DNA from: Pigmentiphaga sp. NML030171
GTDB taxonomy: Bacteria; Pseudomonadota; Gammaproteobacteria; Burkholderiales; Burkholderiaceae_B
Direction: 5' to 3'
Length of the DNA: 64,000 bases
Assembly: GCF_002188635.1 (NCBI RefSeq)
Contig: NZ_NINX01000021.1
Coordinates: forward strand, 62,001 to 126,000
Within the stretch, counting starts at the first letter, position 1. Each line of letters starts with the position of its first letter. Under the pieces are notes generated by a model. It had not been told where the DNA came from, ran no database searches, and saw nothing but the letters and a program-made list of their open reading frames with translations. A program made the position numbers and the translations under genes. Below are positions 1-64,000 of the stretch, piece after piece.

Positions 1-461
1 AAGAGCAGCGCTACACCGCCGCCCACCATCCCTTCACCTCGCCCAAGGACGGCCACGAGGACCTGCTGGAAACCGATCCCGGCGCCTGCCTGGCCAAGGC
101 CTACGACATGGTGCTGAACGGCTGGGAAATCGGCGGCGGCTCGGTTCGTATCCACCGCGAGGAAGTGCAGAGCAAGGTGTTCCGCGCGTTGAAGATCGAT
201 GCCGAGGAAGCCCAGGTCAAGTTCGGCTTCCTGCTGGACGCGCTGCAATACGGCGCGCCTCCGCACGGCGGCATCGCCTTCGGCCTGGACCGCATCGTCA
301 CGATGATGGCCGGCGCCGAGTCCATCCGCGACGTGATCGCCTTCCCCAAGACCCAGCGCGCCCAGTGCCTGCTGACCGGCGCGCCGTCGGAGGTGGACGA
401 GAAGCAGCTGCGCGAACTGCACGTGCGCCTGCGCGCCGCCGAGGTCAAGACGGCGCAGTAA
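1..461 (+). CDS. aspS: Aspartyl-tRNA synthetase, C-terminal part (5' end outside window)
   Basis: Class II aminoacyl-tRNA synthetase that charges tRNA(Asp) (or Asp/Asn) in the cytosol. Only the last ~152 codons are present; the frame is open from base 3. Visible are HHPFTSPK near the left edge and the class II motif 3 GGIAFGLDR around bases 267-293, which binds ATP. The C-terminus, rich in charged residues, ends in TAA at 459-461 and is followed by a strong terminator. Identification rests on these two motifs and is firm; the gene is 5'-truncated only by the window edge. Confidence 0.97.
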
Positions 462-489
462 GCGGCCGGCTTCGCCGCACGCCATCCGG

Positions 490-519
490 GCCCCGCTTCG
501 CAAGAGGCGGGGCTTTTTT
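490..519 (+). terminator. Rho-independent terminator of aspS
   Basis: A 10-bp GC-rich stem (490-499 with 504-513, one G:T pair) closed by a GCAA tetraloop and followed directly by six T. It lies 28 bp after the aspS stop codon. This is the cleanest intrinsic terminator in the window. Confidence 0.93.
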
Positions 520-582
520 CATCGCCGGACCGTCGCCAGGATGAAAAGGCCCCCTTGGGGGGCGGCGCCGCCGCGAAGCGGC
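515..582. repeat. GC-rich intergenic repeat, family 2, copy A
   Basis: It begins with TTTTTCATCGCCGG and continues into a palindromic GGCGCCGCCGCG/AAGCGGC block. A related arrangement occurs at 10451-10500. It sits directly 3' of the regulator gene ending at 585. The resemblance is partial, so family membership is tentative. Confidence 0.35.
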
Positions 583-584
583 AC

Positions 585-1208
585 CTACACCTTGTGGATG
601 CGGTACACGCAGCGGCCGCCTCCCGCCAGCAGGTGCTGCTCGCGCGCCACTTGCGTGTCCTTGCCCGCGATCTCCTGGAACAACTGCAGTTCCGAGCGGC
701 AGAAACCCTGGCATGCCTGCGCCGCCGCGCAGATCGGGCAATGGTCCTCCACCAGCAGCCAGTCGGCGCCGTCGCGTTCCACTCTCGCCATGTAGCCCTC
801 GTTGGAGCGGACCTGCGCCAGCTGGCGCAGGCGTTCCTCCAGGCTCTTGCCGTCGCACGCCGCCGCATAGGCGGCCCTGGCTTCGGCTTCGCGCTTGGCA
901 ATCAGGCGGTCCAGTCCTTCCTCGCCGAACAACTGCCGGATCGAGTCGATCAACTGCGTCGTCAACTGGGCGTGCGTATCGGGAAAACGACGATTGCCCG
1001 CCTCGGTCAGGACCCAGTCCTGGCGCGGCCGGCCGGCACCCGCCGCGGGCTGCTGGCGGCCCTCGACCAGGCCTGCCGCCACGAGCTTCTGCACTTGCTG
1101 GCGCGCGGCTTCGGTGGTCAGGTCCAGCTTGCGGGCGAGGGTGGCGGTGGAGACCGGCCCATGGGTCTTGATGAAGAACAGGATGCGATCGGCGGTGGGG
1201 AATACCAT
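585..1208 (-). CDS. SufR/COG2345-type winged-helix regulator with C-terminal cysteine cluster
   Basis: A 207-residue DNA-binding regulator. Residues ~8-50 form a winged helix (RILFFIKTHG..., TTEAARQQVQKLV). The C-terminal half carries cysteines at about 157, 160, 166, 170 and 200 in the HCPIC/ACQGFC region. This layout is typical of the SufR-like family, in which cysteines hold a redox-sensitive iron-sulfur cluster. It is divergent from the RND efflux operon, and an 11-bp perfect inverted repeat lies between them (1225-1265). I therefore infer that it represses or activates the pump and itself in response to redox or a redox-active drug. The ligand is not shown by the sequence. Confidence 0.82.
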   Translation of the reverse strand: MVFPTADRILFFIKTHGPVSTATLARKLDLTTEAARQQVQKLVAAGLVEGRQQPAAGAGRPRQDWVLTEAGNRRFPDTHAQLTTQLIDSIRQLFGEEGLDRLIAKREAEARAAYAAACDGKSLEERLRQLAQVRSNEGYMARVERDGADWLLVEDHCPICAAAQACQGFCRSELQLFQEIAGKDTQVAREQHLLAGGGRCVYRIHKV

Positions 1209-1224
1209 TCAATTTTCCAAGGTC

Positions 1225-1265
1225 TTTCTTGCATAAATAAAAGACGCTCTCTAATATGCAAGAAA
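1225..1265. promoter_or_regulatory. Probable operator: 11-bp perfect inverted repeat
   Basis: TTTCTTGCATA (1225-1235) and TATGCAAGAAA (1255-1265) are exact reverse complements, 30 bp apart centre to centre, about three helical turns. The right arm runs into a 12-bp palindrome AAGAAATTTCTT (1260-1271). A -10-like GATAAT follows at 1273-1278 for the efflux operon. The region also covers where the divergent regulator's promoter must lie, so it is a good candidate site for the 585-1208 regulator. Confidence 0.6.
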
Positions 1266-1379
1266 TTTCTTTGATAATAGGCCCTGCCGGTCCCGTTGTC
1301 GAGGAATCCGGCTTGCGTTCGCGTTCCCGGGTTCTCCGGCCGTGTCCGAACGGGCCTCTCCTCCTTCAAGGTCCGCATC

Positions 1380-2486
1380 ATGCGCAAGAAAATCCTGGTG
1401 GGCACGGCGATACTGGCCGCCGTCGTCCTGGCCGGCGTGCGCGTCGCCGCATCGGGCGGCGACGAGCCTCCCCCCGCCGCCTATCCCGCGCCCAAGGTGG
1501 CGGTCGCCAGCGTGCAGCGAGCCCGATTGCCCCGGGTCTACGTGGGCGTCGGCGAACTGGAGGCGGTGCGCCAGGTCCTCCTGGCCACCGAAGCGGGCGG
1601 GCGCATCACGCGTATCGCGTTCGAGTCGGGCCAGCGGGTCAAGGCCGGGCAGGTGCTGGTGCAGCTGAACGACGCACCCGAGCAGGCCGAGGCGCGTCGC
1701 CTGGAGGCGCAGTTGCGCAATGCCGAACTCCAGCACGCCCGCGTGCTGCGGCTGCTGGAGGAGGATGCCGCCACGCGCGAACAGCTCGACAACGCCCGTG
1801 CCGCGCGGGACATGGCGCAGGGAGAACTGCAGCGGGTCCAGGCCCTGATCGCGCAGAAGACGGTGCGCGCGCCCTTCGACGGCGTGCTGGGCCTGCGCCG
1901 CGTCCATGCCGGCCAGTACCTGAACGTCGCCGATCCCATCGCATCCCTGGTCGATGCCGCGTCGCTGCGGGCCAACTTCTCGCTGGACGAACAGGCCGTT
2001 CCACGGCTGCGTGCCGGCCAGCCCGTGGAGGTGCTGGTGGACGCCTATCCGGGCCGGCGCTTTCGCGCCACGATCAACGCGATCGATCCGATGATCTCGC
2101 GTTCGCGCACCGTGCGGGTCCAGGCAACCCTGCCCAATCCGGAAGGCGCGTTGAAGGCGGGCATGTACGCGAGCGTCAGGGTCGAGCGCCAGGACGGCCC
2201 GGCCTCGGTGCTGGCGGTGCCCGAGACCGCGGTCACCTATACCGCCTACGGCGATACCGTGTTCGTCGTGCAGGACGCGCCGGGCAAGGGGCTGGTGGCC
2301 AAGCGGGTGGCGGTCAAGGTGGGCGCGCGCCACGAAGGCCTGGTCGAGATCGAAGAGGGCTTGCGCGAAAGTGATCGCGTGGTCACTTCGGGCCAGCTCA
2401 AGCTGAACGACGGGATGCCGGTGGAGCCGAGCGCGGGCGATACGCTGCGCGAGACGGTGTCCGCCACGCGCGTCTCCGGCATCTGA
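1380..2486 (+). CDS. RND efflux periplasmic adaptor (membrane fusion protein)
   Basis: A 368-residue HlyD-like adaptor that bridges the inner-membrane RND pump and the outer-membrane channel. An N-terminal hydrophobic segment (~4-22) would act as signal or anchor. Then come a split biotinyl-lipoyl domain (GGRITRIAFESGQRVKAGQ and VRAPFDGVLG), an alpha-hairpin coiled coil between them (EARRLEAQLRNAELQ...), and a beta-barrel. The start at 1380 (MRKKILVG) is preferred to an in-frame codon 28 residues upstream because it begins with the hydrophobic segment. The pump gene starts 13 bp downstream, so they are one operon. Confidence 0.9.
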   Translation: MRKKILVGTAILAAVVLAGVRVAASGGDEPPPAAYPAPKVAVASVQRARLPRVYVGVGELEAVRQVLLATEAGGRITRIAFESGQRVKAGQVLVQLNDAPEQAEARRLEAQLRNAELQHARVLRLLEEDAATREQLDNARAARDMAQGELQRVQALIAQKTVRAPFDGVLGLRRVHAGQYLNVADPIASLVDAASLRANFSLDEQAVPRLRAGQPVEVLVDAYPGRRFRATINAIDPMISRSRTVRVQATLPNPEGALKAGMYASVRVERQDGPASVLAVPETAVTYTAYGDTVFVVQDAPGKGLVAKRVAVKVGARHEGLVEIEEGLRESDRVVTSGQLKLNDGMPVEPSAGDTLRETVSATRVSGI

Positions 2487-2499
2487 ACCGGGTGCCGCC

Positions 2500-5400
2500 A
2501 TGACGTTCACCGACGTATTCGTCCGCCGCCCGGTCCTGGCCCTGGTGGTGAGCGCGCTCATCCTGCTGCTGGGCCTGTTGTCCCTGACCCGGCTGCCGAT
2601 CCGCCAGTATCCGCTGCTGGAGAGTTCCACCGTCACCATCACGACCGAATATCCCGGCGCTTCCGCCGAGCTGATGCAGGGCTTCGTCACGCAGCCCATC
2701 GCCCAGGCCGTGTCCTCGGTGGAAGGCATCGACTACCTGTCCTCGTCCTCGGTCCAGGGCCGCAGCGTCGTGACGGTGCGCATGGAGCTGAACCGCGATT
2801 CCACGCAGGCCCTGGCCGAGGTCATGGCCAAGGTCAACCAGGTGCGCTATCGGCTGCCCGAGCAGGCCTACGATCCGGTGATCGAACGGTCGGCCGGCGA
2901 GTCCACCGACGTGGCCTATGTCGGCTTCGCCAGCGACACGCTGTCGATGCCGGCCCTGAGCGACTATGTGCGGCGGGTGGTGGAACCGAAGTTCTCCGGC
3001 ATCGAGGGGGTGGCCAAGGTCTCGGTCTACGGCGGGCAGCGGCTGGCGATGCGCCTGTGGCTGGATCCCGACCGGCTGGCCGGCCGCGGCCTGACCGCGG
3101 CGGACGTGGCCGAGGCGGTACGGCGCAACAACTACCAGGCGGCGCCCGGCAAGGTGAAGGGCATGTACGTGATCGCCAACGTCCGGGTCAATACCGATCT
3201 CATCAGCGTCGAGGAATTCCGCGACATGGTGGTCCACAGCGGCGCCGACGGACTGGTGCGGCTGCGCGACGTCGGTACCGTGGAACTGGGCGCGGCCTCG
3301 ACCGAGAGCAGCGCCACCATGGACGGCACGCCGGCGATCTTCGTGGGCCTGGCCTCGACGCCGTCCGGCAACCCGCTGGTGATCGTGGACGGCATACGCA
3401 AGCAACTGGCCGAGATCGACAAGACGCTGCCGCCCGGCGTGCACGCGCGGCTGGCATTCGAGACCTCGCGCTTCATCAAGGCCTCCATCGACGAGGTCGT
3501 GCACACATTGATCGAGGCGCTGGTCATCGTGGTGGCGGTGATCTTCCTGTGCCTGGGGTCGCTGCGCACGGTGCTGGTGCCGATCGCCACCATCCCGCTG
3601 TCCATGCTGGGCGCGGCGGCGCTGATGCTGGCCTTCGGGTTCAGCGTGAACCTGCTGACGCTGCTGGCCATGGTGCTGGCCATCGGACTCGTGGTGGACG
3701 ATGCCATCGTGGTGGTCGAGAACGTCCACCGGCACATCGAGGAAGGGCGTTCGCCCGCCGCGGCCGCGCTGATCGGCGCGCGCGAAGTGGCGGGTCCGGT
3801 CATCGCGATGACGTTGACCCTGGCGGCCGTGTACGCCCCCATCGGCCTGATGGGCGGGCTGACCGGCGCCCTGTTCAAGGAGTTCGCTTTCACGCTGGCC
3901 GGCTCGGTGGTGGTGTCCGGCGTGATCGCGCTGACGCTGTCCCCGGTGATGAGCTCATTCCTGCTGCCCGCGCAGCAGAACGAGGGACGCATGGCGCGGC
4001 TGGCCGAGCGTTTCTTCGGCGGCCTGACGCGCGGCTACGCGGCGGTGCTGCAACGTTCGCTGCGGCACCGCTGGGTAACCGGCGCGCTGGCGCTGGCGGT
4101 CTGCGTGAGCCTGCCGGTGCTGTATTCGATGCCGCAGCGCGAACTGGCACCGGTGGAGGACCAGGCCAGCGTGCTGACCGCGGTCAAGTCGCCGCAGTAT
4201 GCCAACCTCGATTACGTCGAACACTACTCGCGCAAGCTGGACGACATCTACAAGAGCCTGCCCGAAACCACGGGGCGCTGGATCATCAACGGCAGCGACG
4301 GGCTGGCCTCCAGCATCGGCGGCATCGACCTGTCGGCGTGGGGCGAGCGCGAGCGGTCGGGGGCCGAGGTCCAGTCGGCGCTGCAGGCGGCCGTGAACGA
4401 CGTCGAGGGCAGCAGCATCTTCGCGTTCCAGTTGCCTGCGCTGCCCGGCTCCACCGGGGGACTGCCGGTGCAGATGGTGTTGCGCAGTTCAATGGACTAC
4501 CGCACGCTGTTCGACGCCATGGAAGACATCAAGCAGCGGGCGCGCCAGAGCGGCCTGTTCGTGGTGGTGGACAGCGACCTCGACTACAACAACCCCGTCG
4601 TGCAGGTGAAGGTGGATCGCGCCAAGGCGAACAGCCTGGGCATAGGCATGCGCGACATCGGCGAATCGCTGGCGGTGCTGGTGGGCGAGAACTACGTCAA
4701 CCGCTTCGGCCTGGACGGCCGTTCGTACGACGTGATCCCGCAAAGCACGCGCGAGCGGCGGCTCACGCCCGAGGCCCTGGCGCTCCAGTACGTGCGCACC
4801 GCCGACGGCGACCTCGTGCCGCTGTCGGCGGTGGTCGCGGTGTCGGTGCAGGTCGAGCCCAACAAGCTGACCCAGTTCGACCAGCAGAACTCGGCCACCT
4901 TCCAGGCCATTCCCGCGCCTGGCGTGACGCTGGGCGACGCGGTGGCGTTCCTGGAGTCGGTCGCGGCGAGCCTGCCTGCCGACTTCAGCCACGATTGGCA
5001 ATCGGACGCCCGCCAGTACAAGCAGGAGGGCAATGCGCTGGCGCTGGCCTTCGCCGCGGCGCTGATCGTCATCTACCTGGTGCTGGCGGCCCAGTACGAA
5101 AGCCTGGTCGATCCGCTGGTCATCCTGATCACCGTGCCGCTGTCCATCTGCGGCGCGCTGGTGCCGCTGGCGCTGGGCGGGGCCACGCTCAACATCTATA
5201 CGCAGATCGGGCTGGTGACGCTGATCGGCCTGATCAGCAAGCACGGCATCCTGATGGTGGAGTTCGCCAACGAGCTGCGTGCCGCCGAAGGGCTCACGCC
5301 CATCGAGGCCGTGCTGCGCGCCGCGCAGATCCGCCTGCGGCCCATCCTGATGACCACGGCCGCCATGGTGTTCGGGCTGCTGCCGCTGCTGGGCGCCTCC

Positions 5401-5586
5401 GGCGCGGGCGCGCAAAGCCGCTTCGGCCTGGGCATCGTCATCGTCTGCGGCATGGTGGTGGGCACGCTGTTCACCCTGTTCGTGCTGCCCACCGTCTATT
5501 CGCTGCTGGCCCGCGACCACGCCACCGGCGCAGCGCGCCGGCGCGAGCTGGCCGAGGCCGGCGCCGCCGCGCCGCAGGCGCACTGA
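2500..5586 (+). CDS. RND (HAE1) multidrug efflux permease
   Basis: A 1028-residue inner-membrane proton-driven exporter of the AcrB/MexB class. Full length with two repeats of six membrane segments and two large periplasmic loops. The proton-relay aspartates are D400-D401 in GLVVDDAIVVVEN, and the partner lysine is about K914 in LISKHGILMVEF. N-terminus FVRRPVLALVVSALILL is typical. It lies between adaptor and outer-membrane channel genes, completing a tripartite pump. Substrates cannot be told from sequence; organic or redox-active toxicants are plausible given the regulator. Confidence 0.95.
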   Translation: MTFTDVFVRRPVLALVVSALILLLGLLSLTRLPIRQYPLLESSTVTITTEYPGASAELMQGFVTQPIAQAVSSVEGIDYLSSSSVQGRSVVTVRMELNRDSTQALAEVMAKVNQVRYRLPEQAYDPVIERSAGESTDVAYVGFASDTLSMPALSDYVRRVVEPKFSGIEGVAKVSVYGGQRLAMRLWLDPDRLAGRGLTAADVAEAVRRNNYQAAPGKVKGMYVIANVRVNTDLISVEEFRDMVVHSGADGLVRLRDVGTVELGAASTESSATMDGTPAIFVGLASTPSGNPLVIVDGIRKQLAEIDKTLPPGVHARLAFETSRFIKASIDEVVHTLIEALVIVVAVIFLCLGSLRTVLVPIATIPLSMLGAAALMLAFGFSVNLLTLLAMVLAIGLVVDDAIVVVENVHRHIEEGRSPAAAALIGAREVAGPVIAMTLTLAAVYAPIGLMGGLTGALFKEFAFTLAGSVVVSGVIALTLSPVMSSFLLPAQQNEGRMARLAERFFGGLTRGYAAVLQRSLRHRWVTGALALAVCVSLPVLYSMPQRELAPVEDQASVLTAVKSPQYANLDYVEHYSRKLDDIYKSLPETTGRWIINGSDGLASSIGGIDLSAWGERERSGAEVQSALQAAVNDVEGSSIFAFQLPALPGSTGGLPVQMVLRSSMDYRTLFDAMEDIKQRARQSGLFVVVDSDLDYNNPVVQVKVDRAKANSLGIGMRDIGESLAVLVGENYVNRFGLDGRSYDVIPQSTRERRLTPEALALQYVRTADGDLVPLSAVVAVSVQVEPNKLTQFDQQNSATFQAIPAPGVTLGDAVAFLESVAASLPADFSHDWQSDARQYKQEGNALALAFAAALIVIYLVLAAQYESLVDPLVILITVPLSICGALVPLALGGATLNIYTQIGLVTLIGLISKHGILMVEFANELRAAEGLTPIEAVLRAAQIRLRPILMTTAAMVFGLLPLLGASGAGAQSRFGLGIVIVCGMVVGTLFTLFVLPTVYSLLARDHATGAARRRELAEAGAAAPQAH

Positions 5587-5596
5587 GGAGCATCGC

Positions 5597-7009
5597 ATGT
5601 ACAAGCAACCTGTCATGCCCGCCATGCTGGCCATGGCGGCACTGATCGCCGGATGCGCCGTCGGGCCCCGCTACGAGGCGCCGCAGGTGGCCCCGATTGC
5701 GCTGGCCAGCCCCGAGCAGGCCCGGTTCGCCGCCGAGCCTTCCACGGCGCCCTGGTGGTCGTTCTTCGACGATCCCGCGCTGGAACGCCTGATCGCCGCC
5801 GCGCTGGAACACAACCACGATGTCCGCCAGGCCTATGCCAGCCTGCAAGGCGCGCGGGCGATGTACGACGAGCGCGAGCTGGACCGCTATCCCGCCGTTA
5901 CCGCGCAGGCCGCCTGGCGCCGCGGCGTCCAGCAGCAGGCCATGGCCACGGGCGATCCCGAGCGCAAGCCCTTCGAGAACTTCCGCGCCGGGTTCGATGC
6001 GCAGTGGGAAATCGACCTGTTCGGCCGCCTGGCCCACCTGGCCGCGTCGGCCCAGGCGCAGGCCGATGCGGCGCGGGCGGACCTGGACCGCGTGCGGCTG
6101 GCCATCGCCGCCGACGTCGCCCGTTATCACTACGAGTACCAGGGCTTGCAGCGCCGCCTGGATGTCGCGCGGGCCCAGGCCGAGAGCTGGCGCCAGACGG
6201 TGCGGCTGGTGGACGCCAGCGTCCGCGCCGGCAGCGGACTGCGGGAGGATCTGGAAAACGCGCGCGCCAACCTGGCCCGCAGCGAGGCGGCCATCGCGCC
6301 GCTGTGGGCGGCCAGCCAGGAGACCCGCTACCGGCTGGACGTGCTGCTGGGGCGGCGGCCGGGCGAGACGGCTGCGCCGGCCGATGCCGGCAGGCAGGCT
6401 CCGCTGGTGGGCCGCCTGCCGCTGGGAGACGTTGATGCGCTGATCCGCAACCGGCCCGATGTGGTGCGCGCCGAAAGACTGCTTGCCGCCAGCACCGAAA
6501 ACGAGGGCGCGGCTACCGCCGACCTCTATCCGCGTGTGAGCCTGGGCGGGTTCATCGGTTTCTTCGCACTGCGCGGCGGCGACCTCGGCGGCGCCGCGCG
6601 GGCGTTCGAAGTCGCGCCCACCGTCGACTGGCCGGCGTTCCGGCTGGGCAGCGCCCGCGCACGCCTGCGCGCCGCTCACGCGCAGTCGACCGGCGCGCAG
6701 GCGCGCTACGAGCAGACGCTGCTGCTGGCGCAGGAAGAGGTCGAGGGGGCGTTGACGCGGCTGGCCCGCCAGCAGGAGCGCCTGGCCGCGCTGGCGCGCT
6801 CCGCGGAGCATGCGCGCGCCGGACTGGAGATCGCCACGCGGCGCTACCGGGCCGGCGCGGGGCCGTATCTGGCCGTGCTGGAGAACCAGCGCAGCTACTA
6901 CCAGATCAGCCAGGAGGCCACGGAAGCGGAGACCGCCTCGTACGTGAACGCGGTGGCCCTGTACAAGGCCCTGGGCTGGGGCATGGGCACGGACGGAGGA
7001 AATTCATGA
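5597..7009 (+). CDS. NodT/OprM-type outer-membrane efflux lipoprotein
   Basis: A 470-residue TolC-like channel subunit. It has a lipoprotein signal with lipobox LIAGC (Cys about residue 20), then the family hallmark WWSFFDDPALERLI and two repeats of long amphipathic helices and beta-strands. A GAGGAG ribosome binding site lies just upstream, overlapping the pump stop region. Its stop codon overlaps the next start (ATGA at 7006-7009), so the MFS gene is translationally coupled. It forms the exit duct of the tripartite pump. Confidence 0.93.
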   Translation: MYKQPVMPAMLAMAALIAGCAVGPRYEAPQVAPIALASPEQARFAAEPSTAPWWSFFDDPALERLIAAALEHNHDVRQAYASLQGARAMYDERELDRYPAVTAQAAWRRGVQQQAMATGDPERKPFENFRAGFDAQWEIDLFGRLAHLAASAQAQADAARADLDRVRLAIAADVARYHYEYQGLQRRLDVARAQAESWRQTVRLVDASVRAGSGLREDLENARANLARSEAAIAPLWAASQETRYRLDVLLGRRPGETAAPADAGRQAPLVGRLPLGDVDALIRNRPDVVRAERLLAASTENEGAATADLYPRVSLGGFIGFFALRGGDLGGAARAFEVAPTVDWPAFRLGSARARLRAAHAQSTGAQARYEQTLLLAQEEVEGALTRLARQQERLAALARSAEHARAGLEIATRRYRAGAGPYLAVLENQRSYYQISQEATEAETASYVNAVALYKALGWGMGTDGGNS

Positions 7010-8430
7010 GCGCATCGACCTTGCCCGAGGCTTCCTGGGGCGAACTGCTCCATGGCCGCAACGCGTTGCGGTCCATCGCGCTGGCCGGCGGCGTCGCGCT
7101 GCATGCCATCAACGTCTACGTCGTGACCACCATCCTGCCCAGCATGATCGCCGACATAGGCGGCCTGGAGTACTACGCCTGGAACACTTCGCTGTTCGTC
7201 GTCGCGTCCATAGTCGGGTCGGCGCTGTCTGCCCGCCTGCTGGAACTGCTGGGTCCTCGCGGCGCCTACCTGCTGGCGCTTTGCGCCTTCGCGGCGGGGT
7301 CGGCGTGGTGCGCGTTGTCCCCGTCCATGCCCAGCCTGTTGGCCGCGAGAACGGTGCAGGGCTTCGGCGGCGGCGTGTTGCTCGCGCTGAGCTATGCGCT
7401 GATCCGCCAGGTGTTCGAGGCGCGGCTGTGGCCACGGGCCATGGGCCTGGTGTCGGGCATGTGGGGCGTGGCGACGCTGTGCGGCCCGGCGGTGGGCGGG
7501 CTGTTCGCCGGGCAAGGGCACTGGCGCTGGGCCTTCTGGTCGCTGATCCCGGTGGCCGCCGTGCTGGCCGCGATCGTATCCGTCCAGTTGCCGGGCCGGA
7601 GCCGTTCCGCCGGCGACACTGGCATGCGGCCGCCCTACGCGACCATAGGCCTCCTGGTGGTATCGGTGCTGGCCGTGTCCCTGGGCAGTCTCAGCACCAG
7701 CGCCGCGTGGAACCTGGCCGGCGTGGCGGCGGGTTGCGTGCTGGCCGTGGGCATCGCGGCGATCGACCGGCGCGCGGCCGCGCGGCTGCTGCCGGCTGGC
7801 GCATATTCGCTGTCGGCGCGGCTGGGCCTCCTGTATGCGCTGATGAGTCTGCTGGTGGTCGGCATCACGACCGAGATATTCGTGCCGTACTTCCTGCAGG
7901 TCATCCACGGAATGACGCCGCTCGCCGCCGGTTACCTCACCGCCGTCATGGCCGGCGGCTGGACGCTGGGTTCGGTGGGCAGCGCCGGCCGGCGCGGCGC
8001 CGCGGCCGACCGGATGGTGCGGGCCGGCCCTTGGATCAGCCTGGGCGCGCTGGTGGCCATGGCGGTCCTGACGCCACGTGCCGGGTGGCTGGAGGGCGTG
8101 CCCGGACTGGCGCTGTATTGCCTGGCGCTGGCGGGCGTGGGGCTGGGCATAGGGGTGGGCTGGCCGCACCTGCTGACGCGGCTATTCGTCGCGGCGCCGC
8201 CGGGGGAAGAAAACCTGGCCTCGGCATCCATCACCACGGTGCAGTTGTACGCCATGTCGCTGGCCTCGGCGCTGGCCGGCATGGTGGCGAACGCGGCCGG
8301 ATTGGCCGATCCGGGCGGCGTGGCCGGCGCCCAGCGGGCCGCCCTCTGGCTGTTCGGCACTTTCGCCATCGCGCCCGCGCTGGCCGTGCTCCTGTCGCGC
8401 CGCGTGGCCGGACGGCAGGAGACGGCGTAA
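7006..8430 (+). CDS. MFS exporter, fourth gene of the RND operon
   Basis: A 474-residue DHA2-like major facilitator with about 14 hydrophobic segments. It shows the family pattern VYVVTTILPSMIADIGG near residue 38 and RTVQGFGGG near residue 118. Start ATG overlaps the stop of the outer-membrane lipoprotein gene. An MFS transporter added to a complete RND tripartite set is less usual. It may export the same compounds across the inner membrane, handing them to the RND pump, but this is inference. Confidence 0.88.
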   Translation: MSASTLPEASWGELLHGRNALRSIALAGGVALHAINVYVVTTILPSMIADIGGLEYYAWNTSLFVVASIVGSALSARLLELLGPRGAYLLALCAFAAGSAWCALSPSMPSLLAARTVQGFGGGVLLALSYALIRQVFEARLWPRAMGLVSGMWGVATLCGPAVGGLFAGQGHWRWAFWSLIPVAAVLAAIVSVQLPGRSRSAGDTGMRPPYATIGLLVVSVLAVSLGSLSTSAAWNLAGVAAGCVLAVGIAAIDRRAAARLLPAGAYSLSARLGLLYALMSLLVVGITTEIFVPYFLQVIHGMTPLAAGYLTAVMAGGWTLGSVGSAGRRGAAADRMVRAGPWISLGALVAMAVLTPRAGWLEGVPGLALYCLALAGVGLGIGVGWPHLLTRLFVAAPPGEENLASASITTVQLYAMSLASALAGMVANAAGLADPGGVAGAQRAALWLFGTFAIAPALAVLLSRRVAGRQETA

Positions 8431-8433
8431 GGA

Positions 8434-8862
8434 CTACGGGGGATTCAGTTCCGAGTCCTGCCACGGGTCGTAGCTCCCGAAGTGCCAGACATAGCCTTCG
8501 GGATCGGCGAGCGTATAGCCCTTGCCGCCGTAATCTTCCTCCTGGATGGGGCGCACGATGCGGGCACCGGCCTTGATGGCGGTGGCGTAGTGCGCGTCGG
8601 GATCGGCGACGACGACGTAGGGCGTCTGGGTCTGCCGGCCGCCGATGTCGGCCGGCAGGGCGGTAAGCTGGCGCATGAGTTCGCTCGTACCCGAGCCGAG
8701 CATGATCATGCCGTCTCCCAGGGTGAGCTGGGCATGGGCGATGGTTCCGCCGTCCCCGGGCACCACCAGGTGCTGGGTGAAGCCGAAGGCCTGGCACAGC
8801 CAGTCGATGGCGGCGGGGGCATCGCGGTAGACCAGGCAAGGCATGATGGAGGTGCGTGTCAT
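8434..8862 (-). CDS. VOC (glyoxalase/bleomycin resistance) family protein
   Basis: A 142-residue protein with the two-module beta-alpha-beta-beta-beta fold of the vicinal oxygen chelate superfamily. MPCLVYRDAPAAIDWLCQAFGF is the usual opening, and DPEGYVWHFGSY near the end contributes a typical metal-site histidine region. It resembles the PhnB/YfcA-like group. Its stop codon is only 3 bp from the end of the convergent MFS gene. Substrate unknown. Confidence 0.8.
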   Translation of the reverse strand: MTRTSIMPCLVYRDAPAAIDWLCQAFGFTQHLVVPGDGGTIAHAQLTLGDGMIMLGSGTSELMRQLTALPADIGGRQTQTPYVVVADPDAHYATAIKAGARIVRPIQEEDYGGKGYTLADPEGYVWHFGSYDPWQDSELNPP

Positions 8863-8987
8863 GGGCGGTCTCCTGGCAGGCAGGCGTCGGAACGTACGAA
8901 AACCGTAGCATGGCATGCGCGCGATGGACAAGGCGCCGCGCCGCCCGCATCGTTTCCGGGGATGTCCGTGCCAGCCGGCGGGCGGCG

Positions 8988-9869
8988 TCAGGCGCGCGCC
9001 TCCAGCTCGACCGCCTGTTTCCGCATGCTTTCGACCAGCGGTGCCAGCACGGCTTCGTTGGCCTCGCGCGGATGCGCGACCACGCCGATCTCGCGGAAGA
9101 AGGGCGGACCGGGCAGCTCGACGATGCGCACCTGCCTGTCGGCGGCCGCATCCACCAGCGTGCCCGGGATGACGGCGCAGCCCAGCCCCTCGCGGACCAT
9201 GCGCAGGATGACGGCCGGTTCGTCCAGTTCCATCAGCTCGTCCACGCCGGTCGACAGGCGGCGCAGGAACTGGTCGACCAGATGGCCGCCATGCGACTTG
9301 CGGTTGTAGCGGATGAACGGCAGCGCCGCCGCCACCGCCTCCCAGTCCCCCCGCGTTCCGCGCGGCGCGATGCCGACGTAGCGCTCGCGCATCAGCGCGG
9401 TCCATTTCAGGTGGCGCGGCAGGTTCAGGTTGGGCTTGATCAGCACGGCCAGGTCGAGTTCCTGCTCGTCCACCTGCGCGAGGAGCTGCGAGGACATGCC
9501 CGGCACCACGTTGACATGGACGGCGGGCAGGGACTGCCGGAAGCGCCGCAGCGCGCCGGGCAGCAACCCCGTCTGTGCAGTGGAAATCGCGCCCACGGTG
9601 ATGGCCACCGGCGCCGGCTGCCGGCTGGCGCCGCGCATGGCCTGGTAGCGCTGCACGATGTGCTCGGCCTCGGGCAGCAACTGGCGCCCGCGTTCGCTCA
9701 ACCGGACCGACTTGCCCGCCCGCTCGAACAACAGGCAGCCCAGGTCTTCCTCTAGCCGCTTGATCTGGGTGCTGACGGCCGACTGGGTCAGCCCCAGGCG
9801 CGCGCCGGCGGCCGAGAAGGACGAAGCCCGCGCGGCGGCCATGAAGGTTTGCAGGTAGCGGATCACCAT
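8988..9869 (-). CDS. LysR-family transcriptional regulator
   Basis: A 293-residue LysR regulator. Winged helix-turn-helix at residues 1-60 (FSAAGARLGLTQSAVSTQIKRLE), then a two-lobed effector-binding domain (AVLIKPNLNLP, MVREGLGCAVIPG). It is divergent from a VOC gene starting at 9997, and a 7-bp inverted repeat lies in the shared spacer. It most likely controls that gene and itself. Effector unknown. Confidence 0.9.
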   Translation of the reverse strand: MVIRYLQTFMAAARASSFSAAGARLGLTQSAVSTQIKRLEEDLGCLLFERAGKSVRLSERGRQLLPEAEHIVQRYQAMRGASRQPAPVAITVGAISTAQTGLLPGALRRFRQSLPAVHVNVVPGMSSQLLAQVDEQELDLAVLIKPNLNLPRHLKWTALMRERYVGIAPRGTRGDWEAVAAALPFIRYNRKSHGGHLVDQFLRRLSTGVDELMELDEPAVILRMVREGLGCAVIPGTLVDAAADRQVRIVELPGPPFFREIGVVAHPREANEAVLAPLVESMRKQAVELEARA

Positions 9870-9913
9870 GGGGATGCCTGGGTGCTAATAGAAAAAATCG
9901 ATGACAAGGCCGG

Positions 9914-9941
9914 GAAACTTTCGTTTCGCATCGGAAGTTTC
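9914..9941. promoter_or_regulatory. Inverted repeat in LysR/VOC divergent promoter
   Basis: GAAACTT (9914-9920) and AAGTTTC (9935-9941) are exact reverse complements with a 14-bp spacer. A -10-like TACAAT follows at 9948-9953 for the VOC gene. It is a candidate regulator site, though shorter than others in this window. Confidence 0.35.
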
Positions 9942-9996
9942 GTTCAATACAATCATAGCCCGGGCCCGGATGGCGGGCCTGCACCGGAGTTTCCTC

Positions 9997-10419
9997 ATGG
10001 CTGGCATCCCGCTCTTTCACCTGGCTTTCCCCGTCGACGATCTCGCGCAGGCGCGAGCCTTCTATGGCGGCCTGCTCGGCTGTCCCGAGGGCCGCAGCTC
10101 GGACGCGTGGGTCGATTTCAATTTCTACGGGCACCAGATCGTGGCCCACCTGTCGCCGGGCGAGGCCCGCACGCGCCATACCAGCGCGGTCGACGGGGAC
10201 GACGTCCCCGTGCGCCACTTCGGCGCCATTCTTCCCATGGACGAATGGGAGGCCCTGGCCGAGAAACTGCGCCAGGCCGGCACCCGGTTCGTGATCGAGC
10301 CACACGTCCGTTTCAAGGGGGAAGTGGGCGAACAGGCTACTATGTTCTTTTTGGATCCTTCGGGCAACGCGCTCGAATTCAAGGCATTTGGCGATCTCGG
10401 CCAGGTGTTCGCGAAGTAG
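9997..10419 (+). CDS. VOC family protein (glyoxalase superfamily)
   Basis: A 140-residue VOC protein. [25 protein letters not shown] is split across the usual first module, and [15 protein letters not shown] supplies the second-module E near the C-terminus. Start chosen at 9997 because GGAG lies about 9 bp upstream and the protein then begins at the conserved strand. An in-frame upstream ATG at 9901 would lie on the inverted repeat and is disfavoured. Divergent from the LysR gene at 8988-9869. Reaction unknown. Confidence 0.82.
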
Positions 10420-10450
10420 CCGGCCGGCGGCGCGACCCGGGCCCGACCGG

Positions 10451-10500
10451 TTTTTCATCGCCGGGCCGCCCCTGGCGGGGCAGCGCCGCCGCGCGGCGGC
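10451..10500. repeat. GC-rich intergenic repeat, family 2, copy B
   Basis: TTTTTCATCGCCGG followed by a CCGCC/GGCGGGG block and GCAGCGCCGCCGCGCGGCGGC-like palindrome. It resembles 515-582. It fills most of the gap between the VOC gene and the DUF423 gene. Confidence 0.35.
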
Positions 10501-10532
10501 AAGCGTGGGGCCATTTTTCAAGGAAGCGCTGC

Positions 10533-10901
10533 ATGTTGTTATCTTCTCGAGTCTTGCTGGGCTGCGCCGCACCGATGGGCGCGGCCGGCGTCATGCTGGC
10601 CGCCATGGCCACGCACCTGACGGGTGGAGGCATCCTGTCCACCGCCGCGTTGTTCCTGCTGCTGCATGCCGCCGCCATCACCGGCCTGGCCGCCGTGGTG
10701 CCCCACGTCCAGCGCGGCCGCACCGCCCTGATCGGCGCCGCGGCCCTGATCATCGCCGGCACGCTGCTGTTCTCGGTGGACCTGGCCCTGCGCCAACTGG
10801 CCGGCATGAAACTGTTCTGGGGCACCGCCCCCTTCGGCGGCGGCGCCATGATCGTAGGCTGGCTGGGCGTCGCCATCGCCGCCCTCATGCCCAACCGCTG
10901 A
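10533..10901 (+). CDS. DUF423 family small membrane protein
   Basis: A 122-residue inner-membrane protein with four hydrophobic segments (about 5-25, 35-60, 65-90 and 98-120). The pattern GAAGVMLAAMATH near the start and GTLLFSVDLALRQL / FGGGAMIVGW later is that of DUF423 (YwdK/YgdD). Function is unknown in the family. AGGAAG lies upstream of the chosen ATG at 10533. The gene faces the FMN reductase tail to tail with a repeat between them. Confidence 0.82.
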   Translation: MLLSSRVLLGCAAPMGAAGVMLAAMATHLTGGGILSTAALFLLLHAAAITGLAAVVPHVQRGRTALIGAAALIIAGTLLFSVDLALRQLAGMKLFWGTAPFGGGAMIVGWLGVAIAALMPNR

Positions 10902-10922
10902 CCCCCACCAGCCCGTTGGTTG

Positions 10923-11000
10923 CCAGGGCACAGCGGATCCGGCTCCGCCGGTCCGCCAGTGCCGCCCCCCGGGGGGCGCCCGTCAGGGCGTAGGGGGGGG
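10923..11000 (-). repeat. Dispersed palindromic repeat, family 1, copy C (reverse orientation)
   Basis: Read on the minus strand it runs CCCCCCCTACGCCCTGACGG, then a C-run/G-run palindrome, then GGACCGGCGGAGCCGGATCC and a CCTGG end. The same module occurs at 20251, 61965, 62133 and 62223 and in part at 17593. It lies between convergent genes and overlaps the last codons and stop of the FMN reductase. Confidence 0.8.
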
Positions 11001-11546
11001 AAACTTCTCCATCCACCCCACGTACCGATCCACGAATCCCTGGATGAACTTGGCGCTGGCCTCATTGGTGATCTTGCCGTCCGCATCCACCAGCCCGCCG
11101 GTGTACTGCACGAAGATGCTCGGCTGAGGCAGCACGGGCACGTCCAGCGCCGACAGCACCATGCGCAGGTGTTCCTGCGCCAGGGCCGTGCCGACCTGGC
11201 TGGGCGAGGCGCCCATGATGCCGGCGGGCTTGCCCGGCCACGAACTCTTGCCCCAGGGGCGCGAGCCCCAGTCCAGCGCGTTCTTGAGCACGCCGGGGTA
11301 CGACCGGTTGTATTCCGGCGTGAAGAACAGCAGGCCGTCCGCGGCTTCCACCTGCCGCTTGAACGTGACGACGGGCCCGGGCAGGGCGGTATCGAGATCC
11401 TGGTTGTACAGGGGGAGATCGCCGATGGCGATTTCCTCCGTCTGGAAGTTGGATGGCAGCAGTTTCGTCACGGCCTTCGCCAGCTGGCGGTTGAACGATT
11501 CCTTGCGGAGACTGCCGATGATCACGCCGATCTTGTAGGTGCTCAT
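10983..11546 (-). CDS. NADPH-dependent FMN reductase / quinone reductase family
   Basis: A 187-residue flavodoxin-fold enzyme that reduces FMN, quinones or chromate-type acceptors with NAD(P)H. It shows the phosphate-binding GSLRKESFNRQLA (residues ~10-22) and TPEYNRSYPGVLKNALDW (~76-93). Start at MSTYKIG is chosen because the 34 in-frame codons upstream do not resemble the family. Its last residues, PPPTP, and its TGA stop are encoded inside a dispersed repeat. It is divergent from the EEP nuclease gene. Confidence 0.88.
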   Translation of the reverse strand: MSTYKIGVIIGSLRKESFNRQLAKAVTKLLPSNFQTEEIAIGDLPLYNQDLDTALPGPVVTFKRQVEAADGLLFFTPEYNRSYPGVLKNALDWGSRPWGKSSWPGKPAGIMGASPSQVGTALAQEHLRMVLSALDVPVLPQPSIFVQYTGGLVDADGKITNEASAKFIQGFVDRYVGWMEKFPPPTP

Positions 11547-11683
11547 GAAGATTCCCGGATCTGGATGAGAAAAGGGGATGCCGGAGCGCGGCCGCCGGCC
11601 GCACCGGAGCGGGGGAACTGCCGATTCATGATAGCGCAGCGAATCCACTAGAATGAATCCCTTGTCCCCCCTTGATGCTCACG

Positions 11684-12556
11684 ATGTCAGTCGTTCGTAT
11701 CGTCAGCTACAACATCCACAAGGGCGTGTCCGCCCTGGGCAAGCGCGAGTCCGTGCAGGAACTGCGCCTCGGCCTGCACGGGCTGCGCGCCGACCTGGCT
11801 TTTCTCCAGGAAGTCCAGGGGCGCAACGACAAGTCCGGTACCTTGCACGAGCAGCATGAGATGCTGGCCGCGGCCCTGAGGCTGGAGGCCGCCTATGGCC
11901 GCAATGCCGTCTACCGGCACAGCGATCATGGCAACGCGCTGCTGTCGCGCTTTCCCATCCTGTCGCACCAGAACCAGGACATCTCCGATCACCGCCTGGA
12001 GCAGCGCGGCCTGCTGCATGCCCGCGTGGGCATCGGCGGCCACGAGGTGCATTGCTTCGTGGTGCATCTCGGACTGTTCGCCGGCAGCCGGTCGCGCCAG
12101 GTGGGAGCGCTGGTGTCGCGCATCGAGGAAGTCGTGCCGTCGTCGGATCCCATCCTGATCGCCGGGGACTTCAACGACTGGACCAACGTGCTGTCGGACA
12201 TCCTGGTCGAACGCCTGGGCTTGCACGAGGTGTTCGCGACCGCGCCTCGGGGCAACAACGTGGAACTGCCGCGCCTGCGCGATTCGGTCCGCATGCTGGG
12301 CCGGGTGCTGCGGGGCGGGGAAGCCTCGCCCTGGCGGCTGCGGCCCGGGTTCCAGGGCCCGCCCAAGCTCGGCATGGGCAACGAACTGATGGCGCCGCGT
12401 CCGCCCCGCACTTTCCCCGCCATCTTTCCGTGGCTGCGGCTGGACCGGATCTACCAGCGCGGATTCTCGGTCAGGCAGGCCAGCGTGTTGTACGGCAGGC
12501 CCTGGACACGCCTGTCGGACCACGCGCCGCTGCTGGCCGAGCTCGAACTACCTTGA
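11684..12556 (+). CDS. Endonuclease/exonuclease/phosphatase (EEP) family protein
   Basis: A 290-residue metal-dependent phosphoesterase of the EEP superfamily. Motifs in order: SYNIHKG (about 8-14), FLQEVQG with catalytic Glu, AGDFNDW with Asp/Asn, and a C-terminal SDHAPLLAEL with catalytic Asp-His. Related proteins act on DNA or phospholipids. ATG at 11684 is preferred; ATG at 11675 is possible, and no good ribosome binding site decides between them. The 3' end overlaps the convergent MFS gene by 9 bp. Confidence 0.86.
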   Translation: MSVVRIVSYNIHKGVSALGKRESVQELRLGLHGLRADLAFLQEVQGRNDKSGTLHEQHEMLAAALRLEAAYGRNAVYRHSDHGNALLSRFPILSHQNQDISDHRLEQRGLLHARVGIGGHEVHCFVVHLGLFAGSRSRQVGALVSRIEEVVPSSDPILIAGDFNDWTNVLSDILVERLGLHEVFATAPRGNNVELPRLRDSVRMLGRVLRGGEASPWRLRPGFQGPPKLGMGNELMAPRPPRTFPAIFPWLRLDRIYQRGFSVRQASVLYGRPWTRLSDHAPLLAELELP

Positions 12557-13900
12557 CATGCGGGTGCCTGGCCGCGCCGCGCTGACCGCGGACGCCGCGG
12601 CCAGGAAGACGGCGGCCAGCACGAGGCCCGTGGTCGGCCCGTGCGCCGAGGCGGCGGTGAACGCCAGTGCCACCAGCGCCGCGCCCAGTGCCATGCCGAA
12701 CTGGCGCGCCGTGGCCTGCAGGCCGCCCGCTCCGCCGCTGCGATGGCGCGGGGCCGCGGTCAGCATGACCCGGTTGTTGGGAGTCTGGAACATGCCGAAG
12801 CCGGTGCCGCAAAGCACCATGCAGGCCATGATCCAGCCGTTGGGCGTGCTGGTGGGCAGCAACGAGATGACCACCAGGCCGCCGGCGACCAGTCCGGCAC
12901 CTATCGAGCACAGGATCGAGGGTGCGACGGATTCCGACAGGCGTCCGGCCACGGGGGCCGCGATGGCCACGGCCAGCGGCCAGGGCACCATCAGCATGCC
13001 CATTTCCAGCTGGCTGCGGCCCAGGATCTGCTGGAAGTAGAACGGCAGCGAAATATAGGAAATGGTCTGGCCCGAGAACGCGCAGACCGAGGCGCCGACC
13101 GAGAACGCGAACTGGCGGATGCGCAGCAGGTCGAGCGGCAGCAGCGGCGTCGCCTGGGTCAGTTCGCGCCGGACCAGCGCCAGCCCGGCCACCGCGCCGC
13201 CGGCCAGCAGCGCGAGCGCCGTCATGAAATCGTGCAGCAGCCGGTCCACGCCCACCACGATCAGGCCGAAGGTCAATCCGCTGAGCGTGGCGCTGAGCGC
13301 ATCGAAAGGACGCTTGGCGAGTTCGGTCTCGGGCAGCATGCGGCTGCCGATGGACAGGATGAACAGGCCGATGGGAAGGTTGACCGCGAACAGCCAGGGC
13401 CAGGAGGCGACCGACAGGATCAGCGACCCTATCATCGGCCCGGCGGCGGACGAGGTCGCCACGACCAGGGCGTTATAGCCGATGGCCCGGCCGAACTGCT
13501 TCTGGGAATAGATGAAGCGCAGCAGGGCCGGCGTGACGCTCATGACCGCCGCCGCGCCCAGGCCCTGGAACACGCGGAAGGAAATGAGCATCGTGAACGA
13601 CTGCGACATCGCGCAGCCCGCCGAGGCGATGGTGAAGGCCGTCAGGCCCGCGCCGAACACGCGCCGGTAGCCCAGGATTTCTCCCAGCGACGAGAAGGGC
13701 AGCAGGGCGACGACGATCGCGAGCTGGTAGGTATTGACGATCCAGACGGCCTGGGCCGGAGAGACGCCCAGGTCCCGCGCGATGGACGGCAGCGCGACGT
13801 TGGTGATGGTGGTTTCCAGGACGGTCATCGCCATCGCCAGCATCGTGGCTGCCAATGCCCAGTACTTGCGCGGCGGGGTGAGTCCGTCCAGGGGATGCAT
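12548..13900 (-). CDS. MFS transporter, DHA2 (EmrB/QacA) type
   Basis: A 450-residue exporter with about 14 membrane segments. It has the DHA2 opening AMAMTVLETTITNVALPSIARDLG, motif A-like SSLGEILGYRR and FRVFQGLGAAAVM (motif C region). Start at 13900 (MHPLDGL) gives the normal N-terminus; 35 extra codons upstream are basic and unlike the family. It starts 38 bp after the VanX-like gene and probably shares its transcript. Confidence 0.9.
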   Translation of the reverse strand: MHPLDGLTPPRKYWALAATMLAMAMTVLETTITNVALPSIARDLGVSPAQAVWIVNTYQLAIVVALLPFSSLGEILGYRRVFGAGLTAFTIASAGCAMSQSFTMLISFRVFQGLGAAAVMSVTPALLRFIYSQKQFGRAIGYNALVVATSSAAGPMIGSLILSVASWPWLFAVNLPIGLFILSIGSRMLPETELAKRPFDALSATLSGLTFGLIVVGVDRLLHDFMTALALLAGGAVAGLALVRRELTQATPLLPLDLLRIRQFAFSVGASVCAFSGQTISYISLPFYFQQILGRSQLEMGMLMVPWPLAVAIAAPVAGRLSESVAPSILCSIGAGLVAGGLVVISLLPTSTPNGWIMACMVLCGTGFGMFQTPNNRVMLTAAPRHRSGGAGGLQATARQFGMALGAALVALAFTAASAHGPTTGLVLAAVFLAAASAVSAARPGTRMSR

Positions 13901-13938
13901 CTTCTTGTTGTGCGTGCGCCGTGCGCGCGGCGCGCGGA

Positions 13939-14718
13939 TCAGCGTACGGGGAAATTGAAATAGGTGTCCGGATACGGTTCTTCGTCCAGAGTGTAGTGCC
14001 ACCACTCTTCGGGCAGGTTGCGAAAACCGTGCCTGGCCATCAGTTCCTTCAGGAACCGGCGATTGTGTCGGACAGCCTCGGGTAAATCAGGATTGTCTGT
14101 ATGCGACTTTACATCAAAAAGATCGAAGGGGGTTCCCATGTCGACCTCGCCGCCGGCCAGCAACGGACCGCGGGTGGGCAGGGCCGAGGCGGCTCCGGGC
14201 TCCAGCGCGGCCAGGGTCAGGTCCACCGTGCTGCCCCGGCTATGGCTGGATCGCTCGGCGATGTAGCCCAGGTCGAGCAGCGCGGCCTTGTCCACGCCGG
14301 GGAAGTATTCGGCCTTGGTCTTCTGGTCGGCGGCGTCGCGCGTCCAGGCCACGAAATCGGTCACGGCGCGCTGGGGCCGGTAGCAATCGAAGACCTTCAG
14401 CGTCAGGCCCTGGGGCCGGATCTCGCGCTGCACCGCCAGCAGGCGCCGCGCGGCGGGCTCGGTCAGGATGCAGGTGGGGGCGTCGTAGCCCGCCGCCGGC
14501 CGGCCCATGAAATTGGCGCTGCCGTGATAGCGGATGTCCAGCCGCACGGTCTGGGCGACGTCGGTCAGGTGGACGAAGCCGACCGGGATGGGAAGCGGAT
14601 CGTCCTGGGCGTGGGCGACCGGCGAGAGCAGCGCCGCGGCGGCGAGGCAGGCGCCGGTGACCTGGGCCAGCGGGTTGGCCGGGCTCCGGTCGTCCTGGTC
14701 GGAGGAGCGGTTCTTCAT
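13939..14718 (-). CDS. D-alanyl-D-alanine dipeptidase (VanX/DdpX family), exported
   Basis: A 259-residue zinc dipeptidase that hydrolyses D-Ala-D-Ala. An N-terminal signal sequence ends around AHA-Q (residue 37). Family residues are present: R114 in CYRP, zinc ligands H159 and D166 in SSHSRGSTVDL, catalytic E238 and zinc ligand H241 in EWWHY. In Gram-negatives such enzymes salvage D-Ala from peptidoglycan. Coupled to a downstream MFS exporter. Divergent from the riboswitch-controlled exporter. Confidence 0.92.
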   Translation of the reverse strand: MKNRSSDQDDRSPANPLAQVTGACLAAAALLSPVAHAQDDPLPIPVGFVHLTDVAQTVRLDIRYHGSANFMGRPAAGYDAPTCILTEPAARRLLAVQREIRPQGLTLKVFDCYRPQRAVTDFVAWTRDAADQKTKAEYFPGVDKAALLDLGYIAERSSHSRGSTVDLTLAALEPGAASALPTRGPLLAGGEVDMGTPFDLFDVKSHTDNPDLPEAVRHNRRFLKELMARHGFRNLPEEWWHYTLDEEPYPDTYFNFPVR

Positions 14719-14776
14719 GCGGACATTCCATCTTGAAGCAGCGCATATTATGCGGCGTACGGCGGAGCAGTTGCGC

Positions 14777-14782
14777 TATACT
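14777..14782 (+). promoter_or_regulatory. Probable -10 box for riboswitch transcript
   Basis: TATACT lies about 14 bp before the first conserved riboswitch element, placing the start of transcription near 14789. No convincing -35 box is seen at the usual distance. Confidence 0.45.
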
Positions 14783-14792
14783 TGCGCCCGTC

Positions 14793-14945
14793 ATTGGGGA
14801 GTAGCCTCCTTGCCCTCGGGTGCAAGGGCCTGCGTCAACACACTTGCCTACGGGCATGGCGCAGGCGGTCCAGGACTTGGCAAGACCTTTGATCGTGCAG
14901 CTTCCGGTGGGCCGGGGCTGTTGCACGATCATTCGGTCAACCGTC
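14793..14945 (+). promoter_or_regulatory. yybP-ykoY manganese riboswitch
   Basis: The hallmark GGGGAGTAGC is at 14796-14805, followed by stems (CCTTGCCC/GGGTGCAAGGG; GCCTGCGTC/GGCGCAGGC) and the 3' conserved ACCTTTGA at 14885-14892. Overlapping that element is a 10-bp perfect hairpin, TGATCGTGCA (14890-14899) with TGCACGATCA (14922-14931). Aptamer and hairpin therefore compete for the same bases, the expected switch. Family members bind Mn2+ and turn on manganese exporters. The next gene is such an exporter. Confidence 0.85.
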
Positions 14946-14967
14946 CGGCCCGGAGCGCGTATCAAAC

Positions 14968-15528
14968 ATGGAAGCCTTCCTCGTCTCGACCGGCATCGTG
15001 GCCCTGGCCGAGATCGGCGACAAGACCCAACTGCTCGCCCTGTTCCTGGCCGCCCGCTGGCGGCGCCCCTGGCCCATCATCCTGGGCATCTTCACCGCGA
15101 CCATCGTCAACCATGCCCTGGCCGGCGCCGTTGGCGCGTGGCTGACGCAGGTGATCGGTCCCGACGCGCTGCGCTGGATACTGGGCGTCTCCTTCATCGC
15201 CATGGCGGTCTGGATGCTGGTTCCCGACAAGCTCGACGCAGCCGAGACCGGCAAGCTCAGGCTGGGCGTGTTCGGCACCACGGTGGTGGCATTCTTCCTG
15301 GCGGAAATGGGCGACAAGACGCAGGTGGCGACCGTGGCGCTGGTCGCGCAATTCCATGCCTACTACGCCGTGGTGGCCGGCACCACGCTCGGCATGCTGA
15401 TCGCCAATGTGCCCGCCGTGCTGCTGGGCGACAAGCTGGCCCATCGGCTGCCGGTGCGGCTGGTGCATGGCATCGCGGCACTGATCTTCGCCTGTCTGGG
15501 ACTGGCCGCGCTGCTCGGCCTGTTCTGA
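14968..15528 (+). CDS. TMEM165/GDT1 (UPF0016) family divalent cation exporter
   Basis: A 186-residue, six-segment inner-membrane transporter. The two signature motifs are EIGDKT (15-20) and EMGDKT (113-118), one in each half of the inverted repeat fold. Relatives exchange Mn2+ or Ca2+ for protons. The yybP-ykoY riboswitch immediately upstream supports a role in Mn2+ efflux. Start ATG has GGAG about 13 bp upstream. A GC hairpin without a T run follows the gene. Confidence 0.93.
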   Translation: MEAFLVSTGIVALAEIGDKTQLLALFLAARWRRPWPIILGIFTATIVNHALAGAVGAWLTQVIGPDALRWILGVSFIAMAVWMLVPDKLDAAETGKLRLGVFGTTVVAFFLAEMGDKTQVATVALVAQFHAYYAVVAGTTLGMLIANVPAVLLGDKLAHRLPVRLVHGIAALIFACLGLAALLGLF

Positions 15529-15538
15529 TCGCGGGGCT

Positions 15539-15561
15539 CGTCCCCGGACGGCCCGGGGACG
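15539..15561 (+). terminator. GC hairpin after the exporter gene
   Basis: CGTCCCCGG (15539-15547) pairs with CCGGGGACG (15553-15561) around a 5-nt loop, 10 bp after the stop codon. There is no T run, so termination efficiency is uncertain. Confidence 0.45.
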
Positions 15562-15573
15562 GTGCAACACGAT

Positions 15574-15606
15574 CTTCATGCAAGCTTCACGACCGTTTCA
15601 TGACAC
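15574..15606 (+). promoter_or_regulatory. Three 11-bp tandem units upstream of 5'-nucleotidase
   Basis: CTTCATGCAAG, CTTCACGACCG and TTTCATGACAC follow one another exactly with an 11-bp period. PhoB boxes are also tandem 11-bp units, and a secreted 5'-nucleotidase is a typical phosphate-starvation gene. The core TTCATG differs from the classical TGTCA, so the link is tentative. Confidence 0.35.
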
Positions 15607-15640
15607 GCCTCCATCCTTCGAGTCCTTCAGTGACAAACGG

Positions 15641-17605
15641 ATGAAAACCATGAAAAGACTCGTGAGCGGCGGTGTGGGGCTCGCCGCGGTATTGCTGGCG
15701 GCAGGATGCCTGTCCTCGGGCGATGACGATCCCATTCCCGTCAATCCGGAGCCGCAGGGGCGGCCCCTGGCCCTGACCATCCTGCACGTCAACGACCATC
15801 ATTCCCACCTGGATGCCACCTCGGCCACGCTGCAACTGAAGGTGGCCGACGGATCGCGCAAGGCCGTCGCGGTATCGGCCGGAGGCTTTCCCCGGGTGAA
15901 GGCGGCGATCGACCAGCTGGCGGCGAAGTCGACCCACGTGCTCAAGCTGCACGCGGGCGACGCGCTGACCGGCACGCTGTATTTCAACCGGGCGGGCGAG
16001 ATGGGCGAGCCCGATGCCGCCCTGATGAACACGGTCTGCTTCGACGCCTTCGCGCTCGGCAACCACGAGTTCGACAAGGGCGACAGCGGCCTGAAGCATT
16101 TCATCGACCTGCTGCACGCCGGCAGTTGCAGAACGCCCGTGCTGAGCGCGAACGTCAGCTTCGCCGCGTCCTCGGCGCTGCATCCCTCGCGCGCGGCGGG
16201 CGCGGTATCGCCGTCGACGGTCGTGGTGCGCGACGGCCAGAAGATCGGCATCATCGGACTGACGATCGCGGCCAAGACCCAGGCGTCCTCGAGCCCGGAC
16301 AAGGGTACGGTGTTCGAGGACGAGGCGGTGGCGGCGCAGCGCGAGATCGACGCGCTGCGCAAGCACGGCATCGACAAGATCATCCTGCTCAGCCACACCG
16401 GCTACGGGTACGACAAGCAGATCATCGCCAGGCTCGATGGCGTGGACGTGCTGGTGGGCGGGGACTCGCATACATTGCTCGGCCCCGACGCGATGGCGGG
16501 CACGTACGCGCTGGGTGCGACGCCCGGTGGCGCCTATCCCACGCGGATGACCGACAAGCAGGGCAAGCCCGTGTGCCTGGTCCAGGCCTGGGAATACAGC
16601 CGGGTGGTGGGCGAGCTGAAGGTGGAGTTCGACGCCAGGGGCGAGATCAGCAAGTGCGAAGGCACGCCGCATGTGCTGATCGGCGACGATTTCGCCATTG
16701 GCGGCGCGGCGGCGGGTGCGCCGGACCGGGCCGCGATCCTGGCCGACGTGCAGGCCAGCGGTTTCCTGAAAGTGGTGGCGCCGGACGCCGCGGCGGCGCA
16801 GCTGCTGCAGCCGTTCAAGCTGCAGGTGGATGCGTTCAACAAGACGGTCGTGGCACAGGCGCCCGACGAACTGTGCTCGCGCCGCGTGCCGGGCGGCTCG
16901 CCCACGCAGACGGCCGGCTGGAACGACTACGGCCGGTCGAGCGCGGCCTGCAACGCGCTGGGCGACGTGACCCGGCGCGGCGGCGACATCCAGCAGATCG
17001 TGGCGCAGGCCTTCCTGGAAATTGCGCAGAAGGCCTATGGCGGTGCCGACCTGACGCTGCAAAGCGGCGGTGGCGTGCGGGTGCCCCTGCAGGGCGACAT
17101 CACCGCGGGCCGCGCCATCGAGGTCGTGCCTTTCGGCAACCAGCTGTATCGCCTGGAGGTGACCGCGACGGAGATCAAGAACCTGCTGGAGGACGGCATC
17201 GAGGCCACCTATGGCGGCACCGGCGCCACGGGGCCCTATCCCTACACCGGTGGGCTGCGCTGGGACGTGGATGCGACCCAGCTCAAGGGCAGCCGGGTCA
17301 GCAACATCGAGCTGCGCGACAGTGCCACGGGGAACTGGGGATTGCTGGACCTGGGCAACGCCACCCGCACCTACAAGCTGTTCGTGCTGAGCTTCAACGC
17401 CAACGGCGGCGATGGCTACGCCACCCTGGCGGCCGTGCCGGCCGCGCGGCGGCTCGACGTGGGCGTGCTGGATGCCGACGTGTTCCTGGAATACATCGCG
17501 GCGCAGCCCAAGGGGACGAACGGCCTGCCGCAACTGCGCAAGCTGGAACCTGGCCTCTATAGCACCAAGTCCCATAAGGACGTGTGGACCCTCTCTACGC
17601 GCTGA
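15641..17605 (+). CDS. 5'-nucleotidase / UDP-sugar hydrolase family lipoprotein
   Basis: A 654-residue surface or periplasmic lipoprotein that removes phosphate from nucleotides. Lipobox LAAGC places the lipidated Cys at about residue 23. The N-terminal metallophosphatase domain has HVNDHHSH (~49-56), LHAGDALTG, LGNHEFDKGD and GGDSH; the C-terminal 5_nucleotid_C domain has QSGGGVR and VPFGNQL. Start at 15641 rather than upstream codons because the signal sequence follows directly. The last codons (S-T-R-stop) lie in a dispersed repeat. Confidence 0.92.
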   Translation: MKTMKRLVSGGVGLAAVLLAAGCLSSGDDDPIPVNPEPQGRPLALTILHVNDHHSHLDATSATLQLKVADGSRKAVAVSAGGFPRVKAAIDQLAAKSTHVLKLHAGDALTGTLYFNRAGEMGEPDAALMNTVCFDAFALGNHEFDKGDSGLKHFIDLLHAGSCRTPVLSANVSFAASSALHPSRAAGAVSPSTVVVRDGQKIGIIGLTIAAKTQASSSPDKGTVFEDEAVAAQREIDALRKHGIDKIILLSHTGYGYDKQIIARLDGVDVLVGGDSHTLLGPDAMAGTYALGATPGGAYPTRMTDKQGKPVCLVQAWEYSRVVGELKVEFDARGEISKCEGTPHVLIGDDFAIGGAAAGAPDRAAILADVQASGFLKVVAPDAAAAQLLQPFKLQVDAFNKTVVAQAPDELCSRRVPGGSPTQTAGWNDYGRSSAACNALGDVTRRGGDIQQIVAQAFLEIAQKAYGGADLTLQSGGGVRVPLQGDITAGRAIEVVPFGNQLYRLEVTATEIKNLLEDGIEATYGGTGATGPYPYTGGLRWDVDATQLKGSRVSNIELRDSATGNWGLLDLGNATRTYKLFVLSFNANGGDGYATLAAVPAARRLDVGVLDADVFLEYIAAQPKGTNGLPQLRKLEPGLYSTKSHKDVWTLSTR

Positions 17606-17633
17606 CGCGCGCCTCCCGGGTCTAGTCCCAGGG
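17593..17633 (+). repeat. Dispersed repeat, family 1, truncated copy P
   Basis: CTACGCGCTGACGCGCGCC (17595-17613) matches the left end of the family-1 repeat base for base with the copy at 20251. It then passes straight to CCCGGGTCTAG and CCCAGGG, losing the internal palindrome. The TGA inside it is the stop codon of the 5'-nucleotidase. Confidence 0.65.
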
Positions 17634-17651
17634 CGCGGCCATCGGCCGCGC
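17633..17651 (+). terminator. Hairpin after 5'-nucleotidase
   Basis: GCGCGGCC (17633-17640) pairs with GGCCGCGC (17644-17651) across a 3-nt loop. A second C/G hairpin follows near 17655-17676, but no T run. Possibly a terminator. Confidence 0.4.
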
Positions 17652-17839
17652 GGGGCGGGCTTTCCTTCCGGCCCGCCAGCGCCGCTCCCTTCAAGAGGTA
17701 GACTATGCGAGTAGGCAGTTGCTGCGATGAGGCGTGGCGGCTGCGCGTGTCTTTAGTCCCGAATCGCCCGTGCGCGGCGGCTGTCGCGCATGCCCTAGAT
17801 TGGGCCGGCCGCTCCGGCCCGTTTATCGCCAGGAAGACC

Positions 17840-20245
17840 ATGTCGAATTTCCTCGTCCGCAAAGTCGCAGTGCTGGGTGCCGGAGTCATGGGCGCCCAGA
17901 TCGCCGCGCACTGCGTCAATGCCAAGGTGCCGGTGGTGCTGTTCGACCTGCCCGCCAAGGAAGGCCCCAAGAACGGCATCGTGCAGAAGGCCATCGACAA
18001 CCTGCGCAAGCTCAGCCCCGCTCCGCTGGCGGTGCCGGAACTGGCATCGCTGATCGAGCCCACCAATTACGAAGACGACCTGGCCAGGCTCAAGGAATGC
18101 GATCTGGTGATCGAGGCGATCGCCGAACGCATGGACTGGAAGCATGATTTGTATGCGAAGGTCGCCTCGGCGATCGGTCCGCGGGCCATCTTCGCCACCA
18201 ATACTTCGGGCCTGTCGATCACCGAGCTGTCCAAGGGCATGGCCCCCGCGCTGCTGCCGCGCTTCTGCGGCGTGCACTTCTTCAATCCGCCACGCTACAT
18301 GCACCTGGTGGAACTGATTCCCACCGCGCATACCGAACCCGCCATCCTGGACCATCTGGAGGCTTTCCTGACCACGGTGCTGGGCAAGGGCGTGGTACGG
18401 GCCAAGGACACGCCCAATTTCATCGGCAACCGCGTGGGCGTGTTCGGATTGCTGTCCGCGATGATCGAGGCCGAGCGCTTCGGGCTGACCTACGACGTCG
18501 TGGACGACCTGACCGGCGCCAAGCTGGGCCGGGCCAAGTCCGGCACTTTCCGCACCGGCGACGTGGTCGGGCTGGACACGCTGGCGCACGTCATCAAGAC
18601 CATGGAAGACTACCTGCCCGATGATCCGTTCGCCGCGCACTACGGCACGCCGCCGGTGCTGGCCGGGCTGATCAAGCAGGGCGCGCTGGGGCAGAAGACC
18701 GGCGCGGGGTTCTTCCGCAAGCAGGGCAAGGCCATCCTCAGGCTGGATCCGGCCAAGGGCGAGTACGTGCCGGCCGACGGCAAGGCCGACGATGCCGTCG
18801 CCCGCATCCTGAAGAACAAGGACGCCGGGCAGCGCCTGCAGGCGCTGCGCGACAGCGAGCATCCGCAGGCCCAGTTCCTGTGGGCCATCCTGCGCGATAC
18901 CTTCCAGTACATCGCCGTGCACCTGGCCGACATCGCCGGCACCGCGCGCGACGTGGACTTCGCCATGCGCTGGGGATTCGGCCATGGCGTGGGCCCGTTC
19001 GAGCTGTGGCAGCAGGCCGGCTGGCTGCAGGTCGCGCAATGGGTGCAGGCCGACATCGCGGCAGGCAAGACGCTGTCCAGCGCGCCGCTGCCGGCCTGGG
19101 TGACCAGCGGCCCGGTGGCCGAGCGCGGCGGCGTCCATACGCCGGAAGGGTCGTGGAACCCGGCCGCGGGCAGGTTCGAGCCGCGCTCCAGCCTGCCGGT
19201 CTATGCGCGCCAGATCTTCCGCGCGCCGCTGGTAGGAGAGGGCATCGTGCCGCTGGCCGCCGGCAAGACCGTCTTCGAGGACGAGGCGATCCGCCTGTGG
19301 ACCCTGGACCGCGCCGGCCTGGACGATGTGCTGATCGCCTCGTTCAAGACCAAGATGCACACCATCAGCCCCGCCGTGACGCTGGGGCTGCTGCGGGCCG
19401 TCGACCTGGCCGAGCAGGACTACCGCGGGCTCGTGGTCTGGAATCCGGGCGAGCCGTTCTCGGCCGGCGCCGACCTGCAGGCCATCGTGCCGCTGTTCAT
19501 GAGCGGCGGCGTGCAGGCCGTCGCGCCCGAGGAGGAACGCCTGCAGCAGTTGATGCTGCGGCTGCGCTACGCCCAGGTGCCCACGGTGGCCGCGCTGGCG
19601 GGCATGGCGCTGGGCGGCGGCTGCGAGCTGTCGGTGTATTGCGCGCGCCGCGTGGCGCATTTCGAGACCTATCTCGGCCTGGTCGAGGTGGGCGTGGGCC
19701 TGATCCCGGGCGGCGGCGGCCTGACCTACCTGGCCCGGCGCGCGGCGCAGGAGCGGGCGCTGGCGCCGGACATGCCGCTGATGGCCTTCCTGAAGAAGTA
19801 CGCCTTCCAGGCCGCCACCGCGCAGGTCTCCAAGTCCGCGGTCGAGGCCCGGCGCATGGGCTACCTGCTGGACGACGACCCCATCGTCTTCAACGTGCAC
19901 GAGGTGCTGTACGCGGCCATCCGCGAGGCGCAGGCCCTGCACGACACGGGCTGGCGCGCGCCATGGAAGGAGCCGTTCGCGGCCGCCGGCAGCGAAGGCA
20001 TCGCCATGCTGAGCGCGCAACTGGTGAACATGCGCGACGGCGGCTTCATCTCGGACTACGACTACCGCCTGGGCCATGCGATTGCCGAGATCCTGTGCGG
20101 CGGTGAGATCGAGGCGGGGTCGCTGGTGGACGAACAGTGGATCATGGCGCTGGAGCGCAAGACGTTCATGTCGCTGCTGGGCGAACCCAAGACCCAGGAG
20201 CGCCTGATGGGCATGATGCAGACCGGCAAACCTATAAGGAATTGA
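17840..20245 (+). CDS. 3-hydroxyacyl-CoA dehydrogenase / enoyl-CoA hydratase (FadN-like)
   Basis: An 801-residue bifunctional beta-oxidation enzyme. The dehydrogenase half comes first: NAD-binding VAVLGAGVMGAQ (~8-19), TNTSGLSI, HFFNPPRYM and NFIGNRVG. The hydratase/crotonase half follows from about residue 510 with PFSAGADLQ, LGGGCELSV and GVGLIPGGGGL. This order is that of FadN and opposite to FadB/FadJ. AGGAAG precedes the ATG at 17840. A thiolase gene follows on the same strand, separated by a dispersed repeat. Confidence 0.93.
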   Translation: MSNFLVRKVAVLGAGVMGAQIAAHCVNAKVPVVLFDLPAKEGPKNGIVQKAIDNLRKLSPAPLAVPELASLIEPTNYEDDLARLKECDLVIEAIAERMDWKHDLYAKVASAIGPRAIFATNTSGLSITELSKGMAPALLPRFCGVHFFNPPRYMHLVELIPTAHTEPAILDHLEAFLTTVLGKGVVRAKDTPNFIGNRVGVFGLLSAMIEAERFGLTYDVVDDLTGAKLGRAKSGTFRTGDVVGLDTLAHVIKTMEDYLPDDPFAAHYGTPPVLAGLIKQGALGQKTGAGFFRKQGKAILRLDPAKGEYVPADGKADDAVARILKNKDAGQRLQALRDSEHPQAQFLWAILRDTFQYIAVHLADIAGTARDVDFAMRWGFGHGVGPFELWQQAGWLQVAQWVQADIAAGKTLSSAPLPAWVTSGPVAERGGVHTPEGSWNPAAGRFEPRSSLPVYARQIFRAPLVGEGIVPLAAGKTVFEDEAIRLWTLDRAGLDDVLIASFKTKMHTISPAVTLGLLRAVDLAEQDYRGLVVWNPGEPFSAGADLQAIVPLFMSGGVQAVAPEEERLQQLMLRLRYAQVPTVAALAGMALGGGCELSVYCARRVAHFETYLGLVEVGVGLIPGGGGLTYLARRAAQERALAPDMPLMAFLKKYAFQAATAQVSKSAVEARRMGYLLDDDPIVFNVHEVLYAAIREAQALHDTGWRAPWKEPFAAAGSEGIAMLSAQLVNMRDGGFISDYDYRLGHAIAEILCGGEIEAGSLVDEQWIMALERKTFMSLLGEPKTQERLMGMMQTGKPIRN

Positions 20246-20250
20246 TGTGG

Positions 20251-20330
20251 CCCCCCCCTACGCGCTGACGCGCGCCCCCCAGGGGGCGATGCGGGTGGAC
20301 CGGCGGAGCCGGATCCACCGCATCCTGGGT
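20251..20330 (+). repeat. Dispersed palindromic repeat, family 1, copy D
   Basis: The most complete forward copy: C-run, CTACGCGCTGACGCGCGCC, a CCCCCCAGGGGG palindrome, GCGATGCGGGTGGACCGGC, GGAGCCGGATCC, and a CATCCTGGGT end. It fills most of the gap between fadN-like and thiolase genes. Confidence 0.85.
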
Positions 20331-20392
20331 GAGCAGGGCTTTGGAATATGGCGGCGCTTGCCGGCGCCACGGACGAATTGAAGGAGATGGGG

Positions 20393-21592
20393 ATGTCACG
20401 TCAGGTTCAGGATGCGTATGTCGTTGCCGCGTCGCGCACGCCGATCGGGAAGGCGCCGCGGGGAGCGTTGCGGACGGTGCGGCCGGATGATTTGTTGATC
20501 CATGTGCTGCGCGCGGCGCTGGCGCAGGTGCCGGGGCTGGATCCGGGGCGTATCCAGGATGCCATCATCGGCTGCGCGATGCCCGAGGGCGCGCAGGGGA
20601 TGAACGTGGCCAGGATTTCCACCCTGCTGGCCGGCCTGCCGCAAAGCGTGGGCGCGGTCACGGTGAACCGTTTCTGCGCGTCGGGGCTGACCGCGGTGGC
20701 GATGGCCGCCGACCGGATCCGCGTGGGCGAGGCCGACGTGATGATCGCGGGCGGCACCGAATCGATGAGCATGGTGCCGATGATGGGCATCAACCCGTCG
20801 CTGAATCCGCGGGTGTTCGAGGGCGACGAGAATATCGGCATCGCCTACGGCATGGGCCTGACCGCCGAGAAGGTGGCCGCCCAGTGGCAGGTGTCGCGGG
20901 AAGACCAGGATGCGTTCGCGCTGGCCTCGCACCAGAAGGCGCTGGCCGCCCAGCAGGCGGGCGAGTTCAAGGACGAGATCGCTCCCATCGAGGTGGTGAC
21001 GCACTTCCCCGACCTGGAGGCGGAGAAGGTGGCGGTGCGCAAGCGCACGATGTCGCTGGACGAAGGGCCGCGTGCCGACACCAGCGCCGAGGCGCTGGCC
21101 AGGTTGCGGCCGGTGTTCGCGGCCAAGGGCAGCGTGACCGCCGGCAACAGTTCCCAGACCTCGGACGGCGCGGGCGCGCTGGTGCTGGTGTCCGAGAGAG
21201 CGCTCAAGGAATTCAACCTCGTGCCGCTGGCGCGTTTCGTGACCGCCACGGTGCGGGGCGTGCCGCCGGAGATCATGGGCATCGGCCCCAAGGAAGCCGT
21301 GCCCGCCGCGCTGCGGCAGGCCGGCCTGTCGCTGTCCGATATCGACTGGATCGAACTCAATGAGGCGTTCGCCGCGCAGTCGCTGGCGGTGATCCGCGAC
21401 CTGGGCCTGGACCCGGCCAGGGTCAATCCGATGGGGGGCGCGATCGCGCTTGGCCACCCGCTGGGGGCGACCGGCGCGATCCGTGCCTCTACCGTGGTGC
21501 ATGCGCTGCGGCGCAGGAACCTGAAGTACGGCATGGTCACGATGTGCGTGGGCACGGGCATGGGCGCCGCGGGAATCTTCGAGCGGGTCTAG
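20393..21592 (+). CDS. Acetyl-CoA acyltransferase (thiolase)
   Basis: A 399-residue thiolase that cleaves 3-ketoacyl-CoA in the last step of beta-oxidation. The catalytic residues are C95 in NRFCASG, H355 in GHPLGATGA and C385 in MCVGTGMG; NEAFAAQ is also present. AAGGAG at 20381-20386 decides the start at 20393 over an ATG two codons earlier. With the upstream FadN-like gene it supplies three of the four beta-oxidation activities; no acyl-CoA dehydrogenase is in view. Confidence 0.94.
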   Translation: MSRQVQDAYVVAASRTPIGKAPRGALRTVRPDDLLIHVLRAALAQVPGLDPGRIQDAIIGCAMPEGAQGMNVARISTLLAGLPQSVGAVTVNRFCASGLTAVAMAADRIRVGEADVMIAGGTESMSMVPMMGINPSLNPRVFEGDENIGIAYGMGLTAEKVAAQWQVSREDQDAFALASHQKALAAQQAGEFKDEIAPIEVVTHFPDLEAEKVAVRKRTMSLDEGPRADTSAEALARLRPVFAAKGSVTAGNSSQTSDGAGALVLVSERALKEFNLVPLARFVTATVRGVPPEIMGIGPKEAVPAALRQAGLSLSDIDWIELNEAFAAQSLAVIRDLGLDPARVNPMGGAIALGHPLGATGAIRASTVVHALRRRNLKYGMVTMCVGTGMGAAGIFERV

Positions 21593-21659
21593 TCGCGTGG
21601 TCGAGACGGGGCGTGGCGATTCCTGGCGGGACGCCGCGCGGCGACGGGAGGGGCGTGCA

Positions 21660-22076
21660 ATGGCGGAGTTCGTCACCCTGGAAGTCCATACCAACCCTTG
21701 GGACGCCCACATCACCCGTGGGCTGCTGGAAAGCGAGGGCATCCCGGTGCTGCTGCAGAACGAGCACCAGGTATGGGCCAACTGGCCTTTCTCGCTGGCC
21801 CTGGGCGGTGTGCAGGTGCAGGTTCCCGCCTTGTCGCTGCCGCGCGCGCAGGCGGTGCTGGCGCGCCGCAACAGCGGGGAGTATCAGCAGGAAGTGTTCG
21901 ACCAGCCCGTCGCCGCGCGATGCGAGGCCTGCGGCGGCACGCGGTTCGCGCGCGACGTGAACTGGCCGCAGGTGGCGCTGGCACTGGTGACGCTGTGCTG
22001 GAGCAGCGTCATCTTCCCGCCTCGCAGGGGACCGATGAAATGCGTGGACTGCGGAACGCCAGCTGGCGAGGCCTGA
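21660..22076 (+). CDS. DUF2007-type protein with C-terminal zinc-ribbon pair
   Basis: A 138-residue protein. Residues 1-70 resemble the DUF2007 putative signal-transducing domain (EFVTLEVHTNPWDAHITRGLLESEGIP). The C-terminal part has two cysteine pairs, CEAC (~88-91) and CVDC (~129-132), flanking a short hydrophobic stretch (ALALVTLCWSSVIF). The cysteines suggest one zinc site. A purine-rich GGGAGGGG precedes the ATG. Function unknown. Confidence 0.72.
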   Translation: MAEFVTLEVHTNPWDAHITRGLLESEGIPVLLQNEHQVWANWPFSLALGGVQVQVPALSLPRAQAVLARRNSGEYQQEVFDQPVAARCEACGGTRFARDVNWPQVALALVTLCWSSVIFPPRRGPMKCVDCGTPAGEA

Positions 22077-22085
22077 GCCGGGCGG

Positions 22086-22583
22086 CTACCGGCCCTTCGC
22101 GCGATCGGCGTTCTCCTGCATCCGGCGCAGCAGTTCCAGCAAGCGTTCCACCTCTTCCCTGTCGAATCCTTCCAGCATCCTGGCCTGCCTGTCCATGGCC
22201 CGGGCGATCAGCGCCTGGCCGGTCTGCCGGCCCCGCGGCGTCACGCTGAAGATGGTGCGGCGCGCGTCGGCGGGATCGGGGATGGAGCCCACCAGTCCCG
22301 CCTGAGCCAGCTTGGCCAGCGTGCGGCTGACCCAGGCCTTGTCGATGTGCATGATCTGGCACAGGGGCGTGACGCCCATGTCGCCGCGCGTGGCCAGGAC
22401 CACCAGGCAGCGGTATTCGGGCAGCGTGAGGCCGGCCACTTCCTGCGCATCCCGTTCGGCCAGGCCGCCCAGGCTGGATGACAGCCGGAAGATGACGAAG
22501 CCCAGCAGCGAGGTCAGGTCGAAATCGACCGGCGCGGTTCCGCGCCGGCGGGACGAGGATCGGGAGGGGGCGGTCATGGGCAT
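22086..22583 (-). CDS. MarR-family transcriptional regulator
   Basis: A 165-residue winged-helix regulator. The recognition region is MHIDKAWVSRTLAKLAQAGLV and the wing contains DPADARRTIFSVTPRG, both typical of MarR. Start is 22583 or, two codons on, 22577. It is divergent from the sulfatase operon, and an 8-bp perfect inverted repeat lies between them, so it probably represses that operon and itself. Ligand unknown; MarR proteins often bind aromatic acids, which would fit the phenylalanine genes downstream. Confidence 0.88.
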   Translation of the reverse strand: MPMTAPSRSSSRRRGTAPVDFDLTSLLGFVIFRLSSSLGGLAERDAQEVAGLTLPEYRCLVVLATRGDMGVTPLCQIMHIDKAWVSRTLAKLAQAGLVGSIPDPADARRTIFSVTPRGRQTGQALIARAMDRQARMLEGFDREEVERLLELLRRMQENADRAKGR

Positions 22584-22648
22584 CGGCCGGGACGAAAGTG
22601 GAACGGACAGGCGCCATGTTGACAGAAGAGCGTGCCGGCCGCCAATTG

Positions 22649-22671
22649 GTTGTCAAAACATCATTGACAAC
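22649..22671. promoter_or_regulatory. Probable MarR operator
   Basis: GTTGTCAA (22649-22656) and TTGACAAC (22664-22671) are exact reverse complements with a 7-bp spacer. Size and symmetry fit MarR sites, and the right arm contains a -35-like TTGACA. It lies in the MarR/sulfatase divergent spacer. Confidence 0.6.
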
Positions 22672-22721
22672 ACAACAAAAAGCGCGCATCGTCTCTTCCG
22701 CAGCGTTCAACGATCCGTTTC

Positions 22722-24152
22722 ATGGCTTCCAATCTCCTGATCATCCTGTCGGACGAACACAGCCCCGGCGTCATGGGCTGCGCCGGCCATGGCGAGGTGT
22801 CGACTCCGCACCTGGATGCGCTGGCGGCGTCGGGTACGCGTTTCGCCAACGCGGTATGCGCCAGCCCCATCTGTGTGCCGACCCGTGCCGCGCTCGCCAC
22901 CGGGCGGGCGGTGCACGAGGCCGGCTACTGGGACAATGTCGATGCCTACGACGGTGCCGTGCCCAGCTGGCACCACGTGCTGCGCGAGCACGGGCATGAA
23001 GTGGTGTCCATAGGCAAGCTGCACTATCGCGGCGCCCCGGGCGAGGACTACGGTTTTTCCGAAAGCCTGCTGCCCATGCACATCCATGGCGGCCGGGGCG
23101 AGGTCAAGATGCTGCTGCGCGATCCGCCCGCCTCGCTGGGCGACGGCGCGAACATGCTGGCCTCGGCGCGTGCGGGCGAGTCGGACTACAACCGCTACGA
23201 CGACCGCATCTGCGACACGGCGGTCCGATGGTTGCGTCGCAAGGCGGCGACGCCCACCCCGGACAAGCCCTGGGTACTGATGGTATCGCTGGTCGCGCCG
23301 CATTTTCCGCTGACGGTGCCGGCGCCCTTCTTCGACCGCTATGCCGCGCAGCCCCTGCGCCTGCCCAAGGCCTATCGGTTCGGCATCGACGAGGCGGCCC
23401 ATCCCTTCATCCGCCAGTATGCGCGCGAGACCGGCTACAACGTCCATTTCCGCGACGAATCGGATGTCAGGCGGGCGCTGGCCGGCTACTACGGCCTGGT
23501 CAGCTTCCTGGATGCCAAGGTGGGCACGCTGGTGCGCACGCTGAAGGAGTGCGGGCTGGACGACGCGACGCGCATCATGTACCTGAGCGACCATGGCGAC
23601 AACGTGGGGGCGCGGGGCCTCTGGGGCAAGAGCACCATGTATGCCGAGTCGGTGGGCATACCGATGATCCTATCCGGTGCCGGCATCGAGGCCGGACGGG
23701 TCGAGCGCACGCCCGTCGGCCAGACCGATGTCTACGATACCGTGCTGGACGCGGTGGGCGTACCCGCCGATGCCGGACGCGTGTCGCCATCGGCGCGTTC
23801 GCTGCTGCGGGAGCTGCCCGCCGACCGCGCGGTGCTGTCCGAATACCATACCGTGGGTTCGCGCGCGGCCGTCTTCATGCTGCGCGACGTCCATACCAAG
23901 TACGTCCACTATTGCGACCATCCTCCCCAGTTGTTCGACCTGGACGACGATCCGGACGAACTGCACGACATCGCCGCGAAGTCGCCGGGCCGCGTGCATG
24001 CCTGGCGCGAGCGGCTGGCCGGGTTCTGCGACCCCGACGAGGTCGATCGCCGCGCCAAGGCGCGACAGGCCGAATTGATCCGGCGCCATGGCGGCGACGC
24101 GGCGATCCGGGCCGGGACGGGCATAGGGGGATACACGCCGGTCTTGGCGTGA
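22722..24152 (+). CDS. Sulfatase family hydrolase (formylglycine type)
   Basis: A 476-residue alkaline-phosphatase-fold sulfatase. The maturation motif C-x-P-x-R is present as CVPTR with C51, which would be converted to formylglycine. Metal-site features are LSDEHSPG at the N-terminus and SDHGDNVGARGLWGKSTMYAE. There is no signal peptide, so it should be cytosolic. The LSDEH opening places it near choline-sulfatase-like and related enzymes; the ester hydrolysed is unknown. First gene of a run that continues into a Bug protein and phhB-phhA. Confidence 0.88.
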   Translation: MASNLLIILSDEHSPGVMGCAGHGEVSTPHLDALAASGTRFANAVCASPICVPTRAALATGRAVHEAGYWDNVDAYDGAVPSWHHVLREHGHEVVSIGKLHYRGAPGEDYGFSESLLPMHIHGGRGEVKMLLRDPPASLGDGANMLASARAGESDYNRYDDRICDTAVRWLRRKAATPTPDKPWVLMVSLVAPHFPLTVPAPFFDRYAAQPLRLPKAYRFGIDEAAHPFIRQYARETGYNVHFRDESDVRRALAGYYGLVSFLDAKVGTLVRTLKECGLDDATRIMYLSDHGDNVGARGLWGKSTMYAESVGIPMILSGAGIEAGRVERTPVGQTDVYDTVLDAVGVPADAGRVSPSARSLLRELPADRAVLSEYHTVGSRAAVFMLRDVHTKYVHYCDHPPQLFDLDDDPDELHDIAAKSPGRVHAWRERLAGFCDPDEVDRRAKARQAELIRRHGGDAAIRAGTGIGGYTPVLA

Positions 24153-24213
24153 GGAGCGGATTCCATCGCGGCGCCCGGCGCCGCATCATCACAAAACCGG
24201 CAGGAGACAAGAC

Positions 24214-25182
24214 ATGAAGTACCCCAGGGTCCTACGCGGACTGATCGCGGCCGCGCTGGCCGCCGTGGCCGGCATGGCCCAGGCACAGCAGGCCGGCGCG
24301 CGGTTGCTGGTGGGCTATCCGGCCGGCGGGGCGCCCGATGCCGTGGCGCGCGTGTTCGCCGAGCACCTGCGGCAGGTCGCCGGCTTTCCCGTGGTGGTGG
24401 AGAACCGCGCCGGCGCGACCGGCAAGCTGGCCATCGATGCGGTGCAGGCCGCCCCCGCCGACGGCCAGACGCTGATGGTGATGCCGGCCAGTTCGCTGCT
24501 GCTGACGCCCATGGTGCTGAAGTCCGCCCACTACGACGCAGTCCGGGATTTCGCGCCGGTGTCCGCATTGGCCGAATACGGCTTCGGCGTGGCGCTGGGG
24601 CCCGCCGCGCAGGGCGCCACGCTGGCGGCGTTCATGGCCTGGGCCAAGGGCCATGCCGACCAGGCCAACTACGCGACGCCCGGCCTGGGGACGCCGCAGC
24701 ACTTCCTGGGCGCGGAGCTGGCCAGGCAGGGCGGCACGCCGTTGACGCACGTGCCCTACCGCGGAGGCGCCAATGCCGTCACCGACGTGCTGGGCGGGCA
24801 GGTCGCGGCGCTGATCACCACCGAGCAACTGCTCGTTCCCTACCAGGCCCAGGGCAAGCTGCGCGCCGTGTTGATCACCTCGCCGCAGCGCAATGCCAAG
24901 CTGCCGGGCGTGCCGACCGCGCGCGAAGCCGGCCTGCCGCAGCTCGAGGCGGTGGATTGGTTCGGCCTTTTCGCCAAGGCGGGAACGCCGGCCGACCGGC
25001 TGGCGCAGTGGCAGGCGCGGGCCGATGCGGTGCTGGCCAGCCCCGCCTATCGCAAGGCGATCGCCGACCTCGGCTACGCCCTGCCGGCTCAGCCCACCGC
25101 CGGGCTCGGGTCCAGGCTGGAGCGCGAACGTGGCCAGTGGCGCGACCGGATGCGGGTTTCCGGTTTCCAGGCAACGGAATAA
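24214..25182 (+). CDS. Bug-family tripartite tricarboxylate transporter binding protein
   Basis: A 322-residue periplasmic solute-binding protein. A signal peptide ends near AQA-Q (~residue 24). Family motifs follow: [47 protein letters not shown] and a [12 protein letters not shown] block. It binds a carboxylated or aromatic small molecule. No TctA/TctB membrane genes are nearby, as is usual for the many orphan Bug proteins of Bordetella-type genomes. Same strand as the sulfatase, 61 bp downstream. Confidence 0.92.
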
Positions 25183-25258
25183 GATTTGTCGGGGAGCGCA
25201 GGCCGCGCGACAGCCGGGGCGCGGCTGCGGTGCGATCTCCCGGCGCAAGGAGCAGGCC

Positions 25259-25558
25259 ATGCAGAAGTTGAGTGCGCAGGACATCGAGCAGGCGATGGCG
25301 AAGCTGCCCGAGTGGCAGCTGGACGCGCAGCGGGGCGCCATCCGGCGCCGGTTCCAGTTCCAGGATTTCAGCCAGGCCTTCGCGTTCATGACGCGCATCG
25401 CCCTGTATGCGGAAAAGAACGATCACCATCCCGAGTGGTCCAACGTCTACAACCGGGTGGACGTCACGCTGACCACCCATGACGCGAACGGCCTGACACA
25501 GCGCGACATCGACCTGGCGCGCCACGCCGACGAGGCTGCGCGCGCCCATTCCGGATAA
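25259..25558 (+). CDS. phhB: Pterin-4a-carbinolamine dehydratase
   Basis: A 99-residue enzyme that dehydrates 4a-hydroxytetrahydrobiopterin, recycling the cofactor of phenylalanine hydroxylase. Family features are [30 protein letters not shown] and [10 protein letters not shown]; the paired histidines are catalytic. It ends 9 bp before phhA, the standard partnership. Confidence 0.96.
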
Positions 25559-25567
25559 GAGGCCAGG

Positions 25568-26458
25568 ATGAAGCACCCATCGACCGCGCCCAAGCACGGT
25601 CTTGCCGCCGGCGACGCGGGCCGGCCGGAGCGGGCGGACTGGACCATAGACCAGGGCTGGGAGCGCTACACCCAGGAAGAGCACGCCGTCTGGAGGTTCC
25701 TGTTCGAGCGGCAGTCCAGGCTGGTGCCGGGCCGCGCCTGCCGCGAGTTCGAGGAGGGCATGCGCGACCTGCCCATAGGCGCGGACCAGATTCCCGATTT
25801 CCGCCGCCTGAGCGACGTGCTGTCGCGGCGCACCGGCTGGCAGGTGGTGGCCGTGCCCGGCCTGGTGCCCGACGACGTGTTCTTCGAGCACCTGGCCAAC
25901 CGGCGTTTTCCCGCCGGGCAGTTCATCCGCCGCGCCGACCAGCTCGACTACCTGGAAGAGCCCGATGTCTTCCACGACGTCTTCGGCCACGTGCCCATGC
26001 TGATGAACCCCATCCTGGCGGATTTCGTGCAGGCCTACGGCGAAGGCGGGCTGCGTGCCCAGCGCATGGGTGTGCTGCCCAACCTGGCGCGCGTGTACTG
26101 GTACACCGTGGAGTTCGGCCTGGTGCAGCAGACCGAGGGGTTGCGCATCTACGGCTCGGGCATCATCTCGTCGTACGCGGAAAGCCTGTTCGCGCTGGCA
26201 GACCCCTCGCCCAACCGGGTCCGCTTCGAACTGGAGCGCGTGATGCGGACGCGCTATCGCATCGACGATTTCCAGGAAACCTATTTCGTGCTGCACGACC
26301 TGGAAGAACTGCTGGAGCTCGCGCGGGTCGATTTCGCGCCCGTCTACGAGCGCGTACGCCAGCAATCCGAACTGGAGCCGGGCATCCTGCTGCCGGGGGA
26401 CGACATCATGACCCGGGGTACGGGCGCTTACCATGCCGCGCGGGCGGAAGGGAACTGA
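25568..26458 (+). CDS. phhA: Phenylalanine 4-monooxygenase
   Basis: A 296-residue bacterial-type enzyme that converts phenylalanine to tyrosine using iron, tetrahydropterin and O2. The iron ligands are H136 and H141 in FHDVFGHVP and E182 in WYTVEFGL; GSGIISSYAES follows. It lacks the long N-terminal regulatory domain of animal enzymes, as expected. It is in operon with phhB upstream and an SDR gene that begins 1 bp after its stop. Confidence 0.97.
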   Translation: MKHPSTAPKHGLAAGDAGRPERADWTIDQGWERYTQEEHAVWRFLFERQSRLVPGRACREFEEGMRDLPIGADQIPDFRRLSDVLSRRTGWQVVAVPGLVPDDVFFEHLANRRFPAGQFIRRADQLDYLEEPDVFHDVFGHVPMLMNPILADFVQAYGEGGLRAQRMGVLPNLARVYWYTVEFGLVQQTEGLRIYGSGIISSYAESLFALADPSPNRVRFELERVMRTRYRIDDFQETYFVLHDLEELLELARVDFAPVYERVRQQSELEPGILLPGDDIMTRGTGAYHAARAEGN

Positions 26459-26459
26459 C

Positions 26460-27167
26460 ATGGCATCGACACATACGGGGCGGCGCACGGTCATGGTCAC
26501 CGGCGCGGCTGGAACGTTGGGCGGCGCCGTTGCCGCCGCCTTTGCCGCCGAGGGCGCCAACCTGGTGCTGCTGGACCGCCGCGAGGCGCAACCGCCGGCG
26601 GGGCTGGGCGCGGCCTCGTGCCTGATCGCGCCGGTGGATCTGCTGGATGCCGGGCAGGTCGCGGATGCGGCGGACCGCGCGCGGGACCGCTTCGGCGCGA
26701 TCGACGTGCTGTGCAACATCGCCGGCGGTTTCCGCATGGGCGAGGCCGTGCACGAGATCCGCGACGCCACCTGGAATTTCCTGCTGGACCTGAACGCCCG
26801 CAGCATCGTCCATACCGCGCGCGCCGTCGTGCCCGGCATGGTGGCACGGGGTGAAGGCCGGATCGTCAACGTCGCCGCCCATGCCGCCTTGCGCGGCACG
26901 GCCGGCATGGGCGCCTATTGCGCCTCGAAAAGCGCGGTCATGCGGCTGACCGAGTCCATGGCAGCGGAGCTGCGCGAGCGGGGCATCAACGTCAATTGCG
27001 TCATGCCCACCATCATCGATACGCCCGAGAACCGGCGCGACATGCCGGATGCCGATCCCGCGCGCTGGGTGGCGCCGGCCGACCTGGCCGAAGTGATCCG
27101 CTTCCTGGCTTCGCCGGCGGCCCGCGCCGTCCACGGCGCGGCATTGCCGGTGACGGGCCTGTCCTGA
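26460..27167 (+). CDS. Short-chain dehydrogenase/reductase family protein
   Basis: A 235-residue Rossmann-fold protein. Cofactor loop TGAAGTLGGAVAAAF (~14-28), NIAGG (~80) and YCASK as the YxxxK motif (~150) are present. The position 13 residues before the catalytic Tyr, normally Ser, appears to be Ala (VNVAAHAAL), so the usual Ser-Tyr-Lys triad looks incomplete. It is tightly linked to phhA and could act in pterin recycling like a quinonoid dihydropteridine reductase, but that is inference from position. Confidence 0.85.
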   Translation: MASTHTGRRTVMVTGAAGTLGGAVAAAFAAEGANLVLLDRREAQPPAGLGAASCLIAPVDLLDAGQVADAADRARDRFGAIDVLCNIAGGFRMGEAVHEIRDATWNFLLDLNARSIVHTARAVVPGMVARGEGRIVNVAAHAALRGTAGMGAYCASKSAVMRLTESMAAELRERGINVNCVMPTIIDTPENRRDMPDADPARWVAPADLAEVIRFLASPAARAVHGAALPVTGLS

Positions 27168-27174
27168 AGGCCGT

Positions 27175-28110
27175 TCAGGACAGCTCGGCGTTCAGCGGGG
27201 CCAGCTCGGCGATGACATCCGGCAGCGGCCGGGCGCCTGCGGGCAGGTTCAGGCTGACATGGTGGGTGCCGGCTTCGCGCATGCGCGCCAGGATGCCGGC
27301 CAGCGCCCGTGCGCCGGTGCGATAGCCCAGTTCGATGGCTTCGGCCGGGGCTTCGGGGCGGTCCAGCAGTTCCACGCGCATGGCGACGCCGAAGGCACGG
27401 AACTGGCCCGGCGCGGCGCGTTCCACCGCCTGGCGCCACATCCCGTGGCGGCCGCGCTGTACTTCCGGCGGACGGTGGTAGGTGGTCCAGCCCACCGCGT
27501 GGCGGGCGATCCAGTCCAGGCTCTGGCCGGCCGAACCGACGGCCAGCATGGGCACGGGCGTGGCGGGGAGCGGCCGCAGGCTGAAGGCCACGGGCGGATC
27601 GTCCTGCACGTCGGGCACGACGCGCGGCGGGGTCCCCAGCGCGGCCGACAGTTGTTCCCAGCGCGCGCGGAAATCCTCGCGCCGGGTGGCGGCATCACGG
27701 CCGAACGCCAGGTATTCGGGCGGCCGGTCGCCCGATCCCAGTCCCAGCACGAAGCGTCCCGGCGCCAGCGAGGCGATCGAGACGGCGCCCTTGGCGACGT
27801 GCAGCGGATGGCGCAGCGTCAGCACGACGGCACCCGTCACGAGGCCGATGCGCCGGGTGCGCGCGGCCAGCGCGCCCAGCCATGTCCACGGATCGAGATG
27901 GCCGATGGCTTCGGGATAACCGGGATGGTTCAGCGGCACGTCGCGCACCCACAGCGCGGCGAAACCCGCCGATTCGGCCTGGGCCGCCAGTTCCAGTTGA
28001 TGGTGGAAATCGACTTCGCGCCGGCCGGCATGTTCGGCGGCGTCGACCCAGGGCAGGGCCAGTCCCAGCGTCAGCCGGTCGGCCTGGAACAGGGACGCCG
28101 CGGCGTTCAT
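27175..28110 (-). CDS. LLM-class flavin-dependent oxidoreductase (BA3436-like)
   Basis: A 311-residue luciferase-like monooxygenase. It shows LTLGLALPWVD, GFAALWVRDVPLNHPGY, RRIGLVTGAVVLTLRHPLH and LGLGSGDRPPEYLAFG, matching the BA3436-type luciferase family. Such enzymes oxidise small molecules with FMNH2 or F420. It ends 7 bp from the convergent SDR gene. Substrate unknown. Confidence 0.87.
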   Translation of the reverse strand: MNAAASLFQADRLTLGLALPWVDAAEHAGRREVDFHHQLELAAQAESAGFAALWVRDVPLNHPGYPEAIGHLDPWTWLGALAARTRRIGLVTGAVVLTLRHPLHVAKGAVSIASLAPGRFVLGLGSGDRPPEYLAFGRDAATRREDFRARWEQLSAALGTPPRVVPDVQDDPPVAFSLRPLPATPVPMLAVGSAGQSLDWIARHAVGWTTYHRPPEVQRGRHGMWRQAVERAAPGQFRAFGVAMRVELLDRPEAPAEAIELGYRTGARALAGILARMREAGTHHVSLNLPAGARPLPDVIAELAPLNAELS

Positions 28111-28117
28111 GGCGGCC

Positions 28118-28810
28118 CTAGGCGGGGTCCATGCCGTTCTTGCGCTTGATCTCGGCCGCGTCGGCGCTGGCCATGAAGGCCAGCAGTTCGCGCACGGTGT
28201 CCTGCCGGGTGCAGGTGGCGGCCACGCCGGCGGAGAAGGTGGTCATGACCTGCAGGCCGGGGGGCAGGGGACCCACGATGTCGATGCCCGGCACGTTCAT
28301 CATTTCGCTCAGTTGCTGGAATCCGAGATCGACTTCGCCCTTGGCGATCAGGGTCCCCACCGGGATGCCGGGCTTGGCCTGGACGGTGCGGTCCTTGATC
28401 TGGTCGGCGATGCCCCAGCGTTCGAACAGTTTGGACAGGTAGACGCCGCTGGGACCGGTGGAGTAGCCGATGGTGCCAGCGTCCAGCACGGCCTGCCTGA
28501 GGGCGGTTTCGGAGCCGATGTCCGGGCGCGGCGCGCCGGCGCGCACGGCCACGTAGACGCCCGATACGACCAGGTCCACGCGGCTGCCCGCCACGATATG
28601 CCCGGCTTCGGTCATCTGGTCGATGACGTTGGCGGCCAGCACGACGGCGTCCAGGGCTTCGCCGGACTGCACGCGCCGGGCGGCATCGACGCCGCCGACG
28701 GATTCCACGAGGATGTCCTGCTGTGCGTGCGATTGCTGGAATTGGGCGACGAGATCGGCAAGCAGCTGCTTGGTTGCCATCGAGGAAAGGATGTGGATCT
28801 GGGATGCCAT
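28118..28810 (-). CDS. ModA-like substrate-binding domain protein without signal peptide
   Basis: A 230-residue type II periplasmic-binding-fold protein: IHILSSMATKQLLADLVAQF, ESVGGVDAARRVQSGEALDAVVLA, IGYSTGPSGVYL and LPPGLQVMTTFSAGVA resemble molybdate/anion-binding ModA relatives. No signal peptide precedes the fold, so it should stay in the cytosol and not serve an ABC importer in the usual way. No permease or ATPase genes are adjacent. It follows the LLM gene by direction, 7 bp apart, and may act with it. Ligand unknown. Confidence 0.8.
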   Translation of the reverse strand: MASQIHILSSMATKQLLADLVAQFQQSHAQQDILVESVGGVDAARRVQSGEALDAVVLAANVIDQMTEAGHIVAGSRVDLVVSGVYVAVRAGAPRPDIGSETALRQAVLDAGTIGYSTGPSGVYLSKLFERWGIADQIKDRTVQAKPGIPVGTLIAKGEVDLGFQQLSEMMNVPGIDIVGPLPPGLQVMTTFSAGVAATCTRQDTVRELLAFMASADAAEIKRKNGMDPA

Positions 28811-28908
28811 GGTTTGCGTCCTGTGAGTCGGCGGCCGGCACGGCCCTGCCGGCAGATTAGAACATAGGGGCGTCGCGCGTCGGGACGCCTGCTCGGCCGG
28901 GTGCCGGC

Positions 28909-29262
28909 CTACGAGCGATGCGTCAGGATGTTGACCAGATTGCCGAACGGGTCGCGCACGTAGAAGCGCCGCACGCCCCAGGCTTCGTCGCAGGGCCCGT
29001 AGACGATCTCGGCCCCGTGCGCGCGGGCGCGGGCCAGCACGTCGTCCACGTCGTCGACCTCGATGGACAGCGCCGGCACGGGCGTGCCCGAACCGCCTTC
29101 GCTGGCCACGCTGACCTGGGGCGTCTGGCTGCCGCCGGACGCGAAGGTCATGAGCCAGCCGTGGTCCATGACCACGTCCAGGCCCAGCAGCCTGCCGTAG
29201 AACTCCCGCGCGAGGGCGGGGTCGGGGGTGGAGAGATTGGCGACGATGCGGCGGACGGTCAT
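28909..29262 (-). CDS. VOC family protein
   Basis: A 117-residue glyoxalase-fold protein. VRRIVANLSTPDPALAREFY opens it, and VRRFYVRDPFGNLVNIL closes the second module. MTVRR at 29262 is used as start because 45 further in-frame codons do not fit the family. Divergent from the DUF445 gene. Substrate unknown. Confidence 0.82.
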   Translation of the reverse strand: MTVRRIVANLSTPDPALAREFYGRLLGLDVVMDHGWLMTFASGGSQTPQVSVASEGGSGTPVPALSIEVDDVDDVLARARAHGAEIVYGPCDEAWGVRRFYVRDPFGNLVNILTHRS

Positions 29263-29381
29263 GGCGGTCGTGCTCCGGAAGCGAATCTTGACCGGAGATT
29301 CTATCGCCCGCGACCCCCGCGGCTGGAAGCGCGCCGCGGCCGTGGGTAAAGTGGAGGCTTGCCCACCGAAGCACCGCCGTC

Positions 29382-30674
29382 TTGAATCCTTCCCCATCCG
29401 CCGATCCCCGCCTGGCCCGCCTGCGCCGCATGAAACTGGGCGCGCTGGGCCTGCTTGCCGCGTCGTTGGCGGGTTTCGGGCTCAGCCATGCGATGGGCGG
29501 GCAGGGCGCCTGGGCCTGGGTCCGGGCCTTCTGCGAGGCCGCCACGGTGGGCGCGCTGGCCGACTGGTTCGCCGTGGTGGCGCTGTTCAAGCGGCCGCTG
29601 GGCCTGCCGATTCCCCACACCGCCATCGTTCCCGCCAACCAGGCGCGCCTGGGGGACAACCTGGCCGTGTTCGTGCGCGATCATTTCCTGGCGCCCGACG
29701 CGCTGCTGGCCAGGCTCCAGGTATTCGACCCGGCCAGCCGGCTGGGCGCATGGCTGAGCGAGCCGGCCCAGGCGCGCATGGCGGCGGGCATGGCGCGCAC
29801 GTGGCTGTCGCAGGCGCTGGACCTGCTGGACGAGCGGGTCGTGCGCGAGGCCATCCAGTCTTTCGTCGTCGCCCGCCTGCGGGCCTGGGATGCCGGGGCG
29901 ACGGCGGGAGAGGTGCTGGGATTGCTGACGCGCGACGGCCGCCATCATCAATTGCTGGACGAGGCCCTGCGGCGCCTGGGGGGCTACCTGGACGACGAGG
30001 GCGTCAAGGAGCGGGTGTCGGATCTGATGGTGAAATACGCGCGCAAGGAATGGCCCAGGATCGTCGGGACCGTGAACCTGGTGAAACCGGTCGAAGGGAT
30101 CGCCGACAATCTGGCGGACCGGCTGGCGCGCGCGCTGCTGGATGAACTGCACGAGGTGTTGTCGCGGCCCGATCATCCGCTGCGCCAGGACTACGAGGCC
30201 TGGGTGGCGGACTACGTGGCGCGGCTGCGCGACGATCCGCAATTGCGCGAGCAGATCGACGGCATCAAGTCGCGGCTGATCGATCACCCCTCGGTGCAGG
30301 CGTACGTGCAGGGGCTGTGGGCAGAGATCCACGCGGCCCTGCGCCGCAACCTGGATGCGCAGGACTCGCCGCTGGCGCGGCACCTGGAGCAGAGCCTGCT
30401 GGGACTGGGCCGCCAGCTGGCCGCCAATCCCGCCCTGCGCGAAGCGATCAACGAACATGTCATGACCGGCGCGCGCAGCCTGGCGGCCCGGCTGCGCGAA
30501 GGGGTCACCGAGCATATCGCCCAGACCGTCAGGGGCTGGGACGAAAAGCGGCTGGTGCAGGCGCTGGAGCTGAGCGTGGGCCCCGACCTGCAATACATCC
30601 GCTACAACGGCACGCTGGTGGGCGGGCTGATCGGGATCGGCCTGCACGCGCTGGTGCTCGCCTTCGGCGGCTGA
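29382..30674 (+). CDS. DUF445 family membrane protein
   Basis: A 430-residue protein of the DUF445 (YjiN-like) family. An N-terminal membrane segment (~19-38) is followed by EAATVGALADWFAVVALFKRPLGLPIPHTAI, the family signature, then a long helical middle region and a C-terminal membrane hairpin YIRYNGTLVGGLIGIGLHALVL. The TTG at 29382 or the ATG at 29430 could start it; neither has a clear ribosome binding site. Function unknown. Confidence 0.85.
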   Translation: MNPSPSADPRLARLRRMKLGALGLLAASLAGFGLSHAMGGQGAWAWVRAFCEAATVGALADWFAVVALFKRPLGLPIPHTAIVPANQARLGDNLAVFVRDHFLAPDALLARLQVFDPASRLGAWLSEPAQARMAAGMARTWLSQALDLLDERVVREAIQSFVVARLRAWDAGATAGEVLGLLTRDGRHHQLLDEALRRLGGYLDDEGVKERVSDLMVKYARKEWPRIVGTVNLVKPVEGIADNLADRLARALLDELHEVLSRPDHPLRQDYEAWVADYVARLRDDPQLREQIDGIKSRLIDHPSVQAYVQGLWAEIHAALRRNLDAQDSPLARHLEQSLLGLGRQLAANPALREAINEHVMTGARSLAARLREGVTEHIAQTVRGWDEKRLVQALELSVGPDLQYIRYNGTLVGGLIGIGLHALVLAFGG

Positions 30675-30690
30675 GCGGCGGCCGGCCGCG

Positions 30691-32235
30691 CTACGCCGCG
30701 TCGTCGCGCAGTGCCTGGGCGCGGGCGGATCCGCCGCGCAGGATGCAGGCCGCGGCCACGGCCGCGCACAGTGTCAGTACGGCGCCGACCGCCGCGGAGA
30801 GTTGCAGCGCATCGACGAACGCCCCGCGCGCCACCGCCAGCATGGCGTCGGCCTGCGGCGTGGGCAGCGCATGCGCCGCCGCCACCGCGGCGCCCAGCGT
30901 CGACGAGGCGGTCTCGGCTACTTGCGCCGGGATGCCCTCCGGCATGCCCGCCGATAGGCCGGAACGGTAGATCATCGTGCCCATGCTGCCGAATACCGCG
31001 ATGCCGAGCGCGCCGCTGAATTCGGCGCTGGTTTCGGAGATGGCCGAGGCCGAGCCCGCCCGCTGCGGCGGCGCCGAGGTGATGATCATCTCGTTGCCGA
31101 TGGTGAACACCGGCGCCATGCCCAGACTCATCACGATCAGGCCCGCCATGATGGCTTCGAGTCCGTAGGGGCGGTCGGCCAGCAGCACCATCAGGAAACC
31201 GGCGGCGGCCGCGAGCAGTCCGCCCACGAAGATGGACAGCGGCGGCACGCGCCGGGCCAGCCTCGGGGCGAGCAGCGAGCCCGCGACGAAGCCCAGCGCC
31301 CAGGGCACGGTGACCAGGCCCGCCCGCAGCGGGTCCAGGCCCAGCACCAGTTGCAGGTACTGCGTGATGAAGATGTAGACGCCGAACATGGCGAGGCAGG
31401 ACAGCGCGTAGGCGGCGATGGCGGCGCTGAAGGCCGGCCGCATGAACAGGTTCAGGTCCAGCAGCGGATAGGGCAGGCGCCGCTGGCGCCGCACGAAGGC
31501 CACGCCCACCGCGAATCCCGCCGCGATGATGGCGGCGGCGGTCCACGACGCGCCGTGCTGGGCGATCTGCTTGAGTCCGTAGATCATCGCCAGCACGGCG
31601 AACAGGGACTGCGCCACGCTGGGCGGGTCGATGCGGCCGGCGTCCGGGTCGCGGTATTCCGGCAGCAGCACCGGGCCGAGCACGAGCAGGAGCAGCATCA
31701 CCGGCACCGCGACCAGGAAGACCGATCCCCACCAGAAGAATTGCAGCAGCACCCCGCCCACCAGCGGCCCGATGGCGCTGCCGAGCGAGAAGCTGGCGAT
31801 CCAGACGCCGATCGCGAACTGGCGCTCGTGCTCGTCGTGGAACATGTTGCGGATCAGGGACATGGTCGATGGTGCCAGGGTGGCGCCCGCGATGCCCAGC
31901 AGGGCCCGCATGGCGATCAGCATGCCCGCGCTGTCGGAGAAGGCCGCGATGGCCGAGGCGACGCCGAACGCCGCGGCGCCGATCAGCAGCAGCTTGCGGC
32001 GCCCGATGCGGTCGCCCAGGGTGCCCATGGTGATGAGCAGGCCCGCGACCAGGAAGCCGTAGATGTCGATGATCCACAAGAGTTGCGAACTGGACGGGTT
32101 GAGCTGGGCGCTGATGGCGGGCAGGGCCAGGTTGAGCACGGTCAGGTCCATCGCGTAGACCATGCAGGGCAGCGCGATGACGGCCAGTCCTATCCATTCC
32201 TTGCGGGTGGCCTTGGGAGACGGGGATGAGGTCAT
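30691..32235 (-). CDS. MFS exporter, DHA2/SmvA-like, last gene of the ECF42 locus
   Basis: A 514-residue transporter with 14 membrane segments. VYAMDLTVLNLALPAISAQL, TLGDRIGRRKLLLIGA (motif A) and RALLGIAGATLAPSTM are typical of SmvA/QacA exporters of quaternary and biocidal cations. Its start lies 7 bp after the stop of the sigma factor gene, so it is co-transcribed and likely an output of that regulator. An upstream in-frame ATG at 32271 would overlap the sigma gene. Confidence 0.9.
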   Translation of the reverse strand: MTSSPSPKATRKEWIGLAVIALPCMVYAMDLTVLNLALPAISAQLNPSSSQLLWIIDIYGFLVAGLLITMGTLGDRIGRRKLLLIGAAAFGVASAIAAFSDSAGMLIAMRALLGIAGATLAPSTMSLIRNMFHDEHERQFAIGVWIASFSLGSAIGPLVGGVLLQFFWWGSVFLVAVPVMLLLLVLGPVLLPEYRDPDAGRIDPPSVAQSLFAVLAMIYGLKQIAQHGASWTAAAIIAAGFAVGVAFVRRQRRLPYPLLDLNLFMRPAFSAAIAAYALSCLAMFGVYIFITQYLQLVLGLDPLRAGLVTVPWALGFVAGSLLAPRLARRVPPLSIFVGGLLAAAAGFLMVLLADRPYGLEAIMAGLIVMSLGMAPVFTIGNEMIITSAPPQRAGSASAISETSAEFSGALGIAVFGSMGTMIYRSGLSAGMPEGIPAQVAETASSTLGAAVAAAHALPTPQADAMLAVARGAFVDALQLSAAVGAVLTLCAAVAAACILRGGSARAQALRDDAA

Positions 32236-32242
32236 GGGAGGA

Positions 32243-33523
32243 TCAGTGGGAAGGGAGGGCTTGGGCAGCACGCTCCAGGAGAAGTTCCTGTTCCCGTAGG
32301 TTGCGGGTCATGGCGGCGGCGCGCAGGAATTCCTCGCGCGCCTCGGCGTGGCGCCCGAGTTTCTGCAGCAGGTCGCCGCGCACGCTGGGCAGCCAGTGGT
32401 AGTTCGCCAGGGCCGGCTCGGAACGCAGCGCGTCCGCCAGCGCCAGGCCGGCGGCGGGGCCGAAGGCCATGCCGACCGCCACGGCGCGGTTCAGCTCGAC
32501 CACGGGGGACGGGGCCACCTGCGCCAGGGCGTCGTACAAGGCCACGATGCGTTCCCAGTCGGTCTCGTCCGGCGTCCGGGCCCGGGCATGGCAGGCGGCC
32601 AGCGCGGCCTGCAAGGCATAGGGGCCGTGCGCTCCGCCCAGGGCTTCGGCCCGGGCCAGGGCCGCCAGGCCGCGCCGTATCAGCAGCGGGTCCCAGCGCG
32701 TGCGATCCTGGTCCATCAGCAGGACGGGGCGCCCGTCGGCGTCGGTGCGGGCCGGCAGACGCGAGGCCTGGATCTCCAGCAGCGCGCACAGGCCATGCAC
32801 CTCGCCCTCGTCCGGTGCCAATCCCGCCAGTACGCGCGCCAGCCGCAGCGCCTCGCCGCACAGCGCCGGCCGCATCCAGTCGTCGCCGGCCGTGGCCGAA
32901 TAGCCCTCGTTGAAGACCAGGTAGATCACTTCCAGTACCGAGTCCAGGCGGGCCGCGCGCTCATGCGCGTGGGGCACCTCGAACGGCACCCTGGCCGCCG
33001 ACAGGGTGCGCTTGGCACGCACGATGCGCTGGGCGATGGTGGCCTCGGGCACCAGGAAGGCGCGGGCGATCTCGCCGGCCGTCAAGCCGCCCAGCAGGCG
33101 CAGCGTCAGCGCCACGCGGGCGTCGGTGGACAGGACGGGATGGCAGGCGGTGAAGATCAGGCGCAGCAGGTCGTCGCCCACTTCGTCGTCGCGTGCGGCT
33201 TCGACCAGGGCCGCCGGATCCGGCGCATGGCCCGCGCCCAGCACTTCGGTCTCGTGGCCGTACTCCTCGTGCTTGCGCGCGTGCAGGGCGGCCTGGCGCA
33301 GGCGGTCCAGCGCCCGGTTCTTCGCGGTGGTCATCAGCCAGGCTCCGGGATTGTCCGGCACGCCATCTCCGGGCCATCGTTCCAGCGCGGCCACCAGCGC
33401 GTCCTGCGCCAGTTCCTCCGCCAGGCCGACGTCGCGCACCAGCCGCGCAACGCCCGCGATGATGCGGGCCGATTCGATCCGCCAGACGGCTTCGATGGCC
33501 CGGTGGGTGGCGGCCTGGGTCAC
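32243..33523 (-). CDS. ECF42-type RNA polymerase sigma factor with C-terminal TPR-like extension
   Basis: A 426-residue ECF sigma factor. Region 2 has AEELAQDALVAALERWP and NPGAWLMTTAKNRALDRLR; region 4 has LTAGEIARAFLVPEATIAQRI. The ~230-residue helical C-terminal extension (VIYLVFNEGYSA, LMDQDRTRWD, YALQAALAACHA) is the ECF42 hallmark and replaces an anti-sigma factor. GTG at 33523 is used as start, 4 bp after the upstream VOC stop. Gene order (DGPF proteins, sigma) is the conserved ECF42 context. Confidence 0.92.
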   Translation of the reverse strand: MTQAATHRAIEAVWRIESARIIAGVARLVRDVGLAEELAQDALVAALERWPGDGVPDNPGAWLMTTAKNRALDRLRQAALHARKHEEYGHETEVLGAGHAPDPAALVEAARDDEVGDDLLRLIFTACHPVLSTDARVALTLRLLGGLTAGEIARAFLVPEATIAQRIVRAKRTLSAARVPFEVPHAHERAARLDSVLEVIYLVFNEGYSATAGDDWMRPALCGEALRLARVLAGLAPDEGEVHGLCALLEIQASRLPARTDADGRPVLLMDQDRTRWDPLLIRRGLAALARAEALGGAHGPYALQAALAACHARARTPDETDWERIVALYDALAQVAPSPVVELNRAVAVGMAFGPAAGLALADALRSEPALANYHWLPSVRGDLLQKLGRHAEAREEFLRAAAMTRNLREQELLLERAAQALPSH

Positions 33524-33527
33524 AGGC

Positions 33528-33935
33528 TCAGCCCTGCTCGACCGTGGCCGGGTCCATGTAGAAGACCTCCCATGCATGGCCGTCCGGGTCGTCGAAGCCA
33601 TGGCTGTACATGAAGCCGTGGTCCTGCGGAGGCCGCGGTGCCGTGCCGCCGGCGGCCAGGGCCTTGCGCACCATGTCGTCGACGGCTTCCCGGCTGTCGC
33701 AGGTCAGGGCCACCAGGACTTCGGTGCTTTCCCGGGCATCACTGATCGGCTTGCTGGCGAAACCGCGGAAAAAATCCGTGGTGAGCAGCATGGCGTAGAT
33801 GTTCTCGCCGATGACCATGCAGGCGGCCTTTTCGTTGGTGAACTGGGCGTTGAAGGTGAAGCCGAGCTGGCCGAAGAAGGCCTGGGTGCGCGGCAGGTCG
33901 GCGACGGGCAGGTTGACGAAGATCTGCTTGTGCAT
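33528..33935 (-). CDS. VOC family (glyoxalase/extradiol-like) protein of ECF42 locus
   Basis: A 135-residue VOC protein: IFVNLPVADLPRTQAFFGQLGF, ENIYAMLLT, and FMYSHGFDDPDGHAWEVFYMDP, the last with a metal-site His and Glu. It lies between a DGPF protein gene and the ECF42 sigma gene on one strand with short gaps, so it is probably part of the same regulon. Substrate unknown; members may act on toxic small molecules. Confidence 0.86.
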   Translation of the reverse strand: MHKQIFVNLPVADLPRTQAFFGQLGFTFNAQFTNEKAACMVIGENIYAMLLTTDFFRGFASKPISDARESTEVLVALTCDSREAVDDMVRKALAAGGTAPRPPQDHGFMYSHGFDDPDGHAWEVFYMDPATVEQG

Positions 33936-33971
33936 GATGGATTCCTTGGGAAGAGAGGGGCGCGCGGCGCG

Positions 33972-34382
33972 TTATCGGCTGGTCGTTTCCAGCTTCCGGA
34001 AGCGGTCCACCGCTTCGCTCGGGCCGAGGTCGTCCAGCTCGAAGAGCTCGCGCACCTCGATCTCGCCGTCGGCCTCGGCCATGGGCGAGGGAAAGCGCCG
34101 GGCCCATTCCATGGCTTCCTCGCGCGAGCGGACCTGGATCAGCGTGTAGCCGGCGATCAGCTCCTTGGTCTCGGCGAAGGGGCCGTCGATGACGGTGCCC
34201 TTGCCGGCACGGTAGCGGATACGCCAGCCCCGGGACGAGGGCTTCAGGCCGTTGGCGTCCAGCAGCACGCCGGCCTTGGCCAGTTCCTCGTGGTAGGCGG
34301 TCATCGCGGCTAGCAGGGGTTCCTCGGGCATGACGCCGGCCTCGGTGTCGGCGGTGGCGCGGACGATGATCATGAATCGCAT
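33972..34382 (-). CDS. YCII/DGPF-domain protein of ECF42 locus
   Basis: A 136-residue protein with the YCII-related fold. VIDGPFAETKELIAGYTLI contains the DGPF tetrapeptide that names this ECF42-associated group. It begins MRFMIIVRATADTEAG. A promoter with the ECF42 pattern lies about 50 bp upstream (34432-34458). Probable target and partner of the sigma factor; biochemical role unknown. Confidence 0.9.
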   Translation of the reverse strand: MRFMIIVRATADTEAGVMPEEPLLAAMTAYHEELAKAGVLLDANGLKPSSRGWRIRYRAGKGTVIDGPFAETKELIAGYTLIQVRSREEAMEWARRFPSPMAEADGEIEVRELFELDDLGPSEAVDRFRKLETTSR

Positions 34383-34431
34383 GGCGGTTTCTCCGGTGGT
34401 TGCAAGCCCGGGCGTGGGCTCTTGTCCCTAC

Positions 34432-34458
34432 GACGATCGGCGCGGGCCGGAATCGACA
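34432..34458 (-). promoter_or_regulatory. Candidate ECF42-dependent promoter
   Basis: On the minus strand TGTCGA (34458-34453) and CGTC (34435-34432) are separated by exactly 17 bp. This matches the described ECF42 consensus of TGTCGA at -35 and CG(A/T)C at -10. It points at the DGPF-VOC-sigma-MFS gene set, giving an autoregulated operon. Confidence 0.6.
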
Positions 34459-34497
34459 TGGCGGAGACGGCCTAGGGAAACTACCAGGTCGAGCGGT

Positions 34498-34851
34498 TCA
34501 GCGGTAGCAGGGAGCCACCTCGCGGACCTCGACCGTGCACCATTGCGCCGCCGGGCAGGCTTGCGCGATGGCTACGGCCTCCTCGCGCGTGGCGCAGTCC
34601 AGCAGGAAGAAGCCGCCTATCATTTCCTTGGCTTCGGCGAACGGCCCGTCCACCAGGCGGGTGCGGCCGTCCCGCTTCTGCACGCGCACGGCGCCGTCCT
34701 GCGAGGCCAGCGATTCGGCGGCCAGCAACAGGCCGCGCGTCTTCAGATCGGCGCCGAAGGCGACCATGCGGTCGTAGAGGTCGCGGCCCGCCGCCTCGCT
34801 GCGTTCGGCGCGCTGGCCGGTGGGTTCGACGATGAGCAGCATGTAGGCCAT
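34498..34851 (-). CDS. Second YCII/DGPF-domain protein
   Basis: A 117-residue paralogue of the neighbouring DGPF protein: MLLIVEPTGQRAER, LVDGPFAEAKEMIGGFFLLD, ATREEAVAIAQACPAA. Start at MAYMLL (34851) is preferred; a TTG four codons earlier is possible. It lies upstream of the candidate ECF42 promoter, so it needs its own promoter or lies outside the autoregulated unit. Confidence 0.87.
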   Translation of the reverse strand: MAYMLLIVEPTGQRAERSEAAGRDLYDRMVAFGADLKTRGLLLAAESLASQDGAVRVQKRDGRTRLVDGPFAEAKEMIGGFFLLDCATREEAVAIAQACPAAQWCTVEVREVAPCYR

Positions 34852-35103
34852 GGGGACTCGCAAGAGAGGGCCGCGGGGCGCGGCCGGCGAAGGCGGAGCG
34901 CCCGATTCTTGCAGATTTCGCGTCTTTTTTCATGACAGCGTGTAAGCGCGGCGGGAGCACGTATTTAGATGGCCAACTGATAGAACTACAAATTTTTCTC
35001 GTTTGCCTGTCCCGCCGCCCGCGGGTGAAATGCCTGCCATGTCGCCGCGGGACATCGGAAGGCGGGCCTTGCTTTCCGGGCCGTCCGGCGGGAAGGAGAA
35101 GTG

Positions 35104-36114
35104 ATGAGGCAAGCAAGTACAGCGGCGGCGCAGGGTCGCCGCCGGTGGCTGGCGGCATGTGCCGCGGCCCTGGGCGTCGCGGCCGCGGCGCCGGCGATGG
35201 GGCAGCCGGCCTGGCCGGCGCGGCCGGTGCGCATCGTGGTGCCCTATGCGCCCGGAGGCGGCGTGGACGTGATCGCCCGCGCCCTGGCCGAGCGCCTGGG
35301 GCAGAAATGGGGCCGGCCGGTCATCGTCGAGAACAAGCTGGGAGCGGCTTCCATCATCGGCGCCGACGCCGTCGCCAAGGCGGCGCCCGATGGCCACACC
35401 CTGCTGGTCACCAGCGAATCGACCATCACCAGCAACCTCTTCCTGTACGACAAGCTGCCCTACGATGCCGTGCGCGACCTGGCGCCGATCTCGCAACTGG
35501 TCAGCCTGCCACAGATGGTGCTGGCGCATCCGTCCGTGAAGGCCGCCACGCTCGACGAACTGGTCGCGCTGGCGAAGGCCAGGCCCAACGAGCTGAACTA
35601 CGCCTCGATGGGATCGGGCAGCCTGCCCCATCTGCTGTTCGAGGGGCTGCGGCACAAGACGGGCATACGGATCACCCAGGTGCCCTACAAGGGCATCATG
35701 CCGGCCGTGACGGCGCTGATCGGCGGCGAGGTGCAACTGGCCATGGTGGGCGCGGCCATCGCCGAGCCTCACATCCGCGCGGGCAAGATGAAGCCGCTGG
35801 CCATCGCGCGGGCCAGCCGGCTGGCGTCCGAGCCCGACGTGCCTACCCTGGCGGAGGCCGGCCATGCCGACGTCGACCCGCGCGAATCCTGGTTCGGCCT
35901 GTTCGCCACCGGCGGCACGCCCGACGCCGTGATCCAGCGCATCCATGCCGACGTGAAGGCGATCGCCGCCGATCCGGAATTCCAGCAGCGCTTCGTGGCC
36001 GCGCGCGGCTTCGACCCGGTGTTCTCGGCGCCGGCTGAATTCGCCGCCGCGCTGCGCGACGAAATGCGCCACAAGGAACGCCTGATCCGCCTGACCGGAG
36101 CCAAGGCCGACTAA
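35104..36114 (+). CDS. Bug-family tripartite tricarboxylate transporter binding protein
   Basis: A 336-residue periplasmic binding protein. A twin-arginine-like GRRRWLAACAAAL signal ends near AMG-Q. Motifs: RIVVPYAPGGGVDVIAR, VIVENKLGAASIIGADAVAKAAPDG, TQVPYKGIMPAVTALIGGEV, PDVPTLAEAG. AAGGAG lies before the start codon. Its stop overlaps the next start by one base, coupling it to an amidohydrolase. The pair may bind and then process the same amide or heterocyclic compound. Confidence 0.93.
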   Translation: MRQASTAAAQGRRRWLAACAAALGVAAAAPAMGQPAWPARPVRIVVPYAPGGGVDVIARALAERLGQKWGRPVIVENKLGAASIIGADAVAKAAPDGHTLLVTSESTITSNLFLYDKLPYDAVRDLAPISQLVSLPQMVLAHPSVKAATLDELVALAKARPNELNYASMGSGSLPHLLFEGLRHKTGIRITQVPYKGIMPAVTALIGGEVQLAMVGAAIAEPHIRAGKMKPLAIARASRLASEPDVPTLAEAGHADVDPRESWFGLFATGGTPDAVIQRIHADVKAIAADPEFQQRFVAARGFDPVFSAPAEFAAALRDEMRHKERLIRLTGAKAD

Positions 36115-37460
36115 TGGGCATGCAGTCAGCAAGATGGCACGAGGCGGCCGGACACGTGTCCGGCCTGCCCGCGCGCGAGGAATTCGTGATACGGGGCGGC
36201 CATGTGATGACCATGGCCGACGGCATGGACGACCTGCCCGATGCCGACGTCCATGTCCGCGACGGAACGTTGGTGGCGATCGGCCGCGGACTGCGCGCGC
36301 CGGGGGCGCGGGAGCTGGATGCGCGCGGCATGATCGTGATGCCGGGCTTCATCGACACGCACTGGCACCTGTGGAACTGTTCGCTGCGCGCGCTGATCAG
36401 CGGCGACGAAGCTGCGCGCGGCTATTTTCCGGTGACCTTGTCCATGGGGCCGCGCTTCACGCCGGACGACTCCTACCACTCGGTGAGGCTCGGGCTGGCC
36501 GAGGGCCTGGCGAGCGGTATCACCACGGTCCACAACTGGTCGCACAACACCCGCACGCCCGATCACGCCCGCGCTGAACTGGCGGCCATGCGCAGCCTGG
36601 GCATACGGGGCCGCATGGCCTATGGCTGGGGGCAGGACCTGCCGCTGGGGCGCGCGATGGACCTGGATGGCCTGGCGGAAATCGCCCGGGCCGAGGGCGG
36701 TGATCCCATGATCCACCTGGGCGCGGCGCTGCGGACGCCGGTATCCAATCCGCGCGGCACCGTGCCCATCGACATCGTGCGCGCCGAGTTCGCGGGCGTG
36801 CGGCGCCTGGGCCTGCCGATCACCATGCACGCGCGCCCGGGGGTGGTCTCGGTGCTGGACGCGCACGGCCTGCTGGGGCCCGACCTGCAACTGGTGCACC
36901 CCCAGGGCGTGTCGCAGCAAGAACAGCTGCGGCTGGCCGCCTGCGGCGTCTCGTTCTCGTGTTCACCGGTGATCGAGGTGTTGTACGCCCAGGCATCGCG
37001 CGGCGTGATCCAGTTCCACGAGCTGGAGTGCGCCTGCGTGCGGCAGAGCCTGTCGGTGGACAGTTCGTCGGCCTCGGCCAACGCCGATTTCTTTGCCTGC
37101 ATGCGCGCCCTGCTGTGGTCGCATCGCCAGCGTTTCGGCGCCGAGGTCCCGCTCACGGCGCGCCGCCTGCTGCGGCTGGCCACGCTGGACGGCGCGCGCG
37201 ACCTGGGCATCGCGGACCGCGTCGGTTCGCTTGAGGCGGGCAAGCGGGCCGACGTCATCCTGGTCCGCACCACGGACCTGAACATGGCGCCGGTGGCGGA
37301 CCCGGCCTTCTCGCTGGTCTACTCGGCCCAGCCGGCCAACGTGGATACCGTCATCGTCGACGGGCGGGTCTTGCGTCGGCACGGGCAGTGGACCGCCTGC
37401 GATCCCGCGCAGATCGTGCGTGACGCGGCCCAGTCCGTGCGCGAACTGGCAGCGCGGTGA
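36114..37460 (+). CDS. Metal-dependent amidohydrolase (cytosine/guanine deaminase-like)
   Basis: A 448-residue TIM-barrel hydrolase. GFIDTHWHLW gives the HxH metal pair (~82-86), then VHNWSH, ITMHARPG, QLVHPQGV and SLSVDSSSASANADF, the last with the Asp ligand. The C-terminal GSLEAGKRADVILVR is typical of the deaminase/chlorohydrolase branch. It overlaps the upstream Bug gene by one base (TAATG). Substrate unknown. Confidence 0.88.
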   Translation: MGMQSARWHEAAGHVSGLPAREEFVIRGGHVMTMADGMDDLPDADVHVRDGTLVAIGRGLRAPGARELDARGMIVMPGFIDTHWHLWNCSLRALISGDEAARGYFPVTLSMGPRFTPDDSYHSVRLGLAEGLASGITTVHNWSHNTRTPDHARAELAAMRSLGIRGRMAYGWGQDLPLGRAMDLDGLAEIARAEGGDPMIHLGAALRTPVSNPRGTVPIDIVRAEFAGVRRLGLPITMHARPGVVSVLDAHGLLGPDLQLVHPQGVSQQEQLRLAACGVSFSCSPVIEVLYAQASRGVIQFHELECACVRQSLSVDSSSASANADFFACMRALLWSHRQRFGAEVPLTARRLLRLATLDGARDLGIADRVGSLEAGKRADVILVRTTDLNMAPVADPAFSLVYSAQPANVDTVIVDGRVLRRHGQWTACDPAQIVRDAAQSVRELAAR

Positions 37461-37491
37461 ACGTGCGCCGGCCGGGACGGCCGGCGCGGCA

Positions 37492-38400
37492 TCAGCCGCG
37501 TTCCTCGAATTCCTTGCAGTGCGCCGCCAGGTGGGCGCGGAAGGACGCCGCCGCCGGCGACAGCGAACGGCCGGGCTGCGTGACCAGTTCGATCTTGCGA
37601 TACACCACCGGGTCGTGCAGCACGCGAAAGCGCGCGCGTTTCGATCGGGCCAGCAGCCCCGCGTAGGACGGCATGACCGCGATGCCCAGGCCGGCCTCGA
37701 CCAGGCCGATGGCCGACCACAGGTAGTGCACTTCGAAGCGCGGCTGGGCCGCGATTCCCGACTGGTGCAGCACGCGGTCCATCTGCGGCAGCGATCCGCT
37801 CAACTGCGGCACGACGATCATGGGCTGGCTGGCCAGGTCGGCCCATGTCAGGTCCCGTCTCTTTCGCGCCAGCGGCCACGCGCTCGGGATCATGGCGCCC
37901 AAAGGGTGCCGCAGCAGCAGGCTGCGGTTCAGCTCCACCTCGTTGCCGGTGAACACGCCCACGCCCAGGTCGGCCTCGCCCTGCTGCACCTGCCGCAGGA
38001 TGACGTCGGGCGGGGCGTCGGACATCCTGACGTCGATGGCGGGATGGGCGGCCTGGAAGGCCGCGATGGCATCCGGTAGCAGCGTGGCCGCCATGACCGG
38101 AGTGGTCGCCACCGTGACGCGCCCACGGCGCATCTGCACCAGGTCCTGGGTGCGGCGGATGGCCTGTTCCACCTCGCCCAGGATGCGTTCCGCGTGCTGC
38201 AGGAATTCCGTGCCGGCCTCGGTGACCGCGAGCTTGCGCGTGGACCGGTCCAGCAACTGCAACCCCAGTTGGCCTTCGAGCTCCCGCACCAGCAGGCTGG
38301 TGGCGGACTGGGTCAGGTGCAGCCGGCGCGAGGCCGCGGTGAAACCGTCGCAATGCACGACTTCGACGAACGCGCGCATCTGGCGCAGGGTCACATTCAT
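37492..38400 (-). CDS. LysR-family transcriptional regulator
   Basis: A 302-residue LysR protein: HTH FTAASRRLHLTQSATSLLVRELE (~20-42), effector domain with VATTPVMAATLLPDAI and VEAGLGIAVMPSYAGL. It converges on the amidohydrolase gene and lies 3' to 5' behind a PfpI-type gene. A 12-bp perfect inverted repeat is just before its start codon. It may control the Bug/amidohydrolase pair, though no site is seen near them. Confidence 0.9.
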   Translation of the reverse strand: MNVTLRQMRAFVEVVHCDGFTAASRRLHLTQSATSLLVRELEGQLGLQLLDRSTRKLAVTEAGTEFLQHAERILGEVEQAIRRTQDLVQMRRGRVTVATTPVMAATLLPDAIAAFQAAHPAIDVRMSDAPPDVILRQVQQGEADLGVGVFTGNEVELNRSLLLRHPLGAMIPSAWPLARKRRDLTWADLASQPMIVVPQLSGSLPQMDRVLHQSGIAAQPRFEVHYLWSAIGLVEAGLGIAVMPSYAGLLARSKRARFRVLHDPVVYRKIELVTQPGRSLSPAAASFRAHLAAHCKEFEERG

Positions 38401-38412
38401 ACGGCGGCGCTA

Positions 38413-38443
38413 CCTATACTTGCCTGGTCGCGGCAAGTATAGG
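38413..38443. promoter_or_regulatory. 12-bp perfect inverted repeat before LysR gene
   Basis: CCTATACTTGCC (38413-38424) and GGCAAGTATAGG (38432-38443) flank a 7-bp spacer. It begins 12 bp upstream of the LysR start codon and contains -10-like TATACT on both strands. Likely an autoregulatory operator; a hairpin terminating the PfpI-type transcript is the alternative, but no T run follows. Confidence 0.55.
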
Positions 38444-38481
38444 GGTTGCCGGCCGCCCCCGCGCCGGGCACATACCCGGGG

Positions 38482-39060
38482 TCAGGTAGGCTGCGCGCCC
38501 GATGGCGTGTCGGCGCTCTCGACGTTGGACAGCGCGGCGATCAGCTTCGCGTTGAATGCCGGCAGGTCGTCGGGCTTGCGGCTGGTGATGAGGTTGCCGT
38601 CCAGCACGACTTCCTCGTCCACCCACTGTCCGCCGGCATTGCGGATGTCGTCCTGCAACGATGGCCAACTGGTCAGTTGCCGGCCGTCGACCATGCCGGC
38701 CGACACCAGCAGCCAGGGGCCGTGGCAGATGACGGCCACCGGCTTGCCCGTGTCGTGCAGCGCCTGCACGAAGCGCTGCGCGCCCTTGTCGGTGCGGATG
38801 ACGTCCGCGTTGAAGACGCCGCCGGGCACGACCACGCCGGCGTAGCGGGTGGGGTCGGCGTCGTTCCAGCTCGCCTCCACGCGGAAGCGGTCGGCCTTCT
38901 CGTCATGCTTCATGCCCCGGATCTCGCCGGCCTGGGCGGAAAGAATGTGCACCGTGGCACCCGCGCGTTCCAGCGCTTCCTTCGGGCTCGTCAGTTCGAC
39001 CTGTTCGAAATTGTCGGTTGCCACGATGGCAACGGTGAGTCCTTGCAACGGCTTGGCCAT
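38482..39060 (-). CDS. DJ-1/PfpI family protein (YhbO/PfpI type)
   Basis: A 192-residue class I glutamine-amidotransferase-like protein. The nucleophile C112 sits in VICHGPW, and E19 in DNFEQVEL is the usual partner. Relatives act as deglycases, glyoxalases or stress proteins. GGAG 7 bp before the ATG fixes the start at 39060. Divergent from ompW. Confidence 0.9.
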   Translation of the reverse strand: MAKPLQGLTVAIVATDNFEQVELTSPKEALERAGATVHILSAQAGEIRGMKHDEKADRFRVEASWNDADPTRYAGVVVPGGVFNADVIRTDKGAQRFVQALHDTGKPVAVICHGPWLLVSAGMVDGRQLTSWPSLQDDIRNAGGQWVDEEVVLDGNLITSRKPDDLPAFNAKLIAALSNVESADTPSGAQPT

Positions 39061-39201
39061 GTCGATCTCCATAGTGGGGCGCCGCGTGGGCAGCCGGATG
39101 CCCCAGCAAGCGGCGTGCCCGAGGGCGGCTTGATCTGGGACAAGGCGCGCGGGGCGAGGGGCTGCCAAGCTGGAGCCTCATCGTTCGATATGGAGCTCCT
39201 C

Positions 39202-39834
39202 ATGTTTTCCCGCCGCACGCCGCCCATCCTGCTTGCCGCCCTTCTTGCCGCGGCGTTTTCGGCCGCGCAGGCGCACGAAGCCGGCGACTGGCTGCTCAAG
39301 GCCGGCATCAGCCAGGTCCGGCCGAAATCGGACAACGGCACCGTCCTGAACGGGGCCGTGCGCCTGGACGCCGGCAATTCGACGCGGCCCAGCGCCAGTC
39401 TGACCTACATGGCCACCCGCAACGTCGGGATCGAGCTGCTGGCCGCCGTACCCTTCCGGCACGACATCGGCGCTTCCGGCGCGGTGGGCGGCAACATCGG
39501 TTCGTCCCGGCAACTGCCGCCCACGCTTAGCGTGCAATGGCACTTCCTGCCCGATTCGCAGGTGCAGCCCTATGTCGGCCTGGGCGTGAACTACACGCGC
39601 TTCTTCCACACCCGGGCCGCGGGCGCCCTGGCCGGCCAGGACCTGAGCCTGGGCGACTCGTGGGGGCTGGCAGCGCAGGTAGGGGTGGACGTGAAGATGG
39701 GCGAGCGCTGGTTCCTGAACGCCAGCCTGCGCTACATCGACATTTCGTCCAAGGTGAAGCTGAACGGCAGCCAGATCGGCAAGGCGCGCATCGATCCGTG
39801 GGTGCCGACCATCGCTATCGGCTATCGCTTTTGA
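39202..39834 (+). CDS. OmpW family outer-membrane beta-barrel protein
   Basis: A 210-residue eight-stranded barrel. The signal peptide ends AQA-H (~24). Then GDWLLKAGISQVRPKSDNG, PTLSVQWHFLP, VQPYVGLGVNYTRFF and a C-terminal TIAIGYRF with the terminal Phe required for barrel assembly. A GGAG 6 bp upstream favours ATG 39202 over 39190. OmpW proteins pass small hydrophobic molecules and are stress- and iron-responsive. Confidence 0.92.
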   Translation: MFSRRTPPILLAALLAAAFSAAQAHEAGDWLLKAGISQVRPKSDNGTVLNGAVRLDAGNSTRPSASLTYMATRNVGIELLAAVPFRHDIGASGAVGGNIGSSRQLPPTLSVQWHFLPDSQVQPYVGLGVNYTRFFHTRAAGALAGQDLSLGDSWGLAAQVGVDVKMGERWFLNASLRYIDISSKVKLNGSQIGKARIDPWVPTIAIGYRF

Positions 39835-39857
39835 ACGGCGGGCCATTGGGGGGGTAG

Positions 39858-39884
39858 GGGTATACCCGGGGCGCGGTATATGAT
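39858..39884 (+). promoter_or_regulatory. Promoter of MFS gene with 10-bp palindrome
   Basis: GGGTATACCC (39858-39867) is a perfect palindrome near the -35 region; TATGAT (39879-39884) is a good -10 box. The ATG at 39894 is only 10 bp from the -10, so the mRNA may be leaderless or nearly so. The palindrome may bind a repressor. Confidence 0.4.
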
Positions 39885-39893
39885 TATGCGCAA

Positions 39894-41333
39894 ATGTCCG
39901 AGAACCCGCCGCACCCGCCATCTCCGCCCGGGAACGCCAGTCCCCACCCGCCTTCCGACCTCGCTTCACCGGTAGAAGACCAGCGCCAACTGATCCTGGC
40001 GCTGATCGGCATCTGCGCGGTCGTGATGCTGGTGGCGCTGGATTCGACCATCGTCGGCACCACGCTGCCGCGCGTGGTGGCCGAACTGGGCGGCATGCCG
40101 CTTTACGCCTGGGTCGGCACCGGATATCTGCTGGCCTCGGCCATCGTCATTCCCATCTTCGGCCGCCTGGGCGACCTGTTCGGACGCAAGTACTTCATCC
40201 TCGTCTCGCTGGGCCTGGTGTCGCTGGGCTCGGTGCTGTGCGGCATCAGCCAGTCGATGCCGCAACTGATCGCGGCCCGCACCCTGCAGGGTGTGGGCGG
40301 CGGCATGATGATCGCCACCGCCTTCGCGGCGCCCGCCGACCTGTTTCCCGATGCCATGCGGCGGGTGCGCTGGCAGGCCCTGATCTCGACGTCGTTCGCG
40401 GTGGCCAGCGGCGTGGGGCCGCTGCTGGGCGGGGCGATCACCGAATCCTTCGGCTGGCGGGCGGCGTTCTTCGTCAGCCCGGTGATGGGGGTGATCGCCT
40501 TCGTGATGCTGTGGCGGTATTTCCCGCCGCTCAAGCCCCGGCACGACACGCCACCGCGCATAGACTGGCTGGGCGGGGCGCTGCTGGCGCTGGCCGTGGG
40601 CACGCCCATGGCGGCGCTCGAGCTGGGCTTCTCCACCCACCCGCGTCCGGTGCTGGGCCTGGTGTTCCTGGCAGTGGCCGCCGTGTCGGTCTTCCTGCTC
40701 GTCTGGTACGAGCGCCGCCTGGAACAGCCCATGTTCCCGTTGCGCGTGCTCGAGCGCAGGGAGTCGCGCCTGTTGAACGTCGTCGGCGTGATGACCGGCG
40801 CGGTGATGTTCATCCTGATCTACTACGGCCCGCTGCTGCTGCAGGTGGAGGTGGGGCTGAGCCCCACCCAGGCGGGCATGATCCTCGCGCCGCTGGTGGC
40901 CTGCATACCGGTGGGCAGCGTCATCAACGGGCGCCTGTTCCCGCGCCAGAGCCAGCCTCAGCGGCTGATGGTGTTCGGCGCGCTGCTGCTGGCCGTGGGC
41001 TGCCTGGGCGTGATGTTCCTGGAGCGTGGATCGTCCATGGCCTTCGCCGTGGTCTCGTTCGGCCTGGCCGGCGTGGGCATGGGCTTCATCATCCCCAACC
41101 TGACGCTGTTCATGCAGATGATCGCCGAGCGCCGCGACGTGGGCGTGGCCTCGGCGCTGATCCAGACCATGCGCACCCTGGGCAGCGCGGTGGGCACCGC
41201 GCTGGTGGGGCTGGTCATCGCCCGCACGTCGGTCAATACCGGCATCGAGGCCGGCATGGTGATGGCCATCGTGTTCTGCGTCGCGATGATGGCCCTGTCC
41301 CAGCGCATCAAGATGAAGAACGTGCGCCGCTGA
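39894..41333 (+). CDS. MFS exporter, DHA2 (EmrB/QacA) type
   Basis: A 479-residue, 14-segment exporter. A proline-rich N-terminus (~25 residues) precedes VVMLVALDSTIVGTTLPRVVAEL, GRLGDLFGRKYFIL (motif A) and RTLQGVGGGMMIATAFA (motif C region). No ribosome binding site is seen, in line with the close -10 box. Substrate unknown. Convergent with the CoxG-like gene. Confidence 0.9.
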   Translation: MSENPPHPPSPPGNASPHPPSDLASPVEDQRQLILALIGICAVVMLVALDSTIVGTTLPRVVAELGGMPLYAWVGTGYLLASAIVIPIFGRLGDLFGRKYFILVSLGLVSLGSVLCGISQSMPQLIAARTLQGVGGGMMIATAFAAPADLFPDAMRRVRWQALISTSFAVASGVGPLLGGAITESFGWRAAFFVSPVMGVIAFVMLWRYFPPLKPRHDTPPRIDWLGGALLALAVGTPMAALELGFSTHPRPVLGLVFLAVAAVSVFLLVWYERRLEQPMFPLRVLERRESRLLNVVGVMTGAVMFILIYYGPLLLQVEVGLSPTQAGMILAPLVACIPVGSVINGRLFPRQSQPQRLMVFGALLLAVGCLGVMFLERGSSMAFAVVSFGLAGVGMGFIIPNLTLFMQMIAERRDVGVASALIQTMRTLGSAVGTALVGLVIARTSVNTGIEAGMVMAIVFCVAMMALSQRIKMKNVRR

Positions 41334-41358
41334 ACGCCGCGGCGCGCCGTTGCCGCGC

Positions 41359-41961
41359 TCAGTGCAGGAAGGTGTGGTAGACCACCAGGCCCGCGATGAC
41401 GGCCAGCGCGGCCAGCCACGACAGCCGGTTGACCCATTGCGAGGGCAGGTGCAGGGCATGCGCGCCGCCGGCGGCCATCGGCCTGGCCACGCGCGGCGGA
41501 CGGGGCGCGGGACGTTCCAGCGCCCGGCACGCGCAGACCGAGAACAGCGCGAAGAAGTTGTCCATCATCTTGCGCGCGATCTTCTCGGCCTGGTCCGTGC
41601 GCAACTGGGCGAGCTTGCCTTCCAGGTCGGCGTGGGCGGTGTACGAGACCCGCGTGCCGTCGCCTTCCGGCGTCAGCCGGATGTCGGCGTAACCCTTGGC
41701 CGATCCGGCCACGCCGCCTTCCCCCTCGAAAGTGAGGTGGTAGGAGTCCTGGGGCCGGATGTCGGTCAGCTGCAGCCGGCCGTGGAAGCGGGCCGACAGC
41801 GGGCCGACCTCGGCCCGCAGGTTGACCCGGTATTCGTTTTCGGAGAGGCGCTCGACCTTTTCGCATCCGCTGATACAGACCTTGAGGGTCTCGGGAGCGA
41901 CGAGCTTGTTCCAGGTGCGTTCCTGGGACGCTGGAATCAGGCGCGAACCGGATATGTCCAT
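41359..41961 (-). CDS. CoxG/SRPBCC family protein with C-terminal membrane anchor
   Basis: A 200-residue protein. Residues 1-150 follow the CoxG pattern: MDISGSRLIPASQERTWNKL, CISGCEKVERLSENEY, GKLAQLRTDQAEKIARKMMDNFF. A proline/arginine-rich linker leads to a membrane segment (~180-197, LSWLAALAVIAGLVVYH). CoxG proteins recruit CO-dehydrogenase-type molybdenum hydroxylases to the membrane, but no such enzyme is near. Alternative: a general lipid-binding SRPBCC protein. Confidence 0.85.
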   Translation of the reverse strand: MDISGSRLIPASQERTWNKLVAPETLKVCISGCEKVERLSENEYRVNLRAEVGPLSARFHGRLQLTDIRPQDSYHLTFEGEGGVAGSAKGYADIRLTPEGDGTRVSYTAHADLEGKLAQLRTDQAEKIARKMMDNFFALFSVCACRALERPAPRPPRVARPMAAGGAHALHLPSQWVNRLSWLAALAVIAGLVVYHTFLH

Positions 41962-42099
41962 GGTGAGTCTCCTTCGCCTTGGGGGCAGGGCCTGCGTGCC
42001 TGCCGTGTTGGCTGGCCGGCCGGTCTGTGCCGGCTGGGCTGGGGCGGTGACGTCCTTGTGGTCAATGTGCCACTAATCGCCATGGGTGTCCAGACGGGT

Positions 42100-42528
42100 T
42101 CAGTCCGCGCGCAGGTCCGGCAGGGGGCGCGGGCGCCGCTGGTGGTCGGTCGCCACGTAGACCAGGGTGGCCTCGGTGACCTTGACGACTTCCGAGTTGA
42201 GGCGGATGCGTTCGGCGTAGACCTCGACCGCGACCGTGATCGAGGTGCGGCCGGTCTTGACGATGTGGGCGTAGAAGCTGAGCAGGTCGCCCACGAACAC
42301 CGGTTCCTTGAACACGAACGAGGTCACGGCCACGGTGGCGACGCGGCCGTTGGCGCGGCCCTGGGCGGGCACCGACCCGGCAAGGTCGACCTGGGCCATG
42401 ATCCAGCCCCCGAACACGTCGCCCGACGGGTTGGAGTCGGCGGGCATGGGGATGACGCGCAGCACCGGCATCTGGCCGGCGGGCAGCGAATTGGGGGCAG
42501 GGGGCGGGTAGGGGAGCGAATCGGTCAC
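42100..42528 (-). CDS. Acyl-CoA thioesterase (YciA-like hotdog)
   Basis: A 142-residue hotdog enzyme hydrolysing acyl-CoA thioesters. NPSGDVFGGWIMAQVDLAG carries the catalytic Asp region, and VFVGDLLSFYAHIVKTGRTSI follows. The start is taken as GTG at 42528 with GGAG 6 bp upstream, since no ATG is in frame nearby. Divergent from a LysR gene. Confidence 0.9.
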   Translation of the reverse strand: MTDSLPYPPPAPNSLPAGQMPVLRVIPMPADSNPSGDVFGGWIMAQVDLAGSVPAQGRANGRVATVAVTSFVFKEPVFVGDLLSFYAHIVKTGRTSITVAVEVYAERIRLNSEVVKVTEATLVYVATDHQRRPRPLPDLRAD

Positions 42529-42645
42529 GCTGGACTCCACGAAGATGGTCGGTGCGGCGCGGGGCCATGCGGCAAGTGTATGCCCGGCCGGGCGCGGCAC
42601 CGGCCCCACGGTACAATTTCCGCCGGTTCCTCCACGGTTGCAAGC

Positions 42646-43557
42646 ATGGAAGCCAAGTGGCTCGAAGATTTCATCGCGCTGGCCGAGACCCGTTCGTTTT
42701 CGCGGGCGGCCGAGCTGCGACACATCACGCAGCCCGCCTTCTCGCGCCGTATCCAGGCCCTGGAGGCCTGGGTCGGCACCGATCTGGTCGACCGCGCCGT
42801 CTACCCCACCCGCCTGACGCCCGCCGGCGAGACCTTCCGCGCCGAAGCCATCGCCATGCTGGCCAAGCTGGACGAGACCCGCGCGATGCTGCGGGGCATG
42901 CGTCCCGCCTCGCAGGCGGTGATCGACTTCGCCGTACCCCATACCCTGTCGCTGACCTTCTTCCCGCGCTGGCTGAGCCGTATCCGGGCCGAGGCCGGCC
43001 TGCCGGATTTCACGGCCAGGCTGATGGCGCTGAACGTCCATGACGCCGCGATCAGCCTGGTGCAGGGCGGCAGCGACCTGGTCATGGTCTATTACCATCC
43101 CCGCCAGCCGGTCCAGCTCGATCCGCGCCACTACGACATGCTGGTGCTGGGCAGCGAGGCGGTCTACCCCTATGCGCGCAGCAAGCCCGACGGCACGCCC
43201 GAGTACGTCCTGGGCGGGGGCGGCCCGGTGCCCTACCTGGCCTACGCGCCCAACGCCTACCTGGGCCGCATCGTCGACCTGATCCTGGCGGGCGCCCAGC
43301 CCCGGCCGCCGCTGGACGAGCGCTACGAAACCGACATGGCCGAGGGGCTGAAGGCCATGGCGCTCGAGGGGCACGGGGTGGCCTTCCTGCCCGAGAGCGC
43401 GGTCAGCCGCGAGGTGGCCGCGCGCCGCCTGGCCTGCGCGGGCGAGGCCTATACCGAGACCATGGAGATCCGGCTCTACCGCGAACGCGCGCCGGCCGGC
43501 GTTCCCGCCAAGCCGCTGGTCGACGCCCTTTGGGACTATCTGTCCGCCGCGCGCTGA
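42646..43557 (+). CDS. LysR-family regulator upstream of aspA
   Basis: A 303-residue LysR protein: EDFIALAETRSFSRAAELRHITQPAFSRRIQALEAW is a clear HTH (~6-41). The effector domain includes VPHTLSLTFFPRWLSRI and LEGHGVAFLPESAV. A -10-like TACAAT lies at 42612-42617. It is followed on the same strand by aspA after a spacer containing two LysR-type boxes, so it is the natural candidate to control aspA. It resembles the HypT/YjiE-like LysR subgroup. Confidence 0.9.
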   Translation: MEAKWLEDFIALAETRSFSRAAELRHITQPAFSRRIQALEAWVGTDLVDRAVYPTRLTPAGETFRAEAIAMLAKLDETRAMLRGMRPASQAVIDFAVPHTLSLTFFPRWLSRIRAEAGLPDFTARLMALNVHDAAISLVQGGSDLVMVYYHPRQPVQLDPRHYDMLVLGSEAVYPYARSKPDGTPEYVLGGGGPVPYLAYAPNAYLGRIVDLILAGAQPRPPLDERYETDMAEGLKAMALEGHGVAFLPESAVSREVAARRLACAGEAYTETMEIRLYRERAPAGVPAKPLVDALWDYLSAAR

Positions 43558-43585
43558 CGCGTCCCTGGCCGCCGGGCATTTTCCT

Positions 43586-43629
43586 GGCAATGCAAAAAAA
43601 ACATTGGCCAATGCGAACACGGCATTGGC
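43586..43629 (+). promoter_or_regulatory. Two tandem LysR-type boxes upstream of aspA
   Basis: GGCAATG-N9-CATTGGC (43586-43608) and GCCAATG-N9-CATTGGC (43607-43629) are repeated with a 21-bp period. Each fits T-N11-A, the LysR core. Together they create a 12-bp palindrome CATTGGCCAATG (43602-43613) in the middle. The first spacer is a run of A, favouring DNA bending. Confidence 0.7.
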
Positions 43630-43707
43630 GCTATCGCGGGGCGCCTGCCTATAGTGTTTTCCATCGGGCGCCGCATGGTGCGGCGGCCTTTCCGATGGAC
43701 ATCGAAC

Positions 43708-45141
43708 ATGAGCAGCAATGCCGCTTCCGGCCTCTTCCGCATCGAACACGACCTGCTTGGCGAGCGCGAGATTCCCGCCGACGCCTACTGGGGCATCCAT
43801 TCCCTGCGCGCCCGCGAGAACTTTCCGATTTCCGGCTCGACCATAGGCGGCCAGGCCGACCTGGTGCGGGCCCTGGCCTGCGTCAAGCTGGCGGCGGCCC
43901 GCGCCAACCAGGACCTGGGCGTGCTGCCCGCGGAACGGGCCGGGGCGATCGTCCAGGCCTGCCAGGAGATCATCGAAGGCGCGCTGCACGACCAGTTCAT
44001 CGTCGACGTGATCCAGGGCGGGGCCGGCACCTCGACCAACATGAACGCCAACGAGGTCATCGCCAATCGTGCGCTGGAGCTGCTGGGGGCCAGGAAGGGC
44101 CAGTACGACGTCCTGCACCCCATCCAGGACGTGAACGCCTCGCAAAGCACCAACGACGTCTATCCGACCGCGCTGCGCATCGCGATGTGCTTTTCCTTGC
44201 AGCGCCTGCTGGTGGCCATGGCCGAACTGCGCGGCGCCTTCGAGGCCAAGGCGCTGGAGTTCGACGACGTGCTGAAGATGGGGCGCACGCAGTTGCAGGA
44301 CGCGGTGCCGATGACGCTGGGCCAGGAGTTCCTGACCTATGCCGTCATGCTGGGCGAGGACGAGGCGCGGCTGGGCGAGGCCCGGACACTGATGGTGGAA
44401 GTGAACCTGGGCGCGACCGCCATCGGTACCGGCATCAATACCGATCCCGACTACAGCCCGCTGGCGGTGCGGTACCTGGCCGAGATCACGGGGCTGCCGC
44501 TGGTGCGCGCGGCGAACATGATCGAGGCGACGCAGGACACGGGCGCGTTTGTGCAGTTGTCCGGCGTCCTGAAGCGCGTGGCCTGCAAGCTGTCCAAGAC
44601 CTGCAACGACCTGCGGCTGCTGTCGTCGGGACCGCAGTCGGGGCTGAACGAGATCAACCTCCCGGAGCGCGCGGCGGGCAGCTCCATCATGCCGGGGAAG
44701 GTGAACCCCATCATTCCGGAAGTGGTCAACCAGGTGGCCTTCGAGGTCATCGGTAACGACATGACGATCACGATGGCGTCCGAAAGCGGCCAGCTGCAGC
44801 TCAATGCCTTCGAGCCCATCATCGCGTGGAGCCTGGTCAAGAGCATTTCGCACCTGGAAGCGGCATGCACCACGTTGACGCACAACTGCGTCAAGGGGAT
44901 CACGGCGAATCGCGAGCGGCTGGCGCAGGCCGTGAAGCGGTCGGCGGGGCTGGCGACGGCCCTGAATCCGGTGCTCGGGTACGAGGCGGCGACGCGGATC
45001 GCGCGGGATGCGATGCGGACGGGCCGGCCGGTGGCGGATCTGGTGCTGGAAGCGGGGCTGCTGGATGCGGAGACCCTGGAGCAGGTCCTCAAGCCGGAGG
45101 TGTTGACGCGGCCCTACCGGTTCAAGAAAGTGGCGGTTTGA
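43708..45141 (+). CDS. aspA: Aspartate ammonia-lyase
   Basis: A 477-residue lyase that converts aspartate to fumarate and ammonia. The superfamily signature GSSIMPGKVNP is present with the catalytic Ser loop; GAGTSTNMNANEV and CKLSKTCNDLRLLSSGP mark aspartase rather than fumarase. Start MSSNAASG at 43708 gives the normal N-terminus. Lies after a LysR gene and before the gltIJKL importer, which would supply aspartate or glutamate. Confidence 0.95.
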   Translation: MSSNAASGLFRIEHDLLGEREIPADAYWGIHSLRARENFPISGSTIGGQADLVRALACVKLAAARANQDLGVLPAERAGAIVQACQEIIEGALHDQFIVDVIQGGAGTSTNMNANEVIANRALELLGARKGQYDVLHPIQDVNASQSTNDVYPTALRIAMCFSLQRLLVAMAELRGAFEAKALEFDDVLKMGRTQLQDAVPMTLGQEFLTYAVMLGEDEARLGEARTLMVEVNLGATAIGTGINTDPDYSPLAVRYLAEITGLPLVRAANMIEATQDTGAFVQLSGVLKRVACKLSKTCNDLRLLSSGPQSGLNEINLPERAAGSSIMPGKVNPIIPEVVNQVAFEVIGNDMTITMASESGQLQLNAFEPIIAWSLVKSISHLEAACTTLTHNCVKGITANRERLAQAVKRSAGLATALNPVLGYEAATRIARDAMRTGRPVADLVLEAGLLDAETLEQVLKPEVLTRPYRFKKVAV

Positions 45142-45175
45142 GATGAGGGGTGGTCCGGGAGGGTGACGGCACGTT

Positions 45176-45193
45176 CCCGGGCTTCGGCTCGGG
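45176..45193 (+). terminator. UUCG-capped hairpin after aspA
   Basis: CCCGGGC and GCTCGGG pair (one G:T) around a TTCG tetraloop, 35 bp after the aspA stop. It is followed by TAAAAAT rather than a T run, so it is at best a weak terminator. Confidence 0.4.
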
Positions 45194-45269
45194 TAAAAAT
45201 CCATGTCCGTACTGTCGGCTTGTTGCTACACTCGGCCGACATCGTTACTAGTTACGGAAGGGAGATTCC

Positions 45270-46175
45270 ATGAAGAAACTCGTGCTGCTCTCCGCCGCGC
45301 TGACCCTGGTCGCCGTGTCGTCTGTCTCGGCGCAAGACCTGACCGGCCGGCTCAAGAAGATCAAGGACACGGGGACGCTGACGCTTGGCTATCGCGATTC
45401 CTCCATTCCTTTCTCCTACCTGGACGACAACCAGAAATCCATCGGTTACTCGATGGACATCTGCTACAAGATCGCCGACGCGATCAAGAGCCACCTGAAG
45501 CTGCCCAAGCTGAACGTCGCGCTTGCGCCGGTCACCTCGGCCACCCGTATTCCCCTCATCGCCAACGGCACGGTGGACCTCGAATGCGGGTCGACCACCA
45601 ACAATGCCGAGCGCCAGCAGCAGGTGTCGTTCGCGCCGACCACGTTCGTGACGGCCACGCGTTTCGTCGCCAAGAAAAGCTCGAAACTGAACGACCTTTC
45701 AGACTTCAAGGGCAAGACCGTCGTCTCCACGGCCGGCACCAGCAACCTGAAGTGGCTGACCGAGACCAACGGCAAGGAAAACCTGGGCATGCAGATCATC
45801 CCCGCCAAGGACCATGCCGATGCCTTCCTGATGGTCGACAGCGGGCGCGCCGCAGCCTTCTTCATGGACGACATCCTGCTGTACGGGCTGGTGGCCAACT
45901 CCAAGAGCCCGGACCAGTGGATGGTCAGCAGCAAGGCCTATACCGTCGAGCCCTACGGCATGATCGAGCCCAAGGACGACCCGGCGTTCAAGAAGGTGGT
46001 GGACGACGCCGTCGTGGCGATGATGAAGTCGGGCGAGGTCGAGAAGCTCTATCAGAAGTGGTTCAACTCGCCCATTCCGCCGCGCAACGTCAACCTGAAG
46101 GTGCCCATGAGCGATTCGCTCAAGAAGGTGATCGCCAATCCCACCGATTCGGGAGACCCAGCAGCCTATCGCTGA
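45270..46175 (+). CDS. gltI: Glutamate/aspartate ABC transporter periplasmic binding protein
   Basis: A 301-residue binding protein. Signal peptide ends SVSA-Q (~21). GTLTLGYRDSSIPFSYLDDNQKSIGYSMDIC is the family opening, and VDLECGSTTNNAERQQQVSFAPTTF and WFNSPIPPRNVNL identify the GltI group. The first gene of gltIJKL; a hairpin after it would lower expression of the membrane genes relative to this one. Confidence 0.95.
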   Translation: MKKLVLLSAALTLVAVSSVSAQDLTGRLKKIKDTGTLTLGYRDSSIPFSYLDDNQKSIGYSMDICYKIADAIKSHLKLPKLNVALAPVTSATRIPLIANGTVDLECGSTTNNAERQQQVSFAPTTFVTATRFVAKKSSKLNDLSDFKGKTVVSTAGTSNLKWLTETNGKENLGMQIIPAKDHADAFLMVDSGRAAAFFMDDILLYGLVANSKSPDQWMVSSKAYTVEPYGMIEPKDDPAFKKVVDDAVVAMMKSGEVEKLYQKWFNSPIPPRNVNLKVPMSDSLKKVIANPTDSGDPAAYR

Positions 46176-46233
46176 TTGCCGGGCCGGAAGGCCAGGCAGC
46201 CGGCCATGCGCTGCGCATGATCGAGCAGGATTC

Positions 46234-46259
46234 CAGGGGACCCGAGCGGTCCCCTGTTT
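46234..46259 (+). terminator. Attenuating hairpin between gltI and gltJ
   Basis: CAGGGGACC (46234-46242) pairs with GGTCCCCTG (46248-46256) around CGAGC, followed by TTT. It is probably a partial terminator or mRNA stabiliser that sets the excess of binding protein over permease. Confidence 0.6.
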
Positions 46260-46307
46260 CCATGGGGCCGGCCCCGTGCCGGACCGGGTAAGCACGTCGG
46301 AGCCGCG

Positions 46308-47060
46308 ATGAACTACAACTGGAACTGGAAGATCTTCTGGGAGCTGTCGCCAGACGGCCAGGGCACCTACATGGACACGTTGCTGTCGGGCCTGCAGTGG
46401 ACGCTGGCCACGGCCCTGGCGGCATGGGTGATCGCCTTCGTGCTGGGCTCCATCGTCGGCGTGGTGCGCACCACGCAGGTCAAGTGGGCGGTACGCCTGG
46501 CCGGGGCCTACGTGGAGCTGTTCCGCAACATCCCGCTGCTGGTGCAGCTTTTCCTGTGGTATTTCGTGCTGCCCGAGCTGCTGCCCGAGGCGCTGGGCAA
46601 CGCGATCAAGCAGATCGCGCCGCCGTGGGGCGCGTACTGGCCGGCGGTGCTGTGCCTGGGGTTCTTCACCTCGGCGCGGGTAGCGGAACAGGTACGGGCC
46701 GGCATCGAGTCGCTGCCGCGCGGGCAGCGCATGGCGGCCACCGCGCTGGGGCTGCGCGGCACGCAGGTCTATCGCTATGTGTTGCTGCCCATCGCCTACC
46801 GGGTGATCCTGCCGCCGCTGACGTCCGAGTTCATGAACATCATCAAGAACTCGTCGGTTGCCATGACCATCGGCCTGCTGGAACTCACGGGCCGCGCCCG
46901 GTCGATGCAGGAATTCAGCTTCCAGGTGTTCGAGGCCTTCGCCGCGGCCACGGTGCTGTACCTGATCGTCAGCCTGGTCGTCGTCACCTTCATGCGCTGG
47001 GTGGAGCGGCGCGTGGCGGTGCCCGGCTTCATCGGGCCCGCGCGCGGCGGCTCGCACTGA
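46308..47060 (+). CDS. gltJ: Glutamate/aspartate ABC transporter permease
   Basis: A 250-residue inner-membrane permease. FRNIPLLVQLFLWYFVLPE near residue 72 and EQVRAGIESLPRGQRMAATALGL are the polar amino-acid permease and EAA-loop motifs, the latter contacting the ATPase. Five hydrophobic segments. Followed 12 bp later by gltK. Confidence 0.95.
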   Translation: MNYNWNWKIFWELSPDGQGTYMDTLLSGLQWTLATALAAWVIAFVLGSIVGVVRTTQVKWAVRLAGAYVELFRNIPLLVQLFLWYFVLPELLPEALGNAIKQIAPPWGAYWPAVLCLGFFTSARVAEQVRAGIESLPRGQRMAATALGLRGTQVYRYVLLPIAYRVILPPLTSEFMNIIKNSSVAMTIGLLELTGRARSMQEFSFQVFEAFAAATVLYLIVSLVVVTFMRWVERRVAVPGFIGPARGGSH

Positions 47061-47072
47061 ACGGGGGCGGAC

Positions 47073-47765
47073 ATGTTCGGCAATTTCGATTTCGACGTCA
47101 TCTGGCGCACGCTGCCCTACCTGTTCAAGGAGGGCATGACCTTCACGCTGACGCTGACCGCGATGGCGACGGCGGGCGGCATCGTCTTCGGCACGTTGCT
47201 GGCGATGATGCGGCTGTCGCGCTTCCGCTGGCTGTCGGCCGTGGCGGGCGCCTACGTCAACCTGATGCGCTCGCTGCCGCTCTTGCTGGTGATCTTCTGG
47301 TTCTATTTCCTGGTGCCCTACATCGGCGCGTGGATCATCGGGTCGTCCACGCCGATCAAGGTCGGCGCCTACTGGTCCTCGGTCATCACCTTCACGATGT
47401 TCGAGGCGGCCTTCTTCTGCGAGATCATGCGGGCCGGCATCCAGTCGATTTCGCGCGGGCAGACCTACGCCGCCTACGCGCTGGGCCTGAACTACTGGCA
47501 GACCATGGGCAGCGTGGTCCTGCCGCAGGCCTTCCGCAACATGATTCCGGTGCTGCTGACGCAGACCATCGTGCTGTTCCAGGACACGTCGCTGGTGTAT
47601 GTGCTGTCGATCACGGATTTCCTGGGGGCGGCGTCGAAGGTGGCGCAGCGCGACGGGCGGCTGGTCGAGATGTACGTGTTCGCGGCGGTGGTGTATTTCA
47701 TCATCTGCTTTGCGGCGTCCAGGCTGGTGCGGCGCTTGCAGCAGCGGGTGGCGATCGTCCGCTGA
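47073..47765 (+). CDS. gltK: Glutamate/aspartate ABC transporter permease
   Basis: A 230-residue permease partner of GltJ. LMRSLPLLLVIFWFYFLVPYIG and CEIMRAGIQSISRGQTYAAYALGLNYW (EAA loop) are visible. It pairs with GltJ to form the membrane channel. A GGAG-like site lies just before the ATG. Confidence 0.95.
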   Translation: MFGNFDFDVIWRTLPYLFKEGMTFTLTLTAMATAGGIVFGTLLAMMRLSRFRWLSAVAGAYVNLMRSLPLLLVIFWFYFLVPYIGAWIIGSSTPIKVGAYWSSVITFTMFEAAFFCEIMRAGIQSISRGQTYAAYALGLNYWQTMGSVVLPQAFRNMIPVLLTQTIVLFQDTSLVYVLSITDFLGAASKVAQRDGRLVEMYVFAAVVYFIICFAASRLVRRLQQRVAIVR

Positions 47766-47798
47766 CCCGGCCCGGGGATATTTTCAGGAGAGTCTCGA

Positions 47799-48533
47799 AT
47801 GATCGAGATCAAGCATGTCAGCAAGTGGTACGGGTCTTTCCAGGTGTTGGCCGATTGCACGACGTCGGTGGCGACCGGCGAAGTGGTGGTGGTGTGCGGG
47901 CCATCGGGGTCGGGCAAGTCGACGTTGATCAAGACGGTCAACGCGCTGGAGCCCTTCCAGGAAGGGGAGATCGTGGTGGACGGCATCTCGGTGGGCGATG
48001 CGAAGACGAATCTGCCGAAGCTGCGCTCGAAGGTGGGGATGGTGTTCCAGCATTTCGAGCTGTTTCCCCATTTGTCGGTGATGGACAACCTGACGCTGGC
48101 GCAGGTGAAGGTGCTGGGGCGCGGGAAGGACGAGGCCGAGGAGCGGGCGCAGAAGTTGCTGGACCGGGTGGGGCTGAAGGCGCATCGGGAGAAGTTCCCG
48201 GGGCAGTTGTCGGGGGGGCAGCAGCAGCGGGTGGCGATCGCGCGGGCGTTGTCGATGGACCCGGTCGCGATGCTGTTCGATGAGCCGACGTCGGCGCTGG
48301 ATCCCGAGATGGTCAACGAGGTGCTGGATGTGATGGTGGATCTGGCGAAAGAGGGAATGACGATGATGGTGGTGACCCACGAGATGGGGTTCGCCAGGAA
48401 GGTGGCGCATCGGGTGGTGTTCATGGACGGGGGAAGGATCGTGGAGGACACCGACAAGGAAACGTTCTTCGATCCGTCGGCGCAGCGGTCCGAGCGTGCC
48501 CGCCATTTCCTGTCGAAGATCCTGCCGCATTGA
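47799..48533 (+). CDS. gltL: Glutamate/aspartate ABC transporter ATP-binding protein
   Basis: A 244-residue ATPase. Walker [10 protein letters not shown] (~34-42), signature LSGGQQQR, Walker [12 protein letters not shown] and the switch VVTHEMGFA are intact. Last gene of the operon. AGGAGAG precedes the ATG. The transcript runs into the large palindrome that begins 16 bp after the stop. Confidence 0.96.
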
Positions 48534-48548
48534 TTTAGAAAGGGGGGC

Positions 48549-48814
48549 GGTCTGTACGGCGGCAGGGGGCGGCTGGCGGGCACGGCCCTGTAAGGGCTAG
48601 CGAAGCCGGTCTCGGCTTCGCCGAGACTTCCCGGGTTTCAGGCGTCCGTCGGGGCGGGCGCAGAACTCGCGCGGGGATAGCCCCCCGGGCTATCCCTACT
48701 GCCGCGCTCGAACAGCTGCGCCCTTGCTTCCCCGCCGGACGCCTGAAACCCGGCGGCTCCGAATAGCCCTCACAGGGCCGTGCCCGCCAGCCGCCCCCTG
48801 CCGCCGTACAGACC
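48549..48814. repeat. 266-bp composite palindrome between convergent genes
   Basis: Fills most of the 306-bp gap between gltL and a convergent LysR gene. Outer arms 48549-48591 and 48772-48814 are a perfect 43-bp inverted repeat. Inward stems are 48593-48599/48764-48770, 48601-48608/48754-48761 (one mismatch), 48631-48648/48736-48753 (18 bp perfect), 48650-48654/48730-48734 and 48656-48663/48716-48723. The left arm alone has an extra 8-bp hairpin (48609-48627), and the apex holds GGGATAGCCC/GGGCTATCCC (48674-48696). About 88 base pairs in all. It could serve as a two-way transcription stop, an RNA element or a transposon-like miniature repeat; no flanking duplication is evident. Confidence 0.9.
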
Positions 48815-48839
48815 TGGAAGAGGGGGCGAGGTATCCCCG

Positions 48840-49760
48840 TTACCACGACAACCCTTCTTCCCTGTCCCGTCGCCGATGCGCGAACCGTTCCGCCAGGAAA
48901 TCCACGAAGGCGGTGGTCTTGGCGGACAGATTCTGGCGTTCGGGGTAGAGCGCGAAGATGTCGGCCGAGGGGGTGTGCCATTCTTCCAGGACGGCGACCA
49001 GCCTGCCCGAGCGCAGGTAGGCGCCGACTTCCCATTCCGAACGCATGATGATGCCGTGGCCCTCCAGGGCCCAGTACAGGGCGCTTTCGCCGTCGTTGGC
49101 GCTGAGGGGGCCGCGCACCTTGACGGTTTCGGCGCGGGTACCGGAGCGCAGGTGCCAGGTGCCGTAGGCGGTATCGCTTTCACGGATGACGATGCAGGGG
49201 TGGCGGGCCAGGTCGCGCGGGGAGGCGGGGGGCGCGTGGCGCTTCAGGTAGATGGGCGAGGCGCACAGCAGGCGGCGGTTGGAGGCGATCTTGCGGGCGG
49301 TCAGGCGGGCGTCGGGGAGGTCGCCGATGCGGATGCAGACGTCGAAGGATTCGTCCAGCAGGCTGGCGGGGCGGTCGGTCAGGTGCAACTGGGCCTGGAC
49401 GGCGGGGAAGCGTTTGAGGAAATCGGACAGGGCGGGGGCGATGTGGTGGCGGCCGAAGCCCAGGGTGGCGTTGATGCGCAGCAGGCCCCGGGGTTCGTCG
49501 CGGCTGCGGCCGACGGTATGTTCCAGTTCCTCGACGTCGGCCAGGATGCGGTTGCCTTCGCGCAGGTAGAGCTCGCCCTCGTGGGTCAGCGCGATGCGGC
49601 GGGTGGTGCGGTTGAGCAGGCGCACGCCCAGGCGCCGCTCCAGCCGCTGCAGGCGCTTGCTGACGGCCGGGGTGGACAGGCCCAGTTCGCGGGCGGCGGA
49701 GGACAGGCTGCCCTGGCGGATCAGGAGCGAAAAGAAGGCGAGGTCGGAGATGGTGTCCAT
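48840..49760 (-). CDS. LysR-family regulator (DmlR-like)
   Basis: A 306-residue LysR protein: SLSSAARELGLSTPAVSKRLQRLERRLGVRLLNRTTR is a textbook HTH (~16-52). Start MDTISDLAFF at 49760. It is divergent from a tartrate/D-malate-type dehydrogenase, the dmlR-dmlA arrangement. A 7-bp inverted repeat with an 11-bp spacer overlaps its own start codon, consistent with autoregulation. Confidence 0.9.
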   Translation of the reverse strand: MDTISDLAFFSLLIRQGSLSSAARELGLSTPAVSKRLQRLERRLGVRLLNRTTRRIALTHEGELYLREGNRILADVEELEHTVGRSRDEPRGLLRINATLGFGRHHIAPALSDFLKRFPAVQAQLHLTDRPASLLDESFDVCIRIGDLPDARLTARKIASNRRLLCASPIYLKRHAPPASPRDLARHPCIVIRESDTAYGTWHLRSGTRAETVKVRGPLSANDGESALYWALEGHGIIMRSEWEVGAYLRSGRLVAVLEEWHTPSADIFALYPERQNLSAKTTAFVDFLAERFAHRRRDREEGLSW

Positions 49761-49782
49761 TGTTAACTTCCATTCAACAATG
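49758..49782. promoter_or_regulatory. LysR-type box overlapping the regulator start codon
   Basis: CATTGTT (49758-49764) and AACAATG (49776-49782) are exact reverse complements with an 11-bp spacer, a T-N11-A type site. The first three bases are the complement of the LysR start codon. The dehydrogenase gene starts 119 bp away on the other strand. Confidence 0.6.
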
Positions 49783-49901
49783 GTTTTTATCTCGTTCAAT
49801 TATGAAGGACAAGCGCGAGATACACTTGATCCATTCCATCCCGCACCGGTTTTCGCGACAGGCTTGCGTGCCGGCGCCATCACGACAAGGACGTTTCATC
49901 C

Positions 49902-50969
49902 ATGGCCCACCGCATTGCAGTGATCCCCGGCGACGGCATCGGCACCGAGGTCGTCCCAGAAGGCTTGCGTGTCCTGGAGGCGGCGGCGTCGCGCTTCGGC
50001 ATCGGCCTGTCGTTCGACCGGTTCGATTTCGCCTCGTGCCAGTACTACGCCCGGCATGGCGCGATGCTGCCCGACGACTGGAAGGAGCAGATCGGCGGCC
50101 ATGACGCGATCTTCTTCGGCGCGGTAGGCTGGCCGGCCACGGTGCCGGACCACGTCTCGCTGTGGGGTTCGCTGTTGAAGTTCCGCCGCGAGTTCGACCA
50201 GTACGTGAACCTGCGCCCCGTGCGGCTGATGCCCGGCGTGCCCTCGCCGCTGGCCAACCGCAAGCCGGGCGACATCGATTTCTACGTGGTGCGCGAGAAC
50301 ACCGAAGGCGAGTATTCCAGCGTGGGCGGCCGCATGTTCGAAGGCACCGACCGCGAAGTCGTGCTGCAGGAAACGGTCATGACGCGCACCGGGGTCGACC
50401 GGGTGCTGAAGTTCGCGTTCGACCTGGCGGCGTCGCGGCCCCGCAAGCACCTGACTTCGGCCACCAAGTCCAACGGCATCGCCATCAGCATGCCGTACTG
50501 GGACGAGCGGGTGGAGGCGATGGCGGGCACGTATGGCGACGTGCGCGTGGACAAGTTCCACATCGACATCCTGACCGCCAATTTCGTGCTGCATCCCGAC
50601 TGGTTCGACGTGGTGGTGGCGTCCAACCTGTTCGGCGACATCCTGTCCGACCTGGGGCCCGCCTGCACCGGCACCATCGGCATCGCGCCCTCGGCCAACC
50701 TGAATCCCGACCGCCGCTTCCCGTCGCTGTTCGAGCCGGTGCACGGCTCGGCGCCCGACATCGCCGGCAAGGGCGTGGCCAATCCCATCGCGCAGATCTG
50801 GTCGGGCGCATTGATGCTGGAGTTCCTGGGCCACAAGGCGGGGCACGACGCCATCCTGTCTGCCATCGAGACCGTGTTGTCCGACGGCCCGCGCACGCCC
50901 GACATGGGCGGCAAGGCGGTCACGGCCGACGTCGGCAAGGCGGTGGCGGAAATCGTCGCGAAAAGCTAG
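49902..50969 (+). CDS. Tartrate dehydrogenase/decarboxylase / D-malate dehydrogenase
   Basis: A 355-residue NAD-dependent beta-decarboxylating dehydrogenase of the isocitrate/isopropylmalate family. IAVIPGDGIGTEV, LWGSLLKFRREFDQYVNLRPVRLMPG, VVRENTEGEYSSVGGR, ATKSNGI, NLFGDILSDLGP and EPVHGSAPDIAGKG are present; the tartrate/D-malate subgroup is indicated by the LRPVRLMPG-type loop. Product is glycerate or pyruvate with CO2. A glycerate 2-kinase is encoded 3 kb downstream. Confidence 0.92.
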   Translation: MAHRIAVIPGDGIGTEVVPEGLRVLEAAASRFGIGLSFDRFDFASCQYYARHGAMLPDDWKEQIGGHDAIFFGAVGWPATVPDHVSLWGSLLKFRREFDQYVNLRPVRLMPGVPSPLANRKPGDIDFYVVRENTEGEYSSVGGRMFEGTDREVVLQETVMTRTGVDRVLKFAFDLAASRPRKHLTSATKSNGIAISMPYWDERVEAMAGTYGDVRVDKFHIDILTANFVLHPDWFDVVVASNLFGDILSDLGPACTGTIGIAPSANLNPDRRFPSLFEPVHGSAPDIAGKGVANPIAQIWSGALMLEFLGHKAGHDAILSAIETVLSDGPRTPDMGGKAVTADVGKAVAEIVAKS

Positions 50970-50977
50970 GGGCCGCC

Positions 50978-51877
50978 ATGTCCGAGATCTCGCTCTTCAA
51001 CGACCGGCTGCAGCACTTCCACGTCAATGGCGTGGACATCGCCACGCGCGTGGGCGGCACCGGGCCGGCGCTGCTGCTGATGCACGGACATCCCCAGTCC
51101 CATGCCATGTGGCACAAGCTGTGGGCCCGGCTGACCAACCGCTATACCTGCGTCGCCATCGACCTGCGCGGCTATGGCGACAGCGGCATGCCGGCGGACG
51201 AGCCGGCCGGGCACGAGGCCTTCTCCAAGCGCACGATGGCGGTGGACGCGGTGGAGGTGATGCGCTGCATCGGCTACGAGACTTTCGGCGTGCTGGCCCA
51301 CGACCGCGGGGCGCGCGTCGCGCACCGGCTGGCGCTGGACCATGCCGAGCGGATCGAGCGCATGATGCTGCTGGACATCGCGCCCACGCTGGACATGTAC
51401 GAGGGCACCACGCGCGGTTTCGCGCAGGCCTACTACCACTGGTTCTGGCTGATCCAGCCGGCGCCCTTTCCGGAAAAGCTGATCGGCGCCGATCCGGCGT
51501 TCTATCTGCGTTCCGTGATGGGCGGCCGCCACGCGGGCCTGGCTCCCTTCGCCGATCGCGCGATGGCCGAGTACGAACGCTGCGCGCGCCATCCGCATTG
51601 GGCGCACGCGATCTGCGAGGACTATCGCGCGGCCGCCACCATCGACCTGGAACACGATCGCGCCGACCGCGACCAGGGCAACCGCGTGGATTGCCCGCTG
51701 CGGGTGCTGTGGGGCGGGAAGGGCGTGGTGGGGCGCTATTTCGACGTACTGGACCTGTGGCGCAGGCAGGCCTCGCAGGTCGACGGCCGGGCGCTGGACT
51801 GCGGCCACTACATCGCCGAGGAAGCGCCCGACGCGCTGTGGGCCGAGATCGAGTCGTTCTGGCCCGCGGCCGACTGA
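50978..51877 (+). CDS. Haloacetate dehalogenase-like alpha/beta hydrolase (candidate fluoroacetate dehalogenase)
   Basis: A 299-residue hydrolase. The nucleophile region is AHDRGAR with D109, R110 and R113; D133 and H277 (CGHYIAEE) complete the triad. H154-W155 in YYHWFW and Y216 in CEDYRAAATIDLE match the halide pocket of fluoroacetate dehalogenases, while the cap Trp of that enzyme seems replaced (GGRHAG). It starts 8 bp after the dehydrogenase stop and is likely co-transcribed. Alternative: a general haloacid or ester hydrolase. Confidence 0.85.
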   Translation: MSEISLFNDRLQHFHVNGVDIATRVGGTGPALLLMHGHPQSHAMWHKLWARLTNRYTCVAIDLRGYGDSGMPADEPAGHEAFSKRTMAVDAVEVMRCIGYETFGVLAHDRGARVAHRLALDHAERIERMMLLDIAPTLDMYEGTTRGFAQAYYHWFWLIQPAPFPEKLIGADPAFYLRSVMGGRHAGLAPFADRAMAEYERCARHPHWAHAICEDYRAAATIDLEHDRADRDQGNRVDCPLRVLWGGKGVVGRYFDVLDLWRRQASQVDGRALDCGHYIAEEAPDALWAEIESFWPAAD

Positions 51878-51880
51878 GGT

Positions 51881-53149
51881 TCAGGGGTCGCCGGCGGCGC
51901 CCACGAACTTGGCCCGGGGCCGCAGCAGCATGCCGCTCAGGCGCTGCTCCTGCACGTGGGCGACCCAGCCCGCCATGCGCGCCAGCGTGAACAGCGTGCC
52001 CACCGATTGGCGTGGCACGCCCATGGCCATGGCCAGGACGATGCCGCCGAGCTCATGCCGGGGATGCAGGCCGAACTCGCCGCGCACGTCGTCGATGAAG
52101 CGATGGACCTGTTCGAGCGCCGCCTTCTTGCGCGGCCGGTTGCGGGCCAGTTCGAGCAGCAGCTCGGCGCGTTCGTCGCCCTTGGGATAGAGCGGGTGGC
52201 CGAAGCCGGGCACGCTGGCGCCGCGCTCGTGTTGCGCGCGCGCCCGCTGCATGAGGCCGGCGGCGTCGTCGGCGCTGCGCAGGAAGTCTTCGATCCGGTC
52301 GTACATCCGCCCCAGGTGCACGCCGGCCGAGCTGCAGATGGCCGATGCGACGCAGCTGTGCAGGGTCGATCCGCCCGAGGCCGCCACGCGCGCGGCGAAG
52401 GTGCTGGGCGAGAGCTCGTGGTCGGCGAACAGCACCAGGAAGGCTTCCATGGCTTGCAGGTTGGCCGGGCTGGCGGGCAGGTCCAGGGCCGCCAGCAGGC
52501 CCTCGGCCATGGACGCCTCGTCGGGTATGGCATGGAAGCGCCGCCGGCGCGACACCAGGCCCATGCAGCCGGCCAGGGTCTTGATCAGCTGCCGCGCGGC
52601 TTCGTGCATGTGGCCGCCGCGCATGCGGTCTTCCACCGATCCTCGCGACATGCCCAGGCGCAGGGTGACGATGGCCATGATCTCCAGCAGCCCGCTGTTG
52701 GACTTGGGCGGCGCCAGCGATTCCAGCAGGGTTTCCTGGAGCCGGGGCGTGATGCCCGTATCCCAGCGGCGCGGCGCATCGTGCCAGACGCCGGTCCACA
52801 GCAGCTCGCACACGGCTTCGTAGCTGGCGTGGCCGCGGGCCAGCCGTACCGCGGAATGGCCGCGGTAGTGCGGACCGTCGGAACGGATCTCGGTGATCGA
52901 GGTGGGAATGATGGGCTCGCCCCAGTTCATGGCCGAGGCGGCCACCGCCCCGTGCCCCGAGCGGGCGGTGGAGCGCGCCTTGACCCGCAGGACGTCCTCG
53001 TGCAGGTACAGGCGCTGGCGCGTGTCCGGCTGCTTGACGCTGCGTATCCATCCCTTGCTGACGTAGGCATAGAGGGTCTGCATGCGTATGCCCAGCAGCT
53101 CCACGGCTTCCTTGGCGCTGAGATAGTCCTTGTGCGGCATGGTCTTCAA
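51881..53149 (-). CDS. Citrate-synthase-like protein with N-terminal HTH domain
   Basis: A 422-residue fusion. Residues ~8-58 (YLSAKEAVELLGIRMQTLYAYVSKGWI...RLYLHEDVLRVKAR) form a MerR/excisionase-type HTH. Residues ~75-410 follow the citrate synthase fold, with H244 in ADHELSPST and H318 in GFGHPLYP. The segment where the catalytic Asp normally sits reads HPRHELGG (362-369), with no Asp, so activity may be altered. HTH-citrate synthase fusions exist in other proteobacteria. Convergent with the hydrolase, divergent from a GST. Confidence 0.88.
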   Translation of the reverse strand: MKTMPHKDYLSAKEAVELLGIRMQTLYAYVSKGWIRSVKQPDTRQRLYLHEDVLRVKARSTARSGHGAVAASAMNWGEPIIPTSITEIRSDGPHYRGHSAVRLARGHASYEAVCELLWTGVWHDAPRRWDTGITPRLQETLLESLAPPKSNSGLLEIMAIVTLRLGMSRGSVEDRMRGGHMHEAARQLIKTLAGCMGLVSRRRRFHAIPDEASMAEGLLAALDLPASPANLQAMEAFLVLFADHELSPSTFAARVAASGGSTLHSCVASAICSSAGVHLGRMYDRIEDFLRSADDAAGLMQRARAQHERGASVPGFGHPLYPKGDERAELLLELARNRPRKKAALEQVHRFIDDVRGEFGLHPRHELGGIVLAMAMGVPRQSVGTLFTLARMAGWVAHVQEQRLSGMLLRPRAKFVGAAGDP

Positions 53150-53257
53150 GGTTGATCGATCTTCATCAATATTCTACGGCCCCGCCCCCCTGCGTGGCTG
53201 CCGTGCACGGCTGGTATAGTCGGGCGGACCGACACTTCCATCGAGCAAGGATTCCCC

Positions 53258-53968
53258 ATGACGGATCTTTCCGCTTTCCCGATCACCCGCAAATGGCCCG
53301 CGCAGCATCCGGACCGCATCCAGCTCTATTCGCTGCCCACGCCCAATGGCGTGAAGGCCTCGATCATGCTCGAGGAAACCGGCCTGCCGTACGAGCCGCA
53401 CCGGGTGGCGTTCGACACCCAGGACCAGATGTCGGCGGAGTTCCTGTCGCTCAACCCGAACAACAAGATTCCCGCCATCCTCGATCCCGACGGCCCGGGC
53501 GGCAAGCCGCTGCCGCTGTTCGAGTCCGGCGCCATCCTGATCTACCTGGCCGAGAAATCGGGCAAGTTCATCCCGCGGGATCCCGCCGGCCGCTACCAGG
53601 CCATGCAGTGGGTGATGTTCCAGATGGGAGGCATCGGCCCCATGTTCGGCCAGGTGGGGTTCTTCCATAAATTCGCCGGCAAGGACTACGAGGACAAGCG
53701 CCCCCGCGACCGCTACGTGGCCGAGTCGCGTCGCCTGCTGGGCGTGCTGGACCACCACCTGGAAGGCAAGGCCTGGATCCTGGGCGACGACTACGGCATT
53801 GCCGACATCGCCACCTTCCCCTGGGTGCGCAACCTGGTGGGCTTCTACGGCGCGGGCGAGCTGGTCGGGTTCGCCGACTTCGCCAACGTGAAGCGGGTGC
53901 TGGATGCCTTCGTGGCGCGTCCCGCCGTGCAGCGGGGCTTGCAGATTCCGGCGGCGCCCGGCGCCTGA
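53258..53968 (+). CDS. Glutathione S-transferase family protein (YfcG/YghU-like)
   Basis: A 236-residue GST. The thioredoxin-like N-terminal domain has IQLYSLPTPNGVKASIMLEETGLPYE, NPNNKIPAI and FESGAILIYLAEK (glutathione-binding ESGA). The C-terminal helical domain has GDDYGIADIATFPWV. TPNG in the first loop suggests the Nu-class/YfcG type with disulfide reductase activity. Divergent from the HTH-citrate synthase gene. Confidence 0.9.
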   Translation: MTDLSAFPITRKWPAQHPDRIQLYSLPTPNGVKASIMLEETGLPYEPHRVAFDTQDQMSAEFLSLNPNNKIPAILDPDGPGGKPLPLFESGAILIYLAEKSGKFIPRDPAGRYQAMQWVMFQMGGIGPMFGQVGFFHKFAGKDYEDKRPRDRYVAESRRLLGVLDHHLEGKAWILGDDYGIADIATFPWVRNLVGFYGAGELVGFADFANVKRVLDAFVARPAVQRGLQIPAAPGA

Positions 53969-54112
53969 GGACGGCTGCGACCAGGTGCCACGCGGGGGCG
54001 TGGTGCATGCCGGCGCGATGGGTGGAATAGGGATTTCATCCAGCTAGCCAAGCGGTGGCGGGCAGCCATAATGGCTATCACCACGAAAAGAGACATCAGC
54101 CGTTCCCCGCGT

Positions 54113-55396
54113 ATGCATCAACTCCTCCTGGAATCGTTTCAAGCGGCCGTCGCCGCCGCCGACCCCCTCCACATCACCGCCCGCCACCTTCCGGCCCCAC
54201 CCAGGGGCCGCACGGTCGTCGTCGGCGCGGGCAAGGCCGCTGCCAGCATGGCCCGCGCCGTCGAGGCCGCCTGGCCCGCCGACGCCCCGCTGGAGGGCCT
54301 GGTCGTGACCCGCTACGGGCACGGCATGCCGCTCGACCGCATCGCCTGCGTCGAGGCCGGCCACCCCGTGCCCGACGCGGCCGGCGAACGGGCCGCCGGC
54401 GACATCCTTCGGCTGGCTTGCGACCTGGGCGAGGACGACCTGCTGATCGTGCTCGTGTCCGGCGGCGGTTCCAGCCTGTTGTCGCTGCCGGTGCCGGCGG
54501 TGCCCATGGCCGCGCTGCGCGAGGTCACCCAGTCGCTGCTGCGCAGCGGCGCCCCCATCGAATCGATGAACGTGGTGCGCAAGCACCTGTCGCAGTTGCA
54601 GGGCGGACGCCTGGCCGCGTCGACGCGGGCCCGGGTCCTGGGCCTGATCGTCTCCGACGTCGCCGGCGACGATCCGTCCGCCATCGCCTCCGGTCCCACG
54701 GTGGCCGATCCCAGCACCTATGCCGACGCGCTCGACATCCTGCGCCGCCACGGCGTGCAGGCGCCGCGGCCGGTGGTCGACTGGCTCGAGGGCGGGGCCG
54801 CGGGGCGCCACCCCGAGACGCCCAAGGCGGGCGATCCGGTGTTCCAGCGGGTGGAGAACCACGTCATCGCCACCGCCCAGCAAAGCCTGCAGGCCGGCGC
54901 GCGCGTGCTGCGCCGCGCGGGTATCCAGGCGGTGGTGCTGGGCGACACCGTCACGGGCGAGGCCCGCGAGGTGGCCAAGGTCTATGCCGCGCTGGCGCGC
55001 CAGATCGTGCGGCATGGCGAACCCTTCGATGCGCCGGTGGCGCTGGTATCCGGAGGAGAATGCACGGTCACGGTGCGTGGAAGCGGCCGTGGCGGGCGCT
55101 GCACCGAATTCCTGCTGTCGCTGGCCGCCGAGCTGTGCGGCGAAGCCAGGATCTCGGCCCTGGCCTGCGACACCGATGGCATCGACGGCAGCGAGGACAA
55201 CGCCGGCGCCTGGTGGGACAGCGAGCGCCTGCGGCGGGCTGCGGCCCGGGGCGTCGCGCCCGGCCCGTGGCTGGACGCCAACGACGCCTGGGGCTATTTC
55301 CGGGAACTCGACACCCTGATCACGACGGGGCCCACGCTGACCAACGTCAACGACTACCGGGTCATACTGATCGAGGCCGAGCGAACCAGTCGCTGA
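54113..55396 (+). CDS. Glycerate 2-kinase / hydroxypyruvate reductase family (TtuD/GckA)
   Basis: A 427-residue DUF4147 kinase that phosphorylates glycerate. GRTVVVGAGKAAASMA (~32-47), VLVSGGGSSLLSLP, NVVRKHLSQLQGGRLA and TDGIDGSEDNAGAW are family signatures. ATG at 54113 gives the usual short N-terminus; an in-frame ATG at 54071 overlaps a -10-like CATAAT and is less likely. With the dehydrogenase at 49902 it could form a tartrate-to-2-phosphoglycerate route. Its 3' end overlaps the convergent M20 gene by 35 bp. Confidence 0.9.
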   Translation: MHQLLLESFQAAVAAADPLHITARHLPAPPRGRTVVVGAGKAAASMARAVEAAWPADAPLEGLVVTRYGHGMPLDRIACVEAGHPVPDAAGERAAGDILRLACDLGEDDLLIVLVSGGGSSLLSLPVPAVPMAALREVTQSLLRSGAPIESMNVVRKHLSQLQGGRLAASTRARVLGLIVSDVAGDDPSAIASGPTVADPSTYADALDILRRHGVQAPRPVVDWLEGGAAGRHPETPKAGDPVFQRVENHVIATAQQSLQAGARVLRRAGIQAVVLGDTVTGEAREVAKVYAALARQIVRHGEPFDAPVALVSGGECTVTVRGSGRGGRCTEFLLSLAAELCGEARISALACDTDGIDGSEDNAGAWWDSERLRRAAARGVAPGPWLDANDAWGYFRELDTLITTGPTLTNVNDYRVILIEAERTSR

Positions 55397-56567
55397 CCAG
55401 CTTCACCCAGAAGCTGGCCCCCAGCGGCAGCAGTTCGTCGTTGAAGTCGTAGCTGCCGTTGTGCAGGGTGCATGGCCCCAGCCCGTGGCCCGCCTCGCGA
55501 TGCGCGCCGTCGCCGTTGCCGATGAAGACGTAGCAGCCGGGTTTTTCCTGCAGCATGAAGGCGAAGTCCTCGGCGCCCATCGTCGGTTCGGTCGCGGCAT
55601 CCACCTGGTTGGGCCCGACCAGCGAGCGCAGCACGTCGGTCACGAAACGGGTCTCGTCGGGATGGTTGATCAGCGGCGGGTACTTGCGCTGGAAGTCGAC
55701 CTCGATGCGGGCGCCGTGGGCCAGCTCCATGCCCCGGGCGATCTCGTGCATGCGCTGCTCGATCAGGTCCAGGACCTCGATGGTGAAGGTGCGCACCGTG
55801 CCGACCATCTCGGCCTCGTCGGGCACGATGTTGGTGGTCGTGCCCGCGTGGATCTGGGTGATGCTGAGCACCGCGGTGTCGATGGGCTTCTTGTTGCGGG
55901 TCAGGATGGTCTGCAGCGACTGCGCGAGCTGCACCGCGATCATGACCGGATCGATGCCCAGGTGGGGCAGCGCGGCGTGGGTGCCCTTGCCCCGGACGAC
56001 GATGCGGAAATCGTTGCTGGAGGCCATCATCGGGCCCGGCGTCACGGCGAAGCTGCCCACCGGGATGCCGGGCCAGTTGTGCATGCCGAACACCGCCTCC
56101 ATGGGAAAGCGCGTGAACAGCCCGTCGTCGATCATGGCCTTGCCGCCGCCGCCGCCTTCCTCGGCCGGCTGGAAGATCAGGTAGACGGTGCCGGGGAAGT
56201 CGCGGTGCGCCGCCAGGTGGCGGGCGGCGCCCAGCAGCATGGCGCAGTGGCCGTCGTGGCCGCAGGCGTGCATCTTGCCTGGGTTCACGCTGGCGTGCTC
56301 GAAGGTGTTGAGTTCCTGCAGGGGCAGGGCGTCCATGTCGGCCCGCAGGCCGATGGCCGGTCCGTTCCTGTCCGTGCCTTCCAGGACGCCGACCAGGCCG
56401 GTGCCCCCCAGGCCGCGCACGACGGGGATGCCCCATCCTTCCAGCAGGCGGGCAATGGTGTCCGACGTGCGGTGCTCCTCGTAGCACAGCTCGGGGTGGG
56501 CGTGGAGGTCGCGTCGGATCGTCTTCAGGTCGCTGTGGAAAGCGACGATGGGTTCGAGCAGATTCAT
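55362..56567 (-). CDS. M20 family amidohydrolase (hippurate hydrolase type)
   Basis: A 401-residue zinc amidohydrolase removing acyl groups from amino acids. Metal ligands are in HACGHDGH (~103-110), PAEEGGGG and GAEDFAFM; LRRDLHAHPEL-like opening IRRDLHAHPELCYEE is present. GGAG lies 7 bp before the ATG at 56567. No signal peptide, so cytosolic. Divergent from the lipoprotein aminopeptidase gene. Confidence 0.93.
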   Translation of the reverse strand: MNLLEPIVAFHSDLKTIRRDLHAHPELCYEEHRTSDTIARLLEGWGIPVVRGLGGTGLVGVLEGTDRNGPAIGLRADMDALPLQELNTFEHASVNPGKMHACGHDGHCAMLLGAARHLAAHRDFPGTVYLIFQPAEEGGGGGKAMIDDGLFTRFPMEAVFGMHNWPGIPVGSFAVTPGPMMASSNDFRIVVRGKGTHAALPHLGIDPVMIAVQLAQSLQTILTRNKKPIDTAVLSITQIHAGTTTNIVPDEAEMVGTVRTFTIEVLDLIEQRMHEIARGMELAHGARIEVDFQRKYPPLINHPDETRFVTDVLRSLVGPNQVDAATEPTMGAEDFAFMLQEKPGCYVFIGNGDGAHREAGHGLGPCTLHNGSYDFNDELLPLGASFWVKLVSDWFARPRSV

Positions 56568-56725
56568 GTGGAACTCCTGAACGTTGCCCCGCCGCGGGTG
56601 CGAGCGCGCCGCGCCTTGTCCAGGCGGTCGCGAAGGCGGGAAGGGCCGATGTGCCGCGCCGTGTCCGGCGTCGCCGGCGGGGTCGTGTGCCCCGGGGCCG
56701 GCGGTTACCATAGCCATTATCTCCA

Positions 56726-57901
56726 ATGAGCTTGTCCATGGCGAGTGTAACGACGAGGGGCCGGGCGGCCTGGGGCGCCCTGGTCCTGGCAGCGGCGCTG
56801 GCCGGGTGCGCCGACCTGCGCTACTACGCGCAGTCGATAGGCGGACATTCGTCGCTGCTGCAGGCGGCGCGGCCGGTCGACGAGGTCCTGGCCGATCCCG
56901 CCACCTCCCCCGATTTGCGCGAGCGATTGCGTCATGCGCAAGACGCGCGCCGCTATGCCAGCCAGGTGCTGGGCCTGCCCGACAACCGCAGCTACACCGA
57001 ATACGCCGACGTCAAGCGCCCCTACGTGGTCTGGAACGTGTTCGCCACGCCGGAACTGTCCCTGCGGCTCAAGCAGTCCTGTTTTCCGGTGGTGGGATGC
57101 ATAGACTACCGGGGCTACTACAGCGAAGCCGAGGCCCGGCGGACGGCCGCCGAACTGAAGGCACGGGGCTGGGACGTGCACGTGGGCGGCGTGCCCGCCT
57201 ATTCGACGCTGGGCTGGTATCCCGACCCCTTCGTCAACACTTTCATCCGTCTGCCGCCGGCCGAGGTCGCGCGCCTGGTCTTCCACGAACTGACCCACCA
57301 GGCGGTCTACGCGAAGAACGACACGACGTTCAACGAGTCGCTGGCCACGGCGGTCGAGCAGATCGGCGTCGAGCGCTGGCTGCGGGAGCCCCGCAACCAG
57401 TCGCTGCGGCCGGCCTACGAGGCCTTCGATGCGCGTCGGCGCGATTTCGTCGCGCTGCTGCTGGAGACCCGGCGGCAACTGGCGCAGGCCTATGGCGAGA
57501 CCGGCGCCCGGCAGGGTCCGGCGCCCACCACGCCCGATCCGGTGGGCCTGGGGCCGGACGAGATCGAGCGGCGGCGCGCGCGCAAGGCCGAAATCATCGC
57601 CGACCTGCGGTCCCGCTACGAACGGATGAAGCGCGAGCGCTGGAACGGCTACGCCGGCTACGACGCCTGGTTCGCGCAGGCGTTGAACAACGCGCAGTTC
57701 GCGGCCATGGGCGCGTACCACCAGTGGGTGCCGGCGCTGCGGGCCATGGCGCGCCGCTGCGAGAGTTGCCGCGACGGCAGCCTGACGCCGTTCCTGGACG
57801 AGGCGCGCGAGCTGGCGCGGCTGCCGTATGCCGAGCGCCGGCGGCGATTGCAGGCGGAAACCGACCGCGTGCAGGCCGCTGGGCTATCATCGGCCCCATA
57901 G
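56726..57901 (+). CDS. Predicted aminopeptidase lipoprotein (COG4324 family)
   Basis: A 391-residue lipoprotein; lipobox ALAGC puts the modified Cys at ~28. The gluzincin motif HELTH is at 187-191 with a downstream FNESLATAVE supplying the third zinc ligand. DNRSYTEYADVKRPYVVWNV and STLGWYPDPFVNTF are typical of the family. Proposed to trim peptides in the periplasm. fadD starts 39 bp downstream, so the two may be co-transcribed. Confidence 0.88.
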   Translation: MSLSMASVTTRGRAAWGALVLAAALAGCADLRYYAQSIGGHSSLLQAARPVDEVLADPATSPDLRERLRHAQDARRYASQVLGLPDNRSYTEYADVKRPYVVWNVFATPELSLRLKQSCFPVVGCIDYRGYYSEAEARRTAAELKARGWDVHVGGVPAYSTLGWYPDPFVNTFIRLPPAEVARLVFHELTHQAVYAKNDTTFNESLATAVEQIGVERWLREPRNQSLRPAYEAFDARRRDFVALLLETRRQLAQAYGETGARQGPAPTTPDPVGLGPDEIERRRARKAEIIADLRSRYERMKRERWNGYAGYDAWFAQALNNAQFAAMGAYHQWVPALRAMARRCESCRDGSLTPFLDEARELARLPYAERRRRLQAETDRVQAAGLSSAP

Positions 57902-57940
57902 GCCGACACCACGCGGCACAGACTAGACCAGGAGACGTGC

Positions 57941-59635
57941 ATGCAAAGACCGTGGCTGGCGTACTACCCGCCGGGCATTCCCGCCGACATCGACCCGGGA
58001 CGCTATCGGTCCCTGATCCAGTTGCTGGAGGAATCGTTCGCGCAGTACGCCGAGCGCCCGGCCTTCGTCTGCATGGGCAGGACGCTTGCCTACGCCGACA
58101 TCGACGCCATGTCGCGCAAGCTGGGAGCCTGGCTGCAATCGCGCGGACTGCCGCGCGGCGCGCGCGTGGCCCTGATGATGCCCAATGTCCTGCAGTATCC
58201 CGTGGCCATCGCGGCGGTGCTGCGGGCCGGCTATACGGTGGTCAACGTCAACCCCCTCTACACCGCCCCGGAACTGGAGCACCAGCTCAAGGACAGCGGC
58301 GCCGAGGCCATCGTCATCCTGGAGAACTTCGCCCACACCCTGCAGCGGGTGCTGTCCGCCACGGCCATCCGGCACATCGTGGTGGCGTCCATGGGCGACC
58401 TGATGGGCGGCGTGAAGGGCACCGTGGTCAATGCCGTGGTGCGCTACGTCAAGAAGCTCGTCCCGCCGTTCAGCCTGCCGGGCGCGGTAAGCTTCCGGCG
58501 CGCGCTGGCGCAAGGGGCGGCGCGGGAACTGGCGCGCCCCGAGATCGGGCCCGACGACGTCGCCTTCCTGCAGTACACCGGCGGCACGACGGGCGTGGCC
58601 AAGGGGGCCGTCCTGTTGCACCGGAACCTCGTCGCCAACGTCCTGCAATGCGATGCCTGGCTGCTGACCGACGAGCAGCCCGCCAGGCAGGGCGGACAGC
58701 GCACCCAGCACATCTTCGTCTGCGCCCTGCCGCTGTATCACATCTTCGGTCTGACGGTGTGCGCCCTGCTCGGCATGCGGGCCGGCGGCCTCAACGTGAT
58801 GGTGCCCAATCCGCGCGACATTCCCGACCTGGTCAGGACGCTGTCGGGCTACCGCTTCACGCTGTTTCCCGGCGTCAACACCCTGTTCAACGCCCTGCTC
58901 AACAACGAGCAGTTCCGGTCGCTGGACTTCTCGGGCCTGCGCGTGAGCGTGGGCGGCGGCATGGCGGTGCAGAAGGCGGTGGCCGACCGTTGGCGCGAGG
59001 TGACCAAGTCCCCGCTGTGCGAGGGCTACGGGCTGTCGGAAACGTCGCCGGTGGCCTGCTGCACGCCCATCAATATCAAGGAATATTCCGGCACCATCGG
59101 CATTCCGCTGCCGTCCACCGACGCGGCGATCCTGGACGACGACGGCGCCGCGCTGCCCATCGGCGAGCGCGGCGAGATCGCGCTGCGCGGCCCGCAGGTC
59201 ATGCCGGGCTACTGGAACATGCCGGAGGAGACCGCCCGCGTGATGACGGCCGACGGATTCTTCAAGACCGGCGACATCGGCATCATGGACGAACGCGGCT
59301 ACATCCGCATCGTCGATCGCAAGAAGGACATGATCCTGGTGTCGGGCTTCAACGTCTATCCCAACGAGGTCGAGGCCGTGGTATCCCAGCACCCGGGAGT
59401 GCTGGAGTGTGCCGCCATCGGCGTGCCCGACGAACATTCCGGCGAGGCCGTGAAGGTGGTCGTGGTCAAGCGCGACCCGGCGCTGACCGAGCAGGACCTG
59501 AAGGCGTTCTGCCGCGATCGCCTGACCGGCTACAAGCGGCCGCGCTATGTGGAATTCCGGTCGGAGCTGCCCAAGACCAACGTGGGCAAGATCCTGCGGC
59601 GCGAACTGCGGACCGGCACCGAGGCCGCCGCGTAA
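57941..59635 (+). CDS. fadD: Long-chain fatty acid--CoA ligase
   Basis: A 564-residue AMP-forming ligase that activates fatty acids. AMP-binding YTGGTTGVAKGA (~210-221), GYGLSETSPV, TGDIG and the C-terminal lysine motif LPKTNVGKILRREL are intact. AGGAGA precedes the ATG. Followed by an outer-membrane phospholipase, whose released fatty acids it could activate. Confidence 0.95.
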   Translation: MQRPWLAYYPPGIPADIDPGRYRSLIQLLEESFAQYAERPAFVCMGRTLAYADIDAMSRKLGAWLQSRGLPRGARVALMMPNVLQYPVAIAAVLRAGYTVVNVNPLYTAPELEHQLKDSGAEAIVILENFAHTLQRVLSATAIRHIVVASMGDLMGGVKGTVVNAVVRYVKKLVPPFSLPGAVSFRRALAQGAARELARPEIGPDDVAFLQYTGGTTGVAKGAVLLHRNLVANVLQCDAWLLTDEQPARQGGQRTQHIFVCALPLYHIFGLTVCALLGMRAGGLNVMVPNPRDIPDLVRTLSGYRFTLFPGVNTLFNALLNNEQFRSLDFSGLRVSVGGGMAVQKAVADRWREVTKSPLCEGYGLSETSPVACCTPINIKEYSGTIGIPLPSTDAAILDDDGAALPIGERGEIALRGPQVMPGYWNMPEETARVMTADGFFKTGDIGIMDERGYIRIVDRKKDMILVSGFNVYPNEVEAVVSQHPGVLECAAIGVPDEHSGEAVKVVVVKRDPALTEQDLKAFCRDRLTGYKRPRYVEFRSELPKTNVGKILRRELRTGTEAAA

Positions 59636-59704
59636 CGGATTATTCCCGGCATGCCCCTACAATGGCGGCGTCTGCCCCATCGCGGGCGTTGTCGGGGAGT
59701 CCAC

Positions 59705-61060
59705 ATGCCAGGTCGGATGGCTGACCATCGTCTTCGTGCGCCGCATGGCATCGTGCGCCGCGCGCTCGCGCCCGCGGGCCTTTTCGCCCTGATGGCCGCG
59801 GCGCCCTTGCGGGCGGACGCGGGCGTGACCTTCAAGCTGGACCGCATGCAGGCCGGGCCGGGCGAGACCGTGCGCATCGAGGCCATGTTCTTCAACGACG
59901 GCAACGCCACGGCGACCTGGGACGCGCCGCGCGAGCTGGTGCTGCAATGGCGCGACGCCGCCGGCCGCGTCGTGCGCGCGCCCGCGCGGCTGGACGGCGG
60001 CACCGCCGTGCTGCAGATTCCCGTGGGACAGTTTTCGCGCGCGACCTGGTCGGCCGTGGTGCCCGAGCAGGCGCGCGGCCTGCAGGCCATCGCGATCGAA
60101 GGCGAGCCGGTGCTGCTGGCGCTGGACGCGACGCCCGCCGAGAAAGGGGCCATCGTGGGGTCGCGCGCGATCGGTCCCATCGTCGATCCGCGCGCGCCCG
60201 GCGCGGTGCCGCAGGTGCCGGACAGCGGCGTGCTGGCGGCGGTCAGCGGCCTGTCGGCCGGTTCGGGGCCGGGCAGCACCGCGCTGTCGGGGCCGGCGCC
60301 GTCGGACGCCACCGCCCCGGGCAACGACGAGCATGACGTGCTGAGCCGCTTCCGCAGCGCGCTGTCGCCCTACGAGCCCGTGTATTTCAGCTTCGGCGCC
60401 CGCCCCAACCTGAACGCGCGCTTCCAGGTCAGCCTGAAGTTCCGGCTGTTCCAGCCCTACGACGGCGAGGAAACCGGTTTTCTCAACAACCTGTACCTGG
60501 GCTATAGCCAGACCTCGCTGTGGGACATAGGCGAGAACTCGGCCCCGTTCCGCGACAGCAGCTATCGCCCCGCGGTCTTCTGGCTGTCCGACCGGGTCTG
60601 GGAGTCGCAGGACCGCCGCAAGTCGCTGGGTTTCGACGGCGGCTTCGAGCACGAATCCAACGGGCGCGACGGCGATACCTCGCGCGCCATCAATTCCCTG
60701 TACGCCCGGCCCACGCTGCGCTATCGCCTGGACGACGGCAGCACGCTCAGCTTCGGCCCCAAGATCAAGTACTACATGACCCGCGAGGGCAATCCGGACA
60801 TCGCCGACTATCGGGGCCACGTCGACTACCAACTGCGCTGGGCCAAGGATGACGGCCTGATGGTGTCGGCGCTGGTGCGCAAGGGCCACGAGAAGGGATC
60901 GCTGCAACTGGACATGGCCTACCCGCTGCGCAAGCTGGGCCTGGGCCGCCTGAACGGCTTCCTGCACGTGCAGTATTTCAACGGCTACGGCGAGACCCTG
61001 CTGGACTACAACGTGCGCGCCAAGTCGCAGGTGCGCATCGGCCTGATGATCGTGCGCTGA
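59705..61060 (+). CDS. pldA: Outer-membrane phospholipase A1 with N-terminal extra domain
   Basis: A 451-residue outer-membrane lipase. The catalytic H316 and S318 lie in FEHESNGR and N330 in AINSLYAR, matching H142/S144/N156 of E. coli PldA. Barrel strands include IKYYMTREGNPDIADYRG and NGYGETLLDYN. After the signal peptide comes an additional ~75-residue beta-rich domain (TFKLDRMQAGPGETVRI...) and a Ser/Pro/Gly linker, making it ~160 residues longer than the E. coli enzyme. GGGGAG precedes ATG 59705; a -10-like TACAAT is at 59658-59663. Confidence 0.92.
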   Translation: MPGRMADHRLRAPHGIVRRALAPAGLFALMAAAPLRADAGVTFKLDRMQAGPGETVRIEAMFFNDGNATATWDAPRELVLQWRDAAGRVVRAPARLDGGTAVLQIPVGQFSRATWSAVVPEQARGLQAIAIEGEPVLLALDATPAEKGAIVGSRAIGPIVDPRAPGAVPQVPDSGVLAAVSGLSAGSGPGSTALSGPAPSDATAPGNDEHDVLSRFRSALSPYEPVYFSFGARPNLNARFQVSLKFRLFQPYDGEETGFLNNLYLGYSQTSLWDIGENSAPFRDSSYRPAVFWLSDRVWESQDRRKSLGFDGGFEHESNGRDGDTSRAINSLYARPTLRYRLDDGSTLSFGPKIKYYMTREGNPDIADYRGHVDYQLRWAKDDGLMVSALVRKGHEKGSLQLDMAYPLRKLGLGRLNGFLHVQYFNGYGETLLDYNVRAKSQVRIGLMIVR

Positions 61061-61067
61061 GCGGTCT

Positions 61068-61952
61068 TCAGCCCGCGCCGGCGGCCTTGAGGTTGGGACC
61101 GATCAGGTCGTGCAAGGCCTTGGCCACGCCGGGGCCGCCGGCGACGATGTTGCCTTGCTCGGGCCAGGGAGCCCGCCCGAACGGGTCGAAGGCCTGCCCG
61201 CCGGCTTCGCGCACCAGCAGCGTGCCGGCGGCGACGTCCCACGGCTTGAGCCGCAGCTCCCAGTAGCCGTCGAAGCGCCCGCAGGCCACCCAGGCCAGGT
61301 CGAGCGCCGCGGCGCCGTTGCGGCGCACGCCGCGCGTGCCGTGCATGGCGTCGCGCAGCATGGGCAGGTAGCTTTCGGTGAACGACATGTCGCTGTAGGG
61401 AAAGCCGGTGGCCAGCAGGGCATCGGCCAGGGTTTCCGTGCGCGAGCACTGGATGCGGTGGCTGTTGAGCCAGGCGCCCACGCCGCGTACCGAGGTGAAC
61501 ATCTCTTCACGACAGGGATCGTAGATCACTCCCACCACGGGCCCGGGCTCGCACCGCGTCTCTTCGAAGGCGATGCCGCAGCCTTCCTGGGCCACCAGCG
61601 CGATGGAAACGGCGTAGTGGGGAATGGCATGGACGAAATTGGTGGTGCCGTCCAGCGGGTCGATGTACCAGCTGGCGGGACCGGAAGGCGAGCCCCCCGT
61701 CTCCTCGGCCACGATGCCGTATTGCGGCGTGCGCGCGCGCAGGACCTCGATGATCGCGATTTCGGCTTCGCGGTCCGCCTGCGAAACCAGATCGTTGCGG
61801 GCCTTCAGGTCGATCACCAGTTCCGAGCGCTTGTGCGCATAGGCTTGCAAGATCGCCGCGCCGGCGTGCGCGGCGGTGACGGCGGCTTCGAGCGCCTTGA
61901 AGAGATCCAGCGGGACGGGCTTGTCCATGGTGGCGGCTGCGGGGATGCTCAT
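61068..61952 (-). CDS. Inositol monophosphatase family protein
   Basis: A 294-residue Mg-dependent phosphatase. Metal motifs: VAEETGG, WYIDPLDGTTNF and, near the C-terminus, KPWDVAAGTLLVREAGG. It acts on inositol phosphates, PAP or sugar phosphates, or as SuhB in rRNA antitermination. ATG at 61952; a second ATG eight codons on is possible. A dispersed repeat begins 12 bp upstream of the start, where the promoter should be. Convergent with pldA, ends 7 bp apart. Confidence 0.92.
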   Translation of the reverse strand: MSIPAAATMDKPVPLDLFKALEAAVTAAHAGAAILQAYAHKRSELVIDLKARNDLVSQADREAEIAIIEVLRARTPQYGIVAEETGGSPSGPASWYIDPLDGTTNFVHAIPHYAVSIALVAQEGCGIAFEETRCEPGPVVGVIYDPCREEMFTSVRGVGAWLNSHRIQCSRTETLADALLATGFPYSDMSFTESYLPMLRDAMHGTRGVRRNGAAALDLAWVACGRFDGYWELRLKPWDVAAGTLLVREAGGQAFDPFGRAPWPEQGNIVAGGPGVAKALHDLIGPNLKAAGAG

Positions 61953-61964
61953 ACAGGGAGTGTA

Positions 61965-62044
61965 CCCCCCCCTACGCGCTTACGCGCGCCCCCCAGGGGG
62001 CGAAACCGGCGGACTGGCAAAGCCAGATCCGCGGTTTCCTGGGT
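61965..62044 (+). repeat. Dispersed palindromic repeat, family 1, copy E
   Basis: C-run, CTACGCGCTTACGCGCGCC, CCCCCAGGGGG palindrome, then a diverged GGACTGGCAAAGCCAGATCC hairpin and a TCCTGGGT end. It lies head-on to copy F with a 90-bp core between. Confidence 0.8.
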
Positions 62045-62140
62045 CTAGTACGCGCTTCTTGGATTGGATCACCGTTGCTACCGCTGGCAGCCAGCGATAG
62101 CACCCGTGCCAAACCCAAGATAACGGTACTAGACCCAGGA
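62037..62140. repeat. Composite palindrome between repeat copies E and F
   Basis: Arms TCCTGGGTCTAGTAC (62037-62051) and GTACTAGACCCAGGA (62126-62140) are a perfect 15-bp inverted repeat. Inside are TCTTGGATT/AACCCAAGA (62057-62065/62112-62120, one mismatch) and an apical stem GCTACCGCTGG/CCAGCGATAGC (62077-62087/62091-62101, one mismatch). It would fold as a rod-like hairpin of over 30 base pairs. Confidence 0.8.
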
Positions 62141-62212
62141 TGCAGTGGATCCAGCTTTGCCGGTCCACCCGCATCGCCCCCTTGAGGGGGCCCGCGTAGC
62201 GGGTAGGGGGTG
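62133..62212 (-). repeat. Dispersed palindromic repeat, family 1, copy F (reverse)
   Basis: Reverse orientation of the family: ACCCAGGATGCAGTGGATCC, AGCTTTGCCGGTCCACCC, GCATCGCCCCC then GAGGGGG and a GTAGCGGGTAGGGGG end. Faces copy E. Confidence 0.8.
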
Positions 62213-62222
62213 GGCTTCCCTT

Positions 62223-62274
62223 CCGGTCCACCCGCATCGCCCCCTGGGGGGCGCCCGAAGGGCGTAGGGGGGGG
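62223..62274 (-). repeat. Dispersed repeat, family 1, partial copy G (reverse)
   Basis: CCGGTCCACCCGCATCGCC, CCCTGGGGGG and GCGCCCGAAGGGCGTAGGGG; the outer GGATCC end is missing. It ends 14 bp before the mnmC start. With E and F it makes 61953-62288 almost entirely repeat, with no separate gene. Confidence 0.75.
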
Positions 62275-62288
62275 TTATCATCCTCGCC

Positions 62289-64000
62289 GTGTTTACCCCC
62301 CTGACTCCTTCCCGCCCGGCCTTCGATCAGGACGGCCTGCCTTATAGCCCGCTCTACGGCGACATCTACCATGCCGCCCAGGGGGCGTTGGAGCAGGCTC
62401 GCCATGTGTTCCTGGCGGGCAACGGTCTGCCGGAGCGATGGCGCGGACGCGAGCGCTTCACCGTGTGCGAGACGGGATTCGGGCTGGGGCTGACTTTCCT
62501 GGCGCTATGGCGCGCCTGGCGCGACGATCCCCGGCGCAGCCGGAGGCTGCATGTGGTGTCCGTCGAGGCCCATCCCTTTGCCCGCGAGGACCTGGCGGAG
62601 CTGCTGCGCGCGCGGGTGCCCGCCGGGTGGGACGACATGGCGGCGCAACTCTTGGCGCAGTGGCCGCCTCTTCTTCCCGGCCTGCACCGGCTGGACCTGG
62701 ATGGCGGCGCGGTGACGCTGACCCTGGCCTTCGGGCTGGCCGAACAGATCGTGCCCCGGCTGGTCCTGCGCGCGGACGCTTTTTTCCTGGATGGATTCAA
62801 GCCGTCCGCGAATCCCGGCATGTGGTCCGAGCCGCTGATGAAGGCGCTGGCCAGGCTGGCCGCGCCGGATGCCACGGCGGCGACCTGGGCGAGCGCCGGC
62901 GCGGCGCGCCGCGCCTTGCAGGCGGCGGGTTTCGAGGTCGAGCGCAGGGAGGGCTTCGGCGGCAAGCTGCACATGACGGTGGCGCGCCATGCGCCGCGCT
63001 TCGAGCGCCGCCACGCGCCGGCCGAGCCGCCGTCCTTCGCCGAGCGCCATGCCATCGTGGTGGGAGCGGGCATCGCCGGGGCCGGTGTGGCGCATGCGCT
63101 GGCGTTGCGTGGCTGGCGCGTGTCCGTGTTCGATGCGGCCTGGACTTTTCCCCCGCAAGGTGGCGGCCATCTGGCCGCCGCATTGACGCCGTTGCTGGCC
63201 CGGGACGACAGCCCCCGCGCGCGCCTGAGCCGTGCCGGTGCCTTGCGCGCGGCCGCGCGCTGGGCGCCGTGGATGGACGGCGGGATCGTCGCCCGCTGCG
63301 GCACCGTGCAGCAGGCCAAATCCGACGACAAAGAGGCCGGCATGCGCGCCATGCTGGAGGAGCTGCGTTTTCCGGCCGACTGGGTGCGACCGGTGACGCG
63401 GGACGAAGCCAGCGCGCTGGCGGGTTGCCCGACGGCGCGCGGCGGGGTCTATTTTCCGGGCGGACTGCGGGTGCGTCCGCGCCTGCTGGGGGCGGCGCTG
63501 CTGTCCCGGCCGGGCATCGAAGTCCGGGCGGCCCGGGTAGCCCGCATCGAGGCGCTGGCGGCGGACGTGCCGTCGGGCCGCCGGTGGCGGGCCCTCGACC
63601 AGGAAGGCGCCACGCTGGCCGAGGCCGAGATCGTGGTGCTGGCCAATGCGGCCGAGGCGCCGCGGCTGCTTGCCGCCAGCGGACTGGCCGCCGACGGCGA
63701 ACTGCCGGGTTTCTTCGGGCAAAAGGCCATAGCGGGACAGATCACGCTGCTTCCCGCGCAAGATGCCGCCTGGCGCCCGCCGCGCTGCGTGGTGGCGGGC
63801 GACGGCTACGTGCTGCCCGCCGTGGACGGCGCCTGCGTGGCCGGCAGCACGTACGTCCACGATGCCTCGCGCGCCGTCGTCACGGCCGAGGGCCACGCGG
63901 TCAACCTGGACCGGGCCGCGCGGCTGCTGCCGGCACTGGCCGGGGCCGGCCTGGATCCCGGCGCGTTCACGGGCTGGGCCGGGTGGCGCGCCGTGCTGCC
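62289..64000 (+). CDS. mnmC: Bifunctional tRNA mnm5U34 biosynthesis protein MnmC (3' end outside window)
   Basis: Two-domain enzyme finishing 5-methylaminomethyl-2-thiouridine at tRNA position 34. N-terminal MnmD methyltransferase: YSPLYGDIYH, CETGFGLGLTFLALW (~58-72) and FFLDGFKPSANPGMW. C-terminal FAD-dependent MnmC1 oxidoreductase starts near residue 250 with HAIVVGAGIAGAGVAHALA and PQGGGHLAAAL. The frame is open to base 64000 (about 570 codons). The start is GTG at 62289 just after repeat copy G; no good ribosome binding site is visible. Confidence 0.93.
   Translation, partial: MFTPLTPSRPAFDQDGLPYSPLYGDIYHAAQGALEQARHVFLAGNGLPERWRGRERFTVCETGFGLGLTFLALWRAWRDDPRRSRRLHVVSVEAHPFAREDLAELLRARVPAGWDDMAAQLLAQWPPLLPGLHRLDLDGGAVTLTLAFGLAEQIVPRLVLRADAFFLDGFKPSANPGMWSEPLMKALARLAAPDATAATWASAGAARRALQAAGFEVERREGFGGKLHMTVARHAPRFERRHAPAEPPSFAERHAIVVGAGIAGAGVAHALALRGWRVSVFDAAWTFPPQGGGHLAAALTPLLARDDSPRARLSRAGALRAAARWAPWMDGGIVARCGTVQQAKSDDKEAGMRAMLEELRFPADWVRPVTRDEASALAGCPTARGGVYFPGGLRVRPRLLGAALLSRPGIEVRAARVARIEALAADVPSGRRWRALDQEGATLAEAEIVVLANAAEAPRLLAASGLAADGELPGFFGQKAIAGQITLLPAQDAAWRPPRCVVAGDGYVLPAVDGACVAGSTYVHDASRAVVTAEGHAVNLDRAARLLPALAGAGLDPGAFTGWAGWRAVL

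Follow-up and report, generated by a model that had tools for sequence, protein, structure and literature searches.

A giant palindrome at positions 48549-48814 of the window (the whole 64,000-nucleotide stretch analysed here, from Pigmentiphaga sp. NML030171 contig NZ_NINX01000021.1) is one copy of an old dispersed repeat family of Burkholderiales bacteria. Our explanation, to which we assign a probability of roughly 0.55, is that the repeat was formerly mobile and that its working part is a giant one-strand bulged hairpin, probably an RNA of the minus strand. Thirteen copies in the source genome, a fold that recurs across genera while its stems change, an excess of G-U over A-C mispairs on one strand, and changes mirrored between the two arms at matching loci carry this reading.

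Structure of the window copy

A preliminary description of the sequence had placed a perfect 43-bp outer inverted repeat at 48549-48814; the coordinates are right and the outer 43 pairs perfect, with 98% complementarity over 51 nt between arms 48549-48599 and 48764-48814. The 18-bp inner stem it mentioned is formed by 48631-48648 with 48736-48753, and the hairpin present on one side only is 48609-48627 (8 pairs). Its figure of about 88 base pairs was too low, the minimum-energy folds containing 113 pairs on the plus strand and 114 on the minus. Fold energies are -240.3 (plus) and -247.8 (minus) kcal/mol, where shuffles average -133.2 and -137.9, corresponding to z = -19.8 and -22.0, and none of 200 shuffles was as stable on either strand. 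The minus strand was taken as RNA-like, and the parts of the element are listed below in that direction, followed by the features around it.

48549..48814 (-): whole element, minus strand taken as RNA-like
48585-48778 (-): match to covariance model R2, 195.5 bits; R2 was trained on a set that includes the window copy
48764..48814 (-): outer arm, 5' side of RNA-like strand; forms a 51-bp helix with 48549-48599 when the minus strand is folded
48754..48761 (-): second helix, 5' side, predicted to pair with 48601-48608
48730..48753 (-): inner variable stem, 5' side, 18 + 5 bp, partner 48631-48654
48724..48729 (-): conserved bulge, AAGCAA in the window copy, unpaired in the fold
48716..48723 (-): helix, 5' side, predicted to pair with 48656-48663
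48664..48715 (-): apical part, internal loop TGTTCGAG / CGAGTT plus apical hairpin 48675-48695
48631..48654 (-): inner variable stem, 3' side, partner of 48730-48753
48609..48627 (-): one-sided 8-bp hairpin, predicted
48549..48599 (-): outer arm, 3' side of RNA-like strand, partner of 48764-48814
48538..48549 (+): imperfect direct repeat GAAAGGGGGGCG on the left flank, role putative
48817..48828 (+): right imperfect direct repeat GAAGAGGGGGCG, role putative
47799..48533 (+): ABC-transporter ATPase gene (gltL-like), stop 15 nt before the element; ORF named from sequence character
48840..49799 (-): LysR-type regulator gene, end 25 nt from the element; ORF named from sequence character

Over the element, Rfam 15 has no family above the gathering cut-off, the best chance matches lying below it, and the loci of 20 relatives returned nothing from Rfam except one 16S rRNA piece. 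Elsewhere in the window, 14784-14950 matches the Manganese (yybP-ykoY) riboswitch at 80.7 bits.

Copies and taxonomic spread

The source genome (5.86 Mb, 57 contigs) holds 13 copies at E 2e-25 or better, counting the window copy and excluding its antisense match; a 166-bp core is common to all of them, and the outer arm sequence is mostly not shared. Eight genomes of the genus, including Alcaligenaceae bacterium SAGV5, yielded 58 distinct copies or fragments, of which 48 complete ones were used; 8 others were truncated and two lay at the starts of contigs. Covariance model R1 detected the family of elements in 54 of 121 genomes of the taxonomic family (25 of 43 genera), several of them with at least 21 scored candidates each. 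Model R2, with the best 10 candidates per genome scored, extended the distribution to at least 30 of 250 genomes across the order and at least 20 of 121 genera. The first 16 order matches include two (L318, L320) that lack the loop pattern described below, as does L325, and these few distant matches may be other hairpins. A strict sequence pattern for the core, unlike the covariance model, matched the source genome alone among 300 order genomes.

Uniqueness or an assembly artefact, which the preliminary description had entertained should the palindrome occur only here and without covariation, is rejected by the 13 copies in the source genome and the 54 positive family genomes: the covariance-model search of source and related genomes found the repeat widely. 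An origin in phages or plasmids was likewise rejected, the element having no blastn match in either; in the same comparison three relatives gave no match and a fourth short tail matches only. Among individually searched replicons, the Variovorax paradoxus VAI-C megaplasmid CP063167.1 carries copies at 173560-173716 and 173995-174137, and a Caballeronia megaplasmid carries none. A literature search of open-access papers found no description of the repeat. Eight copies (L165, L170, L179, L073, L080, L174, L229, L307) lie at contig ends or have N runs inside the hairpin, a sign of the structure hampering sequencing or assembly.

A conserved fold with freely changing stems

What is conserved is the fold, a giant hairpin whose internal loops stay fixed while its stems change freely. 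All 48 complete in-genus copies retain the hairpin layout, a shared 166-bp core flanked by 33-51-bp arms, and long complementary outer arms are present in nearly all of them though arm sequence varies, the exceptions being L061, L175 and L069 (broken or hybrid). When 42 copies from different genera were aligned, both partners had changed in 72 of the 79 pairs, and 94.5% of cells pair, whereas shuffles reach 61.9% and sliding the partners gives 31-43%; these figures are biased in favour of covariation because the alignment was fitted to the structure and the copies are related. The same covariation appears in an in-genus MAFFT alignment of 45 copies (3 of the 48 excluded) that was not structure-fitted, where the inner stem has all four Watson-Crick pairs at most positions. 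Across genera the second helix is kept least well, with 84.2% of its cells pairing; for the one-sided hairpin the figure is 99.7%, and both-sided changes occur in all 8 of its pairs. The compensatory changes that the preliminary description had thought worth seeking are thus abundant, and its impression of an old structure still kept in register is borne out both by this very strong covariation and by the mirrored arm changes considered below.

The loops behave differently from the stems. The bulge AAGCAA(G) opposite the inner stem is unpaired yet nearly invariant in the 45 aligned copies, and the internal loop TGTYYGAG / CGAGTY occurs in 48/48 in-genus copies, 23/27 family-search loci and 16/19 order-search loci.

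Strand asymmetry of mispairs

Isolated mispairs within stems are strongly asymmetric on the window minus strand. Across the 48 in-genus copies the ratio of G-U to A-C is 28:3 (binomial p 5e-6, relatedness ignored), or 21:3 when distinct 7-base contexts count once, and in 24 copies from other genera (30 family-search loci minus 6 excluded) it is 21:4 (p 9e-4, relatedness again ignored). A single genome with 20 copies, G337, gave 15:5 (p 0.04 with relatedness ignored), which by distinct context becomes 9:5 and is not significant. The outer arms alone show 26:6, and the inner stem on the RNA-like strand has 26 G-U cells and no A-C cell over 45 copies. Were double-stranded DNA alone acted upon, the counts should be even; the constraint thus appears strand-specific, pointing to a single strand in its folded state as what matters, in the simplest case RNA. 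We therefore read the bias as most probably selection on a folded RNA of the minus strand; possible other sources of the G-U excess are a mutation bias linked to transcription and transposition of DNA as a single strand. Among the options raised in the preliminary description, that of a structured RNA has gained from this strand-specific fold.

Arm evolution and decay at matching loci

Across eight comparisons between matching loci, 16 changes in one arm have a mirror counterpart in the opposite arm and 5 have none; orthology was established by search for two loci and judged from flanks for the rest, and some comparisons share a sequence and so are not independent. The mirrored changes include 3/3 internal single-base indels and three multi-base clusters of 2-3 bases. 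Stepwise selection on pairing would hardly produce mirrored indels in a stem of 30-50 bp, and the pattern suggests that the arms were copied from one another, which would have held them identical during replication or repair.

Taken further, such a process (template switching or arm conversion) might by itself maintain the palindrome, with no function at all. The mirrored indels and clusters are what it would produce, a 40-bp stem would hardly need such perfection for its stability, and in L079, one copy of L048, and L173 (against L053) the core is inverted relative to the flanks, as recombination between the two arms of the hairpin would leave it. By itself, however, mutation leaves the conservation of unpaired loops across genera unexplained, as it does the one-strand G-U excess, for which a transcription-linked bias could account only if the strand were still transcribed. 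We regard a purely mutational origin as distinctly unlikely, and keep to a constrained single-strand hairpin whose arms are also copied.

Several loci preserve stages of loss. Four genomes carry the element at the L047 locus, one retains arm ends only and others are without it; at L044 copies range from intact through internally deleted to a bare arm. At the window locus relatives G002 and G007 retain a left-arm-like piece and G003 retains nothing, having the flanking direct repeat in a shorter form without the element. G002 and G007 were considered as empty sites and rejected as such, the left-arm-like residues making deletion remnants more likely. Together the remnants and deletions at these three loci indicate that the copies are old and decay by deletion. 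In G005 the L044 locus is split between C10:210272-210919 and C16:57433-58059, the break lying inside an element, and represents either a rearrangement or an assembly join. A comparison of the element with the named gltL loci of 80 species gave a best match of E 0.052, which we regard as noise.

Genomic position

Copies avoid divergently transcribed gene pairs. Where both neighbours were called, none of 45 in-genus copies and none of 24 elsewhere lies between such genes; by neighbour direction (upstream, downstream on the RNA-like strand) the in-genus copies divide into +,- 20, +,+ 15, -,- 10 and -,+ 0, and those of other genera into -,- 11, +,- 10, +,+ 3 and -,+ 0, all raw counts from a custom GC3-based gene caller over copies that are partly orthologous. 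The window copy sits between convergent genes (gltL-like and LysR), and the sense strand of the LysR gene is the RNA-like strand of the element. In other genera, T-rich stretches come after some of the copies.

These positions invite the view that the element terminates transcription in both directions or protects 3' ends, and spread through its usefulness at gene ends: divergent pairs are avoided, the window copy has convergent neighbours, and T-rich stretches follow some copies. Set against this, a consensus scan of 48480-48900 found no promoter-like or terminator-like site, a result informative chiefly on short hairpins and little on so large a one, loops being limited to 3-8; the conserved asymmetric loops exceed what a terminator needs; and insertion elements generally survive better at gene 3' ends. 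The two-way terminator envisaged in the preliminary description is thus unsupported at the window copy by this short-loop scan, while copies do occur at gene 3' ends, and we think it very unlikely as an account of the family. Under the preferred reading of a formerly mobile repeat with a folded strand, any role left to the surviving copies would be that of highly stable structures in 3' regions, blocking or protecting the ends of transcripts; this is the least certain step of the proposal.

Inverted pairs and mobility

An inverted pair within about 1 kb was found at 14 of 47 loci (3 of 30 family-search loci excluded from the count), in all 14 head-to-head with the RNA-like 5' ends facing each other, and the weaker partner exceeds 50 bits in 8 of the 14. 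The two copies on Variovorax paradoxus CP063167.1 are a named case, and three in-genus loci have the same head-to-head pairs. Same-strand neighbours occur at L006, where one core is flipped relative to its flanks, and in G063, which has five in a row. The window copy stands alone, with no inverted partner in the R2 search. An outward-facing tail, [CTA]AAGAA, lies 3' of the core in 31/48 in-genus, 15/27 family and 9/19 order copies, and on the 5' side in 0, 2 and 2, respectively; the window copy lacks it.

Within the genus, some copies or pairs lie inside a MITE-like element with terminal inverted repeats GGCTGAATCGACATTCATG and flanks CTA...TAG, which we take to be IS630-like; the window copy has no such terminal repeats and is surrounded only by the imperfect 12-bp direct repeat, which falls short of a clean target-site duplication. 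A miniature element with terminal repeats GGCTGAATCGACATTCATG, seen at L298-L305, has CTAG as its insertion site, frequently coincides with stop codons and occurs with or without hairpins. In G337, many copies (L268-L287) have beside them short palindromes ending in GCTACA, which resemble REPs of the GTAG type.

Head-to-head pairs and an outward tail are also what might be expected if the conserved strand were DNA, the hairpins serving as recognition ends of single-strand transposition, as in IS200/IS605 elements and REPINs, and the bias marking the strand handled by the enzyme. DNA, too, tolerates G-T pairs better than A-C, so the strand asymmetry would fit. An inverted pair, however, puts both hairpin orientations on each strand, which should blur the bias. 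Moreover the IS200-type transposase domain Y1_Tnp (RAYT) has no match in the source genome and is not associated with the element among 121 family genomes (9/54 positive against 13/67 negative genomes, Fisher p 0.81), and RAYT mobilisation was set aside as unsupported on both counts. We judge single-strand DNA transposition unlikely. No mobilising enzyme was found.

The best reading is that of a dispersed, formerly mobile structured element with a single copy between gltL and the LysR gene; the non-autonomous mobile unit suggested in the preliminary description has gained ground from the dispersal and the paired units. In this proposal a unit of two inverted hairpins would have spread by transposition, and single copies such as that of the window would be left-overs. 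We suggest more tentatively, and with some doubt, that these elements form an order-wide uncatalogued class: a head-to-head dimer of giant bulged hairpins moved by an enzyme not of IS200 type, with concerted arms, RNA-level constraint on the loops and a one-strand G-U bias.

If this reading is true, hundreds of copies across Burkholderiales share a conserved fold absent from RNA libraries, and dozens of matching loci offer a natural series for following the joint change of long palindrome arms in real genomes. Such loci set selection on pairing against arm-to-arm copying as the source of compensatory changes, a matter of wider bearing where covariation is routinely accepted as proof of selection on RNA.

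Comparison with known repeats

By description, the element resembles the ERIC, YPAL and NEMIS repeats in being intergenic, folded, multi-copy and of similar size, and differs in its distribution, which is Burkholderiales. ERIC, YPAL and NEMIS repeats are associated with RNase III processing.

REPINs, as outlined in PMC3116915 and PMC3733652, are dispersed extragenic repeats in which inverted doublets form hairpins with compensatory changes, singlets being probable left-overs. The present element is likewise dispersed, forms hairpins with compensatory changes and occurs at some loci in inverted head-to-head doublets. Each of its hairpins, however, measures about 230-270 bp, against 20-40 bp for a REP, and contains conserved internal loops; its tails are in general not GTAG, whereas REPs and REPINs carry a terminal GTAG or CGTC tag, and it has no association with a RAYT-type transposase.

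Nearer in taxonomy, the Burkholderiales-1 motif is a candidate structured RNA of the same order with no Rfam accession in its table (PMC2864571), a likeness by description only. The Bor-2 repeat of Bordetella bronchiseptica, a related genus, is a 167-bp intergenic repeat with 17 copies (6 complete) and an RNAz score of 1.00 (PMC2267715). In size and copy number, the terms of this comparison, it is close to our multi-copy, intergenic element with its 166-bp core; outer arms, pairs and wider distribution do not figure in the tables of that paper. Bor-2 and our element may belong to one family.

The window also contains, at gene ends, copies of a second repeat that measures about 80-120 bp and is far more abundant (GGATCCGGC...GCCCCCTTGAGGGGGC type; 62134-62222, 62223-62272, 61967-62043, 20253-20329 and 10935-10998). 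Because query sequences contained it, first-look candidates numbered several hundred per genome in most genomes of the genus; it may be Bor-1 of B. bronchiseptica. For the palindrome itself, we propose a place among the dispersed palindromic repeats, with probable constraint at the level of RNA.
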